Origin: Citreicella sp. C3M06
GTDB taxonomy: Bacteria; Pseudomonadota; Alphaproteobacteria; Rhodobacterales; Rhodobacteraceae
DNA: 64,000 bases
Direction: 5' to 3'
NCBI RefSeq assembly: GCF_018860705.1
Contig: NZ_JAHKQA010000002.1
Coordinates: forward strand, 1 to 64,000
Numbering within the stretch: the stretch's first letter is position 1; every line of letters starts with the position of its first letter. The notes beneath the pieces were generated by a model, which saw only the letters and a program-made list of their open reading frames with translations, was not told the origin of the DNA and did no database searches. Shown in pieces: positions 1-64,000 of the stretch. Position numbers and translations under genes: made by a program.

Positions 1-124
1 AGCCCGAGGGGCGCACTCCACCCTTTGGCCGGTTTTTGCTCCGGGATTGACAGTCTTACAATCTGCCGGCAGGGAAAACGCGGTCCAGGAAGGCACAACT
101 CGAAAGAATAAGGATTTGAGTATC

Positions 125-1012
125 ATGATAGGGTTCATTGGACTGGGTGTGATGGGCGGCGGAATGGCACGCAACATCGCCAAATCCGGCCTGAAGCTAG
201 CAGTCACCACGTCCTCGTCCGAAAAGGCAGAGACGTTCCGGGCTTTGGGCGCTCAGATCTGCGCGACACCGGCGGAGCTTGCCGCGCACTGTCAGGTCAT
301 CGTCTCCTGCGTACCGGATGCCGCGGCCCTGCGCGGAGTCCTCGCGGGCGAAACCGGTCTGGCCGCGCGAGTATGGGACAATGGTTTGCTGATTGATTGC
401 TCGACGATCGCTCCATTCGAGGCGCAGGAAATGGCCCAGCAGCTTGCCGCGATCGGTGCTCGGTTCATCGACGCCCCTGTCAGCGGTGGCGCGAAGGGGG
501 CGGCAGACGGCACCCTGACTATCATGTGCGGCGGATCGGAAGACGACGTGGCCGAGGCGCAGCCGGTGTTTCAGGCCATGGGCAAGAACATTCACCACGT
601 TGGCCCGCTCGGGGCTGGGCAGGCCGTCAAGGCCTGCAACCAGCTGATGGTCGCGGTAAACATGATGGGCGCGTGCGAGGCTGTCTCCATGGCGCGGGCC
701 GCCGGGGTCGATCCCAAGGTGATGCGCGAGGTGCTGTCTACCGGCACCGCCAACAGCCGCGTTCTCGAAGCCAATGCCCTGCGCTACCTCGAAGGCACGC
801 TTGACGGCGGGTTTCGCGCCGAGCTCATGCGCAAGGACCTTGGCATCGCCAATTCCGTGGGGGCGCATTACAACATCACGCAGCCCGCCACGGACCTCGC
901 GCATCAGTTGATGGTCGCGACCTGCAACGCCGGGTTCGCCAAACACGACAGCGCGGCACTAGGCCTGCTCTATGACCTGCTGAATGGCCACAACGAAGAT
1001 ACCAACGACTGA
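125..1012 (+). CDS. NAD(P)-dependent beta-hydroxyacid dehydrogenase (3-hydroxyisobutyrate dehydrogenase family)
   Basis: A 295-residue cytosolic oxidoreductase that should oxidise a short beta-hydroxy acid such as 3-hydroxyisobutyrate, tartronate semialdehyde or a sugar-derived acid, using NAD(P). The N-terminus is a Rossmann dinucleotide loop (IGLGVMGGGMA, about residues 4-14). The family substrate loop DAPVSGG begins at D116, and the catalytic lysine sits in GAGQAVKACNQ at K169. The length matches the family (about 290-300). I start at the ATG at 125, which has an AAGGA ribosome site at 110-114; an upstream in-frame GTG/ATG extension adds 26 residues that look unlike the family. It stands alone here, cut off from upstream context by the window edge. 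Substrate cannot be read from the sequence. Confidence 0.9.
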   Translation: MIGFIGLGVMGGGMARNIAKSGLKLAVTTSSSEKAETFRALGAQICATPAELAAHCQVIVSCVPDAAALRGVLAGETGLAARVWDNGLLIDCSTIAPFEAQEMAQQLAAIGARFIDAPVSGGAKGAADGTLTIMCGGSEDDVAEAQPVFQAMGKNIHHVGPLGAGQAVKACNQLMVAVNMMGACEAVSMARAAGVDPKVMREVLSTGTANSRVLEANALRYLEGTLDGGFRAELMRKDLGIANSVGAHYNITQPATDLAHQLMVATCNAGFAKHDSAALGLLYDLLNGHNEDTND

Positions 1013-1508
1013 CGGCTAAAGTCGCTCTGGAACCTCTCCAACGGGCCGTTCGCAACAGGTTAAATTGACTTCACATGCGAAATGCTGCGGGACGGCATTT
1101 GGTGACTAGGGCTGATAGCTGTCTTGCGGCGCTGGGGCACGCGGTTCTCGATCAGGACCGACCCTCAGCGCCCCTTCGGTGAGGGCTGCCAACCCTTCCA
1201 CGACGTTCATGCTAGCAACTGTATCTTTCAGGGCGGTCTGGGCTCCCATTCTCGGCGCCTTTTGCGCAGAGCATTGGCTATAAGGGCGAGCTTGCGTGCG
1301 ACCGCTGTGACGCTGACCTTGTGCGGCTTGCCTGCGTCGCGCAGCCTCGCGGATCAGGCTGGCAAGGGTGGCAGAGTTTTTGCGGTCGGCCAGCTCTTGC
1401 AGGGGCGATGCAAGCCTTGGGGTGGGTGATCGCCCCCGCGGAGGCCTAGTTCTCTGCACGGGCCGCTGCTCGGCTGGCTCATGTCGGCGATCCCGCCACA
1501 GGAGCGGG
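1013..1508. other. Intergenic stretch containing an IS110 scrap
   Basis: About 500 bases lie between the stop of the hydroxyacid dehydrogenase and the stop of the minus-strand Gfo/Idh gene. The only interpretable content is the transposase remnant at 1228-1356 (separate entry). The remaining reading frames have no ribosome sites and no recognisable protein family. No tRNA or clear terminator was seen. Confidence 0.6.
1228..1356 (-). pseudogene. C-terminal remnant of an IS110/IS1111-family transposase
   Basis: Between two in-frame stops, the minus strand encodes about 42 residues containing RLRDAGKPHKVSVTAVARKL followed by ALIANALRKRRREW and then a stop. This is the characteristic C-terminal end of IS110-family transposases (family pattern: RL..AGKP.KVA.TAV.RKLL...NA, recalled from known members). 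Everything upstream, including the DEDD catalytic part and the serine-bearing domain, is absent, and the frame is closed by TGA just before the conserved stretch. It is therefore a dead 3' scrap marking an old insertion between the two dehydrogenase genes. Confidence 0.65.
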
Positions 1509-2621
1509 TCAGCCTTGATGCACCTTGACCCAGCCACTGCCCGCGCCGGCCGAGCGGATGCAGGCGTCGATGAATTCCAGCCCCTCGACGCCATCCTTGA
1601 TCCCGGGCAGCAGGGATTGCACGGCGGTGCCGGACTGGTGGGCGCGGATAAGATCAGCCGCCTCGGCATAGAGATTGGCAAAGCCTTCGAGAAAGCCCTC
1701 GGGGTGGCCGGCTGGCACACGGCTGCCGGCCATGGTCTGCGCCCCCCGCCGCAGGATCTGTGTCGGCGTGCCAAGGGGGGTAAAGCGCAGGGTTTCGGGA
1801 TGGGCATGGGTCCATTCCAGCCCGGCGCGCGCGCCGTAAAGCCTTAGTGTCAAGCCGTTTTCGGTGCCCGGCGCGACCTGACTGCACCACAGCGTACCGC
1901 GCGCGCCCGACGCATAGCGCAGCATCACATGGGCATTGTCATCGACCCGGCGCCCCGGCACGAAGCTGGTCAGATCGGCCGCCAGCGCTTCGGGCGCCAT
2001 GCCGCTGACGAAGCGCGCGATTTGATAGGCGTGGGTGCCGATGTCGCCGATGGCGCCGCCTGCCCCGGCCCGTGCCGGATCGCCGCGCCATGCCGCCTGC
2101 TTGCTATCTGACGCTTCGGTCAGCCAATCCTGCGCATATTCCACCTGCACCAGCCGCAGCGGGCCCAGATCGCCCCGTGCCACCATCTCGCGCGCCAGCC
2201 GCAGCTGGGGATAGGCGGAATAGTTATGGGTCAGCACGAAGGGCAGGCCCGAGCTTTCGACCAGCCCCGCAAGGCTGCGCGCATCCGGCAGCGTGGCGGT
2301 CATCGGCTTGTCGCAGATCACCGGGATGCCCGCCGCAAGGAACGCCTGCGCCACCGGGAAGTGCAGATGGTTGGGGGTGCAGATGCTGACGGCCTCGATG
2401 CCATCGGGGCGGGCGGCTTCGGCCTGCGCCATGACCGTGTAATCGTCGTAGACGCGATCGGGCGCGATGCCGCAGGCGGCGGCGCTTTCCGCATTGCGGG
2501 TGGTCGACAGCGCCCCCGCCACCAGCGCAAAACGGTTGTCGAGCCGCGCCGCGATGCGGTGCACCTCGCCGATCATCGCGCCAAGGCCGCCGCCGACCAT
2601 TCCGAGCCTGATGGGTGTCAT
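1509..2621 (-). CDS. Gfo/Idh/MocA family oxidoreductase
   Basis: A 370-residue NAD(P)-dependent sugar or polyol oxidoreductase. The Rossmann loop is GMVGGGLGAMIG at about 7-18. The signature CDKP (K105) sits at the usual place, and the C-terminal alpha/beta domain carries IGDIGTHAYQI, with D193 and H197 as probable catalytic residues. The C-terminal half shows the family's predicted open beta-sheet (for example RGTLWCSQVAPG). The family oxidises inositol, glucose, galactose, 1,5-anhydrofructose and related sugars; substrate is not identifiable here. It is monocistronic in appearance, convergent with the first gene across the IS110 scrap. It is one of four members of the family in this window. 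Confidence 0.92.
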   Translation of the reverse strand: MTPIRLGMVGGGLGAMIGEVHRIAARLDNRFALVAGALSTTRNAESAAACGIAPDRVYDDYTVMAQAEAARPDGIEAVSICTPNHLHFPVAQAFLAAGIPVICDKPMTATLPDARSLAGLVESSGLPFVLTHNYSAYPQLRLAREMVARGDLGPLRLVQVEYAQDWLTEASDSKQAAWRGDPARAGAGGAIGDIGTHAYQIARFVSGMAPEALAADLTSFVPGRRVDDNAHVMLRYASGARGTLWCSQVAPGTENGLTLRLYGARAGLEWTHAHPETLRFTPLGTPTQILRRGAQTMAGSRVPAGHPEGFLEGFANLYAEAADLIRAHQSGTAVQSLLPGIKDGVEGLEFIDACIRSAGAGSGWVKVHQG

Positions 2622-2930
2622 CTTCGTCTCCTGCTGCCGGCGCCTTGCGGGGTGCCGCTTTGCTCAATCCGTGCGCACGATATCTTCACAGGCGCGGAGG
2701 ATGCGCGCGCGCAAGGCCGTTTCGATGTCTGCAATTGAGCCTCCCAACCCCCCGATCGGCGCTGCCCCCGATGTCACAAGGTCTGGCACGGGTTGAACGG
2801 CGTTTTCAAGGCCGCTCACGTTGACGGTGCTTGCTTCTGCGCCAGTACACCGCCCCGCGCCCGAGGCGGGTTGCCACCCCCGCTGCCGCCGTACTAGGTA
2901 GAGCGCGCCAACATCAGTCCGGAGGCCAGC
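2622..2930. other. Divergent intergenic region upstream of fdhD
   Basis: Roughly 310 bases separate the divergent Gfo/Idh gene and fdhD and must hold both promoters. A minus-strand reading frame ending at 2664 (…ALRARILRACEDIVRTD) has a vaguely protein-like tail, but no start, ribosome site or family match that I can defend. GC-rich inverted segments around 2850-2890 could fold, but I cannot assign a riboswitch. Nothing else seen. Confidence 0.4.
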
Positions 2931-3797
2931 GTGACGATCCCCCCCCTTCCCCTGCTGCCCGACCTGTCGCGCCCCGGCCTGACGCGCCGCGTCACCGGCC
3001 GCGACCAGACCGGCGCGCAGATCGAGATCTCCGTGGTCGAAGAGCGCCCGCTGACCATCTATCTCAACCGGCAAGAGGTGGTCACCGCGATGACCATCGG
3101 CGATTACCCCGACTATCTGGCGCTGGGGTTCCTGCGCAATCAGGGGATGCTGCGGGACGATGACGTGCTGACCGGCATCGACTACGACGAGGAAATCGAC
3201 ACCGTGGTGGTGCGCACGCAGCGCCAGACCAGCTACGAAGACAAGATGCAGAAAAAGACCCGCACCTCGGGCTGCGCGGTCGGCACGGTGTTCGGCGACA
3301 TGATGGAGGGGCTGGACGGGCTTACCCTGCCGCAAACCCCGGTGCGCAGCAGCTGGCTTTACGCGCTGGCGCGGCAGATCAACACCACGCCCTCGCTGTA
3401 TCTCGAGGCGGGCGCGATCCATGGCACGGTGCTGTGCCAGCAGGACAAGCCTTTGGTTTACATGGAAGATGTCGGACGGCACAACGCCGTCGACAAGATC
3501 TCGGGGTTCATGTTCCGCCATGGTATTCCAGCCGAGGACAAGATCCTCTACACCACCGGGCGGTTGACCTCCGAGATGGTGATCAAGACCGCCCTGATGG
3601 GCATTCCGGTGCTGGCCTCGCGCTCGGGGTTCACCGCATGGGGGGTGGAAATCGCGCGGCAGGTCGGCCTTACGGTGATTGGCCGGATGCGCGGGCAACG
3701 CTTTGTCTGCCTTGCGGGCGAAGACCGGCTGATCCGCGACGCCGACCCTGCCAGCATCCCCGACGACGGTGGCAAGCGCGCAAAGGGCACATCATGA
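2931..3797 (+). CDS. fdhD: FdhD formate dehydrogenase accessory sulfurtransferase
   Basis: A 288-residue cytosolic protein that transfers sulfur from a cysteine desulfurase to the bis-MGD molybdenum or tungsten cofactor, making formate dehydrogenase active. The family cysteine loop reads TSGCAVGTVFGDMM, with Cys115 as the single persulfide cysteine; E. coli FdhD has CGVCG, so the second cysteine is missing here. The conserved C-terminal stretch MEDVGRHNAVDKISG and the LYTTGRLTSEMV segment are present. Start is GTG at 2931, supported by GGAGG at 2921-2925. It opens a four-gene operon, overlapping mobA by ATGA. Length is normal for the family. Confidence 0.96.
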   Translation: MTIPPLPLLPDLSRPGLTRRVTGRDQTGAQIEISVVEERPLTIYLNRQEVVTAMTIGDYPDYLALGFLRNQGMLRDDDVLTGIDYDEEIDTVVVRTQRQTSYEDKMQKKTRTSGCAVGTVFGDMMEGLDGLTLPQTPVRSSWLYALARQINTTPSLYLEAGAIHGTVLCQQDKPLVYMEDVGRHNAVDKISGFMFRHGIPAEDKILYTTGRLTSEMVIKTALMGIPVLASRSGFTAWGVEIARQVGLTVIGRMRGQRFVCLAGEDRLIRDADPASIPDDGGKRAKGTS

Positions 3798-4417
3798 AAC
3801 AACCTCTGGGGGTCATTCTGGCGGGCGGGCTGGCGACCCGGATGGGCGGCGGCGACAAGACCTTGCTGCGCATCGGCGGGCAGACCCTGCTGTCGCGCGT
3901 GATTGATCGGATCGAGCCTCAGGTGGCGGGGCTGGCGCTCAATGCCAATGGCGATGCGGCGCGGTTCGGGACGGCGCTGCCGGTGCTGCCCGACAGCATC
4001 GGCGGCTTTGTCGGGCCGCTGGCCGGGGTGCTGGCCGGGCTGGACTGGGCGGCCGAGCAGGGCGCTGACAGCATCGTGACCGTGGCGGGCGACACGCCGT
4101 TTTTCCCCTGCGATCTGGTGCCGCGGCTGTTGCTCGCCGCCGAGGGACAGGCTTACCCGCTGGCGCTTGCCGCAACCCCGCGCGACGGCGACGCGCTGAA
4201 ATCTGGCGGGCGGGCCAACCGGCACCCGACCTTTGGCCTGTGGCCGGTCGCGCTGCGGGAGGATCTGCGCGCGGCGTTGCAGGGCGGGCTGCGCAAGGTC
4301 GTGCTGTGGACAGACCGGCACGGCGCGGGCGAGGCGCTGTTCCCCGTAGGCCCATTCGATCCGTTCTTTAACGTCAACACCCCCGAGGATCTGGCCCGCG
4401 CCGAGGCGCTGGCATGA
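3794..4417 (+). CDS. mobA: Molybdenum cofactor guanylyltransferase MobA
   Basis: A 207-residue nucleotidyltransferase that adds GMP from GTP to molybdopterin, forming the MGD cofactor used by DMSO-reductase-family enzymes including formate dehydrogenases. The N-terminal LAGGLATRMGGGDKTLL is the GTP-binding signature; VAGDTPFFPCDL holds the Mg-binding Asp; NVNTPEDLARAEAL is the usual C-terminus. The start ATG at 3794 overlaps the fdhD stop (ATGA), so translation is probably coupled. A longer in-frame extension upstream lies inside fdhD and is not coding. Confidence 0.95.
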   Translation: MKQPLGVILAGGLATRMGGGDKTLLRIGGQTLLSRVIDRIEPQVAGLALNANGDAARFGTALPVLPDSIGGFVGPLAGVLAGLDWAAEQGADSIVTVAGDTPFFPCDLVPRLLLAAEGQAYPLALAATPRDGDALKSGGRANRHPTFGLWPVALREDLRAALQGGLRKVVLWTDRHGAGEALFPVGPFDPFFNVNTPEDLARAEALA

Positions 4418-4905
4418 TCGTCTACGGCATCACCGGCTGGAAGAACTCCGGCAAGACCGGGCTGATGGAACGGCTGGTAGCAGAGTTCACCGCGCGCGGG
4501 CTAAGCGTTTCGACCGTCAAACACGCCCATCACAACACCGATGTCGACCAGCAAGGCACCGACAGCTTTCGCCACCGTGCCGCTGGGGCGCGGCAGGTCA
4601 TGCTGGCCTCGCCCAACCGCTGGGCGCTGATGAGCGAGCTGCGCGGCGAGGCCGAGCCGCCGCTTGACACCCTGCTGGCCCAGATGGCGCCGGTCGATCT
4701 GGTGCTGGTCGAGGGCTACAAGACCGCGCCCCACCCCAAGATCGAAGCGCACCGGGCCGCCACCGGCAAGCCGCCCACCGGCAGCCCAAATGTGCGGGCG
4801 CTGGCCTGCGATGCGCCGCTGCAATACCCCCTGCCCCGCTTTGATCTCAACGATACCAAGGCCATCGCCGATTTCATCGCCGCCGATACGGGGCTGCCAG
4901 AATGA
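4414..4905 (+). CDS. mobB: Molybdopterin-guanine dinucleotide biosynthesis protein MobB
   Basis: A 163-residue P-loop GTPase that assists MobA in MGD synthesis. The Walker A segment is GITGWKNSGKTGL (residues 5-17). The segment VDLVLVEGYKTAPHPKIEAHR is a conserved feature of MobB proteins. It overlaps mobA and moeA by four bases on each side (ATGA junctions), so the three are one translational unit. Length is normal for a stand-alone MobB. Confidence 0.95.
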   Translation: MIVYGITGWKNSGKTGLMERLVAEFTARGLSVSTVKHAHHNTDVDQQGTDSFRHRAAGARQVMLASPNRWALMSELRGEAEPPLDTLLAQMAPVDLVLVEGYKTAPHPKIEAHRAATGKPPTGSPNVRALACDAPLQYPLPRFDLNDTKAIADFIAADTGLPE

Positions 4906-6170
4906 GCGCCCCGCTGATCCCGCCCCGCCTGCGCGACGATTGCTTTGCCATGCCGCAGGGCGTGGCTTGGGTGCCGGTGGACGAGGCGCTGCGCCGCCTG
5001 CGCGCTGCCCTGCGCCCGGTGGCCGGGGTTGAAACCGTGCCCAGCCATGCGGCGCGCGGGCGCATCCTTGCCAGCGATGCGCTGGCGCAACGGTCGAACC
5101 CGCCGCGCGCCAATGCGGCGGTGGATGGCTACGGCTTTGCCCACGCCGCCACCGGGGCCGGCATACAACGCCTGCCGCTGGTGTCCGGGCGCGCCGCCGC
5201 CGGGCAACCGTTTCAGGGGGCGGTGCCGCCCGGCCACGCGGTGCGCATCCTGACCGGCGCGATGCTGCCCGAGGGCGTCGATACCGTGGTGCTCGAAGAG
5301 GACTGCGCCCTCGGCGAGGGCCTTGTCGCCTTTGACGGGCCGATCAAGCCGCGCGCCAACACCCGCAAGGCGGGCGAAGATGTCGTGCAAGGCGCGCTGG
5401 CCCTGCCCGCCGGACAGCGGCTGCGCGCGCCCGATTTGGCCTTGCTTTCGGCGCTGGGGCTGGGCGAGGTGCAGGTCCAGCGCAAGCTGCGCGTCGGCGT
5501 GCTGTCGACCGGCGACGAAATCATCGCTTCTGCCGGGGCCCCCGCCCTGCCGCACCAGATCTGGGATGCCAACCGCCCGATGCTGCTGGCGCTGGCCGAG
5601 GCTTGGGATTGCGCGCCGGTGGACCTTGGCCATGTGAGGGATGATCGCGCCGCCATCGCCGCGCGGCTGGACGCGGGCGCGCGCGATTGCGACGTGATCC
5701 TGACCTCGGGCGGCGCATCGGCGGGGGATGAAGACCACGTCTCGGCCCTGCTCAAGGCGCGCGGCACCCTGTCGAGCTGGCGCATCGCGCTCAAACCCGG
5801 TCGGCCTCTGGCGCTGGCAACATGGGACGGCGCGGCGGTATTCGGCCTGCCGGGCAACCCGGTGGCGGCGCTGGTCTGCGCGCTGATCTTTGCCCGCCCG
5901 GCGCTGTCATTGATGGCGGGCGCAGGCTGGCAAGAGCCGCAGGGCTTTACCGTTCCCGCCGCGTTTTCCAAACGCAAGAAACCGGGGCGGCGCGAATATC
6001 TGCGCGCCCGGCTGGTGGATGGCGCGGCGCAGGTGTTTGCCTCGGAAGGTTCGGGACGGATCAGCGGGCTAAGCTGGGCCGACGGGCTGGTCGAACTGCC
6101 CGACGAGGCCATCGACGTGGCCCCCGGCAGCGCGGTGCGGTTCCTGCCCTATACCGGGTTCGGGATCTAG
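4902..6170 (+). CDS. moeA: Molybdopterin molybdenumtransferase MoeA
   Basis: A 422-residue enzyme that inserts molybdate (or tungstate) into adenylylated molybdopterin. Family marks in order are NAAVDGYGFA near residue 65, the GDEIIASAG segment near 205, TSGGASAGDEDHV near 268, and GLPGNPVAALV near 310, followed by a beta-barrel domain IV. Fourth gene of the fdhD operon. Its TAG stop overlaps the stop of the convergent TusA-like gene by three bases. Whether it handles Mo or W cannot be told from sequence alone; the tungstate transporter 2.4 kb downstream makes W plausible. Confidence 0.95.
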   Translation: MSAPLIPPRLRDDCFAMPQGVAWVPVDEALRRLRAALRPVAGVETVPSHAARGRILASDALAQRSNPPRANAAVDGYGFAHAATGAGIQRLPLVSGRAAAGQPFQGAVPPGHAVRILTGAMLPEGVDTVVLEEDCALGEGLVAFDGPIKPRANTRKAGEDVVQGALALPAGQRLRAPDLALLSALGLGEVQVQRKLRVGVLSTGDEIIASAGAPALPHQIWDANRPMLLALAEAWDCAPVDLGHVRDDRAAIAARLDAGARDCDVILTSGGASAGDEDHVSALLKARGTLSSWRIALKPGRPLALATWDGAAVFGLPGNPVAALVCALIFARPALSLMAGAGWQEPQGFTVPAAFSKRKKPGRREYLRARLVDGAAQVFASEGSGRISGLSWADGLVELPDEAIDVAPGSAVRFLPYTGFGI

Positions 6171-6394
6171 CGGCAGCGCAGCAGATAGACCTGCACCGCG
6201 CCGTCGTCTTGCGAACTGACCAGCTCATGGCCGGATTCGACGCAGAAATGCGGGATGTCGATCACGGCCGCCGGATCGTCGGCGCGGATGCGCAGCACCT
6301 CGCCCGTCGCCATCTGCGAGAGCCGCTTGCGCGCCTTGAGCACCGGCAGCGGGCAGAGCAGCCCCACCGCATCGAGATCCTGTGTCACATCCAT
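6167..6394 (-). CDS. TusA-family sulfur carrier protein
   Basis: A 75-residue protein of the TusA/YeeD/YedF family. The hallmark LLCPLPVLKARKRL places the persulfide cysteine at C14. TusA-type carriers accept sulfur from a cysteine desulfurase and hand it on to acceptors; in E. coli TusA also affects molybdenum-cofactor sulfuration. Its position against fdhD and moeA suggests it feeds sulfur to FdhD or to MPT synthase, which is inference. It converges on moeA with overlapping stops and lies 9 bases downstream of the histidine kinase gene, so it is probably cotranscribed with the kinase. Confidence 0.88.
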   Translation of the reverse strand: MDVTQDLDAVGLLCPLPVLKARKRLSQMATGEVLRIRADDPAAVIDIPHFCVESGHELVSSQDDGAVQVYLLRCR

Positions 6395-6403
6395 GCGCCC
6401 TGA

Positions 6404-8374
6404 TTACCCCGCCATTTCGGGGCTGTCCATCGCATCGGGATCGGCGGCGGGCAGCCAGACGGTAAACTCGGCCCCGCCGACATTGCGCACGCTGATCAGC
6501 CCGCCCGCCCGCTGCACGAGGCTTTGCGAGATCGACAGGCCAAGGCCGGTGCCCTCGACCTGCTTGGTGGTGAAAAACGGGGCGAACACCGCCGAAAGCT
6601 TGTCTTCGGGCACGCCCGGCCCGCTGTCGCGCACCCTGAGGGCGACGCCAGCGCGCCCGTCGCGAGGCTCTGGCGCAAGGGCCAGATGCAGCTGCCCCTG
6701 CTCACCCATCGCCTGCACCGCGTTGACGATCAGGTTCACCACCACCTGCTGAAGCTCGCCGGGATCTATGCGCACCGGAGGCACCTCGGCGATGTCGGTG
6801 GTCAGCGTGATGTCGGTGCGGGTGATGACGTGGTCCACCAGCACCAGGCAATCGCGCAGCACCGGCCCCGGCGCGACGCTATGGGCATCGGTGCCGTAAT
6901 CGCCGGGGCGGGCGAATTTCAGCAACCGCCCGACGATGCCGTCGATGCGGTGGACCTGCGCATCGACCAGATCAAGCTCGGTGCGGACGGTCTCGGCCTC
7001 TGGCCCCAGCACCTCGCGGATCACGTCGACATTGCCTTGAATCACCGCCACCGGGTTGCCGATCTCATGCGCGACCCCGGCGGTGATCTCGCCGATGGCG
7101 GCCAGCTTTTCGCGCATCACCAGCTGATGAAAGGCTTGCTCCAGCTTATCGTTGGTGTCGCGCAATTCGGCGGTGCGCTGATCGACGCGGGCGTTCAGCT
7201 CGTCGGCCCAGGCGCGCAGGCGGCGGTCGCGGTCCTGCACCTGTTCGAGCAATTCGTTCAGATGCGCGCCGACTTGCGCCACCTCGTCGCGCTTGGCGCT
7301 GGGGCGGATGCGCGCGGCCAGATCGCCGCGCCGCACGCGATCCATCACCTGCGTCATCGCCTCGAGCGGGGCAAAGACGCCGCGCGCCAGCAGCAGGAAC
7401 ACCGGGGCTGACAGCAGCAGCACCGCCGCAAACGCCCCCAGCATCCACAGGAACGCCGCCCGTTTGGCCGCATCGAACGGCGCCTCCAGAAAGCCGACAT
7501 ACAGCATCCCGACCCGCTGCCCGAAACTGTCGCGCAGCGGCACATAGCCCGAGATATACCAGTCATTGACCACGAAAGCCCGATCGAGCCATGTCTCGCC
7601 CTGCCCGAGCACCTGCGCGCGCACCGCCTGCGAGACCCGCGTGCCGATGGCCCGCTGGCCTTCGAACAGGCTGACATTGGTCGAGATCCGCAGATCGTCA
7701 AGGAACACCGTCACCGTGCCCTGCCGGTCTCCGCCCACCATCGGGTTGAGAAACACCAGCGCGTTCAGCCTGTCGATGAACGCAAGGTTGCGGTTGAGCA
7801 GAACGCCCCCCACCAGCACCCCGGCCAGCGCCCCGTCGATCCGCACCGGCGCGGCGGCATGCAGCACCATGCCGCGCGTCTCGGGCGCCCCGTCGCCGAT
7901 CGGCTGGATACGGGCGCGGGCGGCAAGGCCGGGGCCAAGCGCGTCCAGCTGGGCGGCGTCCATTATGTCGATCCCGGCATCGGCGCGCCCCTGCAGGGCC
8001 TGAGCGATCACCGGCCACTGTGCATCAGCCTGCGCCACCGGCACGTAGCGCAGGAAATCCAGCCCAAGGCGCGCCTGCGCATATGGAAGGTAGTCGCGCC
8101 GCAGCGCCTCGGCGTCGCTCAGCATATCCAGCAGCCCGGCCGAGCGCGCTTCGGAGGCGACATCGCGGCCCGCGTCGCCGGTCATGCGTTCAAGGTACTG
8201 CTGGGCAATGCGCAGATCGCTTTCGACATTGGAAATCAACAGCGCGTCGTAGTCGGCGGTCCAGCGGGCCATGCCGATGGTCAGCAGCAGCGGCATCAGG
8301 ATAATCAGTGGCACCAGTGCCAGTATCAGAAGCCGCAGCCGCACCGAGTGCAGCACCCGCGCCGTTCTGCCCAT
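6404..8374 (-). CDS. Membrane sensor histidine kinase with periplasmic Cache-type domain
   Basis: A 656-residue sensor kinase. There is a transmembrane segment at about 11-35, a large periplasmic domain to about 305 resembling Cache sensors (small-molecule binding), a second membrane helix at about 308-331, HAMP to about 385, a coiled coil at about 385-420, HisKA with phosphoacceptor H436 in AGVAHEIGNP, and HATPase_c with N-box NLIVNAVQAM (about 546-555), DSGPGVP and GTGLGLSIS. No response regulator lies next to it. It is divergent from the tungstate transporter and followed by the TusA-like gene, so it may sense an oxyanion or formate and control this block; that is inference from position. 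The family is secure, the ligand is not. Confidence 0.93.
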   Translation of the reverse strand: MGRTARVLHSVRLRLLILALVPLIILMPLLLTIGMARWTADYDALLISNVESDLRIAQQYLERMTGDAGRDVASEARSAGLLDMLSDAEALRRDYLPYAQARLGLDFLRYVPVAQADAQWPVIAQALQGRADAGIDIMDAAQLDALGPGLAARARIQPIGDGAPETRGMVLHAAAPVRIDGALAGVLVGGVLLNRNLAFIDRLNALVFLNPMVGGDRQGTVTVFLDDLRISTNVSLFEGQRAIGTRVSQAVRAQVLGQGETWLDRAFVVNDWYISGYVPLRDSFGQRVGMLYVGFLEAPFDAAKRAAFLWMLGAFAAVLLLSAPVFLLLARGVFAPLEAMTQVMDRVRRGDLAARIRPSAKRDEVAQVGAHLNELLEQVQDRDRRLRAWADELNARVDQRTAELRDTNDKLEQAFHQLVMREKLAAIGEITAGVAHEIGNPVAVIQGNVDVIREVLGPEAETVRTELDLVDAQVHRIDGIVGRLLKFARPGDYGTDAHSVAPGPVLRDCLVLVDHVITRTDITLTTDIAEVPPVRIDPGELQQVVVNLIVNAVQAMGEQGQLHLALAPEPRDGRAGVALRVRDSGPGVPEDKLSAVFAPFFTTKQVEGTGLGLSISQSLVQRAGGLISVRNVGGAEFTVWLPAADPDAMDSPEMAG

Positions 8375-8563
8375 CTGCCGCCCCCCGTGCCGTGAACTGG
8401 CAGGCTATCAACGCCGCTCCGCCGGGTCCAGCCGGACAGATTGTCTCGGTCGCGGCGCCCGCACTGGGCGCAGAGGGTCAGGCTGACCCGGGCGCGCAAA
8501 TTCCCGGCACGAGGGCTGGCGGCGGCAGGCGTGCTTTGACATGGTGCGCGCGGATCGAAAGAC

Positions 8564-8580
8564 ATGCCCCCGAGGGGCAT
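8564..8580 (+). promoter_or_regulatory. Short perfect hairpin in the tupB leader
   Basis: ATGCCCC at 8564-8570 and GGGGCAT at 8574-8580 form a perfect 7-bp stem with a 3-base loop. It ends three bases before the purine-rich tupB ribosome site (GGGGAGGG, 8583-8590). It could be a translation-tuning stem or an operator in the divergent promoter region. It is too short and T-poor for a terminator. Confidence 0.4.
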
Positions 8581-8598
8581 GAGGGGAGGGATCGGCCC

Positions 8599-9303
8599 AT
8601 GGTCGATATCTGGAACGGTATGACACAGGCGGTCTGGCTGATGCTGACGCTTGATCCCGAACTTGTCGAAATCTCGCTGCGCTCGCTGCGGGTGACGCTG
8701 AGCGCGCTTCTGGTCGCCTGCACCATCGCACTGCCACTTGCCGCGCTGCTGGCGGTGCGCCGGTTTCGCTGGCGGCGGGGGATCATCGCGCTGCTGAATG
8801 CGCTGATGGGCTTGCCACCGGTGGTGGTGGGCCTTGTGGTCTATGTGATCCTGTCGCGCTCGGGGCCATTGGGGGTACTGGGGCTGCTGTTCACCCCCAC
8901 CGCGATGATCGTGGCGCAGACGGTGATCATCGTGCCGCTGATCGCCTCGGTGGCACATCAGTCGATCCGCGAGCTCTGGGCGGAATATCACGACCTGCTG
9001 ATCTCGATGAACGTCAGCGAAACGCAGAAGATCCGCACCTTGCTGTGGGATTCCCGCCGCGCCCTGCTCACCGCCGCGCTGGCGGGCTTTGGCCGCGCCA
9101 TCGGCGAGGTCGGCGCGATCATGATCGTCGGCGGCAACATCGACCATGCCACGCGGGTGCTGACCACAGCCATCGCGCTGGAAACCGGCAAGGGCGATTT
9201 CGGTTTGGCGCTGGCGCTGGGGTTCGTGCTGATCGCACTGGCGGTGGCGGTGAACCTGTCGATCCACTGGCTGGGCCGTACCGAACGCGGAGACCGCTGG
9301 TGA
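8599..9303 (+). CDS. tupB: Tungstate ABC transporter permease TupB
   Basis: A 234-residue inner-membrane permease with about five or six hydrophobic helices and the cytoplasmic EAA-type coupling loop around RALLTAALAGFGRAIGEVGA. It pairs with TupC and TupA to import tungstate. I start at ATG 8599, which has GGGGAGGG 8 bases upstream; the longer reading frame upstream has no membrane character. Its stop overlaps the GTG start of tupC. The divergent neighbour is the sensor kinase. Confidence 0.92.
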   Translation: MVDIWNGMTQAVWLMLTLDPELVEISLRSLRVTLSALLVACTIALPLAALLAVRRFRWRRGIIALLNALMGLPPVVVGLVVYVILSRSGPLGVLGLLFTPTAMIVAQTVIIVPLIASVAHQSIRELWAEYHDLLISMNVSETQKIRTLLWDSRRALLTAALAGFGRAIGEVGAIMIVGGNIDHATRVLTTAIALETGKGDFGLALALGFVLIALAVAVNLSIHWLGRTERGDRW

Positions 9304-10013
9304 GCGCGCTTCTTCCCCTTGTGGCGCAGGGCGCCATGTCGCGGCGCGGCGGGCGGGTGCTGGTCGGGCCGGTCGATCTGCGCCTTGACGGGCCGGGCAT
9401 CACCGTGCTCATCGGCCCCAATGGCGCGGGCAAGACCAGCCTGCTCAGCCTGCTGCACGGCACCGCGCGGCTGTCCTCGGGCAGCATCACATGGGCCTGC
9501 CCACTGGACGAGGCGCGCCATGCGCAGGCCTTCGTGTTTCAGCGCCCCGTCATGCTGCGCCGCAGTGTGATCGAGAACATCGCCTATCCGCTGCGCATCC
9601 GTAAGGTACCCCGCCGCGAGGCGCTGGCCCGCGCCGAGACCGCCGCCCGCCGGGTTGGCCTTGGCGAGATGCTGAACCGTTACGCGCCGCTGCTCTCGGG
9701 CGGAGAGCAGCAGAAGCTGGCCCTTGCCCGCGCCCTGATCACCGAGCCGCAGGTGCTGTTCCTTGACGAACCCTGCGCCTCGCTCGACGGGCGGGCAATG
9801 CGCGAGATCGAATCCATCCTGACCGCCGCCCGTGCGTCCGGCACACGGCTGGTGCTGTCGACCCATGACATGGGGCAGGCGCGCAGGCTGGCCGATGACG
9901 TGCTGTTCCTTTTGCGCGGCCGCCTGCACGACAGCGGCCCGGCGACGACATTTTTCACCCGGCCCGAAACGCCGCAGGCACGGGCTTTTCTGCAAGGAGA
10001 TATCGTGGAATGA
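9300..10013 (+). CDS. tupC: Tungstate ABC transporter ATP-binding protein TupC
   Basis: A 237-residue ABC ATPase energising tungstate uptake. Walker A is GPNGAGKTS (about residues 38-46), the Q-loop FQRP is at about 80, the signature LSGGEQQKLALARAL at about 132, Walker B QVLFLDEPCASLD, and the switch histidine STHDMGQA. The start is GTG at 9300, inside a GTGA overlap with tupB; a longer in-frame extension only repeats tupB in another frame. It lacks the C-terminal oxyanion domain of ModC, as usual for TupC. Confidence 0.92.
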   Translation: MSALLPLVAQGAMSRRGGRVLVGPVDLRLDGPGITVLIGPNGAGKTSLLSLLHGTARLSSGSITWACPLDEARHAQAFVFQRPVMLRRSVIENIAYPLRIRKVPRREALARAETAARRVGLGEMLNRYAPLLSGGEQQKLALARALITEPQVLFLDEPCASLDGRAMREIESILTAARASGTRLVLSTHDMGQARRLADDVLFLLRGRLHDSGPATTFFTRPETPQARAFLQGDIVE

Positions 10014-10816
10014 AACGCATATTGCTGGGCGCGGCCCTGATCGCCGCCGCCACCACCGCACAGGCCGCCGACGTGATGAAGATGGCGGTGACCACCTCGT
10101 TCAACAACTCGGGCCTTGCCGAGGTGCTGCTGCCCGAGATCCTCAAGGATCTCGACCTCGAAGTGCAATTGCTGGTCGTGGGCACCGGGCAGGCGATCAA
10201 ACTGGGCGAGGCGGGCGACGTCGATGCCATTCTGGTGCATTCGCGCCCTGCCGAAGACGCCTATCTTGCCGGGGGCTACGGCACCCATCGCACGGAAATC
10301 ATGTACAATGATTTCGTCTTCATCGGCCCGTCCGATGATCCCGCAGGCATCAAGGGTGACGACAGCGCGGTTGCTGCGTTGCAGGACATCGCCTCTGCCG
10401 AGGCGGCCTTTGTCAGCCGGGGCGACGATAGCGGCACCCACAAGAAAGAGCTGGAGCTGTGGACCGAGGCCGGACTTGACGCAGCGGGCTTTGGCGATTG
10501 GTACAACGCGGTCGGCGCGGGCATGGGCGCTGCGCTCAACACTGCGGCTGGCATGAATGCCTATATCCTGTCGGACCGTGCCAGCTGGCTGAACTTTGGC
10601 AACAAGGCCGACCTTGCGCTGCTGTATTCCGGCGATCCGGTCCTGTTCAACCAATACGCCTATCTGCCGGTGAATCCCGAAAAGCACCCGCATGTGCAAT
10701 CCGAGCTTGTCGACAAGCTCGAGGCATGGCTGGTGTCGGACCGCGCCAAGACGCTGATCGACGGCTACCAGATCAATGGCGAGCAATTGTTCGTCTTCAA
10801 CGCGGGCGTCAACTGA
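10010..10816 (+). CDS. tupA: Tungstate-binding periplasmic protein TupA
   Basis: A 268-residue periplasmic binding protein with a Sec signal peptide (residues 1-19, cleavage after TTAQA). The mature part starts with the TupA-type VTTSFNNSGLAEVLLPEIL, and the oxyanion-binding loop VVGTGQAIKLGEAGDVDAIL and the family MYNDFVFIGP segment follow. These features separate TupA from molybdate ModA. Tungstate selectivity is known for the family but is not proven here. It is coupled to tupC by ATGA and ends the operon ahead of a hairpin. Confidence 0.93.
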   Translation: MKRILLGAALIAAATTAQAADVMKMAVTTSFNNSGLAEVLLPEILKDLDLEVQLLVVGTGQAIKLGEAGDVDAILVHSRPAEDAYLAGGYGTHRTEIMYNDFVFIGPSDDPAGIKGDDSAVAALQDIASAEAAFVSRGDDSGTHKKELELWTEAGLDAAGFGDWYNAVGAGMGAALNTAAGMNAYILSDRASWLNFGNKADLALLYSGDPVLFNQYAYLPVNPEKHPHVQSELVDKLEAWLVSDRAKTLIDGYQINGEQLFVFNAGVN

Positions 10817-10854
10817 CATCGCAGGCTGCACCCGCCAAGGATGCTGTGATCAAA

Positions 10855-10882
10855 GTGCAAGGCCATTGCCCCGGCCTTGCAC
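10855..10882 (+). terminator. Hairpin terminator downstream of tupA
   Basis: A perfect 10-bp inverted repeat, GTGCAAGGCC at 10855-10864 and GGCCTTGCAC at 10873-10882, with an 8-base loop, lies 38 bases after the tupA stop. There is no T-run after it, so it may act with Rho or stabilise the transcript end. Confidence 0.55.
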
Positions 10883-11057
10883 AACCTGCCGCGCAGGGCG
10901 GCTTTGCAAAGCGACGGTTTCGGGTTTGTCCGATGATATGACTTGAGCGGGATCACGCCCCCCGAAAGACACGATACAGCACAACCTTTCCTTGCAATGC
11001 GCCGGATGAACTGGAATGTTTGCAGTCGTTTGATCCGCCGACTGGAGACCCCGCCGC

Positions 11058-14000
11058 GTGATTTATGTCTCTGCAAACACGCAGCGGTTCTGCCGCGACG
11101 CGCGGTGTCTTCCCGCCATGCTTCTGGTTTGTCTGTCGCTGGTTTTCCTATCGCCGCCCCTGCCCGCATCCGCCCAATCCGAGCGCCCAACGCTGACAAC
11201 GCCCTGGATGCTGGCGCCCCCGTTCTGGAGCTATGGGCCGGACGGCGAAAAAACCGGCTTCATGATCGAGCTGGCTCAACTGATTGCCGATCAGCTTGAT
11301 CACGCGTTGATCGTTCAAAGCTTTGACAAAGCCGAAGACATGATCGCCGCGCAGAATGCCGGGCAGACGGATCTGATCGCCGGGCTGCTCGCACGCGAGG
11401 TGTTTCAGGAAAACAACCTCTTTTCCAATCCCGTCGCACGAACCCGCGTCCGCCTGTTTGTCCGCAAGGAAGACCTTGCGAGTTTTGATATGAGCACCGC
11501 CCGCGGGCTGGCGGTCGGGGCGATGGAACCCGCCTTTCCGCCAGAGTTCAGGCCGTTTCTGGATCGCAATATCCAGCTTGATCCAACCTCGACAGGACAG
11601 GCGGTCATCGGGCTGCTGTCCGGCGAATTCGATGCCATCCTCTATCCCGAAGAAGCGGTTTTCGACCTGACCATACGCTCGAAGCTCGACCATCTGATCC
11701 TGCCGGCGGGCGAGGCCTTCGGCGAACAGGAAAGAGCGGTGGTCCTGCATCGCTCTCGCGCAGATCTGCTTGATCCCATCAACGCTGCCATCGCGCGGCT
11801 CGAGGACAGCGGCGCGCTGAAGACCCTGCGCGAAAAATACCGGATGAATCTGTACAAGCCAGCGCCAGAGGTGCTGACCGTCGGGTTTCCCCTGACGCCG
11901 GGGTACGGTGCGATCGCGCCCGATGGCACGCCGTCGGGCTTTGCCGTCGAACTGGTGGCGGATCTTGCCGACCGCATTGGGCTGACGGTCACATTCGTGC
12001 CCATGGCGCTGCCGGAACTGACCGATGAAAAGGCGTGGGAGGGCAAGGACATGATCGCCTTTACGTCCCAGCCCGACAAGCTGCGACAATCTATGGACGT
12101 AACCGTCCCGGTCGAAGGTGTCCTGCTCTCATTGGTCGTGCGCGCTTCGGATCGGCACAGGTTTCAAAGCCCGGCGGATCTGACAGGGCGGCCCTTGGGC
12201 GTGGTCCGGAATGCCGCCACGGACGACTGGGCCCGCGCACAGCAATGGCCCGATCTTGTTCGCTATGGCTCGCCTCAGGACATGTTTTCCGGGCTCTTGC
12301 GCCAAGAGGTCGACGCGATCGTGATGCCGAAGTCGACGATCCTGCGGCTAACGGACGCGATGGATCTGGCGGGCGAAATCCACGTGGTCGAGCCGCATGT
12401 TCACGAATACCAGCGCTCGATCGCGCTGCGGCGGGGCCTTGGTGAAATCCGAGAACAGCTGAACGACGAGATACCGCTTTATCTGGTGTCTCAGGAACAC
12501 GCCGCCTTGCAACAGAAGTATTTCGGCGCCCCTGTGTTCTGGACACAGGCAAGGCTGCGCGTCGCCTATGCCGCGCTGGCCGGGTTGTTCGCGCTTTTTG
12601 TCGGGTTGCTGCTGGCCTTTCTGCTGAGCGAACGCGCCCGGCGCAAGGCCACAACCGCCCATGCCGAGGCCGACAGGCAACGCAGCGCAACGCTTGGGCT
12701 CAGCAGCCGGTTGCAGGCGGTGATGGATGCGGCGAGCAGCGGCATCCTCGCGCTGGATCGCAAGGGGCAGATCGCGATCGCCAACCCTCAGGCACATGAG
12801 CTGCTGGGCCTCACCGGCGCGTCAGGCACCCCCCGCGAGGCATTCGGGGCCGTGTTCTGCAAGCCGGACAGCACCGAGCCGCTTATCGGCGACGATGCCC
12901 CGTTTCGCCGGGCCATGGGCGGCGCCCGGCTCGAGGGGCAGCTGTTCCAGCTTTGCGCAGGCGATGGCGGCGAGCCAAGATCCGTGCGCCTGTCAACCTC
13001 GCCGCTGCCCGCAGAGCTGTCACCGGACATCGGCACGGTCATCATCCTTGATGACGTTTCCGAACAGGAGCGGCACCGCAAGGAGGCCGAGCGCGCCGGA
13101 CGGTTGAGCGCGGTCGGTCAGCTGACCGGCGGTATCGCGCATGATTTCAACAATCTTCTTGCGGTCATCATGGGCAATCTTGAACTGCTTCAGGATGATG
13201 AAGATGACCCCCAAAGGCGCCGGTTCATCGATGCCGGGCTGGCGGCGACGAAACGCGGGGCCGATCTGACGCACAGTCTGCTGGCCTTTTCGCTTCAGGC
13301 GCGGCTGGACCCCGAAGAGCTGGACCTGAATGCGGTGGTGCTGGAGGCGCGCAACTGGATGAGCCGCGCCCTTCCGGAATCGGTGTCGCTTGAAACCTCC
13401 CTGCCGGCGGGATTGTGGCCGGTCAGCCTTGACCGGACCTCGCTTGAAAGCGCGCTGCTGAACCTGATCCTGAACGCGCGGGATGCGATGGGCGGGCAAG
13501 GCAGCCTGACGATAGAAACCGCCAATCTGCGCGTCGACGAGGCGCATGCGGATGCCCGCAATCAAGAGCTTGCGGTGGGGCGTTACGTCATGCTGGCGGT
13601 CAGTGACACCGGAACCGGCATTGCTCAAGGAACGCTCGAGCGCCTGTTCGAACCGTTCTTCACCACCAAGGGGCCGGGGGCCGGATCGGGGCTTGGCTTG
13701 TCGATGGTGCTGGGCTTCGTGAAGCAATCCGGCGGGACGGTGCATGTCTATACCGAACTGGGCGTCGGCACGACGTTCAAACTGTATTTCCCGACCTGCG
13801 ACAGCGGGACAATGCCCGTTGCCGAAGACAGCCCGCTTAGCGCCAGCATCGCGCCCGTCGGCAAGAGGATTCTGCTGGCCGAAGACGAACAGAGCGTTCG
13901 CGAGTTGTTGGTGACCATGCTCAGCGGTGCCGGGTTTCATGTCAGCGCCGCGCCGTCGGGCGATGCCGCCTTGGCGCTGTTCCATGCAGAGCCGCGTTTT

Positions 14001-14234
14001 GATCTGTTGATTACCGATATCGTGATGCCGGGCGATTTGCAGGGCCCCAGCCTCGCCAAGGCGATCCGCCCGCTGCAACCGGACCTGCCGATGATCTTTC
14101 TGTCGGGCTATGCGTCGGAATCCACGGTGCATGGCAATGGGTTGCGGCCCGAGGACATACGGCTGATGAAACCTGTGCCAAAGCAAGTCCTGCTTGCCGC
14201 CATCCTACGGGCTTTGTCGGGCGCGCAGGACTGA
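11058..14234 (+). CDS. Hybrid sensor histidine kinase with two tandem periplasmic binding (SBP_bac_3) domains
   Basis: A 1058-residue membrane kinase. It has a signal or first membrane segment at about 20-40 (LLVCLSLVFLSPPLPASA), two successive periplasmic solute-binding (Venus flytrap) domains at about 45-265 and 268-490, a transmembrane helix at about 508-530, a PAS domain at about 548-665, and HisKA with H695 in GGIAHDFNNLL. An HATPase domain follows (NLILNARDAM near 802, GSGLGLSMV near 880), then a C-terminal receiver with D987 and K1038. The architecture is that of BvgS/EvgS-like sensors but lacks the Hpt domain, so phosphotransfer must go elsewhere or the receiver is self-regulatory. 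GTG 11058 has GGAG ten bases upstream. No partner regulator is adjacent; the ligand is unknown, probably a polar amino acid or organic acid. Confidence 0.93.
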   Translation: MIYVSANTQRFCRDARCLPAMLLVCLSLVFLSPPLPASAQSERPTLTTPWMLAPPFWSYGPDGEKTGFMIELAQLIADQLDHALIVQSFDKAEDMIAAQNAGQTDLIAGLLAREVFQENNLFSNPVARTRVRLFVRKEDLASFDMSTARGLAVGAMEPAFPPEFRPFLDRNIQLDPTSTGQAVIGLLSGEFDAILYPEEAVFDLTIRSKLDHLILPAGEAFGEQERAVVLHRSRADLLDPINAAIARLEDSGALKTLREKYRMNLYKPAPEVLTVGFPLTPGYGAIAPDGTPSGFAVELVADLADRIGLTVTFVPMALPELTDEKAWEGKDMIAFTSQPDKLRQSMDVTVPVEGVLLSLVVRASDRHRFQSPADLTGRPLGVVRNAATDDWARAQQWPDLVRYGSPQDMFSGLLRQEVDAIVMPKSTILRLTDAMDLAGEIHVVEPHVHEYQRSIALRRGLGEIREQLNDEIPLYLVSQEHAALQQKYFGAPVFWTQARLRVAYAALAGLFALFVGLLLAFLLSERARRKATTAHAEADRQRSATLGLSSRLQAVMDAASSGILALDRKGQIAIANPQAHELLGLTGASGTPREAFGAVFCKPDSTEPLIGDDAPFRRAMGGARLEGQLFQLCAGDGGEPRSVRLSTSPLPAELSPDIGTVIILDDVSEQERHRKEAERAGRLSAVGQLTGGIAHDFNNLLAVIMGNLELLQDDEDDPQRRRFIDAGLAATKRGADLTHSLLAFSLQARLDPEELDLNAVVLEARNWMSRALPESVSLETSLPAGLWPVSLDRTSLESALLNLILNARDAMGGQGSLTIETANLRVDEAHADARNQELAVGRYVMLAVSDTGTGIAQGTLERLFEPFFTTKGPGAGSGLGLSMVLGFVKQSGGTVHVYTELGVGTTFKLYFPTCDSGTMPVAEDSPLSASIAPVGKRILLAEDEQSVRELLVTMLSGAGFHVSAAPSGDAALALFHAEPRFDLLITDIVMPGDLQGPSLAKAIRPLQPDLPMIFLSGYASESTVHGNGLRPEDIRLMKPVPKQVLLAAILRALSGAQD

Positions 14235-14353
14235 CCGTGCCCCGCACTGCCGCGCGCAAACTGCCGGGAGGCATCCGGGCAAACGCTGCGGCAACCGGGA
14301 TTTTTCCAGCCACGATCAACAATCCCGCCCGCCGCTATCAGTCCCACTGCGCG

Positions 14354-14620
14354 TCAGTCGTCTCGCCGAGGAGGCATTGTCGCCACGAGCTTTCGGATTT
14401 CCTGAAACTCTTCGGCGATGCTCAGTGGCAGAACCGACAACTCTGTGGGCAGCGATCCCGGGTCTTCCTGACCGTCATGCAGGATTTCGCGGTCTTCGAT
14501 CCAGCCGAGCAGGTCGGCCTGAAGGTCCGGCGCAAGCCGCAGCACAAGCCGTGCCAGCAGCCGCCTGTGGGCGATCATCCGGCCTTCGATCTGCGTCAGT
14601 CTGGTGTCTATGTCGGGCAT
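14354..14620 (-). CDS. Small hypothetical protein
   Basis: An 88-residue predicted soluble, mostly helical protein, rich in Leu, Glu and Arg, with no family I recognise and no signal peptide or membrane helix. A strong AAAGGAGG ribosome site sits a few bases before the ATG, which is the main reason to accept it. The proline-rich gene lies 12 bases upstream on the same strand, so the pair is probably one operon. It converges on the hybrid kinase gene. Confidence 0.65.
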   Translation of the reverse strand: MPDIDTRLTQIEGRMIAHRRLLARLVLRLAPDLQADLLGWIEDREILHDGQEDPGSLPTELSVLPLSIAEEFQEIRKLVATMPPRRDD

Positions 14621-14632
14621 TGGCGCCTCCTT

Positions 14633-14842
14633 TCAGACGGGTAGCCTGCCGGGGGGCAATTCAGGCGGAATGTCCGGCGTGGGGTCTTCGTCCGGGGTGC
14701 CGGGCGGGATGTCGGGCTCTGGCTGGGGCGGCACCGCAGGTGGCAGGTCCGGCGCTGGGGGCACTTCGCGCGGCGACTCCTGAGGCGGAAGATCCGGCGG
14801 CGGGGTGCCTGGCGGCTCGTTAGAGACTGCGGGAATGGGCAT
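14633..14842 (-). CDS. Proline-rich small protein
   Basis: A 69-residue protein, over a third of it proline, built of irregular PP-E/D/S-P repeats with many acidic residues and almost no hydrophobic residues, so it should be extended and disordered. There is no signal peptide. The ATG has a strong AAGGAGG site about 5 bases upstream. It is the first gene of a two-gene unit with the 88-residue protein. Function is unknown; it resembles short linker-like proteins rather than an enzyme. Confidence 0.6.
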   Translation of the reverse strand: MPIPAVSNEPPGTPPPDLPPQESPREVPPAPDLPPAVPPQPEPDIPPGTPDEDPTPDIPPELPPGRLPV

Positions 14843-15178
14843 CTATGCCTCCTTGTCGTTGCCAGAGCAACGCATGACGATGCCAAAGGGTTCCCGACCG
14901 GCTGCTGCGCGCGTCGCATCCGTTGGGGCGCGGGCCGCGGAAGCCCCCTGCCCTTCAGGCGGCTTGCGGCACAGGTTCCAGTATCGCCAAGGAGACGCGG
15001 AAGCGGTGCGAGATCGCCGATCTTCCCGGCCCCCTGATTTCAAGCGTCCAGAAAAAGCCGGGGGCGGACAGGGCATACCGCATCTGTCCGGTCAGGCAGA
15101 ACCTCGGCGCTGCCCGCCTCGCCCGCGCCCCTCGTCTGGCAGGGGGTCATGACGCGGAGGCGAGGCCTTGGGCGCGCC
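14843..15178. other. Intergenic region without a recognised gene
   Basis: About 335 GC-rich bases between the small-protein pair and the GhrA-like gene. A 77-codon minus-strand frame ends here at 14843, but it has no ribosome site, its composition is that of a shadow frame, and I see no family resemblance. It presumably holds the promoter of the small-protein pair. Confidence 0.45.
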
Positions 15179-16135
15179 TCAATACCCGCGCGCCCGGTCC
15201 ACCGCATAAGCCATGGGCTGCCCGTCGCGCAGCGCGCGCGCGGTGTCGATGACCTGCCGGGCCACCACCTCGGGCAGCGAGTCACTGGCCACATGCGGCG
15301 TGATCCGCAGCCGCGCATCTTGCCAGAACCGATGGCTCGGCGGCAGAGGTTCTTCGCGGAACACGTCCAGCGTCGCCGCTGCCAATTGCCCGGCGTCGAG
15401 CGCCGCCATCATGTCGGCCTCGCAAAGATGCTCTCCGCGGCCAATCTGCACCAGCACGGCCCCCGGCGACAGCCGTGCGAACAAAGCGCCGTTCAGCAGG
15501 TTTTCGGTTTTAGCGGTCAGCGGCAGGACATTCACCAGGTAATCCGCGCCCTCGGCGGCGCGCAGCACCGCATCCGGCCCTGATAGATAGCTCACCCCCG
15601 GCAGCTGGTCTTGCGGCGCACTGCGGCAGGCCACCCGAACCGCAAAGCCGACGGCGCGCAGCCCGCGCACCACCGCGCGCCCCATGGTGCCATGGCCCAG
15701 CACCGCCACTTGCACCGAGGCCGGCGCGCGCATCGCCAGCGGCGCCCAATGGGCCGCTGCCGCGTTTCGCGCCATGTCGGCAAAGCGGCGTTCGTGGTGC
15801 AGCACCTCGTGCACCGCATATCCCGCCATCAGATCCGCCTGATGCGGATCGCGCACCCGCGCCACGGCGGCGTGATCGGGCAGGCCGGGATGCGCCAGCA
15901 GCGCATCGACCCCCGCCGCGACCGACATCGCCAGCCCAAGATTGAGATAGGGCGCAAAGGCGTCCGCACCGGGTTGCCAGCAGATCGCAAACCGCACCTT
16001 GGCCGGGTCGCTTATTTCGCCGGGATGGCGCAGCACCACATCCGACGCGCAGCGCCGCAGCGCCGTTCCGTAAAGCGCATCAAGGTCTGCGGTCTCGCTA
16101 AGATACACGCCAAGGATCGGGGCTTGCTCTGGCAT
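15179..16135 (-). CDS. Glyoxylate/hydroxypyruvate reductase A-like D-2-hydroxyacid dehydrogenase
   Basis: A 318-residue member of the GhrA branch of D-isomer 2-hydroxyacid dehydrogenases, reducing glyoxylate or hydroxypyruvate or acting on another 2-oxo acid with NAD(P)H. The dinucleotide loop is VLGHGTMGRAVVRGL, the catalytic Arg sits in VQIGRGEHL, the Glu in DVFREEPLP, and the His in ITPHVASDS. I start at ATG 16135 because it has an AAAGG site 5 bases upstream; two further upstream in-frame ATGs lack one. It is the last gene of the carnitine island, 91 bases after the MDR gene. Its role there is unclear; it may act on the class II aldolase-like protein's product. Confidence 0.88.
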   Translation of the reverse strand: MPEQAPILGVYLSETADLDALYGTALRRCASDVVLRHPGEISDPAKVRFAICWQPGADAFAPYLNLGLAMSVAAGVDALLAHPGLPDHAAVARVRDPHQADLMAGYAVHEVLHHERRFADMARNAAAAHWAPLAMRAPASVQVAVLGHGTMGRAVVRGLRAVGFAVRVACRSAPQDQLPGVSYLSGPDAVLRAAEGADYLVNVLPLTAKTENLLNGALFARLSPGAVLVQIGRGEHLCEADMMAALDAGQLAAATLDVFREEPLPPSHRFWQDARLRITPHVASDSLPEVVARQVIDTARALRDGQPMAYAVDRARGY

Positions 16136-16226
16136 GGGGGCCTTTCGGTTCGACATCGGTTGGGGGTGGGCCGCTCGCCCGGTCGTATCATGGCGATCCT
16201 CCCTGCTGGAGAAGACCGCCACGGGG

Positions 16227-17249
16227 TTACATGGTCACGCAGATTTTGCCGAAATGTGCACCGCTTTCCTGATAGCGGAACGCCTCGGCCAGATCGGCCA
16301 GCGCAAAGCTGCGGTCGATCACCGGGCGCAGGCTCAGCGTCTCAAGCGCCCGCACGAAATCGATCTGATGGGCGCGCGAGCCGACGATCAGCCCCTGCAG
16401 CCGCTGCTGGCGGGCCATCAGCGCCGCGGTGGGTATCTCGCCCGAGCGCCCGGTCAGCACGCCGATCAGCGCCAGATGCGCGCCCGGTCGCCCGGCGACG
16501 ATAGATTGCGCCAGCGTGGCCGGGCCGCCGACCTCGACCACGATATCAACGCCGCGCCCATCGGTGAGGGCGCGCATCTCGGCGCCCCATTCCGGCGTGG
16601 TGCGGTAGTTGATGACGTGATCGGCCCCGAGCGCGCGCAGGCGCTCCAGCTTGGCGGCGGAAGACGAGGTGGCAATGACCCGCGCGCCCATCGCCTTGGC
16701 CAGTTGCAGCGCATAGATCGACACGCCGCCAGTGCCGAGCACCGCAACCGTGTCACCCGCCTTGATGCCGGCATCGACCACCAGCGCCCGCCAAGCGGTC
16801 AGCCCGGCGGTGGTGATGGTCGCCGCTTCGGCATGGCTCCAGCCGGCGGGCGCATGGGTGAACCATGTCGCGGGCAGCGTGACGGCTTCGCGGGCATAGC
16901 CATCCCGCCCGTCGCCCGGCGTGGTCGAGAAATCGCAAGGGCGGTCATCGCCAGTTTGCCAGTCGGGGAAAAAGCACGACACCACGGGCTCGCCTACCTT
17001 GAAGCCATCGACACCCGCGCCAATGGCCTCGATGACGCCCGCGCCATCGGCCATCGGAATGCGCCCGTCGGGCAGCGCGCCCTCGACAGCGCAGACCCGG
17101 TAATCGTGGTAATTGAGCGAGCTGGCGTGCAGACGCACGGTGATTTCGCCCGCGCCGGGGGCTGCCGGCGCCGCGACATCCTTCAGCACAAGATTGTCCA
17201 GCCCGCCGGGGGCCTTGATCGTCACCTGTTTCAAGAGGTCACCTTTCAT
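16227..17249 (-). CDS. Quinone-oxidoreductase-like MDR family dehydrogenase
   Basis: A 340-residue medium-chain NADPH oxidoreductase. The catalytic-domain entry is ASSLNYHDYRV, and the nucleotide-binding loop VLGTGGVSIYALQLAKAMGARV is followed by the cofactor-discriminating TSSSAAKLERL. The four structural zinc cysteines of classical alcohol dehydrogenases are missing, so it is a zinc-independent QOR/ZADH-like member. Such enzymes reduce quinones or enones, or oxidise alcohols. It lies between the aldolase-like and GhrA-like genes on the same strand. The substrate is not identifiable. Confidence 0.87.
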   Translation of the reverse strand: MKGDLLKQVTIKAPGGLDNLVLKDVAAPAAPGAGEITVRLHASSLNYHDYRVCAVEGALPDGRIPMADGAGVIEAIGAGVDGFKVGEPVVSCFFPDWQTGDDRPCDFSTTPGDGRDGYAREAVTLPATWFTHAPAGWSHAEAATITTAGLTAWRALVVDAGIKAGDTVAVLGTGGVSIYALQLAKAMGARVIATSSSAAKLERLRALGADHVINYRTTPEWGAEMRALTDGRGVDIVVEVGGPATLAQSIVAGRPGAHLALIGVLTGRSGEIPTAALMARQQRLQGLIVGSRAHQIDFVRALETLSLRPVIDRSFALADLAEAFRYQESGAHFGKICVTM

Positions 17250-17325
17250 GGTCTCAGATCACATCCGGGTCGATCCCCCGGATGTGACAGGGATCTAGTG
17301 CGCCTGCGCAAAAATCCTTAGGAAA

Positions 17326-18066
17326 TCAGCTGCGATAATCCGATCCGATGCCGTCGATCGAGCGCAGATGCGCCTGCCATTCCAGTTCGAGATCGCCGTC
17401 TTCCTCGTTCATCTGCACATATTGCTGGTGCACCCGCGATGCGATGTCATCGGACACCATGCGCAACGGCTGCCCGCTGGAGGTGGCGGCGATCTGGATT
17501 TCGCAAGAGCGTTCGAGATAGAACATGTTGTTGAACATCTCGGCGGCGCTGCGCCCGGTGGCGATCAGCCCGTGATTGCGCAGCATCAGCACCGGGTGAT
17601 TGCCCATGTCGGCGACGATGCTGTCACGCTCTTCGAGATCCAGCGCGATGCCTTCGAAGTCATGGTAGCCGATGCGGTTGTGAAATTGCAGCGAGATCTG
17701 GTTGAGCGGCAAAAGCCCTGCTTCCATGCAGGACACCGCAACGCCCGCACGGGTGTGGGTGTGCATGATCCACGCCGCATCATGCCGGTGCATGTGCACC
17801 GCCGAATGGATGGTGAACCCCGCCGGGTTCACCCGGTGCGGGCTGCCATCGACCTTGTTGCCGTCGACGTCGATCTTGACCAGCGACGAGGCGGTGATCT
17901 CTTCCCAGCGCCAGCCATAGGGGTTGATCAGGAAATGCCCCTCTTCACCCGGCACGCGGGCGGTGATGTGGGTGTAGATCAGGTCGGTGAACTTGTGCAG
18001 CGCGGCCAGCCGATAGCAGGCGGCCAGCTCTTCGCGGGTTTTGCGTTCTTCGGGGGACATGGTCAT
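17326..18066 (-). CDS. Class II aldolase/adducin-domain protein
   Basis: A 246-residue member of the araD/fucA/adducin fold. The zinc histidines appear as HSAVHMHR, IMHTHTRAG and LRNHGLIATG, in the family order. Members are fuculose- or ribulose-phosphate aldolases and epimerases, but long-chain adducin-like ones are often of unknown activity. It sits 14 bases after the carnitine dehydrogenase fusion, so it is probably in the same transcript. Two starts are possible six bases apart (18066, or 18060, which has the better spacing to GGAAGAG). No known step of carnitine breakdown needs an aldolase, so its function is open. Confidence 0.88.
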   Translation of the reverse strand: MTMSPEERKTREELAACYRLAALHKFTDLIYTHITARVPGEEGHFLINPYGWRWEEITASSLVKIDVDGNKVDGSPHRVNPAGFTIHSAVHMHRHDAAWIMHTHTRAGVAVSCMEAGLLPLNQISLQFHNRIGYHDFEGIALDLEERDSIVADMGNHPVLMLRNHGLIATGRSAAEMFNNMFYLERSCEIQIAATSSGQPLRMVSDDIASRVHQQYVQMNEEDGDLELEWQAHLRSIDGIGSDYRS

Positions 18067-18080
18067 CTCTTCCGTTCTCG

Positions 18081-19502
18081 TCAGTTGCGATCGCCAACGG
18101 CGCCACCGGCACCCTCGGCGGGGCGCCCGGCATGGGCCGTGGCAAGGGTTTCAAGCGCCTGCGCCACATGCTGCTCGGGCGGACAGGCCCGGCGCGTGGT
18201 CAGATCGGTGTGAAGAAGCAGCGTTTCCAGCGTCGCCGCAAGGGTGCCGTCGTCTTTCATCACCCGGTGGAACAGTTTCATCGTCTTGCCCGCGCCGCTC
18301 AGAACCTGCGTGGTTACCGTCAGCATGGCGCCGCGCGCCACCTCGTCGAGATAGCGGATACGGGTGTCGACGGTGAAATAGCTTTTGCCGGATGCGATAT
18401 AGCCATCATCCGCCCCCACCAACCGCATCAGCCCATCGGTCGCCCATGTGCCCAGTTCAAGATAGGCCGCCTCGTTCATGTGGCCGTTGTAATCGGTCCA
18501 TGTCACCGGCACTGCGCGGCGCAGGGTGATCGGCAGACCATCAATCTCGCCGCCCATGGCCAGCGTCTGTTCATGCCCAACGATGACGCCGCCCGCGCCG
18601 CTGCCGGTGCGCCGCAAGCCGCGCAGGATCGCCACGAGATTGTCATCGCGCAGCCGTTCCAGCTCGCGGATCGACAGATGCCCGGATTGCGCATCGGACT
18701 GGCTGGTGATGGCTGCGATCAGCGCTTCGTCAAGCTCGGGCACATCCATCAGCTTGGTCCAAGGCCAGTGCAGCGACGGGCCGAACTGTTCCAAATAGCT
18801 TTGCATTCCTGCCTCGCCGCCCGCGATGCGGTAGGTTTCGAACAGGCCCATCTGCGCCCAGCGAAGGCCAAAGCTCATGCGGATGGTGTCGTCGATCTCG
18901 GCAGTGGTGGCAATGCCGTCCCTGAGCATCCACAGCGCCTCGCGCCAGACCGCTTCCTGAAAGCGGTTGCCGATGAAGGCGTCGATTTCCTTTCGCAGCA
19001 CCAGCGGATGCATCCCGATCGAAACCACGACCGGCAATGCCTTGTCGCACAGCGCAGCCTCCCCCGAGATCTCGGCGAGAGGCAAAAGATAGACCGGGTT
19101 GAACGGGTGCACCACCACCACCGGCGCGCCGCCCGAGGCCAGATCGCTGGCCTTGAACCCCGAGGTGGACGAGGCGATGAAGCCGCCCTTTGGCAGCGCC
19201 TCGGTGATCTGGGCATAGACCTTGTGCTTGAGCTCCAGCCGTTCGGAGACGCTTTCCTGCACCCAGTCCGCACCGCTCACCGCTTCCTTGATAGAGGCGC
19301 AGAATGTCAGCTTGCCCTCGGGCGGCAGCGGACGGTCATAGAGCGCGGGCAGCGAGGCGCGGGCGTTGTCCAGCACCTCGCCGATCTTGCGCGCCGCTTG
19401 CGGGTCGGGATCGAACACCGCAACGTCCCAGCCATTGAGCAAAAACCGCGCAGCCCAGCCGCCGCCGATGACGCCGCCACCAATGATCGCGGCGCGGCTC
19501 AT
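18081..19502 (-). CDS. lcdH: L-carnitine dehydrogenase / betainyl-CoA thioesterase fusion
   Basis: A 473-residue two-domain enzyme. Residues 1 to about 320 form a 3-hydroxyacyl-CoA-dehydrogenase-type domain: NAD loop IGGGVIGGGWAARFLLNG, SSTSGF, and the catalytic His in VVVHPFNPVYLLPL. It would oxidise L-carnitine to 3-dehydrocarnitine. Residues about 333-460 are a hot-dog thioesterase (TWTDYNGHMNEAAYLE), assigned to betainyl-CoA hydrolysis giving glycine betaine. The same fusion is known in other bacteria; elsewhere the two activities are separate CdhA and CdhB. Its ATG overlaps the stop of the BKACE gene upstream (ATGA), directly linking oxidation, cleavage and hydrolysis. The assignment rests on fold plus neighbours. 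Confidence 0.9.
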   Translation of the reverse strand: MSRAAIIGGGVIGGGWAARFLLNGWDVAVFDPDPQAARKIGEVLDNARASLPALYDRPLPPEGKLTFCASIKEAVSGADWVQESVSERLELKHKVYAQITEALPKGGFIASSTSGFKASDLASGGAPVVVVHPFNPVYLLPLAEISGEAALCDKALPVVVSIGMHPLVLRKEIDAFIGNRFQEAVWREALWMLRDGIATTAEIDDTIRMSFGLRWAQMGLFETYRIAGGEAGMQSYLEQFGPSLHWPWTKLMDVPELDEALIAAITSQSDAQSGHLSIRELERLRDDNLVAILRGLRRTGSGAGGVIVGHEQTLAMGGEIDGLPITLRRAVPVTWTDYNGHMNEAAYLELGTWATDGLMRLVGADDGYIASGKSYFTVDTRIRYLDEVARGAMLTVTTQVLSGAGKTMKLFHRVMKDDGTLAATLETLLLHTDLTTRRACPPEQHVAQALETLATAHAGRPAEGAGGAVGDRN

Positions 19503-20422
19503 GCGGCGGCCTCGGCGGGGGCGCGCTTGGTCAGACCCAGCAGGTCGCGCACCTCTTGCGGGCCGATCAGCGAGGCGCCCATGTTGCTCAGCAGGCTGGC
19601 CGCCTTGTCGACCAGTTGCGCGTTCGTCGCCATCACGCCGCGTTCCAGATACAGGTTGTCTTCAAGACCAACGCGCACATTGCCCCCCGCCAGCGCGGCG
19701 GCGGCGACATAGGGCATCTGGTCGCGCCCAAGGCTGAAGGCCGACCAGTTCCAGTTCGAGGGAACGTTATTCACCATCGCCATGAAAGTGTTGAGATCAT
19801 TCGGCGCGCCCCAAGGAACGCCCATGCACAGCTGCACCAGCGCCGGATCTTCGAGCACGCCTTCCTTCACCAGTTGGCGCGCGAACCACAGGTGGCCGGT
19901 GTCAAAGGCCTCGATCTCGGGCTTTACACCCAGATCGGTCATCTGCTGGCCCATGGCGCGCAGCATCCCCGGCGTATTGGTCATGACGTAGGTGTCATCG
20001 CCAAAGTTCATCGACCCGCAATCGAGCGTGCACAGTTCCGGCAGGCAGGCGCGGATATGCGCCATGCGCTCGGTTGCACCGGCCATGTCGGTATTGGCCC
20101 GGTCCAGCGCCATCGGCGTTTCAGCGCCGCCAAAGGTCAGATCGCCCCCGACCCCGGCGGTCAGGTTCAGCACCACATCCACATCGGAGGCGCGGATGCG
20201 GTCGGTCAGTTCGCGATAATAGCCAAGGTCGCGGCAGGGCGCGCCGGTTTCCGGGTCGCGCACGTGGCAATGCACGATGGCGGCCCCGGCCTTGGCCGCA
20301 TCAATCGCGGCCTCGGCGATTTCGGCGGGCGAGCGCGGCACGAGGCGGCTCTTGTCCTGCGTGGCCCCTGCCCCGGTGATCGCGGCGGTGAGGAACAGCT
20401 TGCGGTTCATTTCAAGAGGCAT
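19499..20422 (-). CDS. BKACE-family 3-dehydrocarnitine cleavage enzyme
   Basis: A 307-residue TIM-barrel zinc enzyme of the beta-keto acid cleavage (BKACE, DUF849) family. The N-terminal TAAITGAGA and the metal pair H51/H53 in IVHCHVRDPETG are present, as is the late glutamate in RVGLEDNLYL. In the carnitine pathway the member called CdhC condenses 3-dehydrocarnitine with acetyl-CoA to give betainyl-CoA and acetoacetate. The overlap with the carnitine dehydrogenase/thioesterase fusion makes this substrate far more likely than 3-keto-5-aminohexanoate, the family's first known substrate. The start is ATG 20422; an internal ATG at 20410 is an alternative. Confidence 0.92.
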   Translation of the reverse strand: MPLEMNRKLFLTAAITGAGATQDKSRLVPRSPAEIAEAAIDAAKAGAAIVHCHVRDPETGAPCRDLGYYRELTDRIRASDVDVVLNLTAGVGGDLTFGGAETPMALDRANTDMAGATERMAHIRACLPELCTLDCGSMNFGDDTYVMTNTPGMLRAMGQQMTDLGVKPEIEAFDTGHLWFARQLVKEGVLEDPALVQLCMGVPWGAPNDLNTFMAMVNNVPSNWNWSAFSLGRDQMPYVAAAALAGGNVRVGLEDNLYLERGVMATNAQLVDKAASLLSNMGASLIGPQEVRDLLGLTKRAPAEAAA

Positions 20423-20436
20423 GGCGTTTCCTTTCC

Positions 20437-21222
20437 TTACCGGCCCTTCCAGACCGGATCGCGCTTTTCGGCAAAGGCGCGGGCGCCTTCCTTTTGATCT
20501 TCGGAGCGGTACAGCCGTTCGACGGCTTCGAACTGGCTGCGGGTGATGCGGTTAAGCGCATCCTGAAATTTCATGTCCTCGGCCTCGCGGGCGATCTCCT
20601 TGATCGCAGCAAAAACCAGCGGCGGCCCGGCGGCCAGATCGTCGGCCATCTTGCGCGCCTGCGCCATCAGCTCGGCGGCGGGCACGATGCGGTTGATCAG
20701 CCCCCAGCGATGCGCTTCCTCGGCATCGAACCAGCGGCCCGTGAACAGCAACTCCATCGCGATGTGATAGGGGATGCGCTTGGGCAGCTTCAGCGTTGCG
20801 GCATCGGCCACGGTGCCCGAGTTGATCTCGGGCAGGGCAAACGTGGCGTGATCGGCGGCAAGGATGATGTCGGCGCTGATCGCCAGTTCCAGCCCGCCGC
20901 CGCAGGCGATGCCGTTGACGGCAGCAATCACCGGCTTGTTGAGCCCGCGCAATTCCTGCAAGCCGCCAAAGCCGCCCTTGCCGTAATCGGCATCGGGGCC
21001 TTCGCCCTCTGCCGCCGCCTTGAGATCCCATCCGGGGCAAAAGAATTTTGCGCCCGCGCCGGTGATGATCGCCACGCGCAGCTCGGGGTCATCGCGAAAT
21101 TCGGTGAAGATCTCGCCCAGTTCCTGACTGGTGGCCATGTCGATGGCGTTGGCCTTGGGCCGGTTCAGCGTAACTTCAAGCACCGCGCCGCGGCGCTCGG
21201 TGAGCACGTTGTGATAAGTCAT
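20437..21222 (-). CDS. caiD: Crotonobetainyl-CoA hydratase CaiD
   Basis: A 261-residue crotonase-fold enzyme that hydrates crotonobetainyl-CoA to L-carnitinyl-CoA. Recognition is strong: the stretches NRPKANAIDM, FRDDPELRVAIITGAG, GWDLKAAAEGEGPDAD and the C-terminal AFAEKRDPVWKGR closely follow E. coli CaiD as I remember it. The oxyanion-hole segments and CGGGLELAISAD are intact. ATG 21222 overlaps the stop of the acyl-CoA synthetase gene by ATGA; the longer reading frame upstream is a shadow of that gene. CaiD ties this island to carnitine and gamma-butyrobetaine CoA-thioester chemistry. Confidence 0.94.
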   Translation of the reverse strand: MTYHNVLTERRGAVLEVTLNRPKANAIDMATSQELGEIFTEFRDDPELRVAIITGAGAKFFCPGWDLKAAAEGEGPDADYGKGGFGGLQELRGLNKPVIAAVNGIACGGGLELAISADIILAADHATFALPEINSGTVADAATLKLPKRIPYHIAMELLFTGRWFDAEEAHRWGLINRIVPAAELMAQARKMADDLAAGPPLVFAAIKEIAREAEDMKFQDALNRITRSQFEAVERLYRSEDQKEGARAFAEKRDPVWKGR

Positions 21223-23261
21223 GCGCTCTCTTCCATTCTGATTAGGGCATCCGCCGCAACCGCCCCGCAGGCACGGCAGATCAGCGGGTTGATTTCGATC
21301 TCGTGCAGCCGGTCGGCATGGGTCTGCACCATATCCTGAAGCGCCAGCACGGTGTCCAGCACCGCGTCCAGATCCGCCCCCGGACGGCCTCGATAGCCAG
21401 TCAGCAGCGCGCCAGTGCGCAGCCCGCTCAGGGCGTTGCGGATCTCGTCGCGGCTGGCGGGGATCAGCAGCGAGGCGGTGTCGCGGATCAGCTCGGTCAG
21501 GATGCCGCCCAGCCCCAGCGTCAGCACAAAGCCATGCGCCGCATCGCGGGTGACCCCGATCAGCAGTTCCGCGACGGTGCCGGTGATCATCTCTTCGACC
21601 AGAAAGCTTTGCGCGGGCATATTTGCCGCCGCCTGTGTCACCGCCTGAGCGCTGCCAAGGTTCAGCGCCACCGCCCCGGCTTCGGTCTTGTGGGCGATGC
21701 CTTCGCCCTTGAGCACCACCGGAAAGCCAATCTGCGCCGCGCTGGACCCGGCGCTTTGTGCGCAAGCAGCACGGGTCGATTTCGGCACGCGGATGCCAGC
21801 CTGAGACAACAGCGCCTTGGCCTCGGCTTCGGAAAACACCCGGCTTGCCCCGTGGCCGCCCTGTGGCATCAGCACCGGCGCGGAGCCCTTCGCCCCCTGC
21901 CCGATCTGCGCCGCGGCGCGGATTGCGCGCAGCGCGTCGGCCATGCCGCACAGCGGGGTGATGCCCATCTGTATCGCCTTGGTCGCGACGGATTCGGGCA
22001 GCCCTTCGGCCAGCAGCGACACCAGCGCCATCGGCGTGCCGGTGGCCTGCCGGGTTGCGGCGACGGCGCGCAGCACCTGATCATATTCGGGCGCGGCAAA
22101 GCGATCGTCGCGCGGGTAATCCAGCACCACGCAGCCAAGCGCCAGATCGGCGTTGCACAGCGCGGTAAAGGTGGCGGTCAGCGCATCCTCGTCGCCCCAG
22201 ATATAGGTGTTGTAATCCAGTGGGTTGGCCAGCGCGACCTTGGGACCGAGCGCGGCGCGCAGGGCGGATTTCCGGGTCTCGTCCAAGGCGGGATACTCTA
22301 TCCCCACGACCTCGCCCATATCGGCCATCAGCGACGCTTCTCCGCCAGAGCAGGAGGCCGAGGCGATGCGAACCGAGGCCAGCCCGCCGGTGACATGCAG
22401 CAGCTTGAGCGTCTCGACCAGTTCCGACGCGGTGTCGACCTGCGCCATGCCAAGACGGCGCAGCAAGGCCCGCGCGCCCGCGTCGCTTCCGGTGAGCGAG
22501 GCGGTGTGCGACACCGCCGCCTCCTGCGCCTGCTGCGACGATCCAACCTTGAGCGCGACGATGGGCTTGCCCAGTTCCTGCGCGCGCCGGGCCAGCCGTT
22601 CGAACGCAGGCAGATCGCTGATGCCTTCGATATGCAGGCCAAGCGCGGTGATGCGCGGATCTTCGAGCAGGGCAATGCCCAGATCCGCCATCGAGGTCTG
22701 CGCCTGATTTCCTGCCGCGACCACGGCGGCCAGCGGCAGGCCCCGGCGCTGCATGGTGAGGTTGATCAGCACGTTGGACGATTGGCCGATGACGGCAACG
22801 CCGCTGTCGCAGGGCACCAGCCCGTGCCGGTCGGGCCACAGCGCCACGCCATCCAGCGCGTTGACGATGCCGTAGCAATTGGGCCCAAGGATGCGCATCT
22901 TGCCCGCCGCCGCGACCAGCTGCGCCTGCAGGGCATCGCCGTCGGACAGCTCTGAAATTGCTTCGCTGAACCCGGCGGCAAAGCACACCGCCCCGCCGCA
23001 GCCCATCGCCGACAGCTCGCCCGCGATCTGCACCGACAGCTCGCGGTTGACCCCGATAAACGCCGCATCCGGCGTGCCCGGCAGCGAAGCAAGATCGGGA
23101 TAGGCCGGCAAACCGCCGACCTGCGATTTCTTCGGATGCACCGGCCAGATCGGCCCGGAAAAGCCGGTATCGCGGCATTGGCGCACCACGCTTTCACACC
23201 ATGTGCCGCCGCCAATGACCACGATGGCCCTTGGCGACAGGAAGCGGCTCAGCGGTTCCAT
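21219..23261 (-). CDS. NDP-forming acyl-CoA synthetase (acetate-CoA ligase family)
   Basis: A 680-residue protein combining the two halves of ADP-forming acyl-CoA synthetases. It has an N-terminal CoA-binding domain (AIVVIGGGTW) and succinyl-CoA-synthetase-like domains to about 460. The phosphohistidine region is in the middle (VSHTASLTGSDAG), followed by an ATP-grasp domain to the end (FPVVLKGEGIAHKTEAGAVALNL). It forms or cleaves a CoA thioester reversibly with ATP/ADP. Next to caiD and an acyl-CoA dehydrogenase it likely activates gamma-butyrobetaine, crotonobetaine or carnitine, replacing CaiC/CaiB, neither of which is seen. It is four bases from the acyl-CoA dehydrogenase gene. Confidence 0.9.
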   Translation of the reverse strand: MEPLSRFLSPRAIVVIGGGTWCESVVRQCRDTGFSGPIWPVHPKKSQVGGLPAYPDLASLPGTPDAAFIGVNRELSVQIAGELSAMGCGGAVCFAAGFSEAISELSDGDALQAQLVAAAGKMRILGPNCYGIVNALDGVALWPDRHGLVPCDSGVAVIGQSSNVLINLTMQRRGLPLAAVVAAGNQAQTSMADLGIALLEDPRITALGLHIEGISDLPAFERLARRAQELGKPIVALKVGSSQQAQEAAVSHTASLTGSDAGARALLRRLGMAQVDTASELVETLKLLHVTGGLASVRIASASCSGGEASLMADMGEVVGIEYPALDETRKSALRAALGPKVALANPLDYNTYIWGDEDALTATFTALCNADLALGCVVLDYPRDDRFAAPEYDQVLRAVAATRQATGTPMALVSLLAEGLPESVATKAIQMGITPLCGMADALRAIRAAAQIGQGAKGSAPVLMPQGGHGASRVFSEAEAKALLSQAGIRVPKSTRAACAQSAGSSAAQIGFPVVLKGEGIAHKTEAGAVALNLGSAQAVTQAAANMPAQSFLVEEMITGTVAELLIGVTRDAAHGFVLTLGLGGILTELIRDTASLLIPASRDEIRNALSGLRTGALLTGYRGRPGADLDAVLDTVLALQDMVQTHADRLHEIEINPLICRACGAVAADALIRMEESA

Positions 23262-23264
23262 GGA

Positions 23265-24425
23265 TCAGGCTCCGAGCGGGCGAAACAGTTCGCGGCTGAT
23301 GATGTGACGCTGAATTTCCGAGGTGCCGTCCCAGATGCGTTCGACGCGGGCATCGCGCCAGAACCGCTCGATGGGCAGTTCGTCCATCAGCCCCATGCCG
23401 CCGTGAATCTGCAACGCCGCATCGGTGACCCGCGCCAGCATTTCCGACGCATAAAGCTTGGCCGAAGCGATCTCGCGGTTGGCGGGCAGGCCCTGGTCGA
23501 GCCGCCAGGCCGAGGATAGCGTCAGCAGATCGGCGGCGTCAATTTCGGTGATCATGTCGGCGATCTGAAAGCTGATGCCCTGAAACTTGCCGATGGGCTG
23601 GCCGAACTGGCTGCGCTCGGCGGCATAGCTCAGCGCATGGTCGAACACCCGGCGGGCGCGGCCCACCGCCATGGTCGCCACGGTGATCCGGGTGGCATAG
23701 AGCCATTCGTTCATCACCGCGAAGCCACCGTCGATCTCGCCCAGCACCTGCGCATCGGGCAGGCGGCAATTGTCGAAATACAGGATGCAGTTCTTGTAGC
23801 CACGATGCGAGACCGAGTTGTAGCCGTTCGCCACCTCGAACCCCGGGGTGTCGCGATCGACCAGAAAGCAGGTGATGCGCTTTTTCGGGCCACGCGGGGT
23901 TTCATCGACGCCGGTGGCGACGAAGACGATAAAGAAATCCGCGTGATCGGCGCCCGAGATGAAATGCTTTGAGCCGTTGACCACCCAGTCGCCGCCATCG
24001 CGGGTGGCAGTGCATTTCATGCCGCGCACATCCGATCCCGCATCCGGCTCGGTCATCGCCAGCGCGTCCATCCGCTCGCCGCGCACGGCGGGCATCAGGT
24101 AGCGGTCGATCTGCTCGCCTTCGCAGGCCATCAGGATATTCTGCGGGCGGCCAAAGAAATGCGTCAGCGCCATCGAACCACGGCCCAGCTCGCGTTCCAC
24201 CAGCGCGAATTCCAGATGCGACAGCCCCGGCCCGCCGACGCTTTCGGGGAAGTTCGAGGCGTAAAAGCCAAGGTCGATGACCTTCTGCTTGATGTCCTGC
24301 GCGATCTCGGCAGGGACTTCGCCGGTGCGCTCGACCAGCGCCTCATGGGGGTAGATCTCGTTTTCGACGAAGCTGCGGACGGTGGAGACGATCATCTCCT
24401 GTTCATCGGTCAGACCAAAATGCAT
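23265..24425 (-). CDS. Acyl-CoA dehydrogenase (probable gamma-butyrobetainyl-CoA dehydrogenase)
   Basis: A 386-residue FAD flavoenzyme with the standard acyl-CoA dehydrogenase layout. FAD/substrate contacts are in AMTEPDAGSDVRGM and the catalytic-base region in the C-terminal helical domain. The C-terminal signatures AERSQFGQPIGKFQ, QIHGGMGLMDELPIERFWRDARVERI and the IWDGTSEIQRHII loop are all present. By context it would oxidise gamma-butyrobetainyl-CoA to crotonobetainyl-CoA; this is inference, and it is not closely similar to E. coli CaiA. I start at ATG 24425 (MHFGLTDEQEM), the usual family N-terminus; the 18-residue upstream extension is not family-like, though the ribosome site is weak. 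Confidence 0.92.
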   Translation of the reverse strand: MHFGLTDEQEMIVSTVRSFVENEIYPHEALVERTGEVPAEIAQDIKQKVIDLGFYASNFPESVGGPGLSHLEFALVERELGRGSMALTHFFGRPQNILMACEGEQIDRYLMPAVRGERMDALAMTEPDAGSDVRGMKCTATRDGGDWVVNGSKHFISGADHADFFIVFVATGVDETPRGPKKRITCFLVDRDTPGFEVANGYNSVSHRGYKNCILYFDNCRLPDAQVLGEIDGGFAVMNEWLYATRITVATMAVGRARRVFDHALSYAAERSQFGQPIGKFQGISFQIADMITEIDAADLLTLSSAWRLDQGLPANREIASAKLYASEMLARVTDAALQIHGGMGLMDELPIERFWRDARVERIWDGTSEIQRHIISRELFRPLGA

Positions 24426-24507
24426 GTTGCACCGTGTAGTTGAATTGAAAGGGTCAGGATGTTGCGGGCGGCTCGACACGGGTCGCGCCGCCGGGGGTTG
24501 GAATGGC

Positions 24508-25320
24508 TCATCGCGCGCGGGCCTCCTTGCGCATCAGCATTGCGGCGCGCAGCACCACCAACAAGGTGACCACGCCGATCAGCAGCACCGAAAGCGCCGC
24601 AATCGACGGATCGACATTGTCGCGCAGCCCCATCCACATGCGCCGCGGCAAGGTGATGGTTTCGACCGAGGTCACGAACAGAGTCACGCCGATCTCGTCC
24701 CAGCTGAGCAGGAAGCACAGGAAGAAAGCGCCCAGCAGGCCAAAGCGGATGTTGGGCAGGATCACGCCAAAGATCCGCGTCGGCACCGCCGCGCCCATGG
24801 ATTGCGCCGCAAGATCCATGCGCCGGTCGATCTGGCTGAGCGAGACCATGATGACCACCACCGCATAGGGCACGATCATCACCGTATGGGCCAGCACCAC
24901 GCCGCCCAGCTTGTCATAGGCGATGATGTCGTTCCACTGCGTGAGCTTGGTGAGAAAGAAATACAGCGTCAGCGACGACACCACCGGCGGCGCCACCATC
25001 GGCAGCAGCACGAAGCCGGTCATCAGCCCCGCAAGGCGCGGGCGCAGCATCCAGATGCCGATGCAGAACGCCGCCGCAAGGATCACCGCAAGCGCGCTGG
25101 CGATCACCCCGACCTGCACCGAGGTCAGAATGCTGCGCAGCCATGCCGGGTCTTCGATCAGGGCTGCGTAGTGGCGCAGGGAATAATTCCCGTCGGGCAG
25201 GCTGAGGTAACGGCGCGAGGTAAAGCTGACCGGCACCACCGCGATCAGCGGCATCAGCAGGAACAGCGCGACCAGCGCGGTCAGCAGGGTGGCGATGCGG
25301 CCGGGGCGCAGTGTGATCAT
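24508..25320 (-). CDS. ABC transporter permease, PotC type
   Basis: A 270-residue inner-membrane permease with six predicted helices and the EAA loop AAQSMGAAVPTRIFGVILPNI. It belongs to the spermidine/putrescine/2-aminoethylphosphonate-type importers. ATG 25320 overlaps the stop of the partner permease by ATGA; the longer frame upstream is a shadow of that gene. Together with the following three genes it makes a complete importer, whose substrate by context is carnitine, gamma-butyrobetaine or another quaternary amine. Confidence 0.92.
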   Translation of the reverse strand: MITLRPGRIATLLTALVALFLLMPLIAVVPVSFTSRRYLSLPDGNYSLRHYAALIEDPAWLRSILTSVQVGVIASALAVILAAAFCIGIWMLRPRLAGLMTGFVLLPMVAPPVVSSLTLYFFLTKLTQWNDIIAYDKLGGVVLAHTVMIVPYAVVVIMVSLSQIDRRMDLAAQSMGAAVPTRIFGVILPNIRFGLLGAFFLCFLLSWDEIGVTLFVTSVETITLPRRMWMGLRDNVDPSIAALSVLLIGVVTLLVVLRAAMLMRKEARAR

Positions 25321-26126
25321 TTCGCCATCTCCCCGTAGCGGCGCATCAGCAGCACCAGAATGCCACCCACCGCGATCATCAGGATCACGCTCATCGCGGC
25401 GGCCATGCCCCATTGCGGGATCTGGAAGATCCACAGGTAGATCAGCTCGGCGATCAGCACCGACTGCCCGCCTCCCAGCAAGGCCGGGGTCACGAAGAAG
25501 CCGATGGAAAACACAAAGACCAGCAGCGTCGCGCCGATGATGCCGCTGGCGGTCATCGGCAGGAACGCCTGCCAGAAGATCCGCAGCCGCGAGGCGCCCA
25601 TGCCATCGGCGGCGATCAGCACCCGCTCATCGACGTTGCGCATGGCGGTGGCCAGCGGAAACACCGCGAAGGGGATCAGGTAATGCGACATGCCGACGAT
25701 CACCGCGAATTCGTTGCGGGTCATCTGAAGCGAGGTTTCGATCAGGCCCATGTCTTTCAGCCACGTGTTGAGCAGCCCCCGGTTGGACAGCATCGACAAC
25801 CAGCCGAAGGCCCGGCTGAGCACGGAAATCCAGAACGGGATCATGATGCACAGCTCGGTGATGCTGCGCACCATCGGGCGGCCCCGCACCCAGAGCAGGG
25901 TGATGACATAGGCCGCCGCCACCGATACCACGGTGACGATGGTGCAGATCCGCAAGGTGCGCCAGATCACGCCCTGTGTCAGCGGATCGGACAGCACGTG
26001 GCTGTACTGGGCCAGCCCCGGATCGGGATCGGTAAAGCTTAGCTGCATGATCCCGAGAAACGGCAGCAGGTAGCTACAGCCCAGAAACAGCAGCACCGGG
26101 CAGGTCAGGAAAAGATGGGCACGCAT
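25317..26126 (-). CDS. ABC transporter permease, PotB type
   Basis: A 269-residue integral membrane permease, first of the permease pair. Six hydrophobic helices can be traced, and the EAA coupling loop is in IAADGMGASRLRIFWQAFLPM. It is coupled translationally to the PotC-type gene. A short hairpin at 26142-26165 separates it from the binding-protein gene upstream. Confidence 0.92.
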   Translation of the reverse strand: MRAHLFLTCPVLLFLGCSYLLPFLGIMQLSFTDPDPGLAQYSHVLSDPLTQGVIWRTLRICTIVTVVSVAAAYVITLLWVRGRPMVRSITELCIMIPFWISVLSRAFGWLSMLSNRGLLNTWLKDMGLIETSLQMTRNEFAVIVGMSHYLIPFAVFPLATAMRNVDERVLIAADGMGASRLRIFWQAFLPMTASGIIGATLLVFVFSIGFFVTPALLGGGQSVLIAELIYLWIFQIPQWGMAAAMSVILMIAVGGILVLLMRRYGEMAK

Positions 26127-26141
26127 GTCGGCTCCTTGGTG

Positions 26142-26165
26142 CCGCCCTGCAACCTTGCGGGGCGG
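26142..26165 (-). terminator. Intercistronic hairpin after the binding-protein gene
   Basis: CCGCCCTGCAA (26142-26152) and TTGCGGGGCGG (26155-26165) pair over 11 positions with one wobble and a tiny loop. It lies between the binding-protein stop and the permease start. Such hairpins often stabilise or partly terminate behind the highly expressed binding-protein message. Confidence 0.5.
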
Positions 26166-26179
26166 TCGGGGGCAAGAGG

Positions 26180-27292
26180 TCAGGCCGAGATGATCTGCAG
26201 GTAAGCGTCAAGCGCCGCGCTGTAATTGGTTTCGTACCAATCCATGTCCAGCGCCACCTGCTTGGGCAGGTTGGCCGGGTCCATCGGGTTGAACCTGCGC
26301 TCGTCCTCGGGGATCAGCGAATCCGCCGCCGGGTTGCTTGGCCCGTTGCCCAGCAGCATGAACAGTTCCACCTGACGTTCGGGAACTTGCGTGCTGGCGA
26401 TATATTGCATCGCCGCTTCGGTGCCGCCGGGGTTGCCCTCCAGAACCGCGATGCCGCCCGGCCCGATGATGCCATCGTCATAGGTATATGTGATCTCGCC
26501 CTCGGTGTCCTTGTGCAGCAGCGTGGCGCGAGTGTTCCAGATCAGCGCCATCGACACATCGCCGTTCAGCAGCAGCGACTGGCTTTCCGCGCCGCCGCCC
26601 CAGAACGCGCCGATATGCTCCTTGAAGGCTTCGATCTTCTTGTGCGCGCGGTCGAGATCCAGCGGGTACAGATCTTCGGGCGCAACGCCATCCGCGAGCA
26701 GCGCCGCCTCCCACATGCCCGCGCCCCATTTGTACATGGCGCGCTTGCCGGGGAAGTTCTCGGCGTCGAAGAAATCGGCGAGCGAGGTCGGCGGCGTTTC
26801 GAATTGCGTCGCGTCATAGGCGATGACGTAGCTGTAGAAATAGCACGAGGACGCATATTCCCAGCCAAAGCCTTCGCGTTGCTTGGCCGGATCAACGATG
26901 TCGTAATCTATCGGCGTCATCATGCCCTGACGGCCAAGCGCCTGCGCCGAGAACGGTTCCGCATCGACCAGATCCCATGTCGGGCTGCCGCTCTTGCTTT
27001 GCGCGATAATCGCGCCTTCGGTCGGGCCAGAGCCATCATACAGCACCTTGATGCCACTTTCAGCGGTAAAGGGCTGGCCAAAGGCCGCGTCCATCGCATC
27101 AAGCGCATCACCGCCCCAGTTGACGAACACCAGCTGGCCCTCTGCCGCCTGCGCGCCGCGCGCACCCAGCCCCAGCGTGGTGGTGCCAAGCAGCGCCCCC
27201 AGCCCGGCCATCATCTGGCGACGCGAAATCTGTCCCTTGGCATGGCGCTCGGTCAGGATCTCGGCGCAGTCTTTCTGAAAATGCTGGTTCAT
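26180..27292 (-). CDS. Extracellular solute-binding protein, PotD/PotF type, Tat-exported
   Basis: A 370-residue periplasmic binding protein. The N-terminus has a twin-arginine motif (SRRQMM, residues 23-28) before a hydrophobic stretch and a cut site near ARGAQA, so export is probably by Tat. The mature part begins GQLVFVNWGGDALDAMDAAF, typical of polyamine or quaternary-amine binders, and is rich in Trp/Tyr, which suits an aromatic box for a trimethylammonium ligand (inference). It heads the permease genes and follows the ATPase gene by about 50 bases in the transcript. Confidence 0.92.
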   Translation of the reverse strand: MNQHFQKDCAEILTERHAKGQISRRQMMAGLGALLGTTTLGLGARGAQAAEGQLVFVNWGGDALDAMDAAFGQPFTAESGIKVLYDGSGPTEGAIIAQSKSGSPTWDLVDAEPFSAQALGRQGMMTPIDYDIVDPAKQREGFGWEYASSCYFYSYVIAYDATQFETPPTSLADFFDAENFPGKRAMYKWGAGMWEAALLADGVAPEDLYPLDLDRAHKKIEAFKEHIGAFWGGGAESQSLLLNGDVSMALIWNTRATLLHKDTEGEITYTYDDGIIGPGGIAVLEGNPGGTEAAMQYIASTQVPERQVELFMLLGNGPSNPAADSLIPEDERRFNPMDPANLPKQVALDMDWYETNYSAALDAYLQIISA

Positions 27293-27342
27293 GTACTCAC
27301 CTGTTGTTCGATTGAGGTATTTTTATTGGGGGGAATTGGGGG

Positions 27343-28371
27343 TCAGACCACAAAGCCGTGCCGGGCATCCCAGGCAACGCAAAGCTCTGCGCCGGGGTGC
27401 GGGTCGGCGATGCCGGGGCCATTGTCGAGATAAAGCATCAGCTCTTCACCGGCCTGCGTTTCCAGCAGCAGCCGGGATTTGGCGCCAAGATACACCCGGT
27501 CGCGCAGCCGCACCGGCAGCGCGTTGGCATCGCCCGCAACGGCAAGGCGCATGTGTTCGGGGCGCACCGCCAGATGGCCCAGCCCGGCCGCGTTGCCGGA
27601 AAGCTGGATCGGCGTGCCGGCGATGCCGCCGGACTCCAGCGTCAGGATGTTGATGTCACCGAGAAATTCGGCGGTAAAGCGGTTGGCGGGCCGCTCATAC
27701 ACCTCTTCGGGCGTGCCCAGCTGTTGCAGCTCGCCATGGTTGAAGATGGCAATGCGCGAGGACAGTGCCAGCGCCTCTTCCTGATCATGGGTGACAAAGA
27801 CAAAGGTGGTGCCCAGCTCGCGGTGCAGGCGGCGCAGCTCTTCTTGCATCTGCCCGCGCAGGTTCTTGTCCAGCGCCGAGAACGGCTCGTCCAGCAGCAG
27901 CACCTTGGGTTCATAGGCCAGCGCCCGGGCCAGCGCCACCCGCTGCTGCTGGCCACCCGACAGTGCCACCGGCTTCTTGGCCTCGTGCCCCGACAGGCCG
28001 ACCATCTCGACCATCTGCGCCACGCGGTCGGCGATCTGCGCCTCGCTGCGCTTTTGCACCTTGAGCGGGAAGGCGATGTTTTCGGCCACGGTCAGATGCG
28101 GGAACAGCGCGTAGCCCTGGAACACCATGCCAAAGCCGCGCTGCTTTGCGGGCCAGTTGGTCATGTCCTGCCCATCAAGCAGCAACTGCCCGGCGCTGGG
28201 GGCGTCATAGCCCCCGATCAATGTCAGAAAGGTGGTCTTGCCGGACCCCGACGGCCCTAGCAGTGACAGGAATTCGCCCTCGCCAATGCCGAGGGAAACA
28301 TCACGCAAAGCGTTAAATTTCCCATATTTTTTTCCGACCTTACGTGCTTCGATCTGCGGGTTGGATGACAC
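27343..28371 (-). CDS. ABC transporter ATP-binding protein, PotA type
   Basis: A 342-residue ATPase. Walker A is GPSGSGKTTF (about 40-49), Q-loop FQGYALFPHLTV, signature LSGGQQQRVALARAL, Walker B KVLLLDEPFSALD, then HDQEEAL. A C-terminal TOBE domain with VRPEHMRL follows. I start at GTG 28371, which has GAGG 6 bases upstream and gives the normal length; the longer frame begins inside the promoter region with no site. It is the first gene of the carnitine transport/catabolic transcript, 103 bases after the LysR stop. Confidence 0.9.
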   Translation of the reverse strand: MSSNPQIEARKVGKKYGKFNALRDVSLGIGEGEFLSLLGPSGSGKTTFLTLIGGYDAPSAGQLLLDGQDMTNWPAKQRGFGMVFQGYALFPHLTVAENIAFPLKVQKRSEAQIADRVAQMVEMVGLSGHEAKKPVALSGGQQQRVALARALAYEPKVLLLDEPFSALDKNLRGQMQEELRRLHRELGTTFVFVTHDQEEALALSSRIAIFNHGELQQLGTPEEVYERPANRFTAEFLGDINILTLESGGIAGTPIQLSGNAAGLGHLAVRPEHMRLAVAGDANALPVRLRDRVYLGAKSRLLLETQAGEELMLYLDNGPGIADPHPGAELCVAWDARHGFVV

Positions 28372-28421
28372 GATCGCCTCGCTGTCTGGTTCCTGCCGGT
28401 GTTGGGGAAGCCTAGAAGCGG

Positions 28422-28476
28422 GCAAATATGAACCGCAAATGAAACATTTTACGCAGCTCGACAAATGAAATTTGTC
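28422..28476 (-). promoter_or_regulatory. Repeat-rich control region of the carnitine operon
   Basis: Read on the minus strand, TTCATTTG-type boxes recur: complements of ACAAATGAA (28461-28469), GCAAATGAA (28435-28443) and GCAAATATGAA (28422-28432). In addition GACAAAT (28460-28466) and ATTTGTC (28470-28476) form a perfect 7-bp inverted repeat reaching into the LysR stop codon. The stretch is AT-rich compared with its surroundings. It lies just upstream of the transporter ATPase start and is the natural place for LysR binding. Confidence 0.5.
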
Positions 28477-29383
28477 ACCGGTTTCGGTTCGGACGAAATC
28501 GGCTCATTTCCAGCTGTGTTTTCAACCAGTTGTGAAACTCCATCACAACCGGATTTTCCAAGTTTTCCTCGGGTGTGCAAAGAAAGTAGCCCGTGTCGTC
28601 ATGCAGCGACGATGAAAATGGCCGCATCAGCAGGCCGTCATCCAGATCCTTGCGCCACAAAACGACGTCACCGATCGCGATTCCCTCCCCCGCCAGAACG
28701 GCGGTGTGCACGACGTTCATGTCAGAATAGCAGATGCCGCGCTGCGCGTTTTCCGGCGGCAACCCGGACAGGCGCATCCAGTTCTGCCAATCGGTGAAAT
28801 CGCTCACATGCAGCAGCGTTGCCTGATCGAGCAGGCTGATGTCGTTGAAGTTCTCGAACCGGCTTAGATAGACCGGGCTGCACAGCGGAGTGAATTCGAC
28901 CGATAACAACGGTTCGATCCGCACGCGCGCCCGCGCCTCGTGGCCGAAGGTGACAAAGGTATCCACCTCGGGGTTGCTGGTGTCGATCAGGTTGCGGGCG
29001 CTGACCACGTTGAGCACGACATCGGGATGGGCCTCGGTGAAGGCACGCGCATGCAGGCACAGCCACGCCGAGACGAACCCGGGCGGCGCGCTGACCGTCA
29101 GCCGCCCCGACAACCCTTGCTGCGACACCCGCGCTGAGGAACTGGCGATCATGCTCAGCGCGCGGCGCACATCCTCGGCATAGGCGCGGGCGCGCGGGGT
29201 GATCACCGTGCGGTTGCCGACCCGGTCGAGGATCTTGAAATCGAGATCATGTTCCAGCAGCCGCAACTGGTGACTGATCGCGCTGCGGGTGACGTTGAGC
29301 TCTTCGGCGGCCCGCCACAGCGCGCCGTTGCGGGCCACGCTTTCAATCGCGCGCAGCGCCGGGATCGAGGGAAAGCGTTTGAT
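28475..29383 (-). CDS. LysR-family transcriptional regulator with apparent non-canonical start
   Basis: A GcvA-like LysR regulator: N-terminal winged helix-turn-helix (AAEELNVTRSAISHQLRLLE) and a C-terminal substrate-binding domain. The first ATG/GTG/TTG codon in frame is GTG 29338, which would delete helix 1 of the DNA-binding domain. The coding sequence continues upstream as IKRFPSIPALRAIESVARNG, typical LysR, but no ATG, GTG or TTG occurs before the stop at 29429-29431. A GAGAGG site six bases before ATC (29381-29383) suggests initiation at ATC; CTG is the other option. That gives 302 residues, the normal length. Same strand and immediately upstream of the carnitine operon, its likely target. 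Confidence 0.82.
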   Translation of the reverse strand: MKRFPSIPALRAIESVARNGALWRAAEELNVTRSAISHQLRLLEHDLDFKILDRVGNRTVITPRARAYAEDVRRALSMIASSSARVSQQGLSGRLTVSAPPGFVSAWLCLHARAFTEAHPDVVLNVVSARNLIDTSNPEVDTFVTFGHEARARVRIEPLLSVEFTPLCSPVYLSRFENFNDISLLDQATLLHVSDFTDWQNWMRLSGLPPENAQRGICYSDMNVVHTAVLAGEGIAIGDVVLWRKDLDDGLLMRPFSSSLHDDTGYFLCTPEENLENPVVMEFHNWLKTQLEMSRFRPNRNR

Positions 29384-29456
29384 GACGGGCCTCTCGTGGC
29401 TGAAACCGGTGCGGATTGGATAGCGCAGTCAGGACCGTATGGCGAGGGCCGCCCGG

Positions 29457-30110
29457 TCAGAACCGGTTCAAAGTCACGCCCAGAAGCACCCCGATCCGGT
29501 CCTGCCCCATCGCCACCAGATCATCCCCGGCAAAGCCTGTCGGGCAGGCCCCGCCTTCAAGCCACAGCCCGTCGATCAGCGCGTTGCAACTGGTGGCGAG
29601 CCGGCGCAATTCATCCGCAGGCACCGCCCGGCCCTGCGCGCTCAACGTCTCGGCGATCAGCGCCTCGAGCCGGTCGCGGAACGACAGGTAGGTGCGGTCA
29701 TGGGTGGTGCGGATGCCCGGCTCATTGGGGATCTGCGCGATGAAACTCGCCCATAGCGTCACGTTGCGTTCCGACATCACCGGCGGCGTCAGGTTGGCCT
29801 CGATCACCAGCGCAAGCCGTTGATCGGGGGGCAGATCCTTGCGTTCGGCGGGGGCAAGGGACAGGTCGCTCATCGCGCTCATATGGGCGTCATAGGCGGC
29901 GCTGATCAGGTCTTCCTTGCTGTGGAAATGATGCCGGATCAGGCCCAGCGTCACCCCGGCGCGCTCGGCGATGGCGCGGGTGGTTGCGCTGCGGTACCCC
30001 GCCTCGCCGATCAGCTCGAGCGCCGCCTGGATCAGCGCGGCGCGCCGGGTTTCGGGTGCTTCGCGGACAAAGGCGCGGCGGCTCTTACTGGGGGGAGGCT
30101 GATCGGTCAT
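29457..30110 (-). CDS. TetR-family transcriptional regulator (BetI-like)
   Basis: A 217-residue repressor. The N-terminal helix-turn-helix is TTRAIAERAGVTLGLIRHHFHSKEDLI, and the C-terminal ligand domain (WASFIAQIPNEPGIR … CNALIDGLWLEGG) resembles the BetI/TetR_C_6 type. It is divergent from the aminotransferase gene. The 135-bp space between them contains a near-palindrome overlapping a consensus -10 box, the same sequence found upstream of the amino-acid ABC operon. It is therefore the best candidate repressor for both; the inducer is perhaps the transported amino acid or its keto acid. Confidence 0.9.
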   Translation of the reverse strand: MTDQPPPSKSRRAFVREAPETRRAALIQAALELIGEAGYRSATTRAIAERAGVTLGLIRHHFHSKEDLISAAYDAHMSAMSDLSLAPAERKDLPPDQRLALVIEANLTPPVMSERNVTLWASFIAQIPNEPGIRTTHDRTYLSFRDRLEALIAETLSAQGRAVPADELRRLATSCNALIDGLWLEGGACPTGFAGDDLVAMGQDRIGVLLGVTLNRF

Positions 30111-30181
30111 GGCGCCACTCTATTGGGCGCGGCGCAAAGGAACCAGCCCGAGCGCGTCCTTTGGCGGGACTGTTCTTGTTT

Positions 30182-30201
30182 TTGTTATTCAATTGTATAA
30201 T
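30182..30201 (+). promoter_or_regulatory. Operator-like near-palindrome over the aminotransferase promoter
   Basis: TTATTCAATTGTATAA (30185-30200) is a near-perfect palindrome of form TTATnCAATTGnATAA. It overlaps a consensus -10 box TATAAT (30196-30201). A 19-bp stretch from 30182 recurs with one change at 34572-34590. The placement over -10 suits repression, most simply by the adjacent TetR protein. Confidence 0.7.
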
Positions 30202-30245
30202 AACTTGGCAACAGACATGCCCCCGATCTGCACAGGATGACAGCG

Positions 30246-31430
30246 ATGAGAACGACCGCGATTACCAACCGCCTGCGCGATCTTGGCGGGGCGAAATGGG
30301 GGCTGCATTTCCGCGCGGTGCGCCTTGCCGCGCAGGGCCATGACATCGTGCAGCTGACCATCGGAGAACCCGACACCCCGCCCCCGGCAACGCTGATCGA
30401 TGCCGCCAGCGACGCCATGCGCGCCGGGCGCACCACCTATTCCAAGGGCGAAGGCGAAGACGGGCTGCGCGATGCCCTCGCCAAACGCTACGCAGCGCGC
30501 ATCGGGCGGGCGGTGACGCCCGATCAGATCATGTGCTTTCCCGGCACCCAGACGGCGCTGTTCACCGTGCTGATGGGAATCGCCGAAGCCGGCGACGAGG
30601 TGCTGGTGGGCGATCCGATGTATGCCACCTATGAAGGCGTGGTGCGCGCCAGCGGCGCCAACGTGGTGCCCGTGCCCCTGCGCGCCGAGAACGGCTTTCG
30701 CCTGAACGCCGATGACCTCGCCGCGCGCATCACCCCGCGCAGCCGCGCCATCCTGATCAACACGCCCCACAACCCCACCGGCGCCGTGCTCAGCGCCGAG
30801 GATATCGCCGCGTTGGGCCGCCTCGCCCGCGCGCATGATCTGTGGATCGTCTCGGACGAGGTCTATGACGAGCTGATCCACGATGACACGCCCTTTGTCT
30901 CGCCGCTGTCCTTCCCTGAACTGGCGAAGCGCACCATCGTGGTGTCGTCGATTTCCAAATCCCACGCCGCGCCGGGGTTCCGCAGTGGCTGGTGCGTCGG
31001 CCCCGAGGCCTTCACCGCCGCGCTGCTGCCGCTGTCGGAAACCATGCTGTTCGGCAACCAGCCGTTCATCGCGGACATGACCGAAAAAGCCATCCGTGAC
31101 GGATCGCAGGTCGCCCCCGGCATGCGCGAGCGCTATGCGGCACGGGCGGCCTATCTGGCGGATCGGCTGGCGGCGGAAAGCCCGCTGCGGGTGCTGCCAC
31201 CCTCGGCGGGGATGTTCGCGATGATCAACGTTGCGGGCACCGGTATGGACGGCGAGGCTTATGCCAACCACCTGCTTGATCATGCCGGGGTGGCGGTGAT
31301 GCCCGGCGCCTCGTTCGGCGCGACGCTGAAAGACTGGGTGCGCCTTGCGCTGACCGTGCCGGACGCCGACATCGCCCGTGCCTGTGACCGGATGGTGGCC
31401 CATGCCGCCGCGCTCACCCAGCCCGCCTGA
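30246..31430 (+). CDS. Class I/II aminotransferase, AruH (arginine:pyruvate transaminase)-like
   Basis: A 394-residue PLP enzyme. The Schiff-base lysine is K238 in SSISKSHAAPGFRSGW, with the conserved TPHNPTGAVL, SDEVYDEL and a C-terminal Arg (VRLALTV). Several blocks (GAKWGLHFRAV, EVLVGDPMYATYEGVV, RAENGFRLNADDLAA) match my memory of Pseudomonas AruH, so transamination of arginine or a related basic amino acid is plausible but unproven. I start at ATG 30246, which has AGGA 8 bases upstream; ATG 30237 has no spacing for a site. It is controlled by the operator region upstream and ends in a bidirectional hairpin shared with the ABC operon. Confidence 0.9.
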   Translation: MRTTAITNRLRDLGGAKWGLHFRAVRLAAQGHDIVQLTIGEPDTPPPATLIDAASDAMRAGRTTYSKGEGEDGLRDALAKRYAARIGRAVTPDQIMCFPGTQTALFTVLMGIAEAGDEVLVGDPMYATYEGVVRASGANVVPVPLRAENGFRLNADDLAARITPRSRAILINTPHNPTGAVLSAEDIAALGRLARAHDLWIVSDEVYDELIHDDTPFVSPLSFPELAKRTIVVSSISKSHAAPGFRSGWCVGPEAFTAALLPLSETMLFGNQPFIADMTEKAIRDGSQVAPGMRERYAARAAYLADRLAAESPLRVLPPSAGMFAMINVAGTGMDGEAYANHLLDHAGVAVMPGASFGATLKDWVRLALTVPDADIARACDRMVAHAAALTQPA

Positions 31431-31437
31431 ACGCCAA

Positions 31438-31466
31438 AGCGCCGGGTTACCGAGGCACCCGGCGCT
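31438..31466. terminator. Bidirectional terminator between convergent genes
   Basis: AGCGCCGGGT (31438-31447) and ACCCGGCGCT (31457-31466) form a perfect 10-bp stem with a 9-base loop. It lies between the aminotransferase stop and the convergent permease, whose own stop codon is inside the hairpin. Confidence 0.65.
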
Positions 31467-32217
31467 CTAGCCACGCAAACCCCTGCCCGATCACCAGCGC
31501 GATGACGATATAGACCAGCGCCAGCAGCAGCAGCGGTTCATACACGATGAACGTGTCCGAACGCACCCGCGAGGACACCGCGTAAATGTCGATCACCGTG
31601 ATGGTGGCAATCAGCGGCGTCGCCTTGAGCTGCAGGATGGTTTCTCCGCCCAGCGTCGGCAGCACGTTGCGCACTGCCTGTGGCAGCCAGATGCGGCGAA
31701 AGATCGTCCGCCGAGGCATCCCGAAAGCCCGCGCTGCCTCCAGCTGGCCCTTGGCGACGCTGGAAAACGCGCCGCGCATCACCTCGCCCTCGTAGCCTGC
31801 ATAAGACAGGGTCAGCGCGGTCAGCGCATAGGGCCAAGCCTGCCGCAGATAGGGCCACAGCTCTGATCCGCGTATCCACGGGAATTGCGGGAACAGCGAT
31901 CCCAGCCCGTAATACAGCAGCCAGATCTGCAACAGCAGCGGGGTGCCCCGGATCACCGTGCACAGCCCCTTGGCGGGCCACGCAAGATACCACGGCCCCA
32001 CCGCCTGCGCCAAACCCAGCAGCATCGCCAACGGAAAGCCAAGCGCGATAGAGGCCAGCAAAATCCACAGCGTCGTCCAGAGCCCGTGCGCCGCCAGCGG
32101 CAGGTATTGCGGAATCCAGTCCCAGCGCAGCGACACCGCGCACCACAGGACAAACCCCGCGAACAGCGCCATCAGCAGGATGCGGTGGGGTTGCAACAGC
32201 TCTTTCAACGGGATCAT
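31447..32217 (-). CDS. Polar amino acid ABC transporter permease (HisM type)
   Basis: A 256-residue membrane permease of the histidine/arginine/ornithine/opine importer type, with the EAA loop AARAFGMPRRTIFRRIWLPQAVRN and the family ETILQLKATPLIATITV segment. ATG 32217 overlaps the stop of the partner permease (ATGA); the 14-residue upstream extension has no site. Last gene of the four-gene importer. Confidence 0.92.
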   Translation of the reverse strand: MIPLKELLQPHRILLMALFAGFVLWCAVSLRWDWIPQYLPLAAHGLWTTLWILLASIALGFPLAMLLGLAQAVGPWYLAWPAKGLCTVIRGTPLLLQIWLLYYGLGSLFPQFPWIRGSELWPYLRQAWPYALTALTLSYAGYEGEVMRGAFSSVAKGQLEAARAFGMPRRTIFRRIWLPQAVRNVLPTLGGETILQLKATPLIATITVIDIYAVSSRVRSDTFIVYEPLLLLALVYIVIALVIGQGFAWLERRVPR

Positions 32218-32966
32218 CGCGCACCGCCCTTCAGGCTGGGCTGACCGCGCCGCGCCCATTTCTCAAGCCGGGCAAACAGCGCCCCGGACAGCAAGGTGAC
32301 CATCAGGTACAACGCCCCCGCCGCCATGAAGAAGGTGAAATAGGCCCGCGTGCTGCTTGCCGCCTGCCGGGTTTCCAGCGTCAATTCGCTGAATCCGACC
32401 ACTGCGAGCAGCGCCGTGTCCTTGGTGGCGATCAGCCACAGGTTGGCCAGCCCCGGCACCGCAAAGGCCATCATCGCCGGGATCGTCACCCGGCGCAGGA
32501 TGGTCCAGCCGGGCATGCCAAAGGCGCGCGCCGCCTCGACCTGACCGGGGGGAATGGCCTGAATCGCGCCGCGCAGCACTTCGGTGGCATAAGCGCCCTG
32601 CACCACGCCCAGCACCCAGATGCCCGCCGCGATGCCGCTGATTTCCACCGGCCCGCCGCCAAGCGCAGCGGAGGCTTTGTTCACGAGATCAGTGCCGACG
32701 TAATACAGGATCAGGATCAGCACCAGTTCCGGCACTGCCCGGATCACCGTGGTGTAGATCGCCAGCAGATCGCGGGTGATCTTGCCGCCATGCAGCTTTC
32801 CGTAAGCGCCAAGCAGACCGATCAGCAGGCCCAGCCCAAAGGCGCCCGCCGCGATCTGCAAGGATCGCGACAGGCCAACCAGCAGGTTGCGCCCCCAGCC
32901 CGGAGGTGACAGGGACAACAGCTCTGCCGCCTGCCCCAGCCCCAGCAGTTCAAGAAGGTCGCTCAC
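32214..32966 (-). CDS. Polar amino acid ABC transporter permease (HisQ type)
   Basis: A 250-residue permease, partner of the HisM-type protein. Its EAA loop is AARAFGMPGWTILRRVTIPAMM; IRAVPELVLILILYYVG and NLWLIATKDTALLAVVG are conserved in the family. It sits 11 bases after the binding-protein gene in the transcript. Confidence 0.92.
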   Translation of the reverse strand: MSDLLELLGLGQAAELLSLSPPGWGRNLLVGLSRSLQIAAGAFGLGLLIGLLGAYGKLHGGKITRDLLAIYTTVIRAVPELVLILILYYVGTDLVNKASAALGGGPVEISGIAAGIWVLGVVQGAYATEVLRGAIQAIPPGQVEAARAFGMPGWTILRRVTIPAMMAFAVPGLANLWLIATKDTALLAVVGFSELTLETRQAASSTRAYFTFFMAAGALYLMVTLLSGALFARLEKWARRGQPSLKGGAR

Positions 32967-32977
32967 GGATCAGACCC

Positions 32978-33730
32978 TCAGAAGATATCCTTGCCAAAGT
33001 ACTTCTCGGTGATCGCGCTGCGGGTGCCATCGGCGATGACCGCCGCAACGCCCTTGTTGAACGCGGCCAGCAATGCGTCGTCGCCCTTGCGCACGCCCGC
33101 GCCCACGCCAAGCCCAAGGATCGCCGGATCGTCGGCCACCGGGCCTTTGATCTCGCAGCAGGCCGCGCCTTCGACGAATTCTGCCATGGCCATCGCATCG
33201 GCCTGCGTGGCGTCGATGCGGCCCGCGATCATGTCCTGATTGGCCTCGTCCTGGGTCTGGTAGACGCGGATTTCGGCATCGGTGAAATATTTCTGCGCAT
33301 AGGCCTGATGCACGGTCGAGGCCTGCACCCCAAGGATCTTGCCCGCCAGCGAGTCGGGCGTGGGCGCAATGTCGAGCATCTTGTCGGCCACGATCACGGT
33401 GGGGGTGTTGTAATAGGGATCGCTGAAATCGATGGTCTTGAGCCGCTCTTCGGTGATCGACATCGATGCCATGATCGCGTCGATCTGCTTGGCGTTCAGC
33501 GACGGGATGATGCCATCCCATGCCACCGGCGTGACCACGCAGTCCAGCTCGGCGGCGGCGCAGATGGCGTCGATCATCTCGATTTCCCAGCCGACCCAGT
33601 TGCCCGAGGAATCCGGCGAGGAAAACGGCGGATAGGGTTCGGCCGCGACGCCGATCTTGACCTCGGCGGCGCTGGCGGTGGTTGCCATCAGGGTCAGCGC
33701 GGCAATGCACAGGGATTTGAAATGGGGCAT
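32978..33730 (-). CDS. Polar amino acid ABC transporter substrate-binding protein
   Basis: A 250-residue periplasmic binding protein (SBP_bac_3). It has a Sec signal peptide (residues 1-21, cut near TTASA). The mature start VKIGVAAEPYPPFSSPDSSG and the loop WVGWEIEMIDAICAAAE are typical, as is SMSITEERLKTIDFSDPYYN. The carboxyl-binding Arg of the amino-acid pocket is in SITEERLKTIDF. Ligand is likely Arg, Lys, Orn or His, or an opine. The real start is ATG 33730; the longer frame belongs to the ATPase shadow. Confidence 0.92.
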   Translation of the reverse strand: MPHFKSLCIAALTLMATTASAAEVKIGVAAEPYPPFSSPDSSGNWVGWEIEMIDAICAAAELDCVVTPVAWDGIIPSLNAKQIDAIMASMSITEERLKTIDFSDPYYNTPTVIVADKMLDIAPTPDSLAGKILGVQASTVHQAYAQKYFTDAEIRVYQTQDEANQDMIAGRIDATQADAMAMAEFVEGAACCEIKGPVADDPAILGLGVGAGVRKGDDALLAAFNKGVAAVIADGTRSAITEKYFGKDIF

Positions 33731-33765
33731 GGGGGTCTCCGTGTTGGTGGTTTTGTTATGTTTTT

Positions 33766-34518
33766 TCAGGCGACTGTGCGCAGGAATTGCTGCAATCGCT
33801 CGGATTTGGGATCGCCGAAAAGCTCTGCGGGCGGCCCCTGTTCCTCGATCCGGCCCTGATAAAGATAAATCACGTGTGTCGCGACTTCGCGGGCGAATTT
33901 CATCTCGTGGGTGACAAGGATCATGGTGCGCCCTTCGGCGGCAAGGTCGCGGATCACGTTCAGCACCTCGCCCACCAGTTCGGGATCGAGCGCCGAGGTC
34001 GGCTCGTCGAACAGCATCGCCTTGGGATCGACCGCCAGCGCGCGGGCAATCGCGGCGCGCTGCTGCTGGCCGCCCGAAAGCTGCGCCGGAAAGGATTTCA
34101 TCTTGTCGCCCAGACCGACCCGTTGCAGCAGCTCGACCGCCCGCTCGGTGGCCTGTGCCCGCGATTGGCCAAGCACATGGACCGGCACTTCGATGATGTT
34201 TTCCAGCAAGGTACGATGGGTCCACAGGTTGAACTGCTGGAACACCATGGCCAGCTGGGTGCGGATACGTTCGATCTGGCGGCGCTCGGCCGGGCTGCCA
34301 TCGGCGCGGCGCTTGATCTCTTCGCCGTCGATGATGATTTTCCCGGCGGTGGGCGTTTCAAGGTAGTTGATACAGCGCAGCATGGTCGACTTGCCCGACC
34401 CCGAGCCGCCGATGATCGCCACGACATCGCCCTTGCGCGCGGTCAGCGACACGCCCTTGAGCACCTCGAAGCGGCCAAAGCTCTTGAACAGGTTTTCAAC
34501 GCGGATGGCATCTGCCAC
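33766..34518 (-). CDS. Polar amino acid ABC transporter ATP-binding protein (HisP type)
   Basis: A 250-residue ATPase. Walker A is GGSGSGKSTML, Q-loop FQQFNLWTHRTLLENI, signature LSGGQQQRAAIARAL, Walker B KAMLFDEPTSALDPELVGEVL, switch VTHEMKFA. It starts at GTG 34518 with AAGGGG about 8 bases upstream. First gene of the importer operon; its promoter region holds the second copy of the 19-bp operator at 34572-34590. Confidence 0.93.
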   Translation of the reverse strand: MADAIRVENLFKSFGRFEVLKGVSLTARKGDVVAIIGGSGSGKSTMLRCINYLETPTAGKIIIDGEEIKRRADGSPAERRQIERIRTQLAMVFQQFNLWTHRTLLENIIEVPVHVLGQSRAQATERAVELLQRVGLGDKMKSFPAQLSGGQQQRAAIARALAVDPKAMLFDEPTSALDPELVGEVLNVIRDLAAEGRTMILVTHEMKFAREVATHVIYLYQGRIEEQGPPAELFGDPKSERLQQFLRTVA

Positions 34519-34571
34519 GGACAGCCCCTTCGTGCCAGTCTTGGTTGGCCTCAGGGTGCCCTCAAACCGAG

Positions 34572-34590
34572 TTGTTATTCAATCGTATAA
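34572..34590 (-). promoter_or_regulatory. Second copy of the TetR-type operator, upstream of the amino-acid ABC operon
   Basis: TTGTTATTCAATCGTATAA (34572-34590) differs from 30182-30200 at one base out of 19. It lies 54-72 bases before the GTG of the ATPase gene. On the minus strand a TTGAAG box (-35-like) sits just upstream. The repeat ties the importer to the aminotransferase as one small regulon. Confidence 0.68.
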
Positions 34591-34601
34591 ATTCTTCAAT
34601 C

Positions 34602-34673
34602 GGATGACGTAGCGGCGGATCGGGGGATTTGCCCAAGGAACAGGCAAGACCCCCGATCCCGTTCGCGTCATCC
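34602..34673 (-). terminator. Long stem-loop ending the CocE-type gene
   Basis: Nested repeats GGATGACG (34602-34609)/CGTCATCC (34666-34673), GATCGGGGG (34618-34626)/CCCCCGATC (34650-34658) and TTGCC/GGCAA inside make one extended stem. It begins at the CocE-type stop codon and ends just before the ABC operon's operator, insulating the two units. Confidence 0.65.
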
Positions 34674-36641
34674 GGCGTTGCGCTCGATCGTGTCCTCGAA
34701 GGTCCGCTCGAACAGTTTGCTGTCTCCGTCGAAGGCTTCCAGCCGCGTTATCAGCCGGAACTGGCTGGCATCGGTTTCAAACCGGGCGGTGACGATTGTC
34801 GCGACATTGAAATCGCCGCGCGACATCTTGCGGGTCCAGACCGACAGGATGCTGGCCTTGGCAACATCCTGCGGGTCGATCGCGTATGTTTCCTCGAGCA
34901 GGCAGTCCTGAAGCAAGCCGGTTTCGATGTTCTCATAGGCGCCGAAATCGGACCGGATGCGGATGACGTCATGGCCGTTTTCGCAGGCCCGCTCGACCTG
35001 TTCCAGCTCGGCGCGGTGTTCGCGCAGAATCGACTCGGGCAGGGGGCGCGGCGCATCAAAGGTGATGCTCTGAGCATCGCCGGTCAGTTCAGGCAATGAC
35101 AGCGTGCCGTTCAGCAGGCTGAGCGTCACCTGCCCCGGCGCGGGCCAGACAAGCGGCCAGCACGAGGTCTGCACCGCGAGCCGCAGCCGATGCCCGCCGG
35201 GCAGGCGATAGGCCATCTGGTCCAGCGTCACCGTGGCATCGACCGGCGCGCCGGGGGTCAGCGGCACCGCCTGAGCAAAGCCATCGCGGAATTGCAGGTT
35301 CAGCAAGCCATAGCAGATCAGCGTCGACGCGCCGTCGGGGGCCACGTCACACAGCCTCACCACCAGCTGCCCGAAGGGCTGATCGCTCGACAACCGCAGC
35401 CGCAGCACCGGCGCGCCCAGTACGGTAAAGGGCGCATCCAGCGGCTCGCTGTCGAAACAGGCGGCGCGGGCGTCGTCGTCCCGCTGGTCGCCGGGCAGTT
35501 CCAGCGCGCCGTAGGCACAGGGGAAATACCGGCCAATCGCCTCGCCCGCGCGGGCATCGGTGGTCACGCTGACCGGCGCGCTGAGCCCGTTGCCCCCGAG
35601 CGATCCGTCACCCAGCGGCAAATCATGCGTCGTGACCTGCGGCGCAGGCCAGTCGGGCAGGCCGACCCAGCGCCCTGCCCGTTCCGGATAGGTGCGCGCG
35701 GGCGCCATGCTGTCCATGACATAGGCACGCAGGGCAGGATCTGCCTCGACCCCGGTGTCGATGCCTTTCAGCCAGCGATCCCACCAGCGCAGCGATTCCC
35801 CGATAAAATCGATGCGCGGCTTGGGGGTGGCGATATGTGGGTACTTGTGGTTCCACGGCCCGATGATCGCCTTGACCGGCGCATTGGTGACGCCCTCCAG
35901 CAGCTTTGCGGGGGTGTTGCGGTAACCGTCATGCCAGCCAGCGATGGACAGGATGGGCGTATCGATCGCGGCGAAATCCTCACAGATCGAAGCGTGCCGC
36001 CAATAGGCGTCCCGGGTGCGATGGCGCGCCCATTCGGCTGCGGCAAAAGGCGTGTTTTCCAGCCGGTTCAGCCAGACATCGCGCCAGTTGCCGGTCTGTT
36101 CGGGATCGGGCGGCAGCGAAAACCACGACATGATATGCGTTGCCCAGTTGACGCTTTCGGTCAGCTCGCAACCGCCCTTGTAGTGGATGTCATCGGCAAA
36201 GCGGTCGACGCTGGAACAGGCGCTGATCACCGCCTTGAGCGCATCGGGTCGGCGCGCCGCCACCTGCAAGCCGTTGAAGCCCCCCCACGAGATCCCCATG
36301 ATCCCCACCGCGCCCGTGCACCACGGCTGCGCGGCGATCCAGGCGATGACGTCCTCGATATCGCAAAGTTCCTGTTCGGAATATTCGTCGTCGAACAGGC
36401 CTTCGGATTCACCGGTGCCGCGCAGATCGACCCGAAGACAGGCATAGCCATGCGCCGCGTAGATCGGATGGGTGGTGGCGTCGCGCGTCTCGGTGCCGTC
36501 ACGCTTGCGATAGGGCAGGATTTCCAGAATGGCGGGCACGGGGGCGCTGTCCACCGGTTGCCAGATCCGCGCCGACAATTGGCAGCCGTCGCGCACGGGA
36601 ATCGCCGTGCAGGGGGTTTCATCGATAGCATGCTGTGTCAT
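34668..36641 (-). CDS. CocE/NonD family alpha/beta hydrolase (peptidase S15 type)
   Basis: A 657-residue hydrolase with the X-Pro dipeptidyl-peptidase/cocaine-esterase layout: an N-terminal alpha/beta domain with catalytic triad S118 (GISWGGF), D238 (IAGWHDGY) and H265 (GPWNHKYPH), then a C-terminal jelly-roll domain from about 320 (VLRLRLSSDQPFGQLVVRLCDV). It cleaves an ester or amide of an unknown compound; no signal peptide, so cytosolic. I start at ATG 36641 with AAAGGA upstream; the 30-residue extension is not family-like. It lies upstream of, but terminator-separated from, the amino-acid importer. Confidence 0.9.
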   Translation of the reverse strand: MTQHAIDETPCTAIPVRDGCQLSARIWQPVDSAPVPAILEILPYRKRDGTETRDATTHPIYAAHGYACLRVDLRGTGESEGLFDDEYSEQELCDIEDVIAWIAAQPWCTGAVGIMGISWGGFNGLQVAARRPDALKAVISACSSVDRFADDIHYKGGCELTESVNWATHIMSWFSLPPDPEQTGNWRDVWLNRLENTPFAAAEWARHRTRDAYWRHASICEDFAAIDTPILSIAGWHDGYRNTPAKLLEGVTNAPVKAIIGPWNHKYPHIATPKPRIDFIGESLRWWDRWLKGIDTGVEADPALRAYVMDSMAPARTYPERAGRWVGLPDWPAPQVTTHDLPLGDGSLGGNGLSAPVSVTTDARAGEAIGRYFPCAYGALELPGDQRDDDARAACFDSEPLDAPFTVLGAPVLRLRLSSDQPFGQLVVRLCDVAPDGASTLICYGLLNLQFRDGFAQAVPLTPGAPVDATVTLDQMAYRLPGGHRLRLAVQTSCWPLVWPAPGQVTLSLLNGTLSLPELTGDAQSITFDAPRPLPESILREHRAELEQVERACENGHDVIRIRSDFGAYENIETGLLQDCLLEETYAIDPQDVAKASILSVWTRKMSRGDFNVATIVTARFETDASQFRLITRLEAFDGDSKLFERTFEDTIERNAG

Positions 36642-36978
36642 GGGGGCGGTCCTTTTGTCGGTGGCAAGCGGCGCTGCGTTTCGCGAACGGGCGGCTGGCC
36701 CTGTGTGGAGGCGATCCGGAGGCAGGGTCAAGACATCCCCGGGCGATGCGCAGCGTGACGATGGCCGACATCGGCCAGCCCGGTCACCGGGCTGGTGCGA
36801 GCCGCGAAGATCGCGTGTCCGAAATCAACAACCGTCTGACAGCAGGGAACCCAAGGCAGTGTCCAGATGGAGACAGGGCCGGGATTGCGCATCGCCCCCA
36901 ATCCAATGCGCAGCCGGACAAGCGCTGTCGCATCCCTGGTCCTGACAGCGAGGCTCGGCAGCCCTCCGCACAGCAGTA

Positions 36979-36992
36979 ATTGGTCACCCAAT
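36979..36992 (+). promoter_or_regulatory. GntR-type operator-like sequence
   Basis: ATTGGTCACCCAAT has the form ATTGGT-NN-(A/C)CCAAT of FCD-type GntR operators (VanR consensus ATTGGTATACCAAT, from memory). A close relative is at 55362-55375. It lies about 135 bases before the zinc-ADH start. Confidence 0.45.
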
Positions 36993-37082
36993 ATGTCGCG
37001 CGCTTTTCCCAATTATCGTAATTAAACAAGCGTCTTCCGAATTTTATTGGCGGGATTATGGGCCTGTACTTAACTGCACGAA

Positions 37083-37104
37083 CACCAATGACCCCGCATT
37101 GGTG
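37083..37104 (+). promoter_or_regulatory. Inverted repeat in the zinc-ADH leader
   Basis: CACCAATG (37083-37090) and CATTGGTG (37097-37104) form a perfect 8-bp inverted repeat with 6 bases between, ending 13 bases before the GGAG ribosome site. It could be an operator or an mRNA hairpin affecting translation. Confidence 0.45.
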
Positions 37105-37127
37105 AACCATTAGACTTGGAGAAGACC

Positions 37128-38312
37128 ATGCCCGACGATCTTTCCCGTAACCAGAACGCCCATAGCGCCAAGACACGAACGGCGGGCCTTGGGGAACAGG
37201 TGCCCGAAACCATGCAGGCCTGGGTGCTTGGCGATCCGGGCGAGCTGACCCTGCGCGACAAACCTGTGCCCACGCCCGGCCGGGCCGAGGTGCTGGTGCG
37301 GGTCGATGCGGTCGCCATCTGCGCCACCGATCTGGAGATCCTGCAATACGGCACCCCGGCAATGATCGAAGGCGGCAAGCCCTTCAACAAGAACTTCACC
37401 CCCGGCCATGAATACATGGGCACGGTCGCCGCGCTTGGGCCGGGCGTCGATCAGTTCGCCGTGGGCGATCGCGTGACGGTCGAGGTTCACGCCGGCTGCG
37501 GGCAGTGCAAGCGCTGCCGGATGGGCATGTACACCTCGTGCCACAACTACGGCCAGAACTACGGCGATCACGACAAGGGCCACCGCGCCAACGGCTTCAC
37601 CACCGACGGCGGCTTTGCCCAATACGTGGTGAACAACGTCAACACCATGATCCCCGTGCCCGACGCGATGTCCGACGAAGAGGCGACGCTGGTGGTGACG
37701 GCGGGCACCTCGATGTACGGGATGACCGAACTGGGCGGGCTCGTGGCGGGGGAAAGCGTCGTGGTGATCGGTCCGGGGCCGATCGGGCTTTTGGCGGTGG
37801 CGGTGGCGAAATCGCTCGGGGCGTCTCCGGTGATCCTGATCGGCACCCGCGACAGCCGCAACGAGATCGGCCGCAAGCTGGGCGCCGATTACATCATCAA
37901 TCCGAAAAACGAAGACGCGGTCGCGCGGGTCAAGGAGCTGACCGGCAAGGGCGCCGATTACGTCGTCGATTGCGCCGGCAACGAGACCACGGTGAACCAG
38001 TCCGTGCACATGACCAATCGCGGCGGGCGCATCTGCCTTGCGGCCTTCCCCAAATCGGCGGTCAACTTCGATCTGGGCGCGCTGGCGGTCAACAACATCT
38101 ACCTTTACGGCATTCGCGGCGAGGGCCGGTCGGCCACGCACCGGGCCATGGCCGTCATGGCCGAGCGCCGCTTTGACGCCGGGCTGGTGCACAGCCACAC
38201 CTTCCCGATGGATGAACTGCCGACCGCGCTGAAATACGCCGCCGAACGCATCGACGATGCGCTCAAGGTGGTGGTCTCGATGCACAAGACCACCTCGGGC
38301 GGCGATAAGTGA
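37128..38312 (+). CDS. Zinc-dependent alcohol dehydrogenase (threonine/polyol dehydrogenase type)
   Basis: A 394-residue MDR enzyme with both zinc sites: catalytic (ICATDLE, PGHEYMGTV) and structural (CGQCKRCRMGMYTSC, four cysteines). The NAD loop is VVIGPGPIGLLAVAVAKSLGA. It probably oxidises a secondary alcohol of a polyol, sugar acid or amino acid. I start at ATG 37128 with GGAG 6 bases upstream; an upstream TTG at 37116 lacks a site. First gene of a unit with the DapA-like aldolase and a cupin protein, a combination that suggests sugar-acid or hydroxy-acid catabolism. Confidence 0.93.
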   Translation: MPDDLSRNQNAHSAKTRTAGLGEQVPETMQAWVLGDPGELTLRDKPVPTPGRAEVLVRVDAVAICATDLEILQYGTPAMIEGGKPFNKNFTPGHEYMGTVAALGPGVDQFAVGDRVTVEVHAGCGQCKRCRMGMYTSCHNYGQNYGDHDKGHRANGFTTDGGFAQYVVNNVNTMIPVPDAMSDEEATLVVTAGTSMYGMTELGGLVAGESVVVIGPGPIGLLAVAVAKSLGASPVILIGTRDSRNEIGRKLGADYIINPKNEDAVARVKELTGKGADYVVDCAGNETTVNQSVHMTNRGGRICLAAFPKSAVNFDLGALAVNNIYLYGIRGEGRSATHRAMAVMAERRFDAGLVHSHTFPMDELPTALKYAAERIDDALKVVVSMHKTTSGGDK

Positions 38313-38341
38313 CACCAAATCCGATCAGACAGGATACTTCC

Positions 38342-39268
38342 ATGACCAAAGCCATCAGAGGCATCTACGCCGCTGCCATCTCGCCGTTCCACGCCGATGG
38401 CAGTCTCGATCACGCCCGGCTGACCGCCTATTGCCAGCATCTGCTGAGCGATGGCGGCTGCGACGGCGTCGCGCCCACCGGCACCACCGGCGAAGGCACA
38501 TCCGTTGCCATGGCCGACCGGCTGGCCCTGCCCGAACAATTCGCCGCCGCCGGTATCGCGCCCGAACGGGTGATCTTTGGCACCGGCGCGCCCTCGGCCC
38601 GCGATTGTCAGGCGCTGACGCGCGCCTGCATCGAGGCTGGCTATACCAACGTGCTGGTGCTGCCGCCCTATTACTACAAAAACCCCAGTGATGACGGGCT
38701 GTTCGCCTATTACGCCGATCTGGTGGAAAGCATCGGGCGCGACGATCTGCGCATCTATCTGTACCATTTCCCGCAGATGTCGCAGGTGCCGCTGTCGACC
38801 GATCTGGTAAACCGTCTTCGCGCCGCCTTTGGGCCGGTGATTGCCGGGCTCAAGGACAGCAGCGGTGATTTCGAACAATCGCGCGCCTTCATCGAGGCAA
38901 CCGGCGGCGTGGCCGAGAATTTCGATGTCTACCCCTCGTCCGAGGCGTTCCTGTGGCAGGGGCTGGACATCGGCTCTGCCGGGATCATCTCTGGCTCGAC
39001 AAATATCTTCGCCAATCTGGTGCAGGCCGCGCGCCGTGCCCCCGAGGGCGCCGAGCGTGACGCCGCGATGGACCGGGTCCGCAAGGCCCGCGCCACCGCC
39101 GGAAAATACCCGATGATGGCCGCGATGAAGACCGCCGAGGCATGGCGCAGCGGCGATGATGCCTGGCTGCGCATGGCCCCGCCCCTGCGCCCGCTGCCCG
39201 CCGATGTCGCCGCGCAGATGCGCGCCGATCTGGACGCGCTGACCGCCATCCGCGAATCCGCAAATTAA
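38342..39268 (+). CDS. DapA/NanA-family aldolase (dihydrodipicolinate synthase-like)
   Basis: A 308-residue TIM-barrel class I aldolase or dehydratase. The Schiff-base lysine is K171 in IAGLKDSSGD, the catalytic Tyr is Y141 in LYHFPQM, and the pyruvate-carboxylate loop is PTGTTGEG. In a catabolic neighbourhood the substrate is more likely a 2-keto-3-deoxy sugar acid or related keto acid than lysine precursors. AGGA lies seven bases before ATG 38342. It is 29 bases after the ADH gene and 12 bases before the cupin gene. Confidence 0.93.
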   Translation: MTKAIRGIYAAAISPFHADGSLDHARLTAYCQHLLSDGGCDGVAPTGTTGEGTSVAMADRLALPEQFAAAGIAPERVIFGTGAPSARDCQALTRACIEAGYTNVLVLPPYYYKNPSDDGLFAYYADLVESIGRDDLRIYLYHFPQMSQVPLSTDLVNRLRAAFGPVIAGLKDSSGDFEQSRAFIEATGGVAENFDVYPSSEAFLWQGLDIGSAGIISGSTNIFANLVQAARRAPEGAERDAAMDRVRKARATAGKYPMMAAMKTAEAWRSGDDAWLRMAPPLRPLPADVAAQMRADLDALTAIRESAN

Positions 39269-39280
39269 GGAGGACACAAA

Positions 39281-39751
39281 ATGAGCGACACCCAACTGCA
39301 CGGCCCCGACCATGTCGAGATGAACCCTGATCCGGCGGCCTTTGCCCATTGGCCCGAAGGCCTTTACGAAGAAATGCTGCAAAGCCGCGACAACGGCTGC
39401 GTCGGCTCGGTGCTGGTCTCTGAAACGCCGGGAATGCGGGTGTGGCACCTGCATATCGCGCCGGGCAAGCGCTGCGGCTTCCACCGCCATGTGAACCGCT
39501 ATTTCTGGACAGCGATGGTGCCGGGCAAGGCGCGGGGGTATTTTTCCTCGGGCGAGATCCGCGATGTCGAGCATTTCAAGGGCGAGACCCGGCATTTCGA
39601 CTATGGCGAAGGCGACGAGATGCTGCATGCCGTCGAGAACATCGGCGACACCGAGCTGATCTTTACCACCGTCGAATTCATCGATGGGCCGAACGCGCCG
39701 CTGCCCATCCCCGACGACATGCGCCTGACGCCGCCGCACACCGCGCATTGA
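39281..39751 (+). CDS. Cupin-domain protein
   Basis: A 156-residue single-domain cupin. The core is GKRCGFHRHVNRYFWTAMVPG with metal-ligand-type histidines, followed by a second strand block GEGDEMLHAVENIGDTEL. It may be a lyase, isomerase or metal-dependent binding protein; small cupins beside sugar-acid aldolases are common and usually uncharacterised. AAGGAGG lies upstream of the ATG. It ends the operon before a strong terminator. Confidence 0.82.
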   Translation: MSDTQLHGPDHVEMNPDPAAFAHWPEGLYEEMLQSRDNGCVGSVLVSETPGMRVWHLHIAPGKRCGFHRHVNRYFWTAMVPGKARGYFSSGEIRDVEHFKGETRHFDYGEGDEMLHAVENIGDTELIFTTVEFIDGPNAPLPIPDDMRLTPPHTAH

Positions 39752-39761
39752 TGCGCCAAGC

Positions 39762-39803
39762 GCGCGCAGGCGGTGGCCTTTGGACCGGCCATCGCCTGCG
39801 CGC
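39762..39803 (+). terminator. Rho-independent terminator of the ADH/DapA/cupin operon
   Basis: A 17-bp stem (39762-39778 with 39787-39803, one G-U wobble) with an 8-base loop, followed by ATTTTAT. It starts 10 bases after the cupin stop. Confidence 0.85.
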
Positions 39804-39819
39804 ATTTTATTGCGATGCA

Positions 39820-39836
39820 TATCAGGTTTTCTGATA
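39820..39836 (+). promoter_or_regulatory. Palindromic operator candidate upstream of the Gfo/Idh-GST operon
   Basis: TATCAG (39820-39825) and CTGATA (39831-39836) form a perfect 6-bp inverted repeat (TATCA-N7-TGATA) in an AT-rich promoter stretch, about 107 bases before the next start. The same spacing and arms recur at 57371-57387. Confidence 0.5.
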
Positions 39837-39943
39837 CATAACATCGACATAGATCAATTGCGATTGTGCCACATCGCCCGCTAGGGTCGGTTCAAAAGTA
39901 GATGAATCGATGGGAGGTCGCGTCAAGCGACCCGGAGGAGACG

Positions 39944-40963
39944 ATGGAAATGATGAGCAAGCAGTTCACGGTTGCCGTGGCGGGTTTCGGCTGGTGGGGC
40001 AAACACATCACCACCCGTCTGCAAGACCACCCTTGGCTGAAGATCGCCGGGATCATCGAGCCCGCGACCGCCAATCACCCGCAGATCCAGAAGCTTGGCC
40101 TTGAGGTCTGGGAGGATTTCGACGCGGCGCTGGCGCGCAGCGATATCGATGCCGTGATCCTGACCACCCCCAACACCCTGCACGAAGAGCAAATCCGCAG
40201 GGTGGCTGCGGCGGGCAAACATGTGTTCTGCGAAAAACCGCTGGGGCTGACGGCGCAAAGCGCGCGCAATTCCATGAAGGCCTGCGAAGACGCCGGCGTG
40301 CAGCTGGGCATCGGCCACGAGCGGCGCTACGAGCCGGCGATGCTGATGCTGCGCGAGCTGCTCGAAAAGGGCGATCTGGGAACGGTGATGCACGCCGAGG
40401 CGGCGTTCAGCCATGACAAGCTGAGCAACGTTCCCGCCGATGACTGGCGCACCAAAAAAGCCGTGTGCCCGGCAGCGGGCATGACCGCCATGGGCATCCA
40501 CCTGTCGGACCTGATGATCTCTTTCTTCGGCCCGGTCGAAAGCCTGCACGCCTTTACCGCCGACCGCGCGCTTGGCTGGGAAACCGGCGATGTCGTCACC
40601 GTGCAGATGAAATTCGAGGCCGGCATGACCGCCACTTTCAGCGCGGTTCTGAAAACGCCGCATTTCATCCGCATGCATGTGTTCGGCACCGACAAATGGG
40701 TCGAGGTGCTCAACGACAGCCACCCCGATACGCCGGACGGCAAGGTGCGGGTGCTGACCGCGCAGACCGGCAAGGATCTGCAACAGCAGAGCTTTGACTG
40801 GGAAGACAGCGTGACCGCCAACCTCGAAGCCTTTGCGCGGGCCGCCATGGGCGAGGCCCCCTATCCGATCACCCCGCGCGAGATGGTGCACAATATCGAG
40901 GTGCTCGAAGCCATCGAACGCTCGTCGGAAACCGGGCAGGCCGTCAAGCTGGCCGATGTCTGA
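39944..40963 (+). CDS. Gfo/Idh/MocA family oxidoreductase
   Basis: A 339-residue NAD(P) sugar-type oxidoreductase. The dinucleotide loop is VAGFGWWGKHIT, with EKPLGL at about 95-100 and the C-terminal-domain MTAMGIHLSDLMISFFG holding the catalytic-type His. GGAGGAG at 39934-39940 supports ATG 39944, with ATGs at 39950 and 39953 as alternatives. Its last eight bases overlap the GST gene, so the two are translationally linked. The substrate is unknown. Confidence 0.92.
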   Translation: MEMMSKQFTVAVAGFGWWGKHITTRLQDHPWLKIAGIIEPATANHPQIQKLGLEVWEDFDAALARSDIDAVILTTPNTLHEEQIRRVAAAGKHVFCEKPLGLTAQSARNSMKACEDAGVQLGIGHERRYEPAMLMLRELLEKGDLGTVMHAEAAFSHDKLSNVPADDWRTKKAVCPAAGMTAMGIHLSDLMISFFGPVESLHAFTADRALGWETGDVVTVQMKFEAGMTATFSAVLKTPHFIRMHVFGTDKWVEVLNDSHPDTPDGKVRVLTAQTGKDLQQQSFDWEDSVTANLEAFARAAMGEAPYPITPREMVHNIEVLEAIERSSETGQAVKLADV

Positions 40964-41624
40964 TCCCGCGCGCAACGCACCCGGCCTGACGCTGATCGGG
41001 CGGAAAACCTCGATCAACGTGCAAAAAGTGCGCTGGCTGCTGCTGGAACTGGGGCAGGACCACGCGCATGAGGAGCTGGGCGGGGCCTTTGGCGGGCTTC
41101 AAACCGACGAGTTCGCCGCGCTCAACCCCAACCGGCTGGTGCCGGTGCTGATCGACGGCGATCTGGTGCTTTGGGAATCCAACGCCATCCTGCGTTATCT
41201 TGCGCGGCGCTATTCCCCCGGCGGCATCGAAGGCGCGAACCCGGCGCAGATCGCGCAGGCGGACATGTGGATGGAGTGGTTCCAGAACCGCCCGCTGCCG
41301 CAGCTGACGGCGCTGTTCTACCAGACCGTGCGCCTGCCGCTGGCCGAGCGCGACGCCGGGCTGCGCGATGCCGCCGCCGCCCGGCTGAACGAGGCTTATG
41401 CTCTACTGGATCGTCACCTTGATGGGCGCGACTTTCTGGTCGGCGATAGCCTTAGTCTGGGTGATATCGTTGTGGGCACCAGCTTGTTCCGCTATTTCAC
41501 CATGGAGTTCGAACGCCCGGCCCTGCCAGCGCTCGAAACCTATTACGACCGACTGCAAACCCGTGCAGCCTATCGGAAGGGGGCGATGGTCTCGTTCGAA
41601 AGCCTGCGCGCCAAGGAAAGCTGA
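40956..41624 (+). CDS. Glutathione S-transferase family protein
   Basis: A 222-residue GST with an N-terminal thioredoxin-like domain (TSINVQKVRWLLLELG; NPNRLVPVLIDGDLVLWESNAILRYLA with the glutathione-binding Glu-Ser) and an all-helical C-terminal domain (YALLDRHLDGRDFLVGDSLSLGDI). The N-terminal SINVQ suggests a Ser or Asn catalytic residue. ATG 40956 lies within the end of the Gfo/Idh gene. It may conjugate or reduce an intermediate of the pathway. Confidence 0.92.
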   Translation: MSDPARNAPGLTLIGRKTSINVQKVRWLLLELGQDHAHEELGGAFGGLQTDEFAALNPNRLVPVLIDGDLVLWESNAILRYLARRYSPGGIEGANPAQIAQADMWMEWFQNRPLPQLTALFYQTVRLPLAERDAGLRDAAAARLNEAYALLDRHLDGRDFLVGDSLSLGDIVVGTSLFRYFTMEFERPALPALETYYDRLQTRAAYRKGAMVSFESLRAKES

Positions 41625-41627
41625 GCC

Positions 41628-42152
41628 ATGAGCCACAAACTTGCCCCCGACCAACCGACCCCGCCGCTGTCGCTTCCGCTTGTCGGCGGCGGGCGCTTCG
41701 AGCTGGATCAGGAGGCCCCCGAGGCCTTTACCATGATCGTGGTCTATCGCGGCCACCACTGCCCGGTGTGCAAAAGCTACCTGACCCAACTGGCCGCGCT
41801 GCGCGAGCGCTTCGAAGACGCCGGGTTCAGCATCGTCGCGGTGTCGATGAATGACGAAGAGCTGGCCACCCAATCCTATCGCGAATGGGCGCTTGACGGG
41901 CTGCGTGTGGCCTATGGCCTGACGCCGCAGATGGCGCGGGACTGGGGGCTGTGGGTCTCCAAGGCGTTCAAGCCAAGCGAACAGGAAATCTTTGCCGAAC
42001 CGGGCCTGTTCTGGGTGCGGCCCGACGGGCGGCTGTACCTCGTGGACATCGCCAACATGCCCTGGCCCCGGCCTGATCTGGAATTCCTGCTGTCAAAAGC
42101 GCCCTACGCGCTGGCAAACGACTACCCGGCCCGCGGCACCTACGACGGGTGA
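41628..42152 (+). CDS. Peroxiredoxin-like (AhpC/TSA) protein with CPVC motif
   Basis: A 174-residue thioredoxin-fold protein. VVYRGHHCPVCKSYL carries C45 and C48; a CxxC at the peroxidatic position is typical of the peroxiredoxin-like redoxin group rather than classical AhpC. No signal peptide. It lies three bases after the GST gene, so thiol redox chemistry appears to be part of this operon. It ends facing the second GST gene, with a GC-rich hairpin between. Confidence 0.88.
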   Translation: MSHKLAPDQPTPPLSLPLVGGGRFELDQEAPEAFTMIVVYRGHHCPVCKSYLTQLAALRERFEDAGFSIVAVSMNDEELATQSYREWALDGLRVAYGLTPQMARDWGLWVSKAFKPSEQEIFAEPGLFWVRPDGRLYLVDIANMPWPRPDLEFLLSKAPYALANDYPARGTYDG

Positions 42153-42246
42153 TCGCGCGCGCGGGGCGTGCCCCGCAGCCAATGCCGCAGGTCGGCCACT
42201 GACTGAGGTCGCCGGCAGCAGCACAGACATCACGGGCGCGACGCTT

Positions 42247-42279
42247 GCCGCGCCCGACTTTATCGCGACCGGGCGCGGC
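42247..42279. terminator. Bidirectional hairpin between convergent operons
   Basis: GCCGCGCCCG (42247-42256) and CGGGCGCGGC (42270-42279) form a perfect 10-bp stem with a 13-base loop, lying between the convergent peroxiredoxin-like and GST genes. Confidence 0.6.
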
Positions 42280-42286
42280 CCTGTCG

Positions 42287-42925
42287 TCATCCCTCGGGGA
42301 TGTCATTGACCTTTTTGGGCAGGTGATAGCCGGCCTGCACTGCGGGCCGCGCGCGCAGCCGCTGGTACCAGGCGCGCAGATTGGGATAATCCGCCAGATC
42401 GATCTGCTGCCAGTCGTGGCGCGAAATCCACGGCCACATGGCCATGTCGGCGATGGTGTAGGCGCCGCGCCCGCCCCCGACGACGTAATCGCGCCCCTCA
42501 AGACGGGTATCGAGCACCTTGTAGAGCCGCTTTGCCTCGTTCAGATAGCGCTCTTCGGCATAGGCCGACTTGCCTTGGTTGTACTTCACGAAGTGATGCA
42601 CCTGCCCAAGCATCGGGCCCAGCCCGCCCATCTGCCACATCAGCCATTCGACCATATGCCAGTATTCATTGCCCTTGACGGTGAAGCGGTCGTATTTCTG
42701 GGCGAGATACAGCATGATCGCGCCGGTCTCCATCAGATGCACCCCGGTGTCGTGATCGACGATCGCGGGGATGCGGTTGTTGGGGGCGATGGCAAGAAAC
42801 GCCGGATCGAATTGTTCGCCCTTCGAGATGTCGATCGGCTTGATCGTGTAGGGCACGCCAAGCTCTTCGAGCAGGATGGAGACCTTGCGCCCGTTGGGCG
42901 TGGTCCAAGTATAAAGATCGATCAT
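42287..42925 (-). CDS. Nu-class-like glutathione S-transferase (disulfide-bond oxidoreductase type)
   Basis: A 212-residue GST resembling E. coli YfcG/YghU: the N-terminal YTWTTPNGRKVSILLEELG has the Thr/Asn pair used to bind glutathione in Nu-class enzymes, then NNRIPAIVD and METGAIMLYLAQKYD. These proteins reduce disulfides with GSH. GGAGGAAAC lies directly before ATG 42925; the 29-residue upstream extension overlaps the preceding gene. Last gene of the minus-strand unit that starts at 45716. Confidence 0.92.
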   Translation of the reverse strand: MIDLYTWTTPNGRKVSILLEELGVPYTIKPIDISKGEQFDPAFLAIAPNNRIPAIVDHDTGVHLMETGAIMLYLAQKYDRFTVKGNEYWHMVEWLMWQMGGLGPMLGQVHHFVKYNQGKSAYAEERYLNEAKRLYKVLDTRLEGRDYVVGGGRGAYTIADMAMWPWISRHDWQQIDLADYPNLRAWYQRLRARPAVQAGYHLPKKVNDIPEG

Positions 42926-42938
42926 GTTTCCTCCGGTG

Positions 42939-43793
42939 TCAGGGGCGTGCCCGTTCAATTGGCAGTAGCACGGCCGCATTGTCGAGATCGCCTTCGCCCT
43001 GCGCCACTGCATCGCGCATCATCTCGAGATAGCGATTGGCAAAGGGCAGCCCCTGCCCCCGTGCAGCGCCCCGCTCGGCAATCAGGGTGAAATCCTTAAG
43101 CGATTGCGCGATGCGCCCTTGCGGCGTGAAATCGCGAGCGACCATCAGCGGGCCCTTGGCGTCCATCACATCAGAGCGCGCGGCCGAGACGCGGGCCATG
43201 TCGAGAAATTCCTGCGAGGACAGGCCAAGGGCATTGGCAAAGACCATACCCTCGGCCAGCGCCGCGCGATTGAGGCCCAGAACCAGATTGATCGCCAGCT
43301 TGGCACGGTTGCCATTGCCGATGCCGCCCACGTGCAGGCGGTTGGCGCAGATCGCGCTGAGGATCGGGTCGATCCGCGCGGCGGTGTCCTTGCATCCCGC
43401 GATCAGCAGCAGCGCGCTACCATTTGCCAGCGCGCGCGAGGTGCCGGAGACCGGCATTTCGATCAGGGTGATGCCCTTCTGTGCGGCCTTGTCCGCGAGG
43501 CCCTGCATCCGGTCCGGATCGCAAGTACTGAGCGACACGAGGGTGCAGCCTGCCTGTGGTGCGCCGTCGATCAGCCTTTCCAGCTGGTCGGTGTCGAAGA
43601 CGCAGGAAAACACCACATCTGCCTGCCAGACCTCGGGCGCGGTGCAGGCCGTGCCGCCCGCGCGCTCCAGATCCAAGCCGCGCGCCGCGTCCGGGTCGCA
43701 GCCGCGCAGCGCATAGCCCGCCGCCAGCAAGCGCGCCGCCACGGCAGAGCCGATCAGCCCAAGGCCAAAGAGTCCGATCTCCGGTTCAGCCAT
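42939..43793 (-). CDS. NAD(P)-dependent beta-hydroxyacid dehydrogenase (3-hydroxyisobutyrate/tartronate-semialdehyde type)
   Basis: A 284-residue enzyme with the dinucleotide loop LFGLGLIGSAVAARLLAAG, the substrate loop EMPVSGTSRALANGSA and catalytic Lys in GNGNRAKLAINLVLGLN. ATG 43793 overlaps the end of the upstream dehydrogenase gene by eight bases. Two paralogous beta-hydroxyacid dehydrogenases in tandem suggest successive or parallel oxidations of related acids. Substrate unknown. Confidence 0.9.
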   Translation of the reverse strand: MAEPEIGLFGLGLIGSAVAARLLAAGYALRGCDPDAARGLDLERAGGTACTAPEVWQADVVFSCVFDTDQLERLIDGAPQAGCTLVSLSTCDPDRMQGLADKAAQKGITLIEMPVSGTSRALANGSALLLIAGCKDTAARIDPILSAICANRLHVGGIGNGNRAKLAINLVLGLNRAALAEGMVFANALGLSSQEFLDMARVSAARSDVMDAKGPLMVARDFTPQGRIAQSLKDFTLIAERGAARGQGLPFANRYLEMMRDAVAQGEGDLDNAAVLLPIERARP

Positions 43794-44646
43794 TGGCGAT
43801 GTCCTTGTCGAGCGCATCGCTCATGGCGAACAGATGCGAGAAATCCGTCTCGCCATCACCGTTGGCCACCGCGCGGGCCAGCATGGCATGGGTCAGGTGC
43901 GTGTAGCTGGCCGGGCCGCCCAGCCCGTCGGCAAAATGGCTGGCCAGCCCCAGATCCTTTTCCAGATTGGCGATGCGCGAGCGCGCATTCATTGTCCCGC
44001 TGAGGATGTCGCGGGGAAAGCGCACCTCGGTGACAAAACTGCGGGCATTGCCAGCGTTGAGCACCTCGACCGCGCGATCCACATTCAGCCCGGCCTTTTG
44101 CGCCAGCGTCAGCCCTTCGCAGGTGGCCATGAAGGCGCTGTGCAGGATCAGGTTGTGCACCAGTTTCATGGCGTGCCCCGCCCCCACCGGCCCCATGTGG
44201 AAGCGCTGCGTGGAAATCTGCGCCAGCACCGGCGCGATGCGGGCGATGACCTCGGCCTCGCCGCCCAGCATCAGCGTCAGCGCGCCTGCATCGGCGCCCG
44301 CCGCGCCGCCGGTCATCGCCGCATCGACATAGGCACAGCCGCGCGCCGCCAGATCCTGTGCAAGCCGGGCGCTGGCCTCGGGGGCCGAGGTGGTCAGATC
44401 GACGATGACGGTCCCCTCGCGCAGCGGCATATCCGCCAGCGCCGCCACCACCTGCCCCGTGGAGGGCACCACGAACAGCAGCACATCCGCCGCGGCGCAA
44501 TCATCCTGCACGCCGCCCGACAGCTCGGCAGCAGCAACCGCGCCGGGCACCGCATCGTGTGCGGCGACAAGCATCCCGGCGGCATCGAGACGGCGCGCAA
44601 TGCCCCGCCCCATCTGCCCCAGCCCGATCACGCCGCAGGGGGTCAT
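43786..44646 (-). CDS. NAD(P)-dependent beta-hydroxyacid dehydrogenase (second copy)
   Basis: A 286-residue paralogue of the next gene. The nucleotide loop is IGLGQMGRGIARRLDAAG, the substrate loop DAAMTGGAAGADAGALTLMLGG (Met-Thr in place of Pro-Val-Ser), and the catalytic Lys is in GAGHAMKLVHNLI. The altered loop hints at a different substrate from the family type. It overlaps the Gfo/Idh gene upstream by ATGA. Confidence 0.9.
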   Translation of the reverse strand: MTPCGVIGLGQMGRGIARRLDAAGMLVAAHDAVPGAVAAAELSGGVQDDCAAADVLLFVVPSTGQVVAALADMPLREGTVIVDLTTSAPEASARLAQDLAARGCAYVDAAMTGGAAGADAGALTLMLGGEAEVIARIAPVLAQISTQRFHMGPVGAGHAMKLVHNLILHSAFMATCEGLTLAQKAGLNVDRAVEVLNAGNARSFVTEVRFPRDILSGTMNARSRIANLEKDLGLASHFADGLGGPASYTHLTHAMLARAVANGDGETDFSHLFAMSDALDKDIANG

Positions 44647-45716
44647 TGCGCCGCCTTCAGATCCGCCAGCGTTGCCATGGCGCTGTTGGACAGCGGCAGG
44701 CGGACGACCTCGCCGGTTGCCGCCGACACATCGGCGCCAAGATAGGTTTCCATCACCATGCGCGCATGTTCCGGCGCCACCAGCGGCGGGCGATCCAGCA
44801 GCACCGATTCAAGGAAATGCAGCGTTTCCGGCCCCATCTGCCCGGCATACATGTGATCGACATGTTCGCCCGGCATGGTGGACATGGGGAATTGCGTGCC
44901 GCCCTCGACCGTATTCAGCCAGTGATCGCGCGCCGTGTCATCCAGCACCAGCGAGCCTTCGGTGCCGGTGATCTCGATCCAGGTGGAGCAATAGTTGGGA
45001 TAGCTCGGGGGAAGGTTCCAGCCACCGCCAACGACCACGAGGCTGCCGTCGCTCATGTTGACGGTGTTCCACATGCAATCATACGAGCCGTTGAGCTCTT
45101 TCATGAAGCCATAAGCCCCCTGCGAATAGATTTTTTCGGGCTTTGCCGGGGCCAGCAGCCAGAACACGAAATCAAGGTCATGGGTGCTTTCCATCGCCGC
45201 CGGAGACAGCTTGACCCGGTTGGCGATGCGCGAGCCAAGGCTGCGCGACAAATGCCGCGAGACCATCACGTTGACGATCTTGCCCAGCTTGCCCTCGGCA
45301 ATCGCCTTGCGGGCATAGGCGATCTTGGGGTTGAAGCGCTGCGAATAGCCGATGGTGAACTTGACCCCCTTGCTGCGCGCGATGTTGATCAGGTCGTCGG
45401 CTTCGGACAGGTCCATCGCGATGGGCTTTTCCAGCAGCACATGCTTGCCCGCCTTCAGGCAATCGCGCGCGATGGGGTAGTGGGTCGGCTCTGGCGTGGT
45501 CGAGATATAGACCACTTCGATGGCGTCATTGGCGACGATCTCGTGATAATTGTCGGTGGCAGAGGCCGGGTTGGTCAGCGCTTTGACCTCGGCCAGCCGC
45601 TCGGGCTTGATCTCGCAAATGTGCAGCTTGTCGACCAACGCCGATTTTGCCAGAGATTCCGCGCGCATGCCGCCGCACCACCCGGTCCCGATGACCGCTA
45701 CTTCGACCTGTCGCAT
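44643..45716 (-). CDS. Gfo/Idh/MocA family oxidoreductase
   Basis: A 357-residue NAD(P) sugar-type oxidoreductase. The N-terminal loop is VIGTGWCGGMRAESL, LEKPIAMD follows at about residue 95, and the catalytic-type AMESTHDLDFVFWLL is at the usual distance. The start is ATG 45716 with GGAGG nine bases upstream; the 12-residue extension lacks a site. First gene of a four-gene unit with two beta-hydroxyacid dehydrogenases and a GST, and 65 bases after the GntR regulator. Confidence 0.92.
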   Translation of the reverse strand: MRQVEVAVIGTGWCGGMRAESLAKSALVDKLHICEIKPERLAEVKALTNPASATDNYHEIVANDAIEVVYISTTPEPTHYPIARDCLKAGKHVLLEKPIAMDLSEADDLINIARSKGVKFTIGYSQRFNPKIAYARKAIAEGKLGKIVNVMVSRHLSRSLGSRIANRVKLSPAAMESTHDLDFVFWLLAPAKPEKIYSQGAYGFMKELNGSYDCMWNTVNMSDGSLVVVGGGWNLPPSYPNYCSTWIEITGTEGSLVLDDTARDHWLNTVEGGTQFPMSTMPGEHVDHMYAGQMGPETLHFLESVLLDRPPLVAPEHARMVMETYLGADVSAATGEVVRLPLSNSAMATLADLKAAQ

Positions 45717-45781
45717 CCTGTTTTCCTCCCATGGATAGGTTGCGGAAAACATAGGCAGTTCAGAGCTTTGCCGAAAGAAAG

Positions 45782-46489
45782 TTAATCTGATGGCCGGTAT
45801 GAGAAATCACGATCACGCCGCGCCATCATGGTGTTCAGCGTCGAATTGATATGGCGCAGCATGGCAGAGCGCGCCTCGTCAGGCTTGCGCCGTTCGATCG
45901 CGGCAAGGATCGCATCGTGTTCGGCAAAGGAATGATAATCGCTCTCGGGCCCCCGGTCGGGGGTTTCGAGCCGGCGCCAGACCACCACCAGCCGCACGCC
46001 GTTCAGGATGCGGTGCATCGCCTGCAACAGCGCGTTGCCGGACGCCTCGGCGATGGTTTCATGGAAGCGGCTGTCAAGATTTTCGTAACTGGCCCAGCTG
46101 CTGGCCACCGGCATCGCCTGACACAGGCGCCGCAGCTCGCGCATCTGCGCCGGGGTTGCGTGCAGGGCGGCCAGCGCCGCTGTTTCGGGCTCCAGCGCAA
46201 GGCGGGCGGCCATCGCTTCGATCGGGCCGGTGGATTCCGAGAGCGCGGCAATCGCCGCTTCGATGCCCGCGCTTCCGGCGCCCTTTGGCAGCCGCGCAAG
46301 ATAGGTGCCGCGCCCGACATGGCGGGTCAGAAGCCCTTCGGACTCAAGCAGCAGCAGGGACTTGCGCAGCTCGGAGCGGGTGACGCCCAGCTCGGTGCAC
46401 AGGCTGCGTTCGGGCGGCAGGCGGTCGCCCTCGGACAAGCCCGAGTTCACGATCCAGCTGCGCGTTCGCGTCACAATCTTGTCGCTCAT
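45782..46489 (-). CDS. GntR-family regulator, FCD subfamily
   Basis: A 235-residue regulator. The N-terminal winged helix is GDRLPPERSLCTELGVTRSELRKSLLLLESEGLL, and the C-terminal all-helical FCD domain has the metal/acid-binding pattern around YENLDSRFHETIAEAS and HDAILAAI. FCD members bind organic acids such as lactate, gluconate or vanillate. It sits between the double-TTT operon (terminated upstream) and the dehydrogenase unit, so it is the likely controller of one or both. TTGGT-type operators at 36979 and 55362 suit such a protein. Confidence 0.9.
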   Translation of the reverse strand: MSDKIVTRTRSWIVNSGLSEGDRLPPERSLCTELGVTRSELRKSLLLLESEGLLTRHVGRGTYLARLPKGAGSAGIEAAIAALSESTGPIEAMAARLALEPETAALAALHATPAQMRELRRLCQAMPVASSWASYENLDSRFHETIAEASGNALLQAMHRILNGVRLVVVWRRLETPDRGPESDYHSFAEHDAILAAIERRKPDEARSAMLRHINSTLNTMMARRDRDFSYRPSD

Positions 46490-46593
46490 CCCGCCCCGCC
46501 GTTTCGCCTGTGTATTCCCTGATGTGCCATGCCGGCCCCGATGTGATCAACCGTTGCCCCGGATGTTTCGCGCCATCGGGCAGGCAGAGCACA

Positions 46594-46626
46594 AAAAAGA
46601 CAATGCGCCCCGGACGAGGCGCATTG
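46594..46626 (-). terminator. Rho-independent terminator of the double-TTT operon
   Basis: Read on the minus strand, CAATGCGCC pairs with GGCGCATTG (46618-46626 with 46601-46609; 9-bp perfect stem, 8-base loop), followed by TCTTTTTTGT. It lies 38 bases after the tctC stop and ends the long operon before the GntR gene. Confidence 0.88.
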
Positions 46627-46664
46627 CCGGGTTCCAGATCGTGGCGCAAGCGCCAGACCCGGAT

Positions 46665-47639
46665 TTATTGCGAGGCGGTCAGATCGGACACCAGCTCCTG
46701 ATAGGCCGTGGCCTGACCTTCGCGCAGCGCCTGATAGTCAGGGCCGGACATCGGATCGACGCTTTCCCCCAGCCGCGCCATCAGCTTGGCAAAGGTCGGG
46801 TCTTCGAACATCTTGCTGAACGCCTCGGACAGCCTGTCGATCGCCTCTTGCGGGGTGCCCGCAGGCGCCAGCACAAAGCGGTGCATGAAGCCGATATCGC
46901 CATCGACGCCCACCTCGGAAAAGGTCGGCACGTCGTCATAGATCCGCTCTTCGCCAGCGGTCGCCAACACGCGGATCTCGCCCGCGCGCAGCATTTCGCC
47001 CAAGGCGGACGGGAAGGCCATGGTCACATCCGCATCCCCCGAAAGAAGCGCCTGCAGGGCGGGGCCACCACCCTGATAGGGCACGAGGTTCAGCGAGATA
47101 TCCAGCTTCTGCATCATCTGCGCCGCCGGCACGAAGAAGGCGCCCCAGTTGCCGGAATGCGCCATCTGCACGTCGCCCGGGTGGGCCTTGGCGTCGGCGA
47201 CCAGATCATCGAAGGTCTCATAGGGGCTGTCGGCGCGCACGATCACCGAGGTCGGCGCAAAGTTGACCCGCGCGATGGGCACGAAATCGGCCATCGGATC
47301 ATAGGGCAGGTTTTCGACATATTGCTGCAGCATGTCGATGTAGTTGTGCGTGAACAGCAGCTTGTAGCCGTCGGCCTTGGCGCGTGCCACCTCTTGCGTG
47401 CCCTTCTGACCGCCGGCGCCCGGGGTCAGCTGCACGATCACCGGCTGGTTGAGGTAGGTCGGCAGGATCGAGGTGATCACCCGCGCGTTCAGATCGTGCG
47501 AGCCGCCCGCCCCCAGCGGGATCACCATCGTCACCGGCTTTTCCGGGTATTCCGCCACGGCGCTGCCGGTGGCTGCGGCAAGCGCCGTTGCCGCCAGCGC
47601 AAAGGCCGTCAGCGTCGCCTTGAAAGCTGTCTTCATCAT
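46665..47639 (-). CDS. tctC: TTT family periplasmic binding protein TctC (system 1)
   Basis: A 324-residue BUG/TctC-type binding protein with a Sec signal peptide (about residues 1-30, cut near GSAVA). The mature start EYPEKPVTMVIPLGAGGSHD and the pair of binding loops (PGAGGQKGTQEVARAKADGY; AHSGNWGAFF) are typical. It would bind a small carboxylate in the periplasm for TctA1/TctB1. GGAGGAA lies before ATG 47639. Last gene of the operon, directly before the terminator. Confidence 0.93.
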   Translation of the reverse strand: MMKTAFKATLTAFALAATALAAATGSAVAEYPEKPVTMVIPLGAGGSHDLNARVITSILPTYLNQPVIVQLTPGAGGQKGTQEVARAKADGYKLLFTHNYIDMLQQYVENLPYDPMADFVPIARVNFAPTSVIVRADSPYETFDDLVADAKAHPGDVQMAHSGNWGAFFVPAAQMMQKLDISLNLVPYQGGGPALQALLSGDADVTMAFPSALGEMLRAGEIRVLATAGEERIYDDVPTFSEVGVDGDIGFMHRFVLAPAGTPQEAIDRLSEAFSKMFEDPTFAKLMARLGESVDPMSGPDYQALREGQATAYQELVSDLTASQ

Positions 47640-47683
47640 CGTAAGGTTCCTCCCTTGTGTGATTGATGTCTGCGCCGGCCCGA

Positions 47684-49168
47684 TCAGGCCGGCACGGTGC
47701 GCGCGTTGAGCCGCTTCCAGAGCAGGAAGCCGATCACCGGTGTCACGACCAGCACGCAGAGCGCGCCGATGCGTTCGGTCATGAAAAAGCCAACCGTGTC
47801 GCCGCCCGACATGGCCATGGTCTGGCCAAAGGCGTATTCCATCGACGGCCCGAGGATGAATCCCATCACCATCGGCATCACATCGAATTTCGCCGAGCGG
47901 GCGATGATGCCGAAGATGCCGAAACCCACCAGCATCAGCAGATCGACAGGGTCCGAGCGGTACACATAGGTGCCGGCAAAGGCGAACATGATCACCAGCG
48001 GAATAAGCACCGATGTCCGGATCGTCACCAGCCGCGAAAAGAACGGGATCGACAGGTAGCCGATGACCAGAAACAGCAGGTTGGCGATCACCATCGCCAC
48101 GAGAATGGCGAAGACCGTGGCGCCCTGTTCCTCGAACAGCTGCGGGCCGGGGCGCAGACCCTGCGCCACGAAGGCGCCCAGCAGGATCGCGGTGACGTTG
48201 TCGCCCGGAATGCCCAGCGTCAGCAGCGGCACCATGGTCGGCCCGTTCACCGCGTTGTTGGCGGCTTCGGCGGCGGCGACGCCTTCCAGTTCGCCCTCGC
48301 CAAAGGTTTCGGGGTGCTTGGAGGCGTTCTTGGCCGCAGAATAGCCCATCATCGCCGCGACGATCTGACCAAGGCCCGGCACGATGCCAATCATGGTGCC
48401 GATCACCGTCGAGCGGCCGATGGTCGGGATGCAGCGGCGCAGTTCGGGCCATTTCAGCCGCTCGCCGACCAGCGAGGACAGCTTGCGGGCCTTTTCGTTG
48501 CGGATCACCACCGAGGCCACTTCGGGCAGGGCAAACACGCCGATCAGCATCGGCAGCAGCGGTATTCCGGATTTCAGGTCGAACAGGCCGAAGGTAAAGC
48601 GTTCGACCCCGCCCAGCGGGTCGGTGCCGATGAACGACAGCCACAGCCCCAGCATGATCATCATCAGGCTCTTGACCGGGTTGGATCCGGAGGTTGCGGC
48701 GATGACGACAAGGCTCATGAGCAGCACGGCGAACAGCTCTGGCGGGCCGAATTGCATGACCAGAAAGGCGATGGGAAAGATCATCGCGATGGTGAAGATG
48801 TCGCTGGCGGTGTCGCCGAACACCGAGGACACCAGCGCCATGTCCAGCGCCTTGCGGGACTGGCCCTTCTGCGTCAGCTTGTAGCCGTCTCGGGATGTGG
48901 CCACCGAGGCGCCAGTGCCCGGCATCGAAATCAGGATGGCCGGAACGCTGCCGCCAAAGATGCCGCCCTTGTAGATGCCCAGCAGGAACGGGATGCCGAC
49001 GACCGGTTCAAGGAAGAAGGAAATCGGCAGCAGGATGGCCATCGCCATCAGCGTGGTAAAACCTGGCAGCGCGCCGACCAGCATGCCAGCAAACAGGCCG
49101 AAACTCATGAGCGCGACGGTGTCGAGGCGCATGGCCATCGCGAAACCTTCGGTGAATTGATCTAGCAT
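47684..49168 (-). CDS. tctA: TTT family large permease TctA (system 1)
   Basis: A 494-residue integral membrane protein with about 10-12 hydrophobic helices. Family signatures are GALPGFTTLMAMAILLP near residue 33, GIYKGGIFGGSVPAILISMPGTGASVAT near 65, and the second-half repeat GIVPGLGQIVAAMMGYSAAKNASK with TLGIPGDNVTAILLGAF. It drives secondary carboxylate uptake. Follows tctB by 51 bases. Confidence 0.95.
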   Translation of the reverse strand: MLDQFTEGFAMAMRLDTVALMSFGLFAGMLVGALPGFTTLMAMAILLPISFFLEPVVGIPFLLGIYKGGIFGGSVPAILISMPGTGASVATSRDGYKLTQKGQSRKALDMALVSSVFGDTASDIFTIAMIFPIAFLVMQFGPPELFAVLLMSLVVIAATSGSNPVKSLMMIMLGLWLSFIGTDPLGGVERFTFGLFDLKSGIPLLPMLIGVFALPEVASVVIRNEKARKLSSLVGERLKWPELRRCIPTIGRSTVIGTMIGIVPGLGQIVAAMMGYSAAKNASKHPETFGEGELEGVAAAEAANNAVNGPTMVPLLTLGIPGDNVTAILLGAFVAQGLRPGPQLFEEQGATVFAILVAMVIANLLFLVIGYLSIPFFSRLVTIRTSVLIPLVIMFAFAGTYVYRSDPVDLLMLVGFGIFGIIARSAKFDVMPMVMGFILGPSMEYAFGQTMAMSGGDTVGFFMTERIGALCVLVVTPVIGFLLWKRLNARTVPA

Positions 49169-49219
49169 GCGAGCCTCTTGGCGGTGTTATCGGTCAGGGA
49201 AATCAGGGTCATGCGCGTG

Positions 49220-49792
49220 TCACAGCCCCGGAATGGCGGCGTAGATCGATTCGATCACGTCAAGTTCGGGCAGCGACACCGCCAGCAGGCGGGTCGATGC
49301 AAGGTACAGCAGAACCGGGCCGGTGATCGCCACTGCCGCGATCTGCAGGACCGATCTTGCGCCCATCAGAAGCGAGATCAGCGAGACCGCGATGATGGTC
49401 GAGATCAGGAACCCGACCGAGGTCATGATCAGCGCGTACAGCAGCATGATGCCGAACAGCGCCGCGGCGCGGGCCCATTGCTGCGCGCTCATCGGGATGC
49501 CTTCGTCCGGGACCATGCCGCGCAGTTGCAGGATCAGCGCAATCGCGCTCAGCACCACCAGTGCGCTCAGCACCAGCATCGGAAACAGACTTGGCGGGAT
49601 CGCCGACAGCGATCGACCGAACAGCGCCTTGGGCTCTGCCACCAGCGCGCCAAGAAACAGCAGCGACAGGGCGGAAGCGATCAGCAGGGCGGCGAGGGTC
49701 AGCGTCTCGGGGCTGCGCAGGCGGTCACGATGCGTCAGCGGCGCGCCGTGCACCGAGGACTGCTCGTTGGAAACAGGACTGTCGTGCATCAT
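49220..49792 (-). CDS. tctB: TTT family small permease TctB (system 1)
   Basis: A 190-residue membrane protein with four predicted helices, the small subunit of the TTT system. Typical features are the N-terminal cytosolic stretch, the first helix (LTLAALLIASALSLLFLGALVA), and the pre-third-helix ARAAALFGIMLLYALIM segment. Its ATG overlaps the stop of the DctP-like gene (ATGA), so the two are coupled in translation. Confidence 0.9.
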   Translation of the reverse strand: MMHDSPVSNEQSSVHGAPLTHRDRLRSPETLTLAALLIASALSLLFLGALVAEPKALFGRSLSAIPPSLFPMLVLSALVVLSAIALILQLRGMVPDEGIPMSAQQWARAAALFGIMLLYALIMTSVGFLISTIIAVSLISLLMGARSVLQIAAVAITGPVLLYLASTRLLAVSLPELDVIESIYAAIPGL

Positions 49793-50727
49793 GCCGTGAT
49801 CTCCTGAGGCTGCTCGAAAAGTTGAAGGGCGCCGGGGTCGATCCGGGCCCGGGTTTGCGCGTTCTGTGCCGAAACCGCATCGCGGAACGCAGAGGACTGT
49901 CTGTCGGTCAGGCTGTGCAGATGTGCGCCCGCCGCCCGCAGGCTTTCGGCGCAGGCGGTGTCGTCGGAAAGCGCGTAACCGCGCTGTGCGTCGCTGGCCT
50001 CGCGCAGCGCGGCGCGCACGGCGCGGCGCAGATCGTCCGGCCAGCCCGCCACGGTGTCGCGATGGAACCAGACCGGCGCCACCCCTTGCAGGTGGCCGGT
50101 CAGGGTGATCTCGGGCTGGGCGTCATGCAGCCCGAAATTGTAAATGTTGGTCAGCGGGTTTTCCTGCGCATCGACCTCGCCCGAGGCAACCGCCGCGACC
50201 AGATCCTTGACGTCGATCACCCGTGGATCGAAGCCAAGCGCGCGGAACACCCGCTGGTGATCGTCGCTGGCAAGGGTGCGCAGGCTAAGCCCGGCGCAAT
50301 CGTCCGGTGTCGCCAGCTTGCGCTTGGCCGAGATATGGCGCAGCCCGTTGTCCCAGTAGCCCATCACCTCGAAGCCGGTCCTTGCGGCGACATCGGCGGC
50401 GATCCAATCGCCAAGCGCGCCGTCGAGCCGGGCAAACAGATCGTCCCGGGCCGGGGCGGCAAAGGGCATGTCGAACAGCGTCAGCGACGGCACCCGCCCG
50501 GACATGTAGCTCGACGAGAAATAGCAGCCGTGGATCTCGCCAGCTTCGACCATGGGCAGCAGGTCGGCAGCCTTGTGCCCATCGCGAGTGATATCGGGGC
50601 GCAGCAGGATCTCGGCCGCGCCGTCGGTCAGGCGGTGCAGCGCCGCTGCGAAATACCCCGCGCCGCGGGTATGAACCGAATTGGGCCCCTGATAGCCGCC
50701 AAAGATGATGCGATGCGGTTTGCTCAT
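49789..50727 (-). CDS. TRAP-type DctP-family solute-binding protein lacking a signal peptide
   Basis: A 312-residue protein of the TRAP transporter DctP fold. Binding-site marks are intact: GYWDNGLRHISAKR, the carboxylate-binding Arg in CAGLSLRTL, and GEVDAQENPLTNIYNF. But it begins MSKPHRIIFGGYQGPNS, going straight into the first beta strand with no export signal. The upstream in-frame codons overlap the Gfo/Idh gene and are not hydrophobic. No TRAP membrane subunits (DctQ/DctM) are nearby. It should therefore be a cytosolic carboxylate-binding protein. It is overlapped by four bases at both ends (Gfo/Idh and tctB), so it is firmly part of the TTT operon. The true role is unknown. Confidence 0.88.
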   Translation of the reverse strand: MSKPHRIIFGGYQGPNSVHTRGAGYFAAALHRLTDGAAEILLRPDITRDGHKAADLLPMVEAGEIHGCYFSSSYMSGRVPSLTLFDMPFAAPARDDLFARLDGALGDWIAADVAARTGFEVMGYWDNGLRHISAKRKLATPDDCAGLSLRTLASDDHQRVFRALGFDPRVIDVKDLVAAVASGEVDAQENPLTNIYNFGLHDAQPEITLTGHLQGVAPVWFHRDTVAGWPDDLRRAVRAALREASDAQRGYALSDDTACAESLRAAGAHLHSLTDRQSSAFRDAVSAQNAQTRARIDPGALQLFEQPQEITA

Positions 50728-51854
50728 CCGACCAGCTCCTGCATCAGCTCGGCGGGATCGACCGGCAGCGCAACAGGCACGCCGCGCTTGGCCGACAGAT
50801 CCATCGCCATGGTCATCATCAGGTTGCGATGGCCATCGGCGGCGGTGGCATGGGGCGTGCGGGCCCCGGCATAGACCCGCTGGAACCAGCTGTTGGTTTC
50901 CTCGCGCATCGGCCCCCAAAGCTGGCCGTCATGCAGATCGCCCGGCGGGTAGGAGGTCAGGAAATCGACATGCCGCGCCGGGGCGACATAGCCGTCGGGC
51001 ACATAGCCACCGCCCTGCGCCACGTTGGTCGCCATGACCAGATCGCGGTGGGTGTCTTCGATGTCGATGACGCCCTCGGTGCCGACGATGCCGATCTCGA
51101 TGCCGTAGACCGCGCCGGGCCAGACCTCGGGCAGCGCCCAGCTGATGTTCATCGACCAGATGGTACCATCGTCCATGGTGAACACGCCGAAGGTGCTGTC
51201 CTTGGTGCCATGGGCGCTCAGCACCTTGTCGCAGGATTGCGCAAAAACCGAGACGGGTTTCTTGCCCTCCATCAGCCACATCGACATATCAAGGCTGTGG
51301 GTGCCCGACACCACCATCGGCGTCAGCGTCGCGCGATCCTGCGTGCGCCGGGTGGTGGCGATAGGCACCATGCGGTTCATGAAGGCGCGGGTGACGACGG
51401 AATGCACCTCGCCAATCTGGCCGGTGATCAGCCGTTCCTTGATCGCAAGGAAGCGGCGGCGAAAGCGCTGGGTGTAGCCGACCACCGCGTCGATGCCGTT
51501 CGCCTCGATCGCGGCAAGGATCTGGGCGGACTGGCGCGCATCGGTGGCCAGCGGCTTTTCGATGAACAGCGCGTGGCCGTTTTCGATGGCCAGCATGGTG
51601 GGATCGAAGTGAAAGTTCTCATCCGTGGCGATGATCGTCGCGGTGACCTCGGGGCGGTTCAGCAATTCGCGGTAATCGTCGGTGTAGAAATCCGCGTCCA
51701 CGTCGTCGGCCAGCTTGCGGCCAATGTCGGATTTGATGTCACACAGCCCGATCCAGCCGATGCCGGGAAAGTCACGCGCCAGCTCTGCCCGGATACGCCC
51801 GATGGTGCCGCATCCCACGATCGCAAGGCCAACCTGTTTTTTCTCAGTCTTCAT
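50724..51854 (-). CDS. Gfo/Idh/MocA family oxidoreductase
   Basis: A 376-residue NAD(P) oxidoreductase. The Rossmann loop is IVGCGTIGRIRAELA, IEKPLATD follows at about residue 98, and VVSGTHSLDMSMWLM carries the catalytic His. It probably oxidises the compound imported by the TTT systems on either side. The real start is ATG 51854; the longer frame upstream lies inside tctA2. It ends in an ATGA overlap with the DctP-like gene. Confidence 0.92.
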   Translation of the reverse strand: MKTEKKQVGLAIVGCGTIGRIRAELARDFPGIGWIGLCDIKSDIGRKLADDVDADFYTDDYRELLNRPEVTATIIATDENFHFDPTMLAIENGHALFIEKPLATDARQSAQILAAIEANGIDAVVGYTQRFRRRFLAIKERLITGQIGEVHSVVTRAFMNRMVPIATTRRTQDRATLTPMVVSGTHSLDMSMWLMEGKKPVSVFAQSCDKVLSAHGTKDSTFGVFTMDDGTIWSMNISWALPEVWPGAVYGIEIGIVGTEGVIDIEDTHRDLVMATNVAQGGGYVPDGYVAPARHVDFLTSYPPGDLHDGQLWGPMREETNSWFQRVYAGARTPHATAADGHRNLMMTMAMDLSAKRGVPVALPVDPAELMQELVG

Positions 51855-51874
51855 CTTTGACCAATCCTTCTTGT

Positions 51875-53374
51875 TTATTCCGCCGCCACGGGGGCGGTCT
51901 TCTGGCGGCGGGCGCGCAGCCCACGCAGGATTCCTTCGGCGATGACGAACAGCACCGCGGCCATCAGCACCGTGCCGATCCACTGCGACAGGATGAAGCC
52001 GATGGACTTGTCCTCGAACACCAGCAGCGCGCGGCGCAGGTTCTCGTCGGCAAGCGGGGCAAGGATCACCCCCAGCACGATCGGCGCGACCGGAAAGCGG
52101 AACACGCTGAGCGCCACACCAAACAGCCCGGCGCCGAACATCACCCAGACATCGAACATCGACAGCTTGACCGACCAGGCGCCGATCACGCAGACCGGGA
52201 TGATCAGCGGCATCAGCACGCCGCGCGGCAGGCTGAACAGCTTGACGCAGGGCTTGATTAGCGCAAAGGCGGCGCCAAACATCATCAGGTTGGCCAGCAA
52301 CAGCGCGCCGTAAATGAAATAGATCAGGCCGGGGTGGTCGATCTGGATGGTCGGCCCGACACTGACATTCTTGAGCGTCAGCGCGGCCAGCAGCGCGGCG
52401 GCGGCGGCGTTGCCCGGAATGCCAAGCGCCAGCGTCGGCAACATCGACCCGCCAATATTGGCGTTGTTGGATGTCTCGGCGCAGACCAGCGCCTGATAGC
52501 TGCCCTTGCCCCATTTCGCCTGTTCCTCGGGCGAGGCGCGGCGGCGGCCGATGTCATAGGCGAGGAACGATGCCACGTTGGCCCCCGCCCCCGGCACCGC
52601 CCCGATCAGCGCCCCAAGGATGCCCGAGCGCGTCGCGGCCGGAGCATAGCGCATCAGCTTGCCCATGGTCGGCAGCACCCGGCCCACCGTGCTGGGGATC
52701 GTCGGCGCCGAGCGCGACGGCAGGGTGCGCAGGATCTCGGTAAAGCCGAACAGGCCGATCAGGATGGCGACGTAGCTGATGCCGTCGAACAACAGGTAGC
52801 TGTCGAAGGTAAAGCGCGGCACGGCGTGGATCTCATCGAGCCCGACCAGCGCGACCAGCATACCGATCCAGCCCGCGATCCAGCCCTTGAGCGGCATTTC
52901 CCCCGAGGCCATCGACCCCGACACCATGATGCCGATCACCGCCAGCCAGAACATCTCCCACGAGCGGAAGTTCAGCGCAAAGCTCAGGATCAGCGGGATG
53001 AACAGGATCAGCAGCACGATGCCCAGCGTGCCGCCCATGAACGACGCGGTGATCGACATGCCAAGCGCTTGGCCGCCCTCCCCGCGTTGCGCCAGCTGGT
53101 GGCCTTCGATCATCGTGGGCACCGCGTCGGGGGTGCCGGGAATGTTGATCAGAATGGCCGAGATCGCCCCCCCGAACACCGACCCGGTATAGACCCCGAT
53201 CATGAAGCAGATCGCCAGTTCCTGCGGCATTCCCGCCGACAGGCCGATCAGAAGGCCCATCGCCATGGTCGTCGACAGCCCCGGCAGCGCGCCCCAGATG
53301 ATGCCCAGCGACACCCCCGCCAGCGTCATCACCAGCAAGGTCGGCGACAGAAGTTGGATGAATGCGTCCAGCAT
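51875..53374 (-). CDS. tctA: TTT family large permease TctA (system 2)
   Basis: A 499-residue membrane protein, paralogue of system 1. Signatures are GALPGLSTTMAMGLLIGLS near 30, GVYTGSVFGGAISAILINIPGTPDAVPT near 60, and GAVPGAGANVASFLAYDIGRR with TLALGIPGNAAAAALLAAL. The ligand-facing motifs differ from TctA1 (PGTPDAV versus PGTGASV), suggesting a different substrate. It lies three bases after tctB2. Confidence 0.95.
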   Translation of the reverse strand: MLDAFIQLLSPTLLVMTLAGVSLGIIWGALPGLSTTMAMGLLIGLSAGMPQELAICFMIGVYTGSVFGGAISAILINIPGTPDAVPTMIEGHQLAQRGEGGQALGMSITASFMGGTLGIVLLILFIPLILSFALNFRSWEMFWLAVIGIMVSGSMASGEMPLKGWIAGWIGMLVALVGLDEIHAVPRFTFDSYLLFDGISYVAILIGLFGFTEILRTLPSRSAPTIPSTVGRVLPTMGKLMRYAPAATRSGILGALIGAVPGAGANVASFLAYDIGRRRASPEEQAKWGKGSYQALVCAETSNNANIGGSMLPTLALGIPGNAAAAALLAALTLKNVSVGPTIQIDHPGLIYFIYGALLLANLMMFGAAFALIKPCVKLFSLPRGVLMPLIIPVCVIGAWSVKLSMFDVWVMFGAGLFGVALSVFRFPVAPIVLGVILAPLADENLRRALLVFEDKSIGFILSQWIGTVLMAAVLFVIAEGILRGLRARRQKTAPVAAE

Positions 53375-53377
53375 GGC

Positions 53378-53941
53378 TCAGAACCCTCCCGGCAGCGGTA
53401 TGTGAAACAGTTTCTGAAAGACCACCGACAGCGCGATGGTCCAGAACAGGGCAATGGCGGCCTTGGCCCAGAGCGGGCCGCGCCAGAACACGTGCATGAT
53501 CCCGGTCAGCGCGATGAAACTCACCGGCTCGAAGGCCGACAGCACGAAGGGCGCGCCAGCGATGCTGAAGAAGACCTGAAAGGCAAGGAATTGCAGCCCG
53601 AGGATATAGGCCCCGACCATTGCCGCCAGCGCCAGCATCCGGACATGTTCGGTGACGTCGCCCAGCAGCAGTTCACCGGCACTCCCGTCCTTGCGGCGCT
53701 GCAGGGCGGAATTCCCGAGGATCAGCGCCATGACCGCAAGCGACGCGCCAGCCACGAAGGGCAGCAACCCCGGCGCGGTCAGCGCCGAGCCCGGCACTGG
53801 CAGGCGCAACGATGCGATCATCACGACCACCGCCGTCAGCAGCAGCGCGCCGGCCGCGATCAGGTCGAGCACTGGCGCGGCAAGGCCCGCGTTCGCGTCC
53901 TCGCCTTCGAATTTGATATCTTCGGAAACAGGTGAAGTCAT
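53378..53941 (-). CDS. tctB: TTT family small permease TctB (system 2)
   Basis: A 187-residue membrane protein with four predicted helices: LDLIAAGALLLTAVVVMIASL, FVAGASLAVMALILG, LALAAMVGAYILGLQFLAF, and a C-terminal pair. Small subunit of the second TTT system. It follows tctC2 by about 90 bases. Confidence 0.88.
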   Translation of the reverse strand: MTSPVSEDIKFEGEDANAGLAAPVLDLIAAGALLLTAVVVMIASLRLPVPGSALTAPGLLPFVAGASLAVMALILGNSALQRRKDGSAGELLLGDVTEHVRMLALAAMVGAYILGLQFLAFQVFFSIAGAPFVLSAFEPVSFIALTGIMHVFWRGPLWAKAAIALFWTIALSVVFQKLFHIPLPGGF

Positions 53942-54032
53942 GATGGCACCTCCGGTGCCAGCCGTCGGCTGGAGAGTTCAGGAGCAGGGTGTGGGCCCGG
54001 GCCGCGATCGCGCCGCCCGGGCAGGCATGCGA

Positions 54033-55145
54033 TCAGCTGATCGGCGGAGCGACGTAGCCCTGCGGCGGCCACCAGTTGTCGAAATCCTCGGGCGCCGGAA
54101 GGCCAAGTTCCTCGGCGGTGCGGATATCGGCGCCGATGGCATCCCTGTTCTTGTTGAAGATATCTGCGGTCATCGCTTCCATCAGCGCGCCCTGGCGGTC
54201 GGCTTCTTCGCCAACAAGCAGGCCGGGCTGGAAGAAATTCTGCGCCATCATCTCCTTGAACCCATCCGAGGTCGCCGCCGCGCGGAAGGCATCGACGAGC
54301 TGCTGCAAGACTTCGGGGGGCAGCGCGCGCGGCACCATGAAGTTGTAGGTGGCGCCCACGGGCAGGATCTTTTGCGTCTCGGGCAGGATGCCCCCGATCG
54401 ACGGCAGCACCCGGCCATCCTTCAGCGTCACGTCAGCCGAACTGGCGTGGCACAGGTTGCGCATCTCACCGCTGCGGATCAGGTCGATATGTTCGTGCAG
54501 ACCGCCCCCGGCGATGTCGGTCTCGCCCTGAAGCCCGGCCAGCGTGGCGGGCTTGCCGCCCTTGTAGGGAACGTATTTCATCTCGATCCCCGCCATATTG
54601 GCGATGATCAGCGACACCTCGTGCCAGACACCGCCGGTGCCCGAGGTCGAGATCGTCAGCTTGCCGGGGTTGGCCTTGGCTTCTTCGATCACCTCTTCCA
54701 TCGACTGGAAGGGGGAATCCGCGCGCACCGACCAGCTGGCGGGGGCGTCGGCGGCCTTCATCGGCAGCCAGTCCCGCCACGGCACGAAATCCGCGTGGCC
54801 CAGCACCCGCACGAAGCGGTTGTAATTGGCCGCGCCCAGCAGCGTGTAGCCATCGGGCCGCGCCGCCGAGACGTATTGCGTCGCCACACCGCCGACCGCG
54901 CCGGGCTTGTTGACCACGGTGATGGTCCAGCCCTGGGCGCGGGCCATCTCGTCGGCCAGCTTGCGCATGATGGAATCGGTGCCGCCGCCGGCGGAATACA
55001 TCACCACCAGGGTGATCGGTCGGCGCGGAAAGCTTTGCGCCAGTGCCGCGCCGGGGATGGTGATGCTCATGGCGGCAAGGCCACCGACGCTTGCCCCTTG
55101 CGCCAGAAGCGCCCGGCGGGTCAGCGAGTTGTTTGTTTTAACCAT
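54033..55145 (-). CDS. tctC: TTT family periplasmic binding protein TctC (system 2)
   Basis: A 370-residue TctC/BUG-type binding protein, longer than system 1. The N-terminus has TRRALLAQGASVGGLAAM before the cut site at GAALAQ, a weak twin-arginine-like signal. The mature protein starts FPRRPITLVVMYSAGGGTDSI and has the second loop STSGTGGVWHE. It is the first gene of the double-TTT operon, behind the AT-rich control region with TTGGT half-sites. Confidence 0.93.
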   Translation of the reverse strand: MVKTNNSLTRRALLAQGASVGGLAAMSITIPGAALAQSFPRRPITLVVMYSAGGGTDSIMRKLADEMARAQGWTITVVNKPGAVGGVATQYVSAARPDGYTLLGAANYNRFVRVLGHADFVPWRDWLPMKAADAPASWSVRADSPFQSMEEVIEEAKANPGKLTISTSGTGGVWHEVSLIIANMAGIEMKYVPYKGGKPATLAGLQGETDIAGGGLHEHIDLIRSGEMRNLCHASSADVTLKDGRVLPSIGGILPETQKILPVGATYNFMVPRALPPEVLQQLVDAFRAAATSDGFKEMMAQNFFQPGLLVGEEADRQGALMEAMTADIFNKNRDAIGADIRTAEELGLPAPEDFDNWWPPQGYVAPPIS

Positions 55146-55224
55146 TTTGTTTCCTCCCTAGTGATGACGCGGGTTCCTCTCCCGCGCGCGGATCCTCCAA
55201 TCCGCGCAGCCTGCTAAGGACCGC

Positions 55225-55375
55225 TTGGTCCGTCACCGGCCTGATCAACTTTGGTCAGCCATTCTCAGTTCACAACCAAAATGAACCAACCCTGTTGATC
55301 ATTATTTTTATCCTTTTATATCAGGCTATTAATTTCCATTCCCTCTACAACATCCAACCCATTTGGTTGACCAAT
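55225..55375 (-). promoter_or_regulatory. Control region of the TTT operon with TTGGT/ACCAA half-sites
   Basis: An AT-rich region between tctC2 and the AEC gene, the promoter of the long operon. TTGGT or its complement ACCAA occurs at 55225, 55251, 55275, 55285, 55363 and 55370 (first base of each). The last two form a palindrome TTGGTTGACCAA (55363-55374), the VanR-like GntR operator layout. Likely target of the GntR regulator at 45782-46489 (inference). Confidence 0.5.
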
Positions 55376-55395
55376 TTTTGTGATCGTGATCACCA

Positions 55396-56280
55396 TCACG
55401 GCCCCCTCCCCGCAAGCGTCAACGCGATCCAGGTCAACACTGGCAGACAGGCGAAGGTCAGCAGCGTCGACACCACCACCACACCGACCACCCGTTCGGG
55501 ATCGCGCCCAAAACGTTCCGCGAACACATGGATCACGATCGCCGTCGGCATCGTCGCCATCAGGAACACGACCCCTGCCGGAACCCCCTGCAACCCAAGC
55601 AGCCAGATCACGCAGATCGCCGACACCAGCCCGACCCCCAGCCTGCCTACGGCAAGGATCAGCGCCGAACGCAGGTCGGCGACCCGCAGCCGTGCCAGCG
55701 ATGTGCCCAACAGCAGCAGCATCGCCGGAACCATCATGCCGCCGGTCATCTCGGCGGTGCGGGCCAGCACGACTGGCACCTCGACCCCTGTCACCAGAAC
55801 GACCACCACCGCGATCACCGCGTAGATCAGCGGCTGGCGCAGCAAGACGCCCAGCCGAAAACTGCCCGCATAGATCGCCATGCCGATGGAGTGTTGCGCC
55901 AGCGCGACGACGACGAAATAGGCAACCGCCAACTCTCCGCCCGCCTCGCCGAAGGTCAGCAGCACCAACGGCAGCCCCATGTTGCCCGAATTGGGCATCA
56001 TCAGCGCCGGCAGAAAGCTGCGCAAAGATCCGCCCGCCAGCAGCAGGATCGCCGCCGACAGTGCCGCCGAAATCGCAAGGCACACCGCTGCCGCGCCGGA
56101 CATTCCCAGCACCGCCGAAGGGTCCAGCTGCAACGAGGTCAGGCTGCTGAAGATCAGCGCGGGCGCCGCCACCAGCACCACGACGGTGCTGAGCGTGCGG
56201 GTATCGAGCCCGCCCGCCCCGCGCCCCATCGCGTAGCCGATCAGCACGAGAATACCGACCGGCCCGAGGATCTGCAGCAT
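55396..56280 (-). CDS. AEC (auxin efflux carrier) family transporter
   Basis: A 294-residue membrane protein with about ten helices in two five-helix repeats. The family asparagine motif is LPALMMPNSGNMGLPLVLL, and the crossover of the second half is FLMATMPTAIVIHVFAERF. Members export or import small acids such as malate or malonate. I start at ATG 56280 (MLQILGPVGILVLIGYAMG), the usual family N-terminus; a TTG start 14 residues earlier has no site. It is transcribed toward the TTT operon, with the regulatory region between. Confidence 0.88.
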   Translation of the reverse strand: MLQILGPVGILVLIGYAMGRGAGGLDTRTLSTVVVLVAAPALIFSSLTSLQLDPSAVLGMSGAAAVCLAISAALSAAILLLAGGSLRSFLPALMMPNSGNMGLPLVLLTFGEAGGELAVAYFVVVALAQHSIGMAIYAGSFRLGVLLRQPLIYAVIAVVVVLVTGVEVPVVLARTAEMTGGMMVPAMLLLLGTSLARLRVADLRSALILAVGRLGVGLVSAICVIWLLGLQGVPAGVVFLMATMPTAIVIHVFAERFGRDPERVVGVVVVSTLLTFACLPVLTWIALTLAGRGP

Positions 56281-56377
56281 CTGCCCGATCAAGTGACACG
56301 CCCGCCTGCCTTTTGCGCCCAAAGGCGATCCGGCGCGGCATCAACCATCGCGTCGGATCGGCAAAGGCGCATCGCGA

Positions 56378-57160
56378 TCACTCCGCGTCCAGACCGAAGA
56401 AGCCACTGATCGCGAGCATGAATTCCTGCGGCCGGTCGACGTTGATCACATGCTTGGCCCCTGTGACGCAGGTGTACTCCGCCCCCGGGCAGGCCGCCGC
56501 CATGGCTTCCATCGTGGCCGGCGTGGCGCCGCCATCATGTTCGCCAGAGACGAACAGCGCGGGCACGCTCATCTGTCCCAGATGGCGCAGGTAATCGAGC
56601 TGCATCAGCGCATGGGCGCAGCCGCGATAGCCCGTCGCCGAGGTGCGCAGGAAGCTGTCGCGCAGTGCCGCCTCGCGGTCGGGATGGTTGGCGCGGGTCT
56701 CGTCGCTGAGCCAGAAGCCGACGGTGCCTTCCCACACGGCCTCGACCCCGCCAGCGTCAAGCTTGGCCAGCCGGTCATGCCAGCTTTGCACGAAGGGCGG
56801 CGGCGCATCGGCGCGCGCGGCGCAGCAGACGATACGCTCGATCCGGTCCGGGTGGTGCAGCCCAAGCCCCAGCGCCGTCATGCCGCCAAGCGAGAGCCCC
56901 ATCACCGACGCTTTTTCCACCCCATGCGCATCCAGCACGCCAATCGCATCGGCGACGAAATCGGCAAACTGGTAGGGGCCTTCCGGCGCCGGGCTCTGGC
57001 CGTGGCCGCGCGTGTCGCAGGTGATGACGCGGTAATGGGCGCTGAGCAGCCCAAGCTGGCCCTGCCACATGGCTTCCGTGGCGCCAAGGCTGTTGAGCAG
57101 CAGCAGCACCGGCGCGTCGGAGGGTCCGTGAACGGACGAGTGAAGAGTGATAGCAGTCAT
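56378..57160 (-). CDS. Alpha/beta hydrolase, 3-oxoadipate enol-lactonase (PcaD)-like
   Basis: A 260-residue alpha/beta hydrolase. The nucleophile elbow is GLSLGGMTALGL, the oxyanion strand VLLLLNSLGATEAMW, and the Asp/His are in LFVSGEHDGGATP and TGAKHVINVDRP. The opening and the DTRGHGQSP block match PcaD proteins, which hydrolyse the 3-oxoadipate enol-lactone in protocatechuate breakdown; no other pca genes are seen, so the substrate may be another lactone or ester. Start ATG 57160, or 57166 two codons earlier. About 97 bases separate it from the AEC gene. Confidence 0.88.
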   Translation of the reverse strand: MTAITLHSSVHGPSDAPVLLLLNSLGATEAMWQGQLGLLSAHYRVITCDTRGHGQSPAPEGPYQFADFVADAIGVLDAHGVEKASVMGLSLGGMTALGLGLHHPDRIERIVCCAARADAPPPFVQSWHDRLAKLDAGGVEAVWEGTVGFWLSDETRANHPDREAALRDSFLRTSATGYRGCAHALMQLDYLRHLGQMSVPALFVSGEHDGGATPATMEAMAAACPGAEYTCVTGAKHVINVDRPQEFMLAISGFFGLDAE

Positions 57161-57364
57161 GCGCATTCCCGTGGTCTTGGGCCCCGGCCGCATCGGCCAG
57201 AACCTGTGTCATGATGGGAAAGCGGATCCGCCCGGCGACATGCCAAAGCGGCATCGGCTTTCTCACAAACCTGAACCAGGCAAGTGAGTTAGCACCAATG
57301 CCAGCGCCTCCCCCTGACAAAGGCTACCCTCGGGATGCCTGCGAAAGAAATGATTAAAGATAGC

Positions 57365-57389
57365 GGTATCTATCAGAATGGTTGATACC
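57365..57389 (-). promoter_or_regulatory. LysR-type binding site candidate upstream of the hydrolase
   Basis: GGTATC (57365-57370) and GATACC (57384-57389) are inverted, enclosing a nested TATCA-N7-TGATA. The arrangement resembles a LysR T-N11-A box. It lies between the LysR stop and the hydrolase start, about 205 bases upstream of the latter. Confidence 0.45.
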
Positions 57390-57410
57390 TGCCTCAAGTT
57401 GTGCGCCCTG

Positions 57411-58379
57411 TCAGGCCAGCGCCCTGTCGCCGTGATCGGCGTCGGGGCCGTAACGGCTCATCGGGACGATCGACAGGGCGCTGGTCAGCTCCGCCTGCAG
57501 GATATCCGCAAAGCCTTCGGCGCCCTGGCTCAGCGGGCGCGAGGCGTGTTCTATCCGCAGGTAATCGACCTCCATTGGCGGATCGGCCAGCGGCACGACC
57601 CGCCGCCGTCCCCCGTCCAGATCCGGCAGGCACAGGATTCCCGGCAGGATCGAGATCCAGTCTGATTCGGCAACTAGAGCCAGCGTGCCATGCATGGTGT
57701 CGAGCTCCAGCCGTTCGCGCACCTCGATCTTGTTCTGGTTCAGATAGCTTTCGATGCGGTGGCGGCGGGCGTTGCCATGCCCCGGCAGCACCAGCTTCTG
57801 CGCCGGCAGGTCCGCCAGCCGCACCCCTTCGGGGCCAACGGGCAAGTCGCGCTCTGCACTGCACACAAGGCATTCGCGATCCTGCCCCATCGGCGTGACC
57901 TCGAGCATCTGGCCCATGTCGAACGAGCCGGGAACCACGGCGAAATCCAGCCGCCCCTCGCTAACATCATTGGCCAGCGCGCCGGAATAGGCCTCGGAGA
58001 TCGACAGGCGTACCTCGGGAAAGGCGGCGGAAAACCGCAGCAGGGCCGGTGTCAGCACGGCGCGGGTAAAGGTCGGCATCAGGCCGATGCGGATATGCCC
58101 CGTCACCGATTTCGACAGCGAGCGGATGCGGTCTTCGGCATGGTAAGCGGCGGCAAGCACCTTGACCGCCTCGCGGTAGAAGGACCGGCCCGCCTCGGTC
58201 GGGCTCACCCCGGACGAGCTGCGGGTGAACAGGTTGACGCCGTAGCGCTTTTCGATCTGGCCCACATGCATCGACAGGCCCGATTGCGTGGCGTTGACCT
58301 TTTCCGCGGCGGCGGAGAACGAGCCTTGTTCATAAACGGCAACAAAGTATCGCAACTGCTGAAGCTTCATTCGAGCCAT
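57411..58379 (-). CDS. LysR-family transcriptional regulator (Cbl/NAC-like)
   Basis: A 322-residue regulator. The N-terminal winged helix is MKLQQLRYFVAVYEQGSFSA followed by AAEKVNATQSGLSMHVGQIE, then the effector-binding domain. It may start at 58379 or at the internal ATG 58370. It is divergent from the flavin reductase/BKACE operon across 96 bases, the usual LysR layout for activating the divergent genes, and it lies upstream of the PcaD-like hydrolase. Confidence 0.93.
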   Translation of the reverse strand: MARMKLQQLRYFVAVYEQGSFSAAAEKVNATQSGLSMHVGQIEKRYGVNLFTRSSSGVSPTEAGRSFYREAVKVLAAAYHAEDRIRSLSKSVTGHIRIGLMPTFTRAVLTPALLRFSAAFPEVRLSISEAYSGALANDVSEGRLDFAVVPGSFDMGQMLEVTPMGQDRECLVCSAERDLPVGPEGVRLADLPAQKLVLPGHGNARRHRIESYLNQNKIEVRERLELDTMHGTLALVAESDWISILPGILCLPDLDGGRRRVVPLADPPMEVDYLRIEHASRPLSQGAEGFADILQAELTSALSIVPMSRYGPDADHGDRALA

Positions 58380-58475
58380 CCAATTTTCTTCTACCTTCTA
58401 CAGCCTAAGATTAATTGTCCTGATGGTTCAACCCGCCATATCCTGTGAACAACGACGAACAGGAAAGGATGACAC

Positions 58476-58979
58476 ATGTCAGACGACACACTTCTTGAAC
58501 CTTTGGACGGCCGCCTGCTGCGTGATGTCTTTGGCTGCTTTGCGACCGGCGTGACCGTCGTCACCTCGATCGGGGAGGATGACAAACCGGTGGGGCTGGT
58601 GGTCAACTCCTTCTCGTCGGTGTCGCTGGACCCGCCACAAATTCTCTGGAGCATCGGGCTCAATTCCCCGTCGCGCGATGCGTTCTGCAAGCACGAAGGC
58701 TTTGCGGTCAACATCATGGGCGCTGAATCCAAGGACGAAACCATGCGCTTTTGCACCCCGTCCGACGACAAGTTCGCCGATGTGGACTGGTGGGCGGGCC
58801 ATTACGGCGTGCCGGTGCTGCGCAGCGCGCTGGCGACGCTGGAATGCCGCACCGAACAGCGGATCATCAGCGGTGACCATGAAATCTTTATCGGGCGGGT
58901 GCTGCGCGTCGATCATCAGGATGTGGCGCCGCTGCTGTTCCACCGCGGGAAATTCGCACAGCTGGGTGCGCTCGCATGA
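58476..58979 (+). CDS. Flavin reductase family protein
   Basis: A 167-residue FMN-binding split-barrel protein. FATGVTVVTS, VNSFSSVSLDPPQILWSI and the GDHEIFIGRVLRVD strand are the family pattern. It is usually the reductase partner of a two-component monooxygenase, or a stand-alone FMN reductase. No matching oxygenase is in this operon. Its stop overlaps the BKACE start (ATGA), tying the two together. AAAGGA lies upstream of the ATG. Confidence 0.92.
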   Translation: MSDDTLLEPLDGRLLRDVFGCFATGVTVVTSIGEDDKPVGLVVNSFSSVSLDPPQILWSIGLNSPSRDAFCKHEGFAVNIMGAESKDETMRFCTPSDDKFADVDWWAGHYGVPVLRSALATLECRTEQRIISGDHEIFIGRVLRVDHQDVAPLLFHRGKFAQLGALA

Positions 58980-59764
58980 GGCCGCTGCCCCGTCTCATGG
59001 TCGCCCCCAACGGGGCGCGGCGCACCAAAGCCGACCACCCCGCCCTGCCTATCACCGATGACGAGCTGGTGGCTGTGACCCGCGACTGTATCGCCGCCGG
59101 TGCCGATGGCGCGCATCTGCATCTGCGCGATGCCAATGGCGTGCATCTGCTCGATGCGCCGCGCTATCGCGCGCTGCTTGACCGGCTCGAGGCCGAATTC
59201 CCGGACGCCTACCTCCAGGTCACCTCTGAAGCGGCGGGGCGCTATGACGCGCAGGCGCAGCGCGCGATGGTCCGCCAGCTAAAACCGCGCTACGTGTCGG
59301 TCGCCCTGCGCGAGATGGTCCGCCAGCCCGAAGACTGGCCTGCCGCCCGCGAGTTCTATCACTGGGCCGCCGATGCCGGGGTCGAGATCCAGCACATCCT
59401 CTATTCTCCGCAAGAGGTGCAGGGCTTTGTCATCGCGCTGAACAGTGGCCGGATTCCGGGCCGGCATCATCTGGTGCAGCTGGTGCGCGGCACCTATGCC
59501 GATGGTGCCGACGGCGCGCTGCCGCTGGCGGACTACCTCGCCGAAATGACGCGCGCCAGCGATCACAGTTTTGATTGGATGCTGTGCAGCTTTGGCGCGG
59601 ATGAGACCGCCAGCCTTGTCGAAGCGGCGCGCGCCGGTGGCAAGGCACGGGTCGGCTTCGAGAATTCGCTGCAAAACGCTGATGGCAGCCGCGCCGCCGA
59701 CAATGCCGAACGGGTGCGCGAGGTGAATGCCGCGCTGCCGCAGCCCGCATCGGCGCTGTCCTGA
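58976..59764 (+). CDS. BKACE (DUF849) family enzyme, substrate unknown
   Basis: A 262-residue TIM-barrel zinc enzyme of the beta-keto acid cleavage family. H47/H49 in GAHLHLRDANG and the glutamate in RVGFENSLQNADG are the metal/acid positions. The opening LMVAPNGARRTKADHPALP marks a different subgroup from the carnitine BKACE at 19499-20422, and it is 45 residues shorter. It should cleave a 3-oxo acid with acetyl-CoA. It is coupled to the flavin reductase gene and followed by a strong terminator; divergent LysR is the likely regulator. Confidence 0.9.
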   Translation: MRPLPRLMVAPNGARRTKADHPALPITDDELVAVTRDCIAAGADGAHLHLRDANGVHLLDAPRYRALLDRLEAEFPDAYLQVTSEAAGRYDAQAQRAMVRQLKPRYVSVALREMVRQPEDWPAAREFYHWAADAGVEIQHILYSPQEVQGFVIALNSGRIPGRHHLVQLVRGTYADGADGALPLADYLAEMTRASDHSFDWMLCSFGADETASLVEAARAGGKARVGFENSLQNADGSRAADNAERVREVNAALPQPASALS

Positions 59765-59804
59765 CGCCCCTCTTCTCCGGGCTTCCTCCCCCTCCGGAAA
59801 GGCG

Positions 59805-59848
59805 AACGCCGCGCGCACCCCAATGCGCGCGGCGTTTCGTTTGGTTTG
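59805..59848 (+). terminator. Rho-independent terminator of the flavin reductase/BKACE operon
   Basis: AACGCCGCGCGCA (59805-59817) and TGCGCGCGGCGTT (59824-59836) form a perfect 13-bp stem with a 6-base loop, followed by a T-rich run (TCGTTTGGTTTGG). One of the strongest terminators in the window. Confidence 0.9.
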
Positions 59849-59962
59849 GTTTGAGGGAAAATTGCACCATGGCGATCCACAGGCTACACAAGCGCGCCAC
59901 CCCATGCCACGGAGCTTGCCCATGCGCCGCCGATCCGCCAACCCGACCCTGAAAGCCGACTG

Positions 59963-60694
59963 ATGGCGCCGCGTGGCCGCGCCGTCGGCAAACCCGTGCC
60001 GCTGTATGAAATGGTCGACAGCACGCTGCGCCGCCGCTTGCTTGACCGCAGCTACCCCCCCGGCACGATGATCCCCAGCGAGATGAAGCTGGCCGCCGAA
60101 CTGGGCGTCAGCCAAGGCACGGTGCGCCGCGCGCTGAATGGGCTGGTCGACGAGGGGCTGCTGTTGCGCCGTCAGGGGCTTGGCACCTTTGTGCCCGAGA
60201 TCGACGACCGCAAGGCGCTGTTCCTGTTCTTCAACCTTGTGGGCCATGACGGCACGCATGAAATGGCCGCCGCGCAGCTTGTGTCGAACCAGACCGCCGA
60301 GGCGACCCCGCTGGAAACCGAGCGCCTGTCGCTCGCCCCGGGTGCCCGGGTGCGACGCCTGCTGCGGGTGCGGTTGCTGCGCGGCGCGCCGACCATCGTC
60401 GAACGCATCGTGGTGTCCGACGCCGCGCTGCCGGGGCTGGGCGAGGATGCCCCCCTGCCGCCCCACCTGTTCCGCCACTATGAGAACGCCTATGGCCAGA
60501 CCGTCACCACCGCCGAAGAGCGGCTGCGCGCCGCTGCCGCCAGCGCCGAGGATGCCGCGCTGTTGCAGATCGCTCCGGGGGCGCCGCTGCTCGAGATCGA
60601 GCGCATCGCCTTTGGCGTGACGGGCGCGCCGATCGAATGGCGGCGCAGCCTGTGCCAAACCACTTCGCATGATTACCTGATCCGCCGCCCCTGA
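59963..60694 (+). CDS. GntR-family regulator, HutC/FarR (UTRA) subfamily
   Basis: A 243-residue regulator. The winged helix is PPGTMIPSEMKLAAELGVSQGTVRRAL, and the C-terminal UTRA domain (LSLAPGARVRRLLRVRLLRGAPTIVERIVV) is the small-molecule sensor. It lies upstream of and on the same strand as an Ldh-type dehydrogenase and a cupin. The palindrome at 60734-60754 between them is the likely operator. It probably represses that pair until a carboxylate substrate appears. Confidence 0.92.
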   Translation: MAPRGRAVGKPVPLYEMVDSTLRRRLLDRSYPPGTMIPSEMKLAAELGVSQGTVRRALNGLVDEGLLLRRQGLGTFVPEIDDRKALFLFFNLVGHDGTHEMAAAQLVSNQTAEATPLETERLSLAPGARVRRLLRVRLLRGAPTIVERIVVSDAALPGLGEDAPLPPHLFRHYENAYGQTVTTAEERLRAAAASAEDAALLQIAPGAPLLEIERIAFGVTGAPIEWRRSLCQTTSHDYLIRRP

Positions 60695-60733
60695 TCTGAT
60701 GCTGAGGAGCAATTGACCTGCCCGCGCAAGCAG

Positions 60734-60754
60734 TCTTATATAAGAGTTATAAGA
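60734..60754 (+). promoter_or_regulatory. GntR operator candidate before the Ldh/cupin operon
   Basis: TCTTATA (60734-60740) and TATAAGA (60748-60754) are inverted arms; CTTATATAAG (60735-60744) is a perfect palindrome inside. AT-rich against a GC-rich background and 24 bases before the Ldh start. Fits binding of the preceding GntR-UTRA protein. Confidence 0.6.
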
Positions 60755-60777
60755 TTCAGACAGACCGAGTGGATACC

Positions 60778-61848
60778 ATGCCCGATTCCGATGCGCTTCG
60801 CCTGCCCGTAGCCACCTTGCAGCGCTTCGCGGCGCAGGCGCTGGCCCATCACGGGCTGCCCGCCGCCGATGCCGATACCGTCGCCGAAATGATGATCGAG
60901 GCCGATCTGCACGGCGCCGATGCCCACGGGCTGTTCCGCCTGCCGCGCTATATCGACAGGCTCAGGGCGGGGGGGTACACCCGCACGCCCAGCATCCGCG
61001 TCGACAAAAGCAAGGGAGGGCTGGCCCGCGTCAACGGCGACGGCGCCATGGGGCATCTCGTGGTGCGGCGCTGCGTCGACGAGGCGATCATGCGGGCGCG
61101 CGAGCATGGAGTCTCATGGGTCGGCTGCCACGATTCAAACCACGCGGGCGCCGCCGGCGTCTGGGCCATGCGCCCCGTCGCGCAGGACATGATCGGCATC
61201 TACATGGCCGTCGGCAGCGCCAACCACATGGCCCCATGGGGCGGCACTGAATCGCTGTTGTCGACCAACCCCATCGCCATCGGCGTGCCGGGGGGCAAGG
61301 GCGGGCCGGTGCTTTTGGACATGGCGACCACCAACGCCGCCTATGGCAAGGTCAAGATGGCCGCCGCGCTTGGGCAGACCATGCCTGCCGACTGGATGAT
61401 CGACGCGCAAGGCGCGCCGCTGACCGATCCCACCCGCGCCTCCGAGGGCAGCTTGCTGCCCATTGGCGGGCCCAAGGGCTATGGGCTGGCACTCATGATC
61501 GGGCTGCTGGCGGGCACGCTGAACGGCGCGGCGCTGGGGCGCAACCTGATCGATTTCAACGCCGATGACACCACGCCCACCAACACCGGCCAGTCGATCC
61601 TCGTGATCGATCTTGCGGCGCTGGGGGCGGTGGAGCTGTTCAAGCAGCAGGTCGATCTGTTGCGCCAAGAGCTGACGGAATCGGCCCTGCGCCCCGGGTT
61701 CGATGGCATCCGGCTGCCCGGCGACCGGGCGCTGGCGCTGCACCGCGAGCGCAGCGCCGCCGGCATCCCCTGCCCGCCGGTGCTGGTGAGCGCGCTGAAC
61801 CGGGTCGCGCAAGACGCGAGCCTGCCCGCATTGGAGACATGGACATGA
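60778..61848 (+). CDS. Ldh family NAD(P)-dependent oxidoreductase (malate/L-lactate dehydrogenase type)
   Basis: A 356-residue member of the type-2 malate/L-lactate/ureidoglycolate dehydrogenase family. Signatures are EADLHGADAHGLFRLPRYI, VGCHDSNHAGAAGVWA with catalytic His, STNPIAIGVP and GPKGYGLALMIGLLAG. The substrate is a 2-hydroxy or imino acid. I start at ATG 60778; a GTG nine bases earlier is possible. It ends in an ATGA overlap with the cupin gene. Confidence 0.93.
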   Translation: MPDSDALRLPVATLQRFAAQALAHHGLPAADADTVAEMMIEADLHGADAHGLFRLPRYIDRLRAGGYTRTPSIRVDKSKGGLARVNGDGAMGHLVVRRCVDEAIMRAREHGVSWVGCHDSNHAGAAGVWAMRPVAQDMIGIYMAVGSANHMAPWGGTESLLSTNPIAIGVPGGKGGPVLLDMATTNAAYGKVKMAAALGQTMPADWMIDAQGAPLTDPTRASEGSLLPIGGPKGYGLALMIGLLAGTLNGAALGRNLIDFNADDTTPTNTGQSILVIDLAALGAVELFKQQVDLLRQELTESALRPGFDGIRLPGDRALALHRERSAAGIPCPPVLVSALNRVAQDASLPALETWT

Positions 61849-62273
61849 CGACGACGCCAACCAAGACCCCTCGCATCTTCAACACCCCAGACATTCCCGC
61901 CCATGATCGCGGCAACGGGGTGACGACCCGGCTGTTCTGTTCCGAAAGCCGCTGCGCGGCGGGGGTGACAACCGGCACCACGACGCTTCCGGTGGGGCGC
62001 TCGGTGCAGATGCACAGCCACAATTGCGACGAGCAGATCATCATCCTGCAGGGGCAGGCCGAGGCCGAATTCAACGGCGCCCGCCACCCCATAGGCCCGA
62101 TGGAGGTGGCGTTCATCCCCAAGGATACCGTGCATTGCTTTCACAACGTCGGTGATCTGCCGGTGCTGATGCTGTTCGTCTATGACGCGGGCAAGGTCAC
62201 CCGGACCTTTGCTGCATCCGGGGAAACCGTGGAACACCTGTCCGAGAGCGATCTGGCGCAGCCGCGCAGCTGA
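61845..62273 (+). CDS. Small cupin-domain protein
   Basis: A 142-residue single-domain cupin. The metal-type segment is VQMHSHNCDEQIIILQGQAEAEF and the second block GPMEVAFIPKDTVHCFHNVGDLP. I start at ATG 61845, which overlaps the Ldh stop (ATGA) and has GGAG eight bases upstream; ATG 61839 is too close to that site. It may act on the product or substrate of the Ldh-type enzyme; function not known. Confidence 0.88.
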   Translation: MTTTPTKTPRIFNTPDIPAHDRGNGVTTRLFCSESRCAAGVTTGTTTLPVGRSVQMHSHNCDEQIIILQGQAEAEFNGARHPIGPMEVAFIPKDTVHCFHNVGDLPVLMLFVYDAGKVTRTFAASGETVEHLSESDLAQPRS

Positions 62274-62290
62274 TCGGTCCGCCGCGCCAG

Positions 62291-62953
62291 TTACCCGGCG
62301 TCTGGCGCGGATTGCTGAAGGAACAGGTTCAGCGCCTTGCGGATGACGGCCGGGCGATCAGGGCTGTCGCCCCGGTTGCCCGCCTGCCCCGCGAGCTGGC
62401 GCAGTCCGTGGTTCAACAGTCCCCCGTGCAGCAGCCACGGCACGTCGAGCTCGTCGACGGTGACCGCAAAGGCATCCCCCTGCCCCAGTTCAGCCCGGCG
62501 TTCGCGCACCATCGGCTTGAGGATCTGCTCCTGCACAACCTCGCGATACCACGCATGTACCTGCGCATCGCGCAGCAGGGCGTAATACCATAGCCGCAGC
62601 CAAACCGGCTGAAAGACGATCTCGGTATAAGCCTCGTAGAAGGACTGGAACCGGTCCACCACCGGGCGGCTGCGATCTTGCAGCAGCGCATCCCAGGCCG
62701 GGTCCCAGGTTTCGAGAAACACCCGGCTGTAGGCGGCTTCGATCAGGCTTTGTTTGTCGGGAAAGTAGCGATAGAGCAGCGGCTGGGTGATCCCAGCCCG
62801 GCGCGCAACCTCGCGGGTGCTGCCATCGAAACCCGTTTCGGCAAACAGATCAACCGCAGCTTGCACGATCTCGGCCCGCCGCGCCGCTGGCGACAACCGT
62901 TTGCGAACCGGGGCGGCGCCCTTGTCGCGCTGGCTTTGCTGTCCTTTGGGCAC
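62291..62953 (-). CDS. TetR-family transcriptional regulator
   Basis: A 220-residue repressor. The N-terminal helix-turn-helix is STREVARRAGITQPLLYRYFPDKQSLI; the C-terminal ligand domain is not specific enough to name the ligand. It converges on the cupin gene. Two palindromes lie directly upstream (62963-62983 and 63005-63021), so it probably regulates itself. Confidence 0.92.
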   Translation of the reverse strand: MPKGQQSQRDKGAAPVRKRLSPAARRAEIVQAAVDLFAETGFDGSTREVARRAGITQPLLYRYFPDKQSLIEAAYSRVFLETWDPAWDALLQDRSRPVVDRFQSFYEAYTEIVFQPVWLRLWYYALLRDAQVHAWYREVVQEQILKPMVRERRAELGQGDAFAVTVDELDVPWLLHGGLLNHGLRQLAGQAGNRGDSPDRPAVIRKALNLFLQQSAPDAG

Positions 62954-62962
62954 TTGAACTCC

Positions 62963-63021
62963 GGCAGGTGGGATATACCTGCCTTACCAGATAGCGCGCC
63001 CGGCAATCAATGTCATTGATT
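62963..63021 (-). promoter_or_regulatory. Two TetR-type operator candidates
   Basis: GGCAGGT (62963-62969) and ACCTGCC (62977-62983) are perfect inverted arms 10 bases from the TetR start. AATCAATG-T-CATTGATT (63005-63021) is a second perfect palindrome. The first is well placed for autorepression; the second is of unlike sequence and may belong to another regulator. Confidence 0.55.
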
Positions 63022-63050
63022 ATCGACTGATCAATAAAGACGCGATGCCG

Positions 63051-63836
63051 TCACTGCCAGCCTGACACCATCTGACGGTCGGAATACCCGAAACACTGCT
63101 GGATCACATCTTCGAGCAGGATCATCGAGCGCAGCGCCCGCGCGACATCAGCCCAAGGGTGATCGGCCAGCACCAACGTGCCAAACACCGCCGTGGCGCG
63201 GGTGATCTGCAACAGCTTGTCGGCAACCGCGCCCGGATCGCCGTAAAGCACACAAGCGTCGATCGCCTCGTCGATGCGGGCCTTGCGGGCGTCTGGGCCC
63301 AGAATGTCGCGAAAATAGCTCCGACAGGGGCTGGCGGGCGCCATCACCATGTCGCGGGCCGTGGCGGCATCGTCAGCGATCAGCACCGAGCGCGCCACAC
63401 GCCAGTCGCCGGGATGGGCACAGCGACCGGCCCGTGTGCAGCCGGTGACATGGGCGCTCCAGTGCCGCGACAGGGTTTCGGTATCGGCCCAACTGACGGA
63501 AAACGGGGCCCGGCGTGGGCCTGCGGCAATCGTTTGCGCGGCCTGAATCTGCGGAGAAACAAAGACGCCCTGGTCGGTTTCGCCAGTGCTCTGGGTCACT
63601 CCGCGCGTGCTGGCGAGGCGAAGCCCGGGCGGGCAGATGGCGGTGCTGCGCAGTTCGAGACAGGCTTCGCCCTCTGGTCCGCGCGGGCCGCTGCGGCGGG
63701 TTTCCGAACCCGCCACCGGGACATAGAATTCCGAAAACCCAAGCGCACGGGCGACGCTTGAGCGTCCGCAATCTTGGGCTCCGAAGCGTTCAGAGCGGTG
63801 ATGTTCGGGCGGAACGAACAGGTATCCCAGTTTCAT
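63051..63836 (-). pseudogene. Decayed luciferase-like (LLM) flavin monooxygenase
   Basis: The start is family-like (MKLGYLFVPPEHH … ALGFSEFYVPVAG, strong GGGAGGAGG site) and so is the end (SRHWSAHVTGCTRAGR … DWRVARSVLIADDAATARD … FGTLVLADHPWADVARALRSM). Known LLM proteins of this type are about 370 residues; this frame gives 261. About 100 residues of the barrel, including the HPAVVAA-type block, are missing or replaced by unrelated sequence (from about residue 45 to 125). It is best read as an internally deleted, frame-shifted remnant. An unusual shortened but functional protein is possible but unlikely. Confidence 0.65.
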
Positions 63837-63972
63837 TGCGGCCTCCTCCCAAAGGCGAGGGCCCCGGCGCGGCCCCTGCCCGTGATGATACGGGCAGGGC
63901 AGTGCGCTTTTGAAATGACATCTGCAGACGAAAGGCATCAGGAAACCTGATACCCTCCGCGTCGTGCCTGCG

Positions 63973-64000
63973 TCAGTTCAGGACGTATTCCACCGGCCAG
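63973..64000 (-). CDS. Possible 3' end of a minus-strand gene
   Basis: The last bases read on the minus strand as WPVEYVLN followed by TGA (stop 63973-63975), with a plausible protein-like end upstream of the LLM remnant. Only eight codons are visible, so the family cannot be named. Confidence 0.25.

Follow-up and report, generated by a model that had tools for sequence, protein, structure and literature searches.

A clade of DctP-family proteins that lack an export signal is widespread and forms a separate branch of that family, and one member is encoded at positions 49789..50727 (minus strand) of the window, the 64,000-nucleotide stretch of Citreicella sp. C3M06 DNA analysed here. DctP proteins are usually treated as periplasmic parts of transport systems. 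From the absence of a signal we infer a cytosolic location for the clade proteins, which often accompany oxidising enzymes of sugar type; they probably handle a carboxylate there and may be enzymes. The fold and the family are known, and no description of this clade, or of any signal-less DctP protein, was found in the open-licence literature searched.

The window gene is an open reading frame of 312 amino acids plus stop, whose ATG at position 50727 is preceded by CAGGAG within the end of a Gfo/Idh gene. There is one other ATG, GTG or TTG in frame, a TTG 64 codons further upstream; a start at this TTG with a signal was rejected, since the extension does not look like a signal and the open frame before the ATG is the Gfo/Idh gene in a different frame. 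The protein matches PF03480 with 170.2 bits against a cutoff of 23.4, over residues 9-288 and profile positions 1-278 of 286, and PF03480 alone was matched at an E-value of 0.001, with no match to PF03401 (TctC). It passes NCBIfam NF037995 (116 against a cutoff of 50) and does not reach the cutoff of TIGR00787 (129.5 against 175.05). The structural model is full-length and of high confidence, predicts a TRAP solute-binding-protein fold, and places the first beta strand at residues 5-10; R130, R150 and AQENP are all found. The window DctP is a DctP-family protein by descent, and neither a working TRAP P subunit, having no signal peptide and no DctM nearer than 15 kb, nor a TctC. The sequence-only reading had described a protein without export signal that begins directly in its first beta strand, keeps the ligand-binding arginines and the QENP motif, and has no DctM partner, and these points were confirmed.

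All genes of the operon described here lie on the minus strand. As that reading had also stated, the DctP gene has a four-base overlap at each end, ATGA in both cases, one with a Gfo/Idh/MocA oxidoreductase gene (GfoA, 50724..51854; PF01408, 65 bits) and the other with the TctB gene of the second TTT set (49220..49792; PF07331, 51.1 bits). This set also contains TctA (47684..49168; PF01970, 437.8 bits) and TctC (46665..47639, a start that is the analyst's choice; PF03401, 160.7 bits on 46668-47675), with the Sec-like N-terminus MMKTAFKATLTAFALAATALAAATGSAVA. The first set comprises TctA (51875..53374; PF01970, 419.6 bits), TctB (53378..53941; PF07331, 29.9 bits) and TctC (54033..55145; PF03401, 120.4 bits), the last with the Tat-like N-terminus SLTRRALLAQGASVGGLAAMSI. 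The proposed placement of DctP within a TTT operon is right in that TTT genes flank it, but the gene sits between two complete TctC/B/A sets, each with its own signal-bearing TctC. The remaining operon genes encode a GntR/FCD regulator (45782..46489; PF07729, 93.2 bits, and PF00392, 57.2 bits), a second Gfo/Idh oxidoreductase (GfoB, 44643..45752; PF01408, 82.7 bits) and two 3-hydroxyisobutyrate-dehydrogenase-like enzymes (43786..44646 and 42939..43817, both with PF14833 and PF03446). GfoA has no signal and starts straight in its Rossmann fold, so export of DctP by piggyback on GfoA was rejected. No obvious lyase was seen among the identified genes of the operon. Beside it, at window positions 55399-59764, lie genes for a Mem_trans-type transporter, an alpha/beta hydrolase, a LysR regulator, a flavin reductase and, outside the operon on the opposite strand, a beta-keto acid cleavage enzyme. 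Of these, the transporter, hydrolase and LysR genes are found again at related loci.

The same genome has 29 DctP genes (30 matches, two of which are pieces of one broken gene), and for 27 of the 29 a DctM match lies within 1.6 kb; the window DctP lies 750 bp from a TctA match. The broken gene (L008 and L030, two overlapping pieces, near 17074-17903 of contig C62, outside the window) stands near a contig end, and no DctM match was found up to 10 kb away.

A search of genome contigs found 26 loci, and among 295 genomes from the family to which the window belongs seven, the own genome included, gave a match at 1e-40 when the best six or seven first-look candidates per genome were scored, which makes 33 initial loci. 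Four of these (L053-L056), 27-38% identical over part of the query and with N-termini judged signal-like by eye, were excluded from the clade. A clade profile at 1e-60 matched eight of 385 genomes of the class, five with clade members and three with exported proteins, and in one alphaproteobacterial family (f102) clade members at 1e-80 or better occur in 21 of 24 genomes, with one to three copies each, among the matches listed. The final set comprises 57 loci, which are not independent, 30 of them being from f102 (L043 and L045 are counted there; L122 was removed and L141 never entered, both judged duplicates, of L045 and L043 respectively), and the rest come from Rhodobacterales-type, Nitrospinota, Tectomicrobia, Acidimicrobiia and Betaproteobacteria records. 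Tritonibacter horizontis O3.65 (L031) has a syntenic orthologue of the window DctP with 75% identity. Plasmid carriage was considered and rejected: all 105 plasmid records were below 60% identity, and the 20 listed were 25.9-32.6% identical.

In clade DctPs a GGY-type motif stands just after the first strand, and in 28 of the 29 remaining initial loci the nearest ATG, GTG or TTG lies 3-11 residues before it. One member, from an Ilumatobacter MAG (L052:7803-8738), lacks this motif, through a frameshift, another start or a real loss, and was retained in the clade count. A stop occurs 8-18 codons before the motif in ten loci (L033, L035, L036, L037, L040, L046, L049, L050, L062 and L063) and likewise, at 14 codons, in L059, which leaves no room for a signal there. 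Across the 57 loci, the farthest ATG or GTG within 45 codons (TTG not counted) lies less than 12 residues from the fifth domain residue in 41, and in 15 of the other 16 the N-terminal stretch is not hydrophobic (maximum 1.09). The last, L135, is ambiguous and the weakest case for signal absence within the clade: begun at the most distant upstream start codon, it reads 1.88, where exported proteins read 1.36-2.94. It was not counted as a signal because the values of its two closest relatives, L133 and L082, are 0.87 and 0.37. Orthologues with a normal signal peptide had been named as the finding that would make the window gene a local truncation, and the result went the other way: none with a classical signal occurs in the 57 loci, L135 being ambiguous. 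Local truncation is rejected by these signal-less orthologues, and the description of a signal-less, translationally coupled and probably cytosolic DctP stands.

The comparison with other DctPs used 32 loci, 29 from the own genome plus L096-L098, of which L024 had no match to the clade profile. Of the 31 others, 27 are signal-like (1.36-2.94) and four are fragments or late-starting matches (L008, L030, L025 and L026); with these four and two short matches (L019 and L023) excluded, 25 exported DctPs were compared, 22 from the own genome and three from others. The 57 signal-less loci score 309-490 bits with the clade profile, against at most 243 for the others, and FastTree places all 57 together against the 25 exported proteins with support 1.0, on a branch of 0.51.

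A conserved arginine of domain II, R147 in SiaP, forms a salt bridge with the carboxylate. R130, R150, E189, N190 and H212 of the window DctP have the spacing of SiaP R127, R147, E186, N187 and H209, with a constant offset of 3. In the available excerpts on SiaP, R147 and R127 hold the acid and a hinge network is made up of R127, E186, N187 and H209 (PMC4089482), the role of R147 also being given in PMC5812351. Within the clade, R130, R150 and N190 are present in all 57 loci, E189 in 53 and H212 in 54, while among the exported DctPs R150 is found in 24 of 25 and the other four in only 12-13; the SiaP-type network is common to part of the DctP family and is no mark of the clade. Other positions do separate the two sets: Y12 (56/57 in the clade against 0/25 exported), H19 (54/57 against 2/25), Y69 (57/57 against 1/25) and N127 (57/57 against 9/25). 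Mapped by the ends of the alignment, Y12 falls at about Asn10 of Haemophilus influenzae SiaP, which, as far as the excerpted text goes, is a ligand contact there and not in two other SiaPs (PMC4089482). The placement of Y12 and Y69 is based on alignment and secondary structure, and we infer that Y12, H19 and Y69 would stand near the ligand. The ligand is likely to be a carboxylate, with the domains closing on it.

Neighbouring genes were counted over about 8.4 kb at the 57 clade loci and at 20 controls, taken from the 28 other DctP genes of the own genome. Since the queries were drawn from the clade's own loci, zero among controls expresses specificity to these loci and not an absolute rate, and since at 11 of the 57 loci the sequence on one side is shorter than about 6.5 kb, the counts are lower bounds: Gfo/Idh occurs near 30 of the 57, hydroxyacid dehydrogenase near 26, TctC near 20, TctA near 17, a conserved 247-residue protein without Pfam match (cluster c11, L083:8375-9115 and relatives) near 16, Ldh_2 near 13, cupin near 10 and GMC oxidoreductase near four, each against 0/20 controls. 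DctM shows the opposite pattern, with one of 57 against 19 of 20 at 1e-20, weak DctM-like matches (1e-7 to 1e-8) near L082, L133 and L135 being below that threshold. Gfo/Idh, Ldh_2 and cupin genes are present on both deep branches of the tree and TctA on one. The suggested tie of DctP to TTT systems thus survives in part, TctA being near 17 loci, but Gfo/Idh is the commoner neighbour, and TTT as the defining partner was rejected as a general rule. Seven loci (L036, L037, L039-L042 and L046) have no TctA, TctC or DctM match in their flanks, which are short in L041, L042 and L046. Five of Nitrospinota/Tectomicrobia type (L039, L040, L041, L042 and L046) share a conserved neighbourhood of an AAA_26 protein, which we take to be BioD-like, an MFS transporter, two amidohydrolases and a 200-residue protein without Pfam match, where Pfam was run on L046 only and the neighbours of the other four were assigned by clustering.

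In the 295 family genomes, clade DctP was found in seven and GfoA (1e-120) in seven, with six shared (P 6e-11), or five of six shared without the own genome (P 2e-9), the P values treating genomes as independent. Two exceptions are seen among the best six or seven candidates scored per genome. G211 (L092) has a clade DctP with TctABC, Ldh_2, cupin and GfoB nearby and no GfoA found, and in G014 GfoA and GfoB are both present, a clade DctP was not found and TctA is split in two. In the latter genome the module (L169, C36:93500-109500) may be decaying. A GMC oxidoreductase adjoins Gfo/Idh in L085, L087, L137 and L138, four members of one subfamily.

At one locus, from an Acidimicrobiaceae MAG (L050:8004-9311), the DctP domain (residues 8-284) is fused to a Cupin_2 domain (345-413), with Ldh_2 directly next, and in the Ilumatobacter MAG a cupin frame stands next to DctP, followed by Ldh_2. 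The pattern HxHN..E..H, presumably the usual cupin metal-ligand pattern, is present in all ten aligned cupins. No other single observation argues as strongly for a metabolic role in the cytosol as this signal-less fusion to an enzyme-type domain, seen at one of 57 loci.

The reading that we put first, while holding it at somewhat below an even chance, is that the clade DctP handles a carboxylate in the cytosol as part of a Gfo/Idh catabolic module, and that it is most likely an enzyme evolved from a solute-binding ancestor. Two oxidoreductases of Gfo/Idh or GMC kind can bracket an elimination or a hydration. In the proposed scheme the protein would stay in the cytosol, keeping the Venus-flytrap carboxylate site of the TRAP binding proteins, and its substrate would be a carboxylate imported by the neighbouring TTT systems or made by the Gfo/Idh enzymes. 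It may then catalyse a step without redox chemistry (an elimination, a hydration or an isomerisation) that lies between the reactions of Gfo/Idh, Ldh_2 and hydroxyacid dehydrogenase or alongside them. Tyr12, His19 and Tyr69, the clade-specific residues of domain I, would be candidates for the catalytic groups; catalysis itself, and the kind of reaction, are speculative. An enzyme is the first choice because no obvious lyase is seen among the identified operon genes, the new residues are capable of acid-base chemistry and enzymes derived from solute-binding proteins are known. Several observations stand against it: a protein that only binds would also need the intact flytrap network, which is not special to the clade, 27 of the 57 loci have no counted Gfo/Idh match nearby, the Nitrospinota/Tectomicrobia members adjoin the BioD-like protein and amidohydrolases instead, and G014 retains both Gfo/Idh genes without a clade DctP found among the candidates scored, though its TctA is in pieces. 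Moreover, DctP is less conserved than would be expected of a core enzyme, with 49-61% identity to six relatives against 80-88% for GfoA (75% against 96% to L031).

This faster change relative to GfoA, GfoB and TctA, which makes DctP one of the least conserved operon proteins along with TctB and GntR, together with the intact network, keeps two non-catalytic roles in play. As a cytosolic carrier or buffer, which is possible and the stronger of the two, the protein would pass an imported acid or a reactive keto-intermediate to Gfo/Idh or the cupin, doing no chemistry. The complete SiaP-type ligand and hinge network, the cupin fusion and the more rapid change than in the Gfo/Idh enzymes agree with such a role, as does the 4-bp overlap with GfoA, found at four of the nine loci where a same-strand GfoA ends just before DctP. 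In a second alphaproteobacterial family, on the other hand, GfoA lies 1-4 kb from DctP on the opposite strand, small soluble acids rarely require carriers, and we know of no dedicated cytosolic substrate carrier of DctP fold. A sensor that signals the presence of a carboxylate to the TTT permease or a regulator would also retain the binding site, and several members have GntR, LysR and two-component genes nearby, but it appears unlikely: no single regulator is constantly adjacent to the clade loci, the GntR and LysR proteins of the window possess their own ligand domains, and the sole domain fusion seen is to a cupin and none to a DNA-binding or signalling domain. The fusion and the enzyme neighbours favour a metabolic role over a sensor.

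Export by an unrecognised route, with the protein serving the TTT permease as its binding protein, is very improbable. TctA near 17 clade loci speaks for it, and the available part of PMC5812351 raises, as speculation, the idea that TctA could be served by binding proteins belonging to other systems when tctC is absent. Nevertheless, both TTT sets of the window carry their own signal-bearing TctC, at 40 of the 57 loci no neighbouring TctA match was counted, and the 41 loci described above have no ATG or GTG start that leaves room for a signal. A decaying pseudogene or local truncation has a negligible chance: the genus-mate G088 gave no match among its best six or seven candidates, which indicates that DctP is dispensable, but the modelled fold is complete, the residues are conserved across the clade, and the Tritonibacter orthologue is syntenic.

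Taken further, and with slightly less confidence than the enzyme reading itself, the clade may comprise the first enzymes on the DctP (PF03480) fold, descended from a TRAP binding protein that came to work in the cytosol. Their partners in an oxidise-eliminate-reduce pathway would be Ldh_2, a metal cupin and two Gfo/Idh enzymes, and in one actinobacterial line the protein is fused to the cupin. NF037995 would label the window DctP 'TRAP transporter substrate-binding protein DctP', and if the clade is cytosolic and tied to catabolic enzymes, transporter calls would be wrong wherever it occurs. It would then also be a well-defined example of a binding protein put to use inside the cell, for which exported relatives are there to compare and the new residues are few. 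The clade also gives a handle on an uncharacterised pathway of marine Alphaproteobacteria and others.

Among known systems, 4,5-dihydroxyphthalate decarboxylase is a cytosolic enzyme of solute-binding-protein fold, on which, described as such, no paper was found in the open-licence literature. That cytosolic single-domain proteins match Pfam signatures of solute-binding proteins is stated in general terms in PMC9602780, whose excerpts name no PF03480 case. The closest solved relatives of GfoA and GfoB by sequence, although distant (88 and 75 bits), are the DgpA-type Gfo/Idh glycoside 3-dehydrogenases DgpA1 and DgpA, and a further point of likeness is the GMC oxidoreductase that adjoins Gfo/Idh in the four loci named above; DgpA oxidises the sugar of puerarin to its 3-oxo form, and the available text of these papers mentions no DctP protein (PMC11239390, PMC8563793). 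Cyclohexadienyl dehydratase, according to the excerpts of PMC7683729, is an enzyme that evolved from a solute-binding protein for amino acids and so a precedent for a solute-binding fold turned enzyme, but its ancestor was an arginine-binding protein and not a DctP, and for the clade DctP catalysis is a proposal. Compared with TctC (PF03401), the window DctP is alike in gene neighbourhood and general flytrap architecture but belongs to a different family, each TTT set having its own TctC. Compared with TRAP DctP/SiaP (PF03480), the clade DctPs differ in having no signal peptide, no DctM nearby, and the clade-specific Y12, H19 and Y69.
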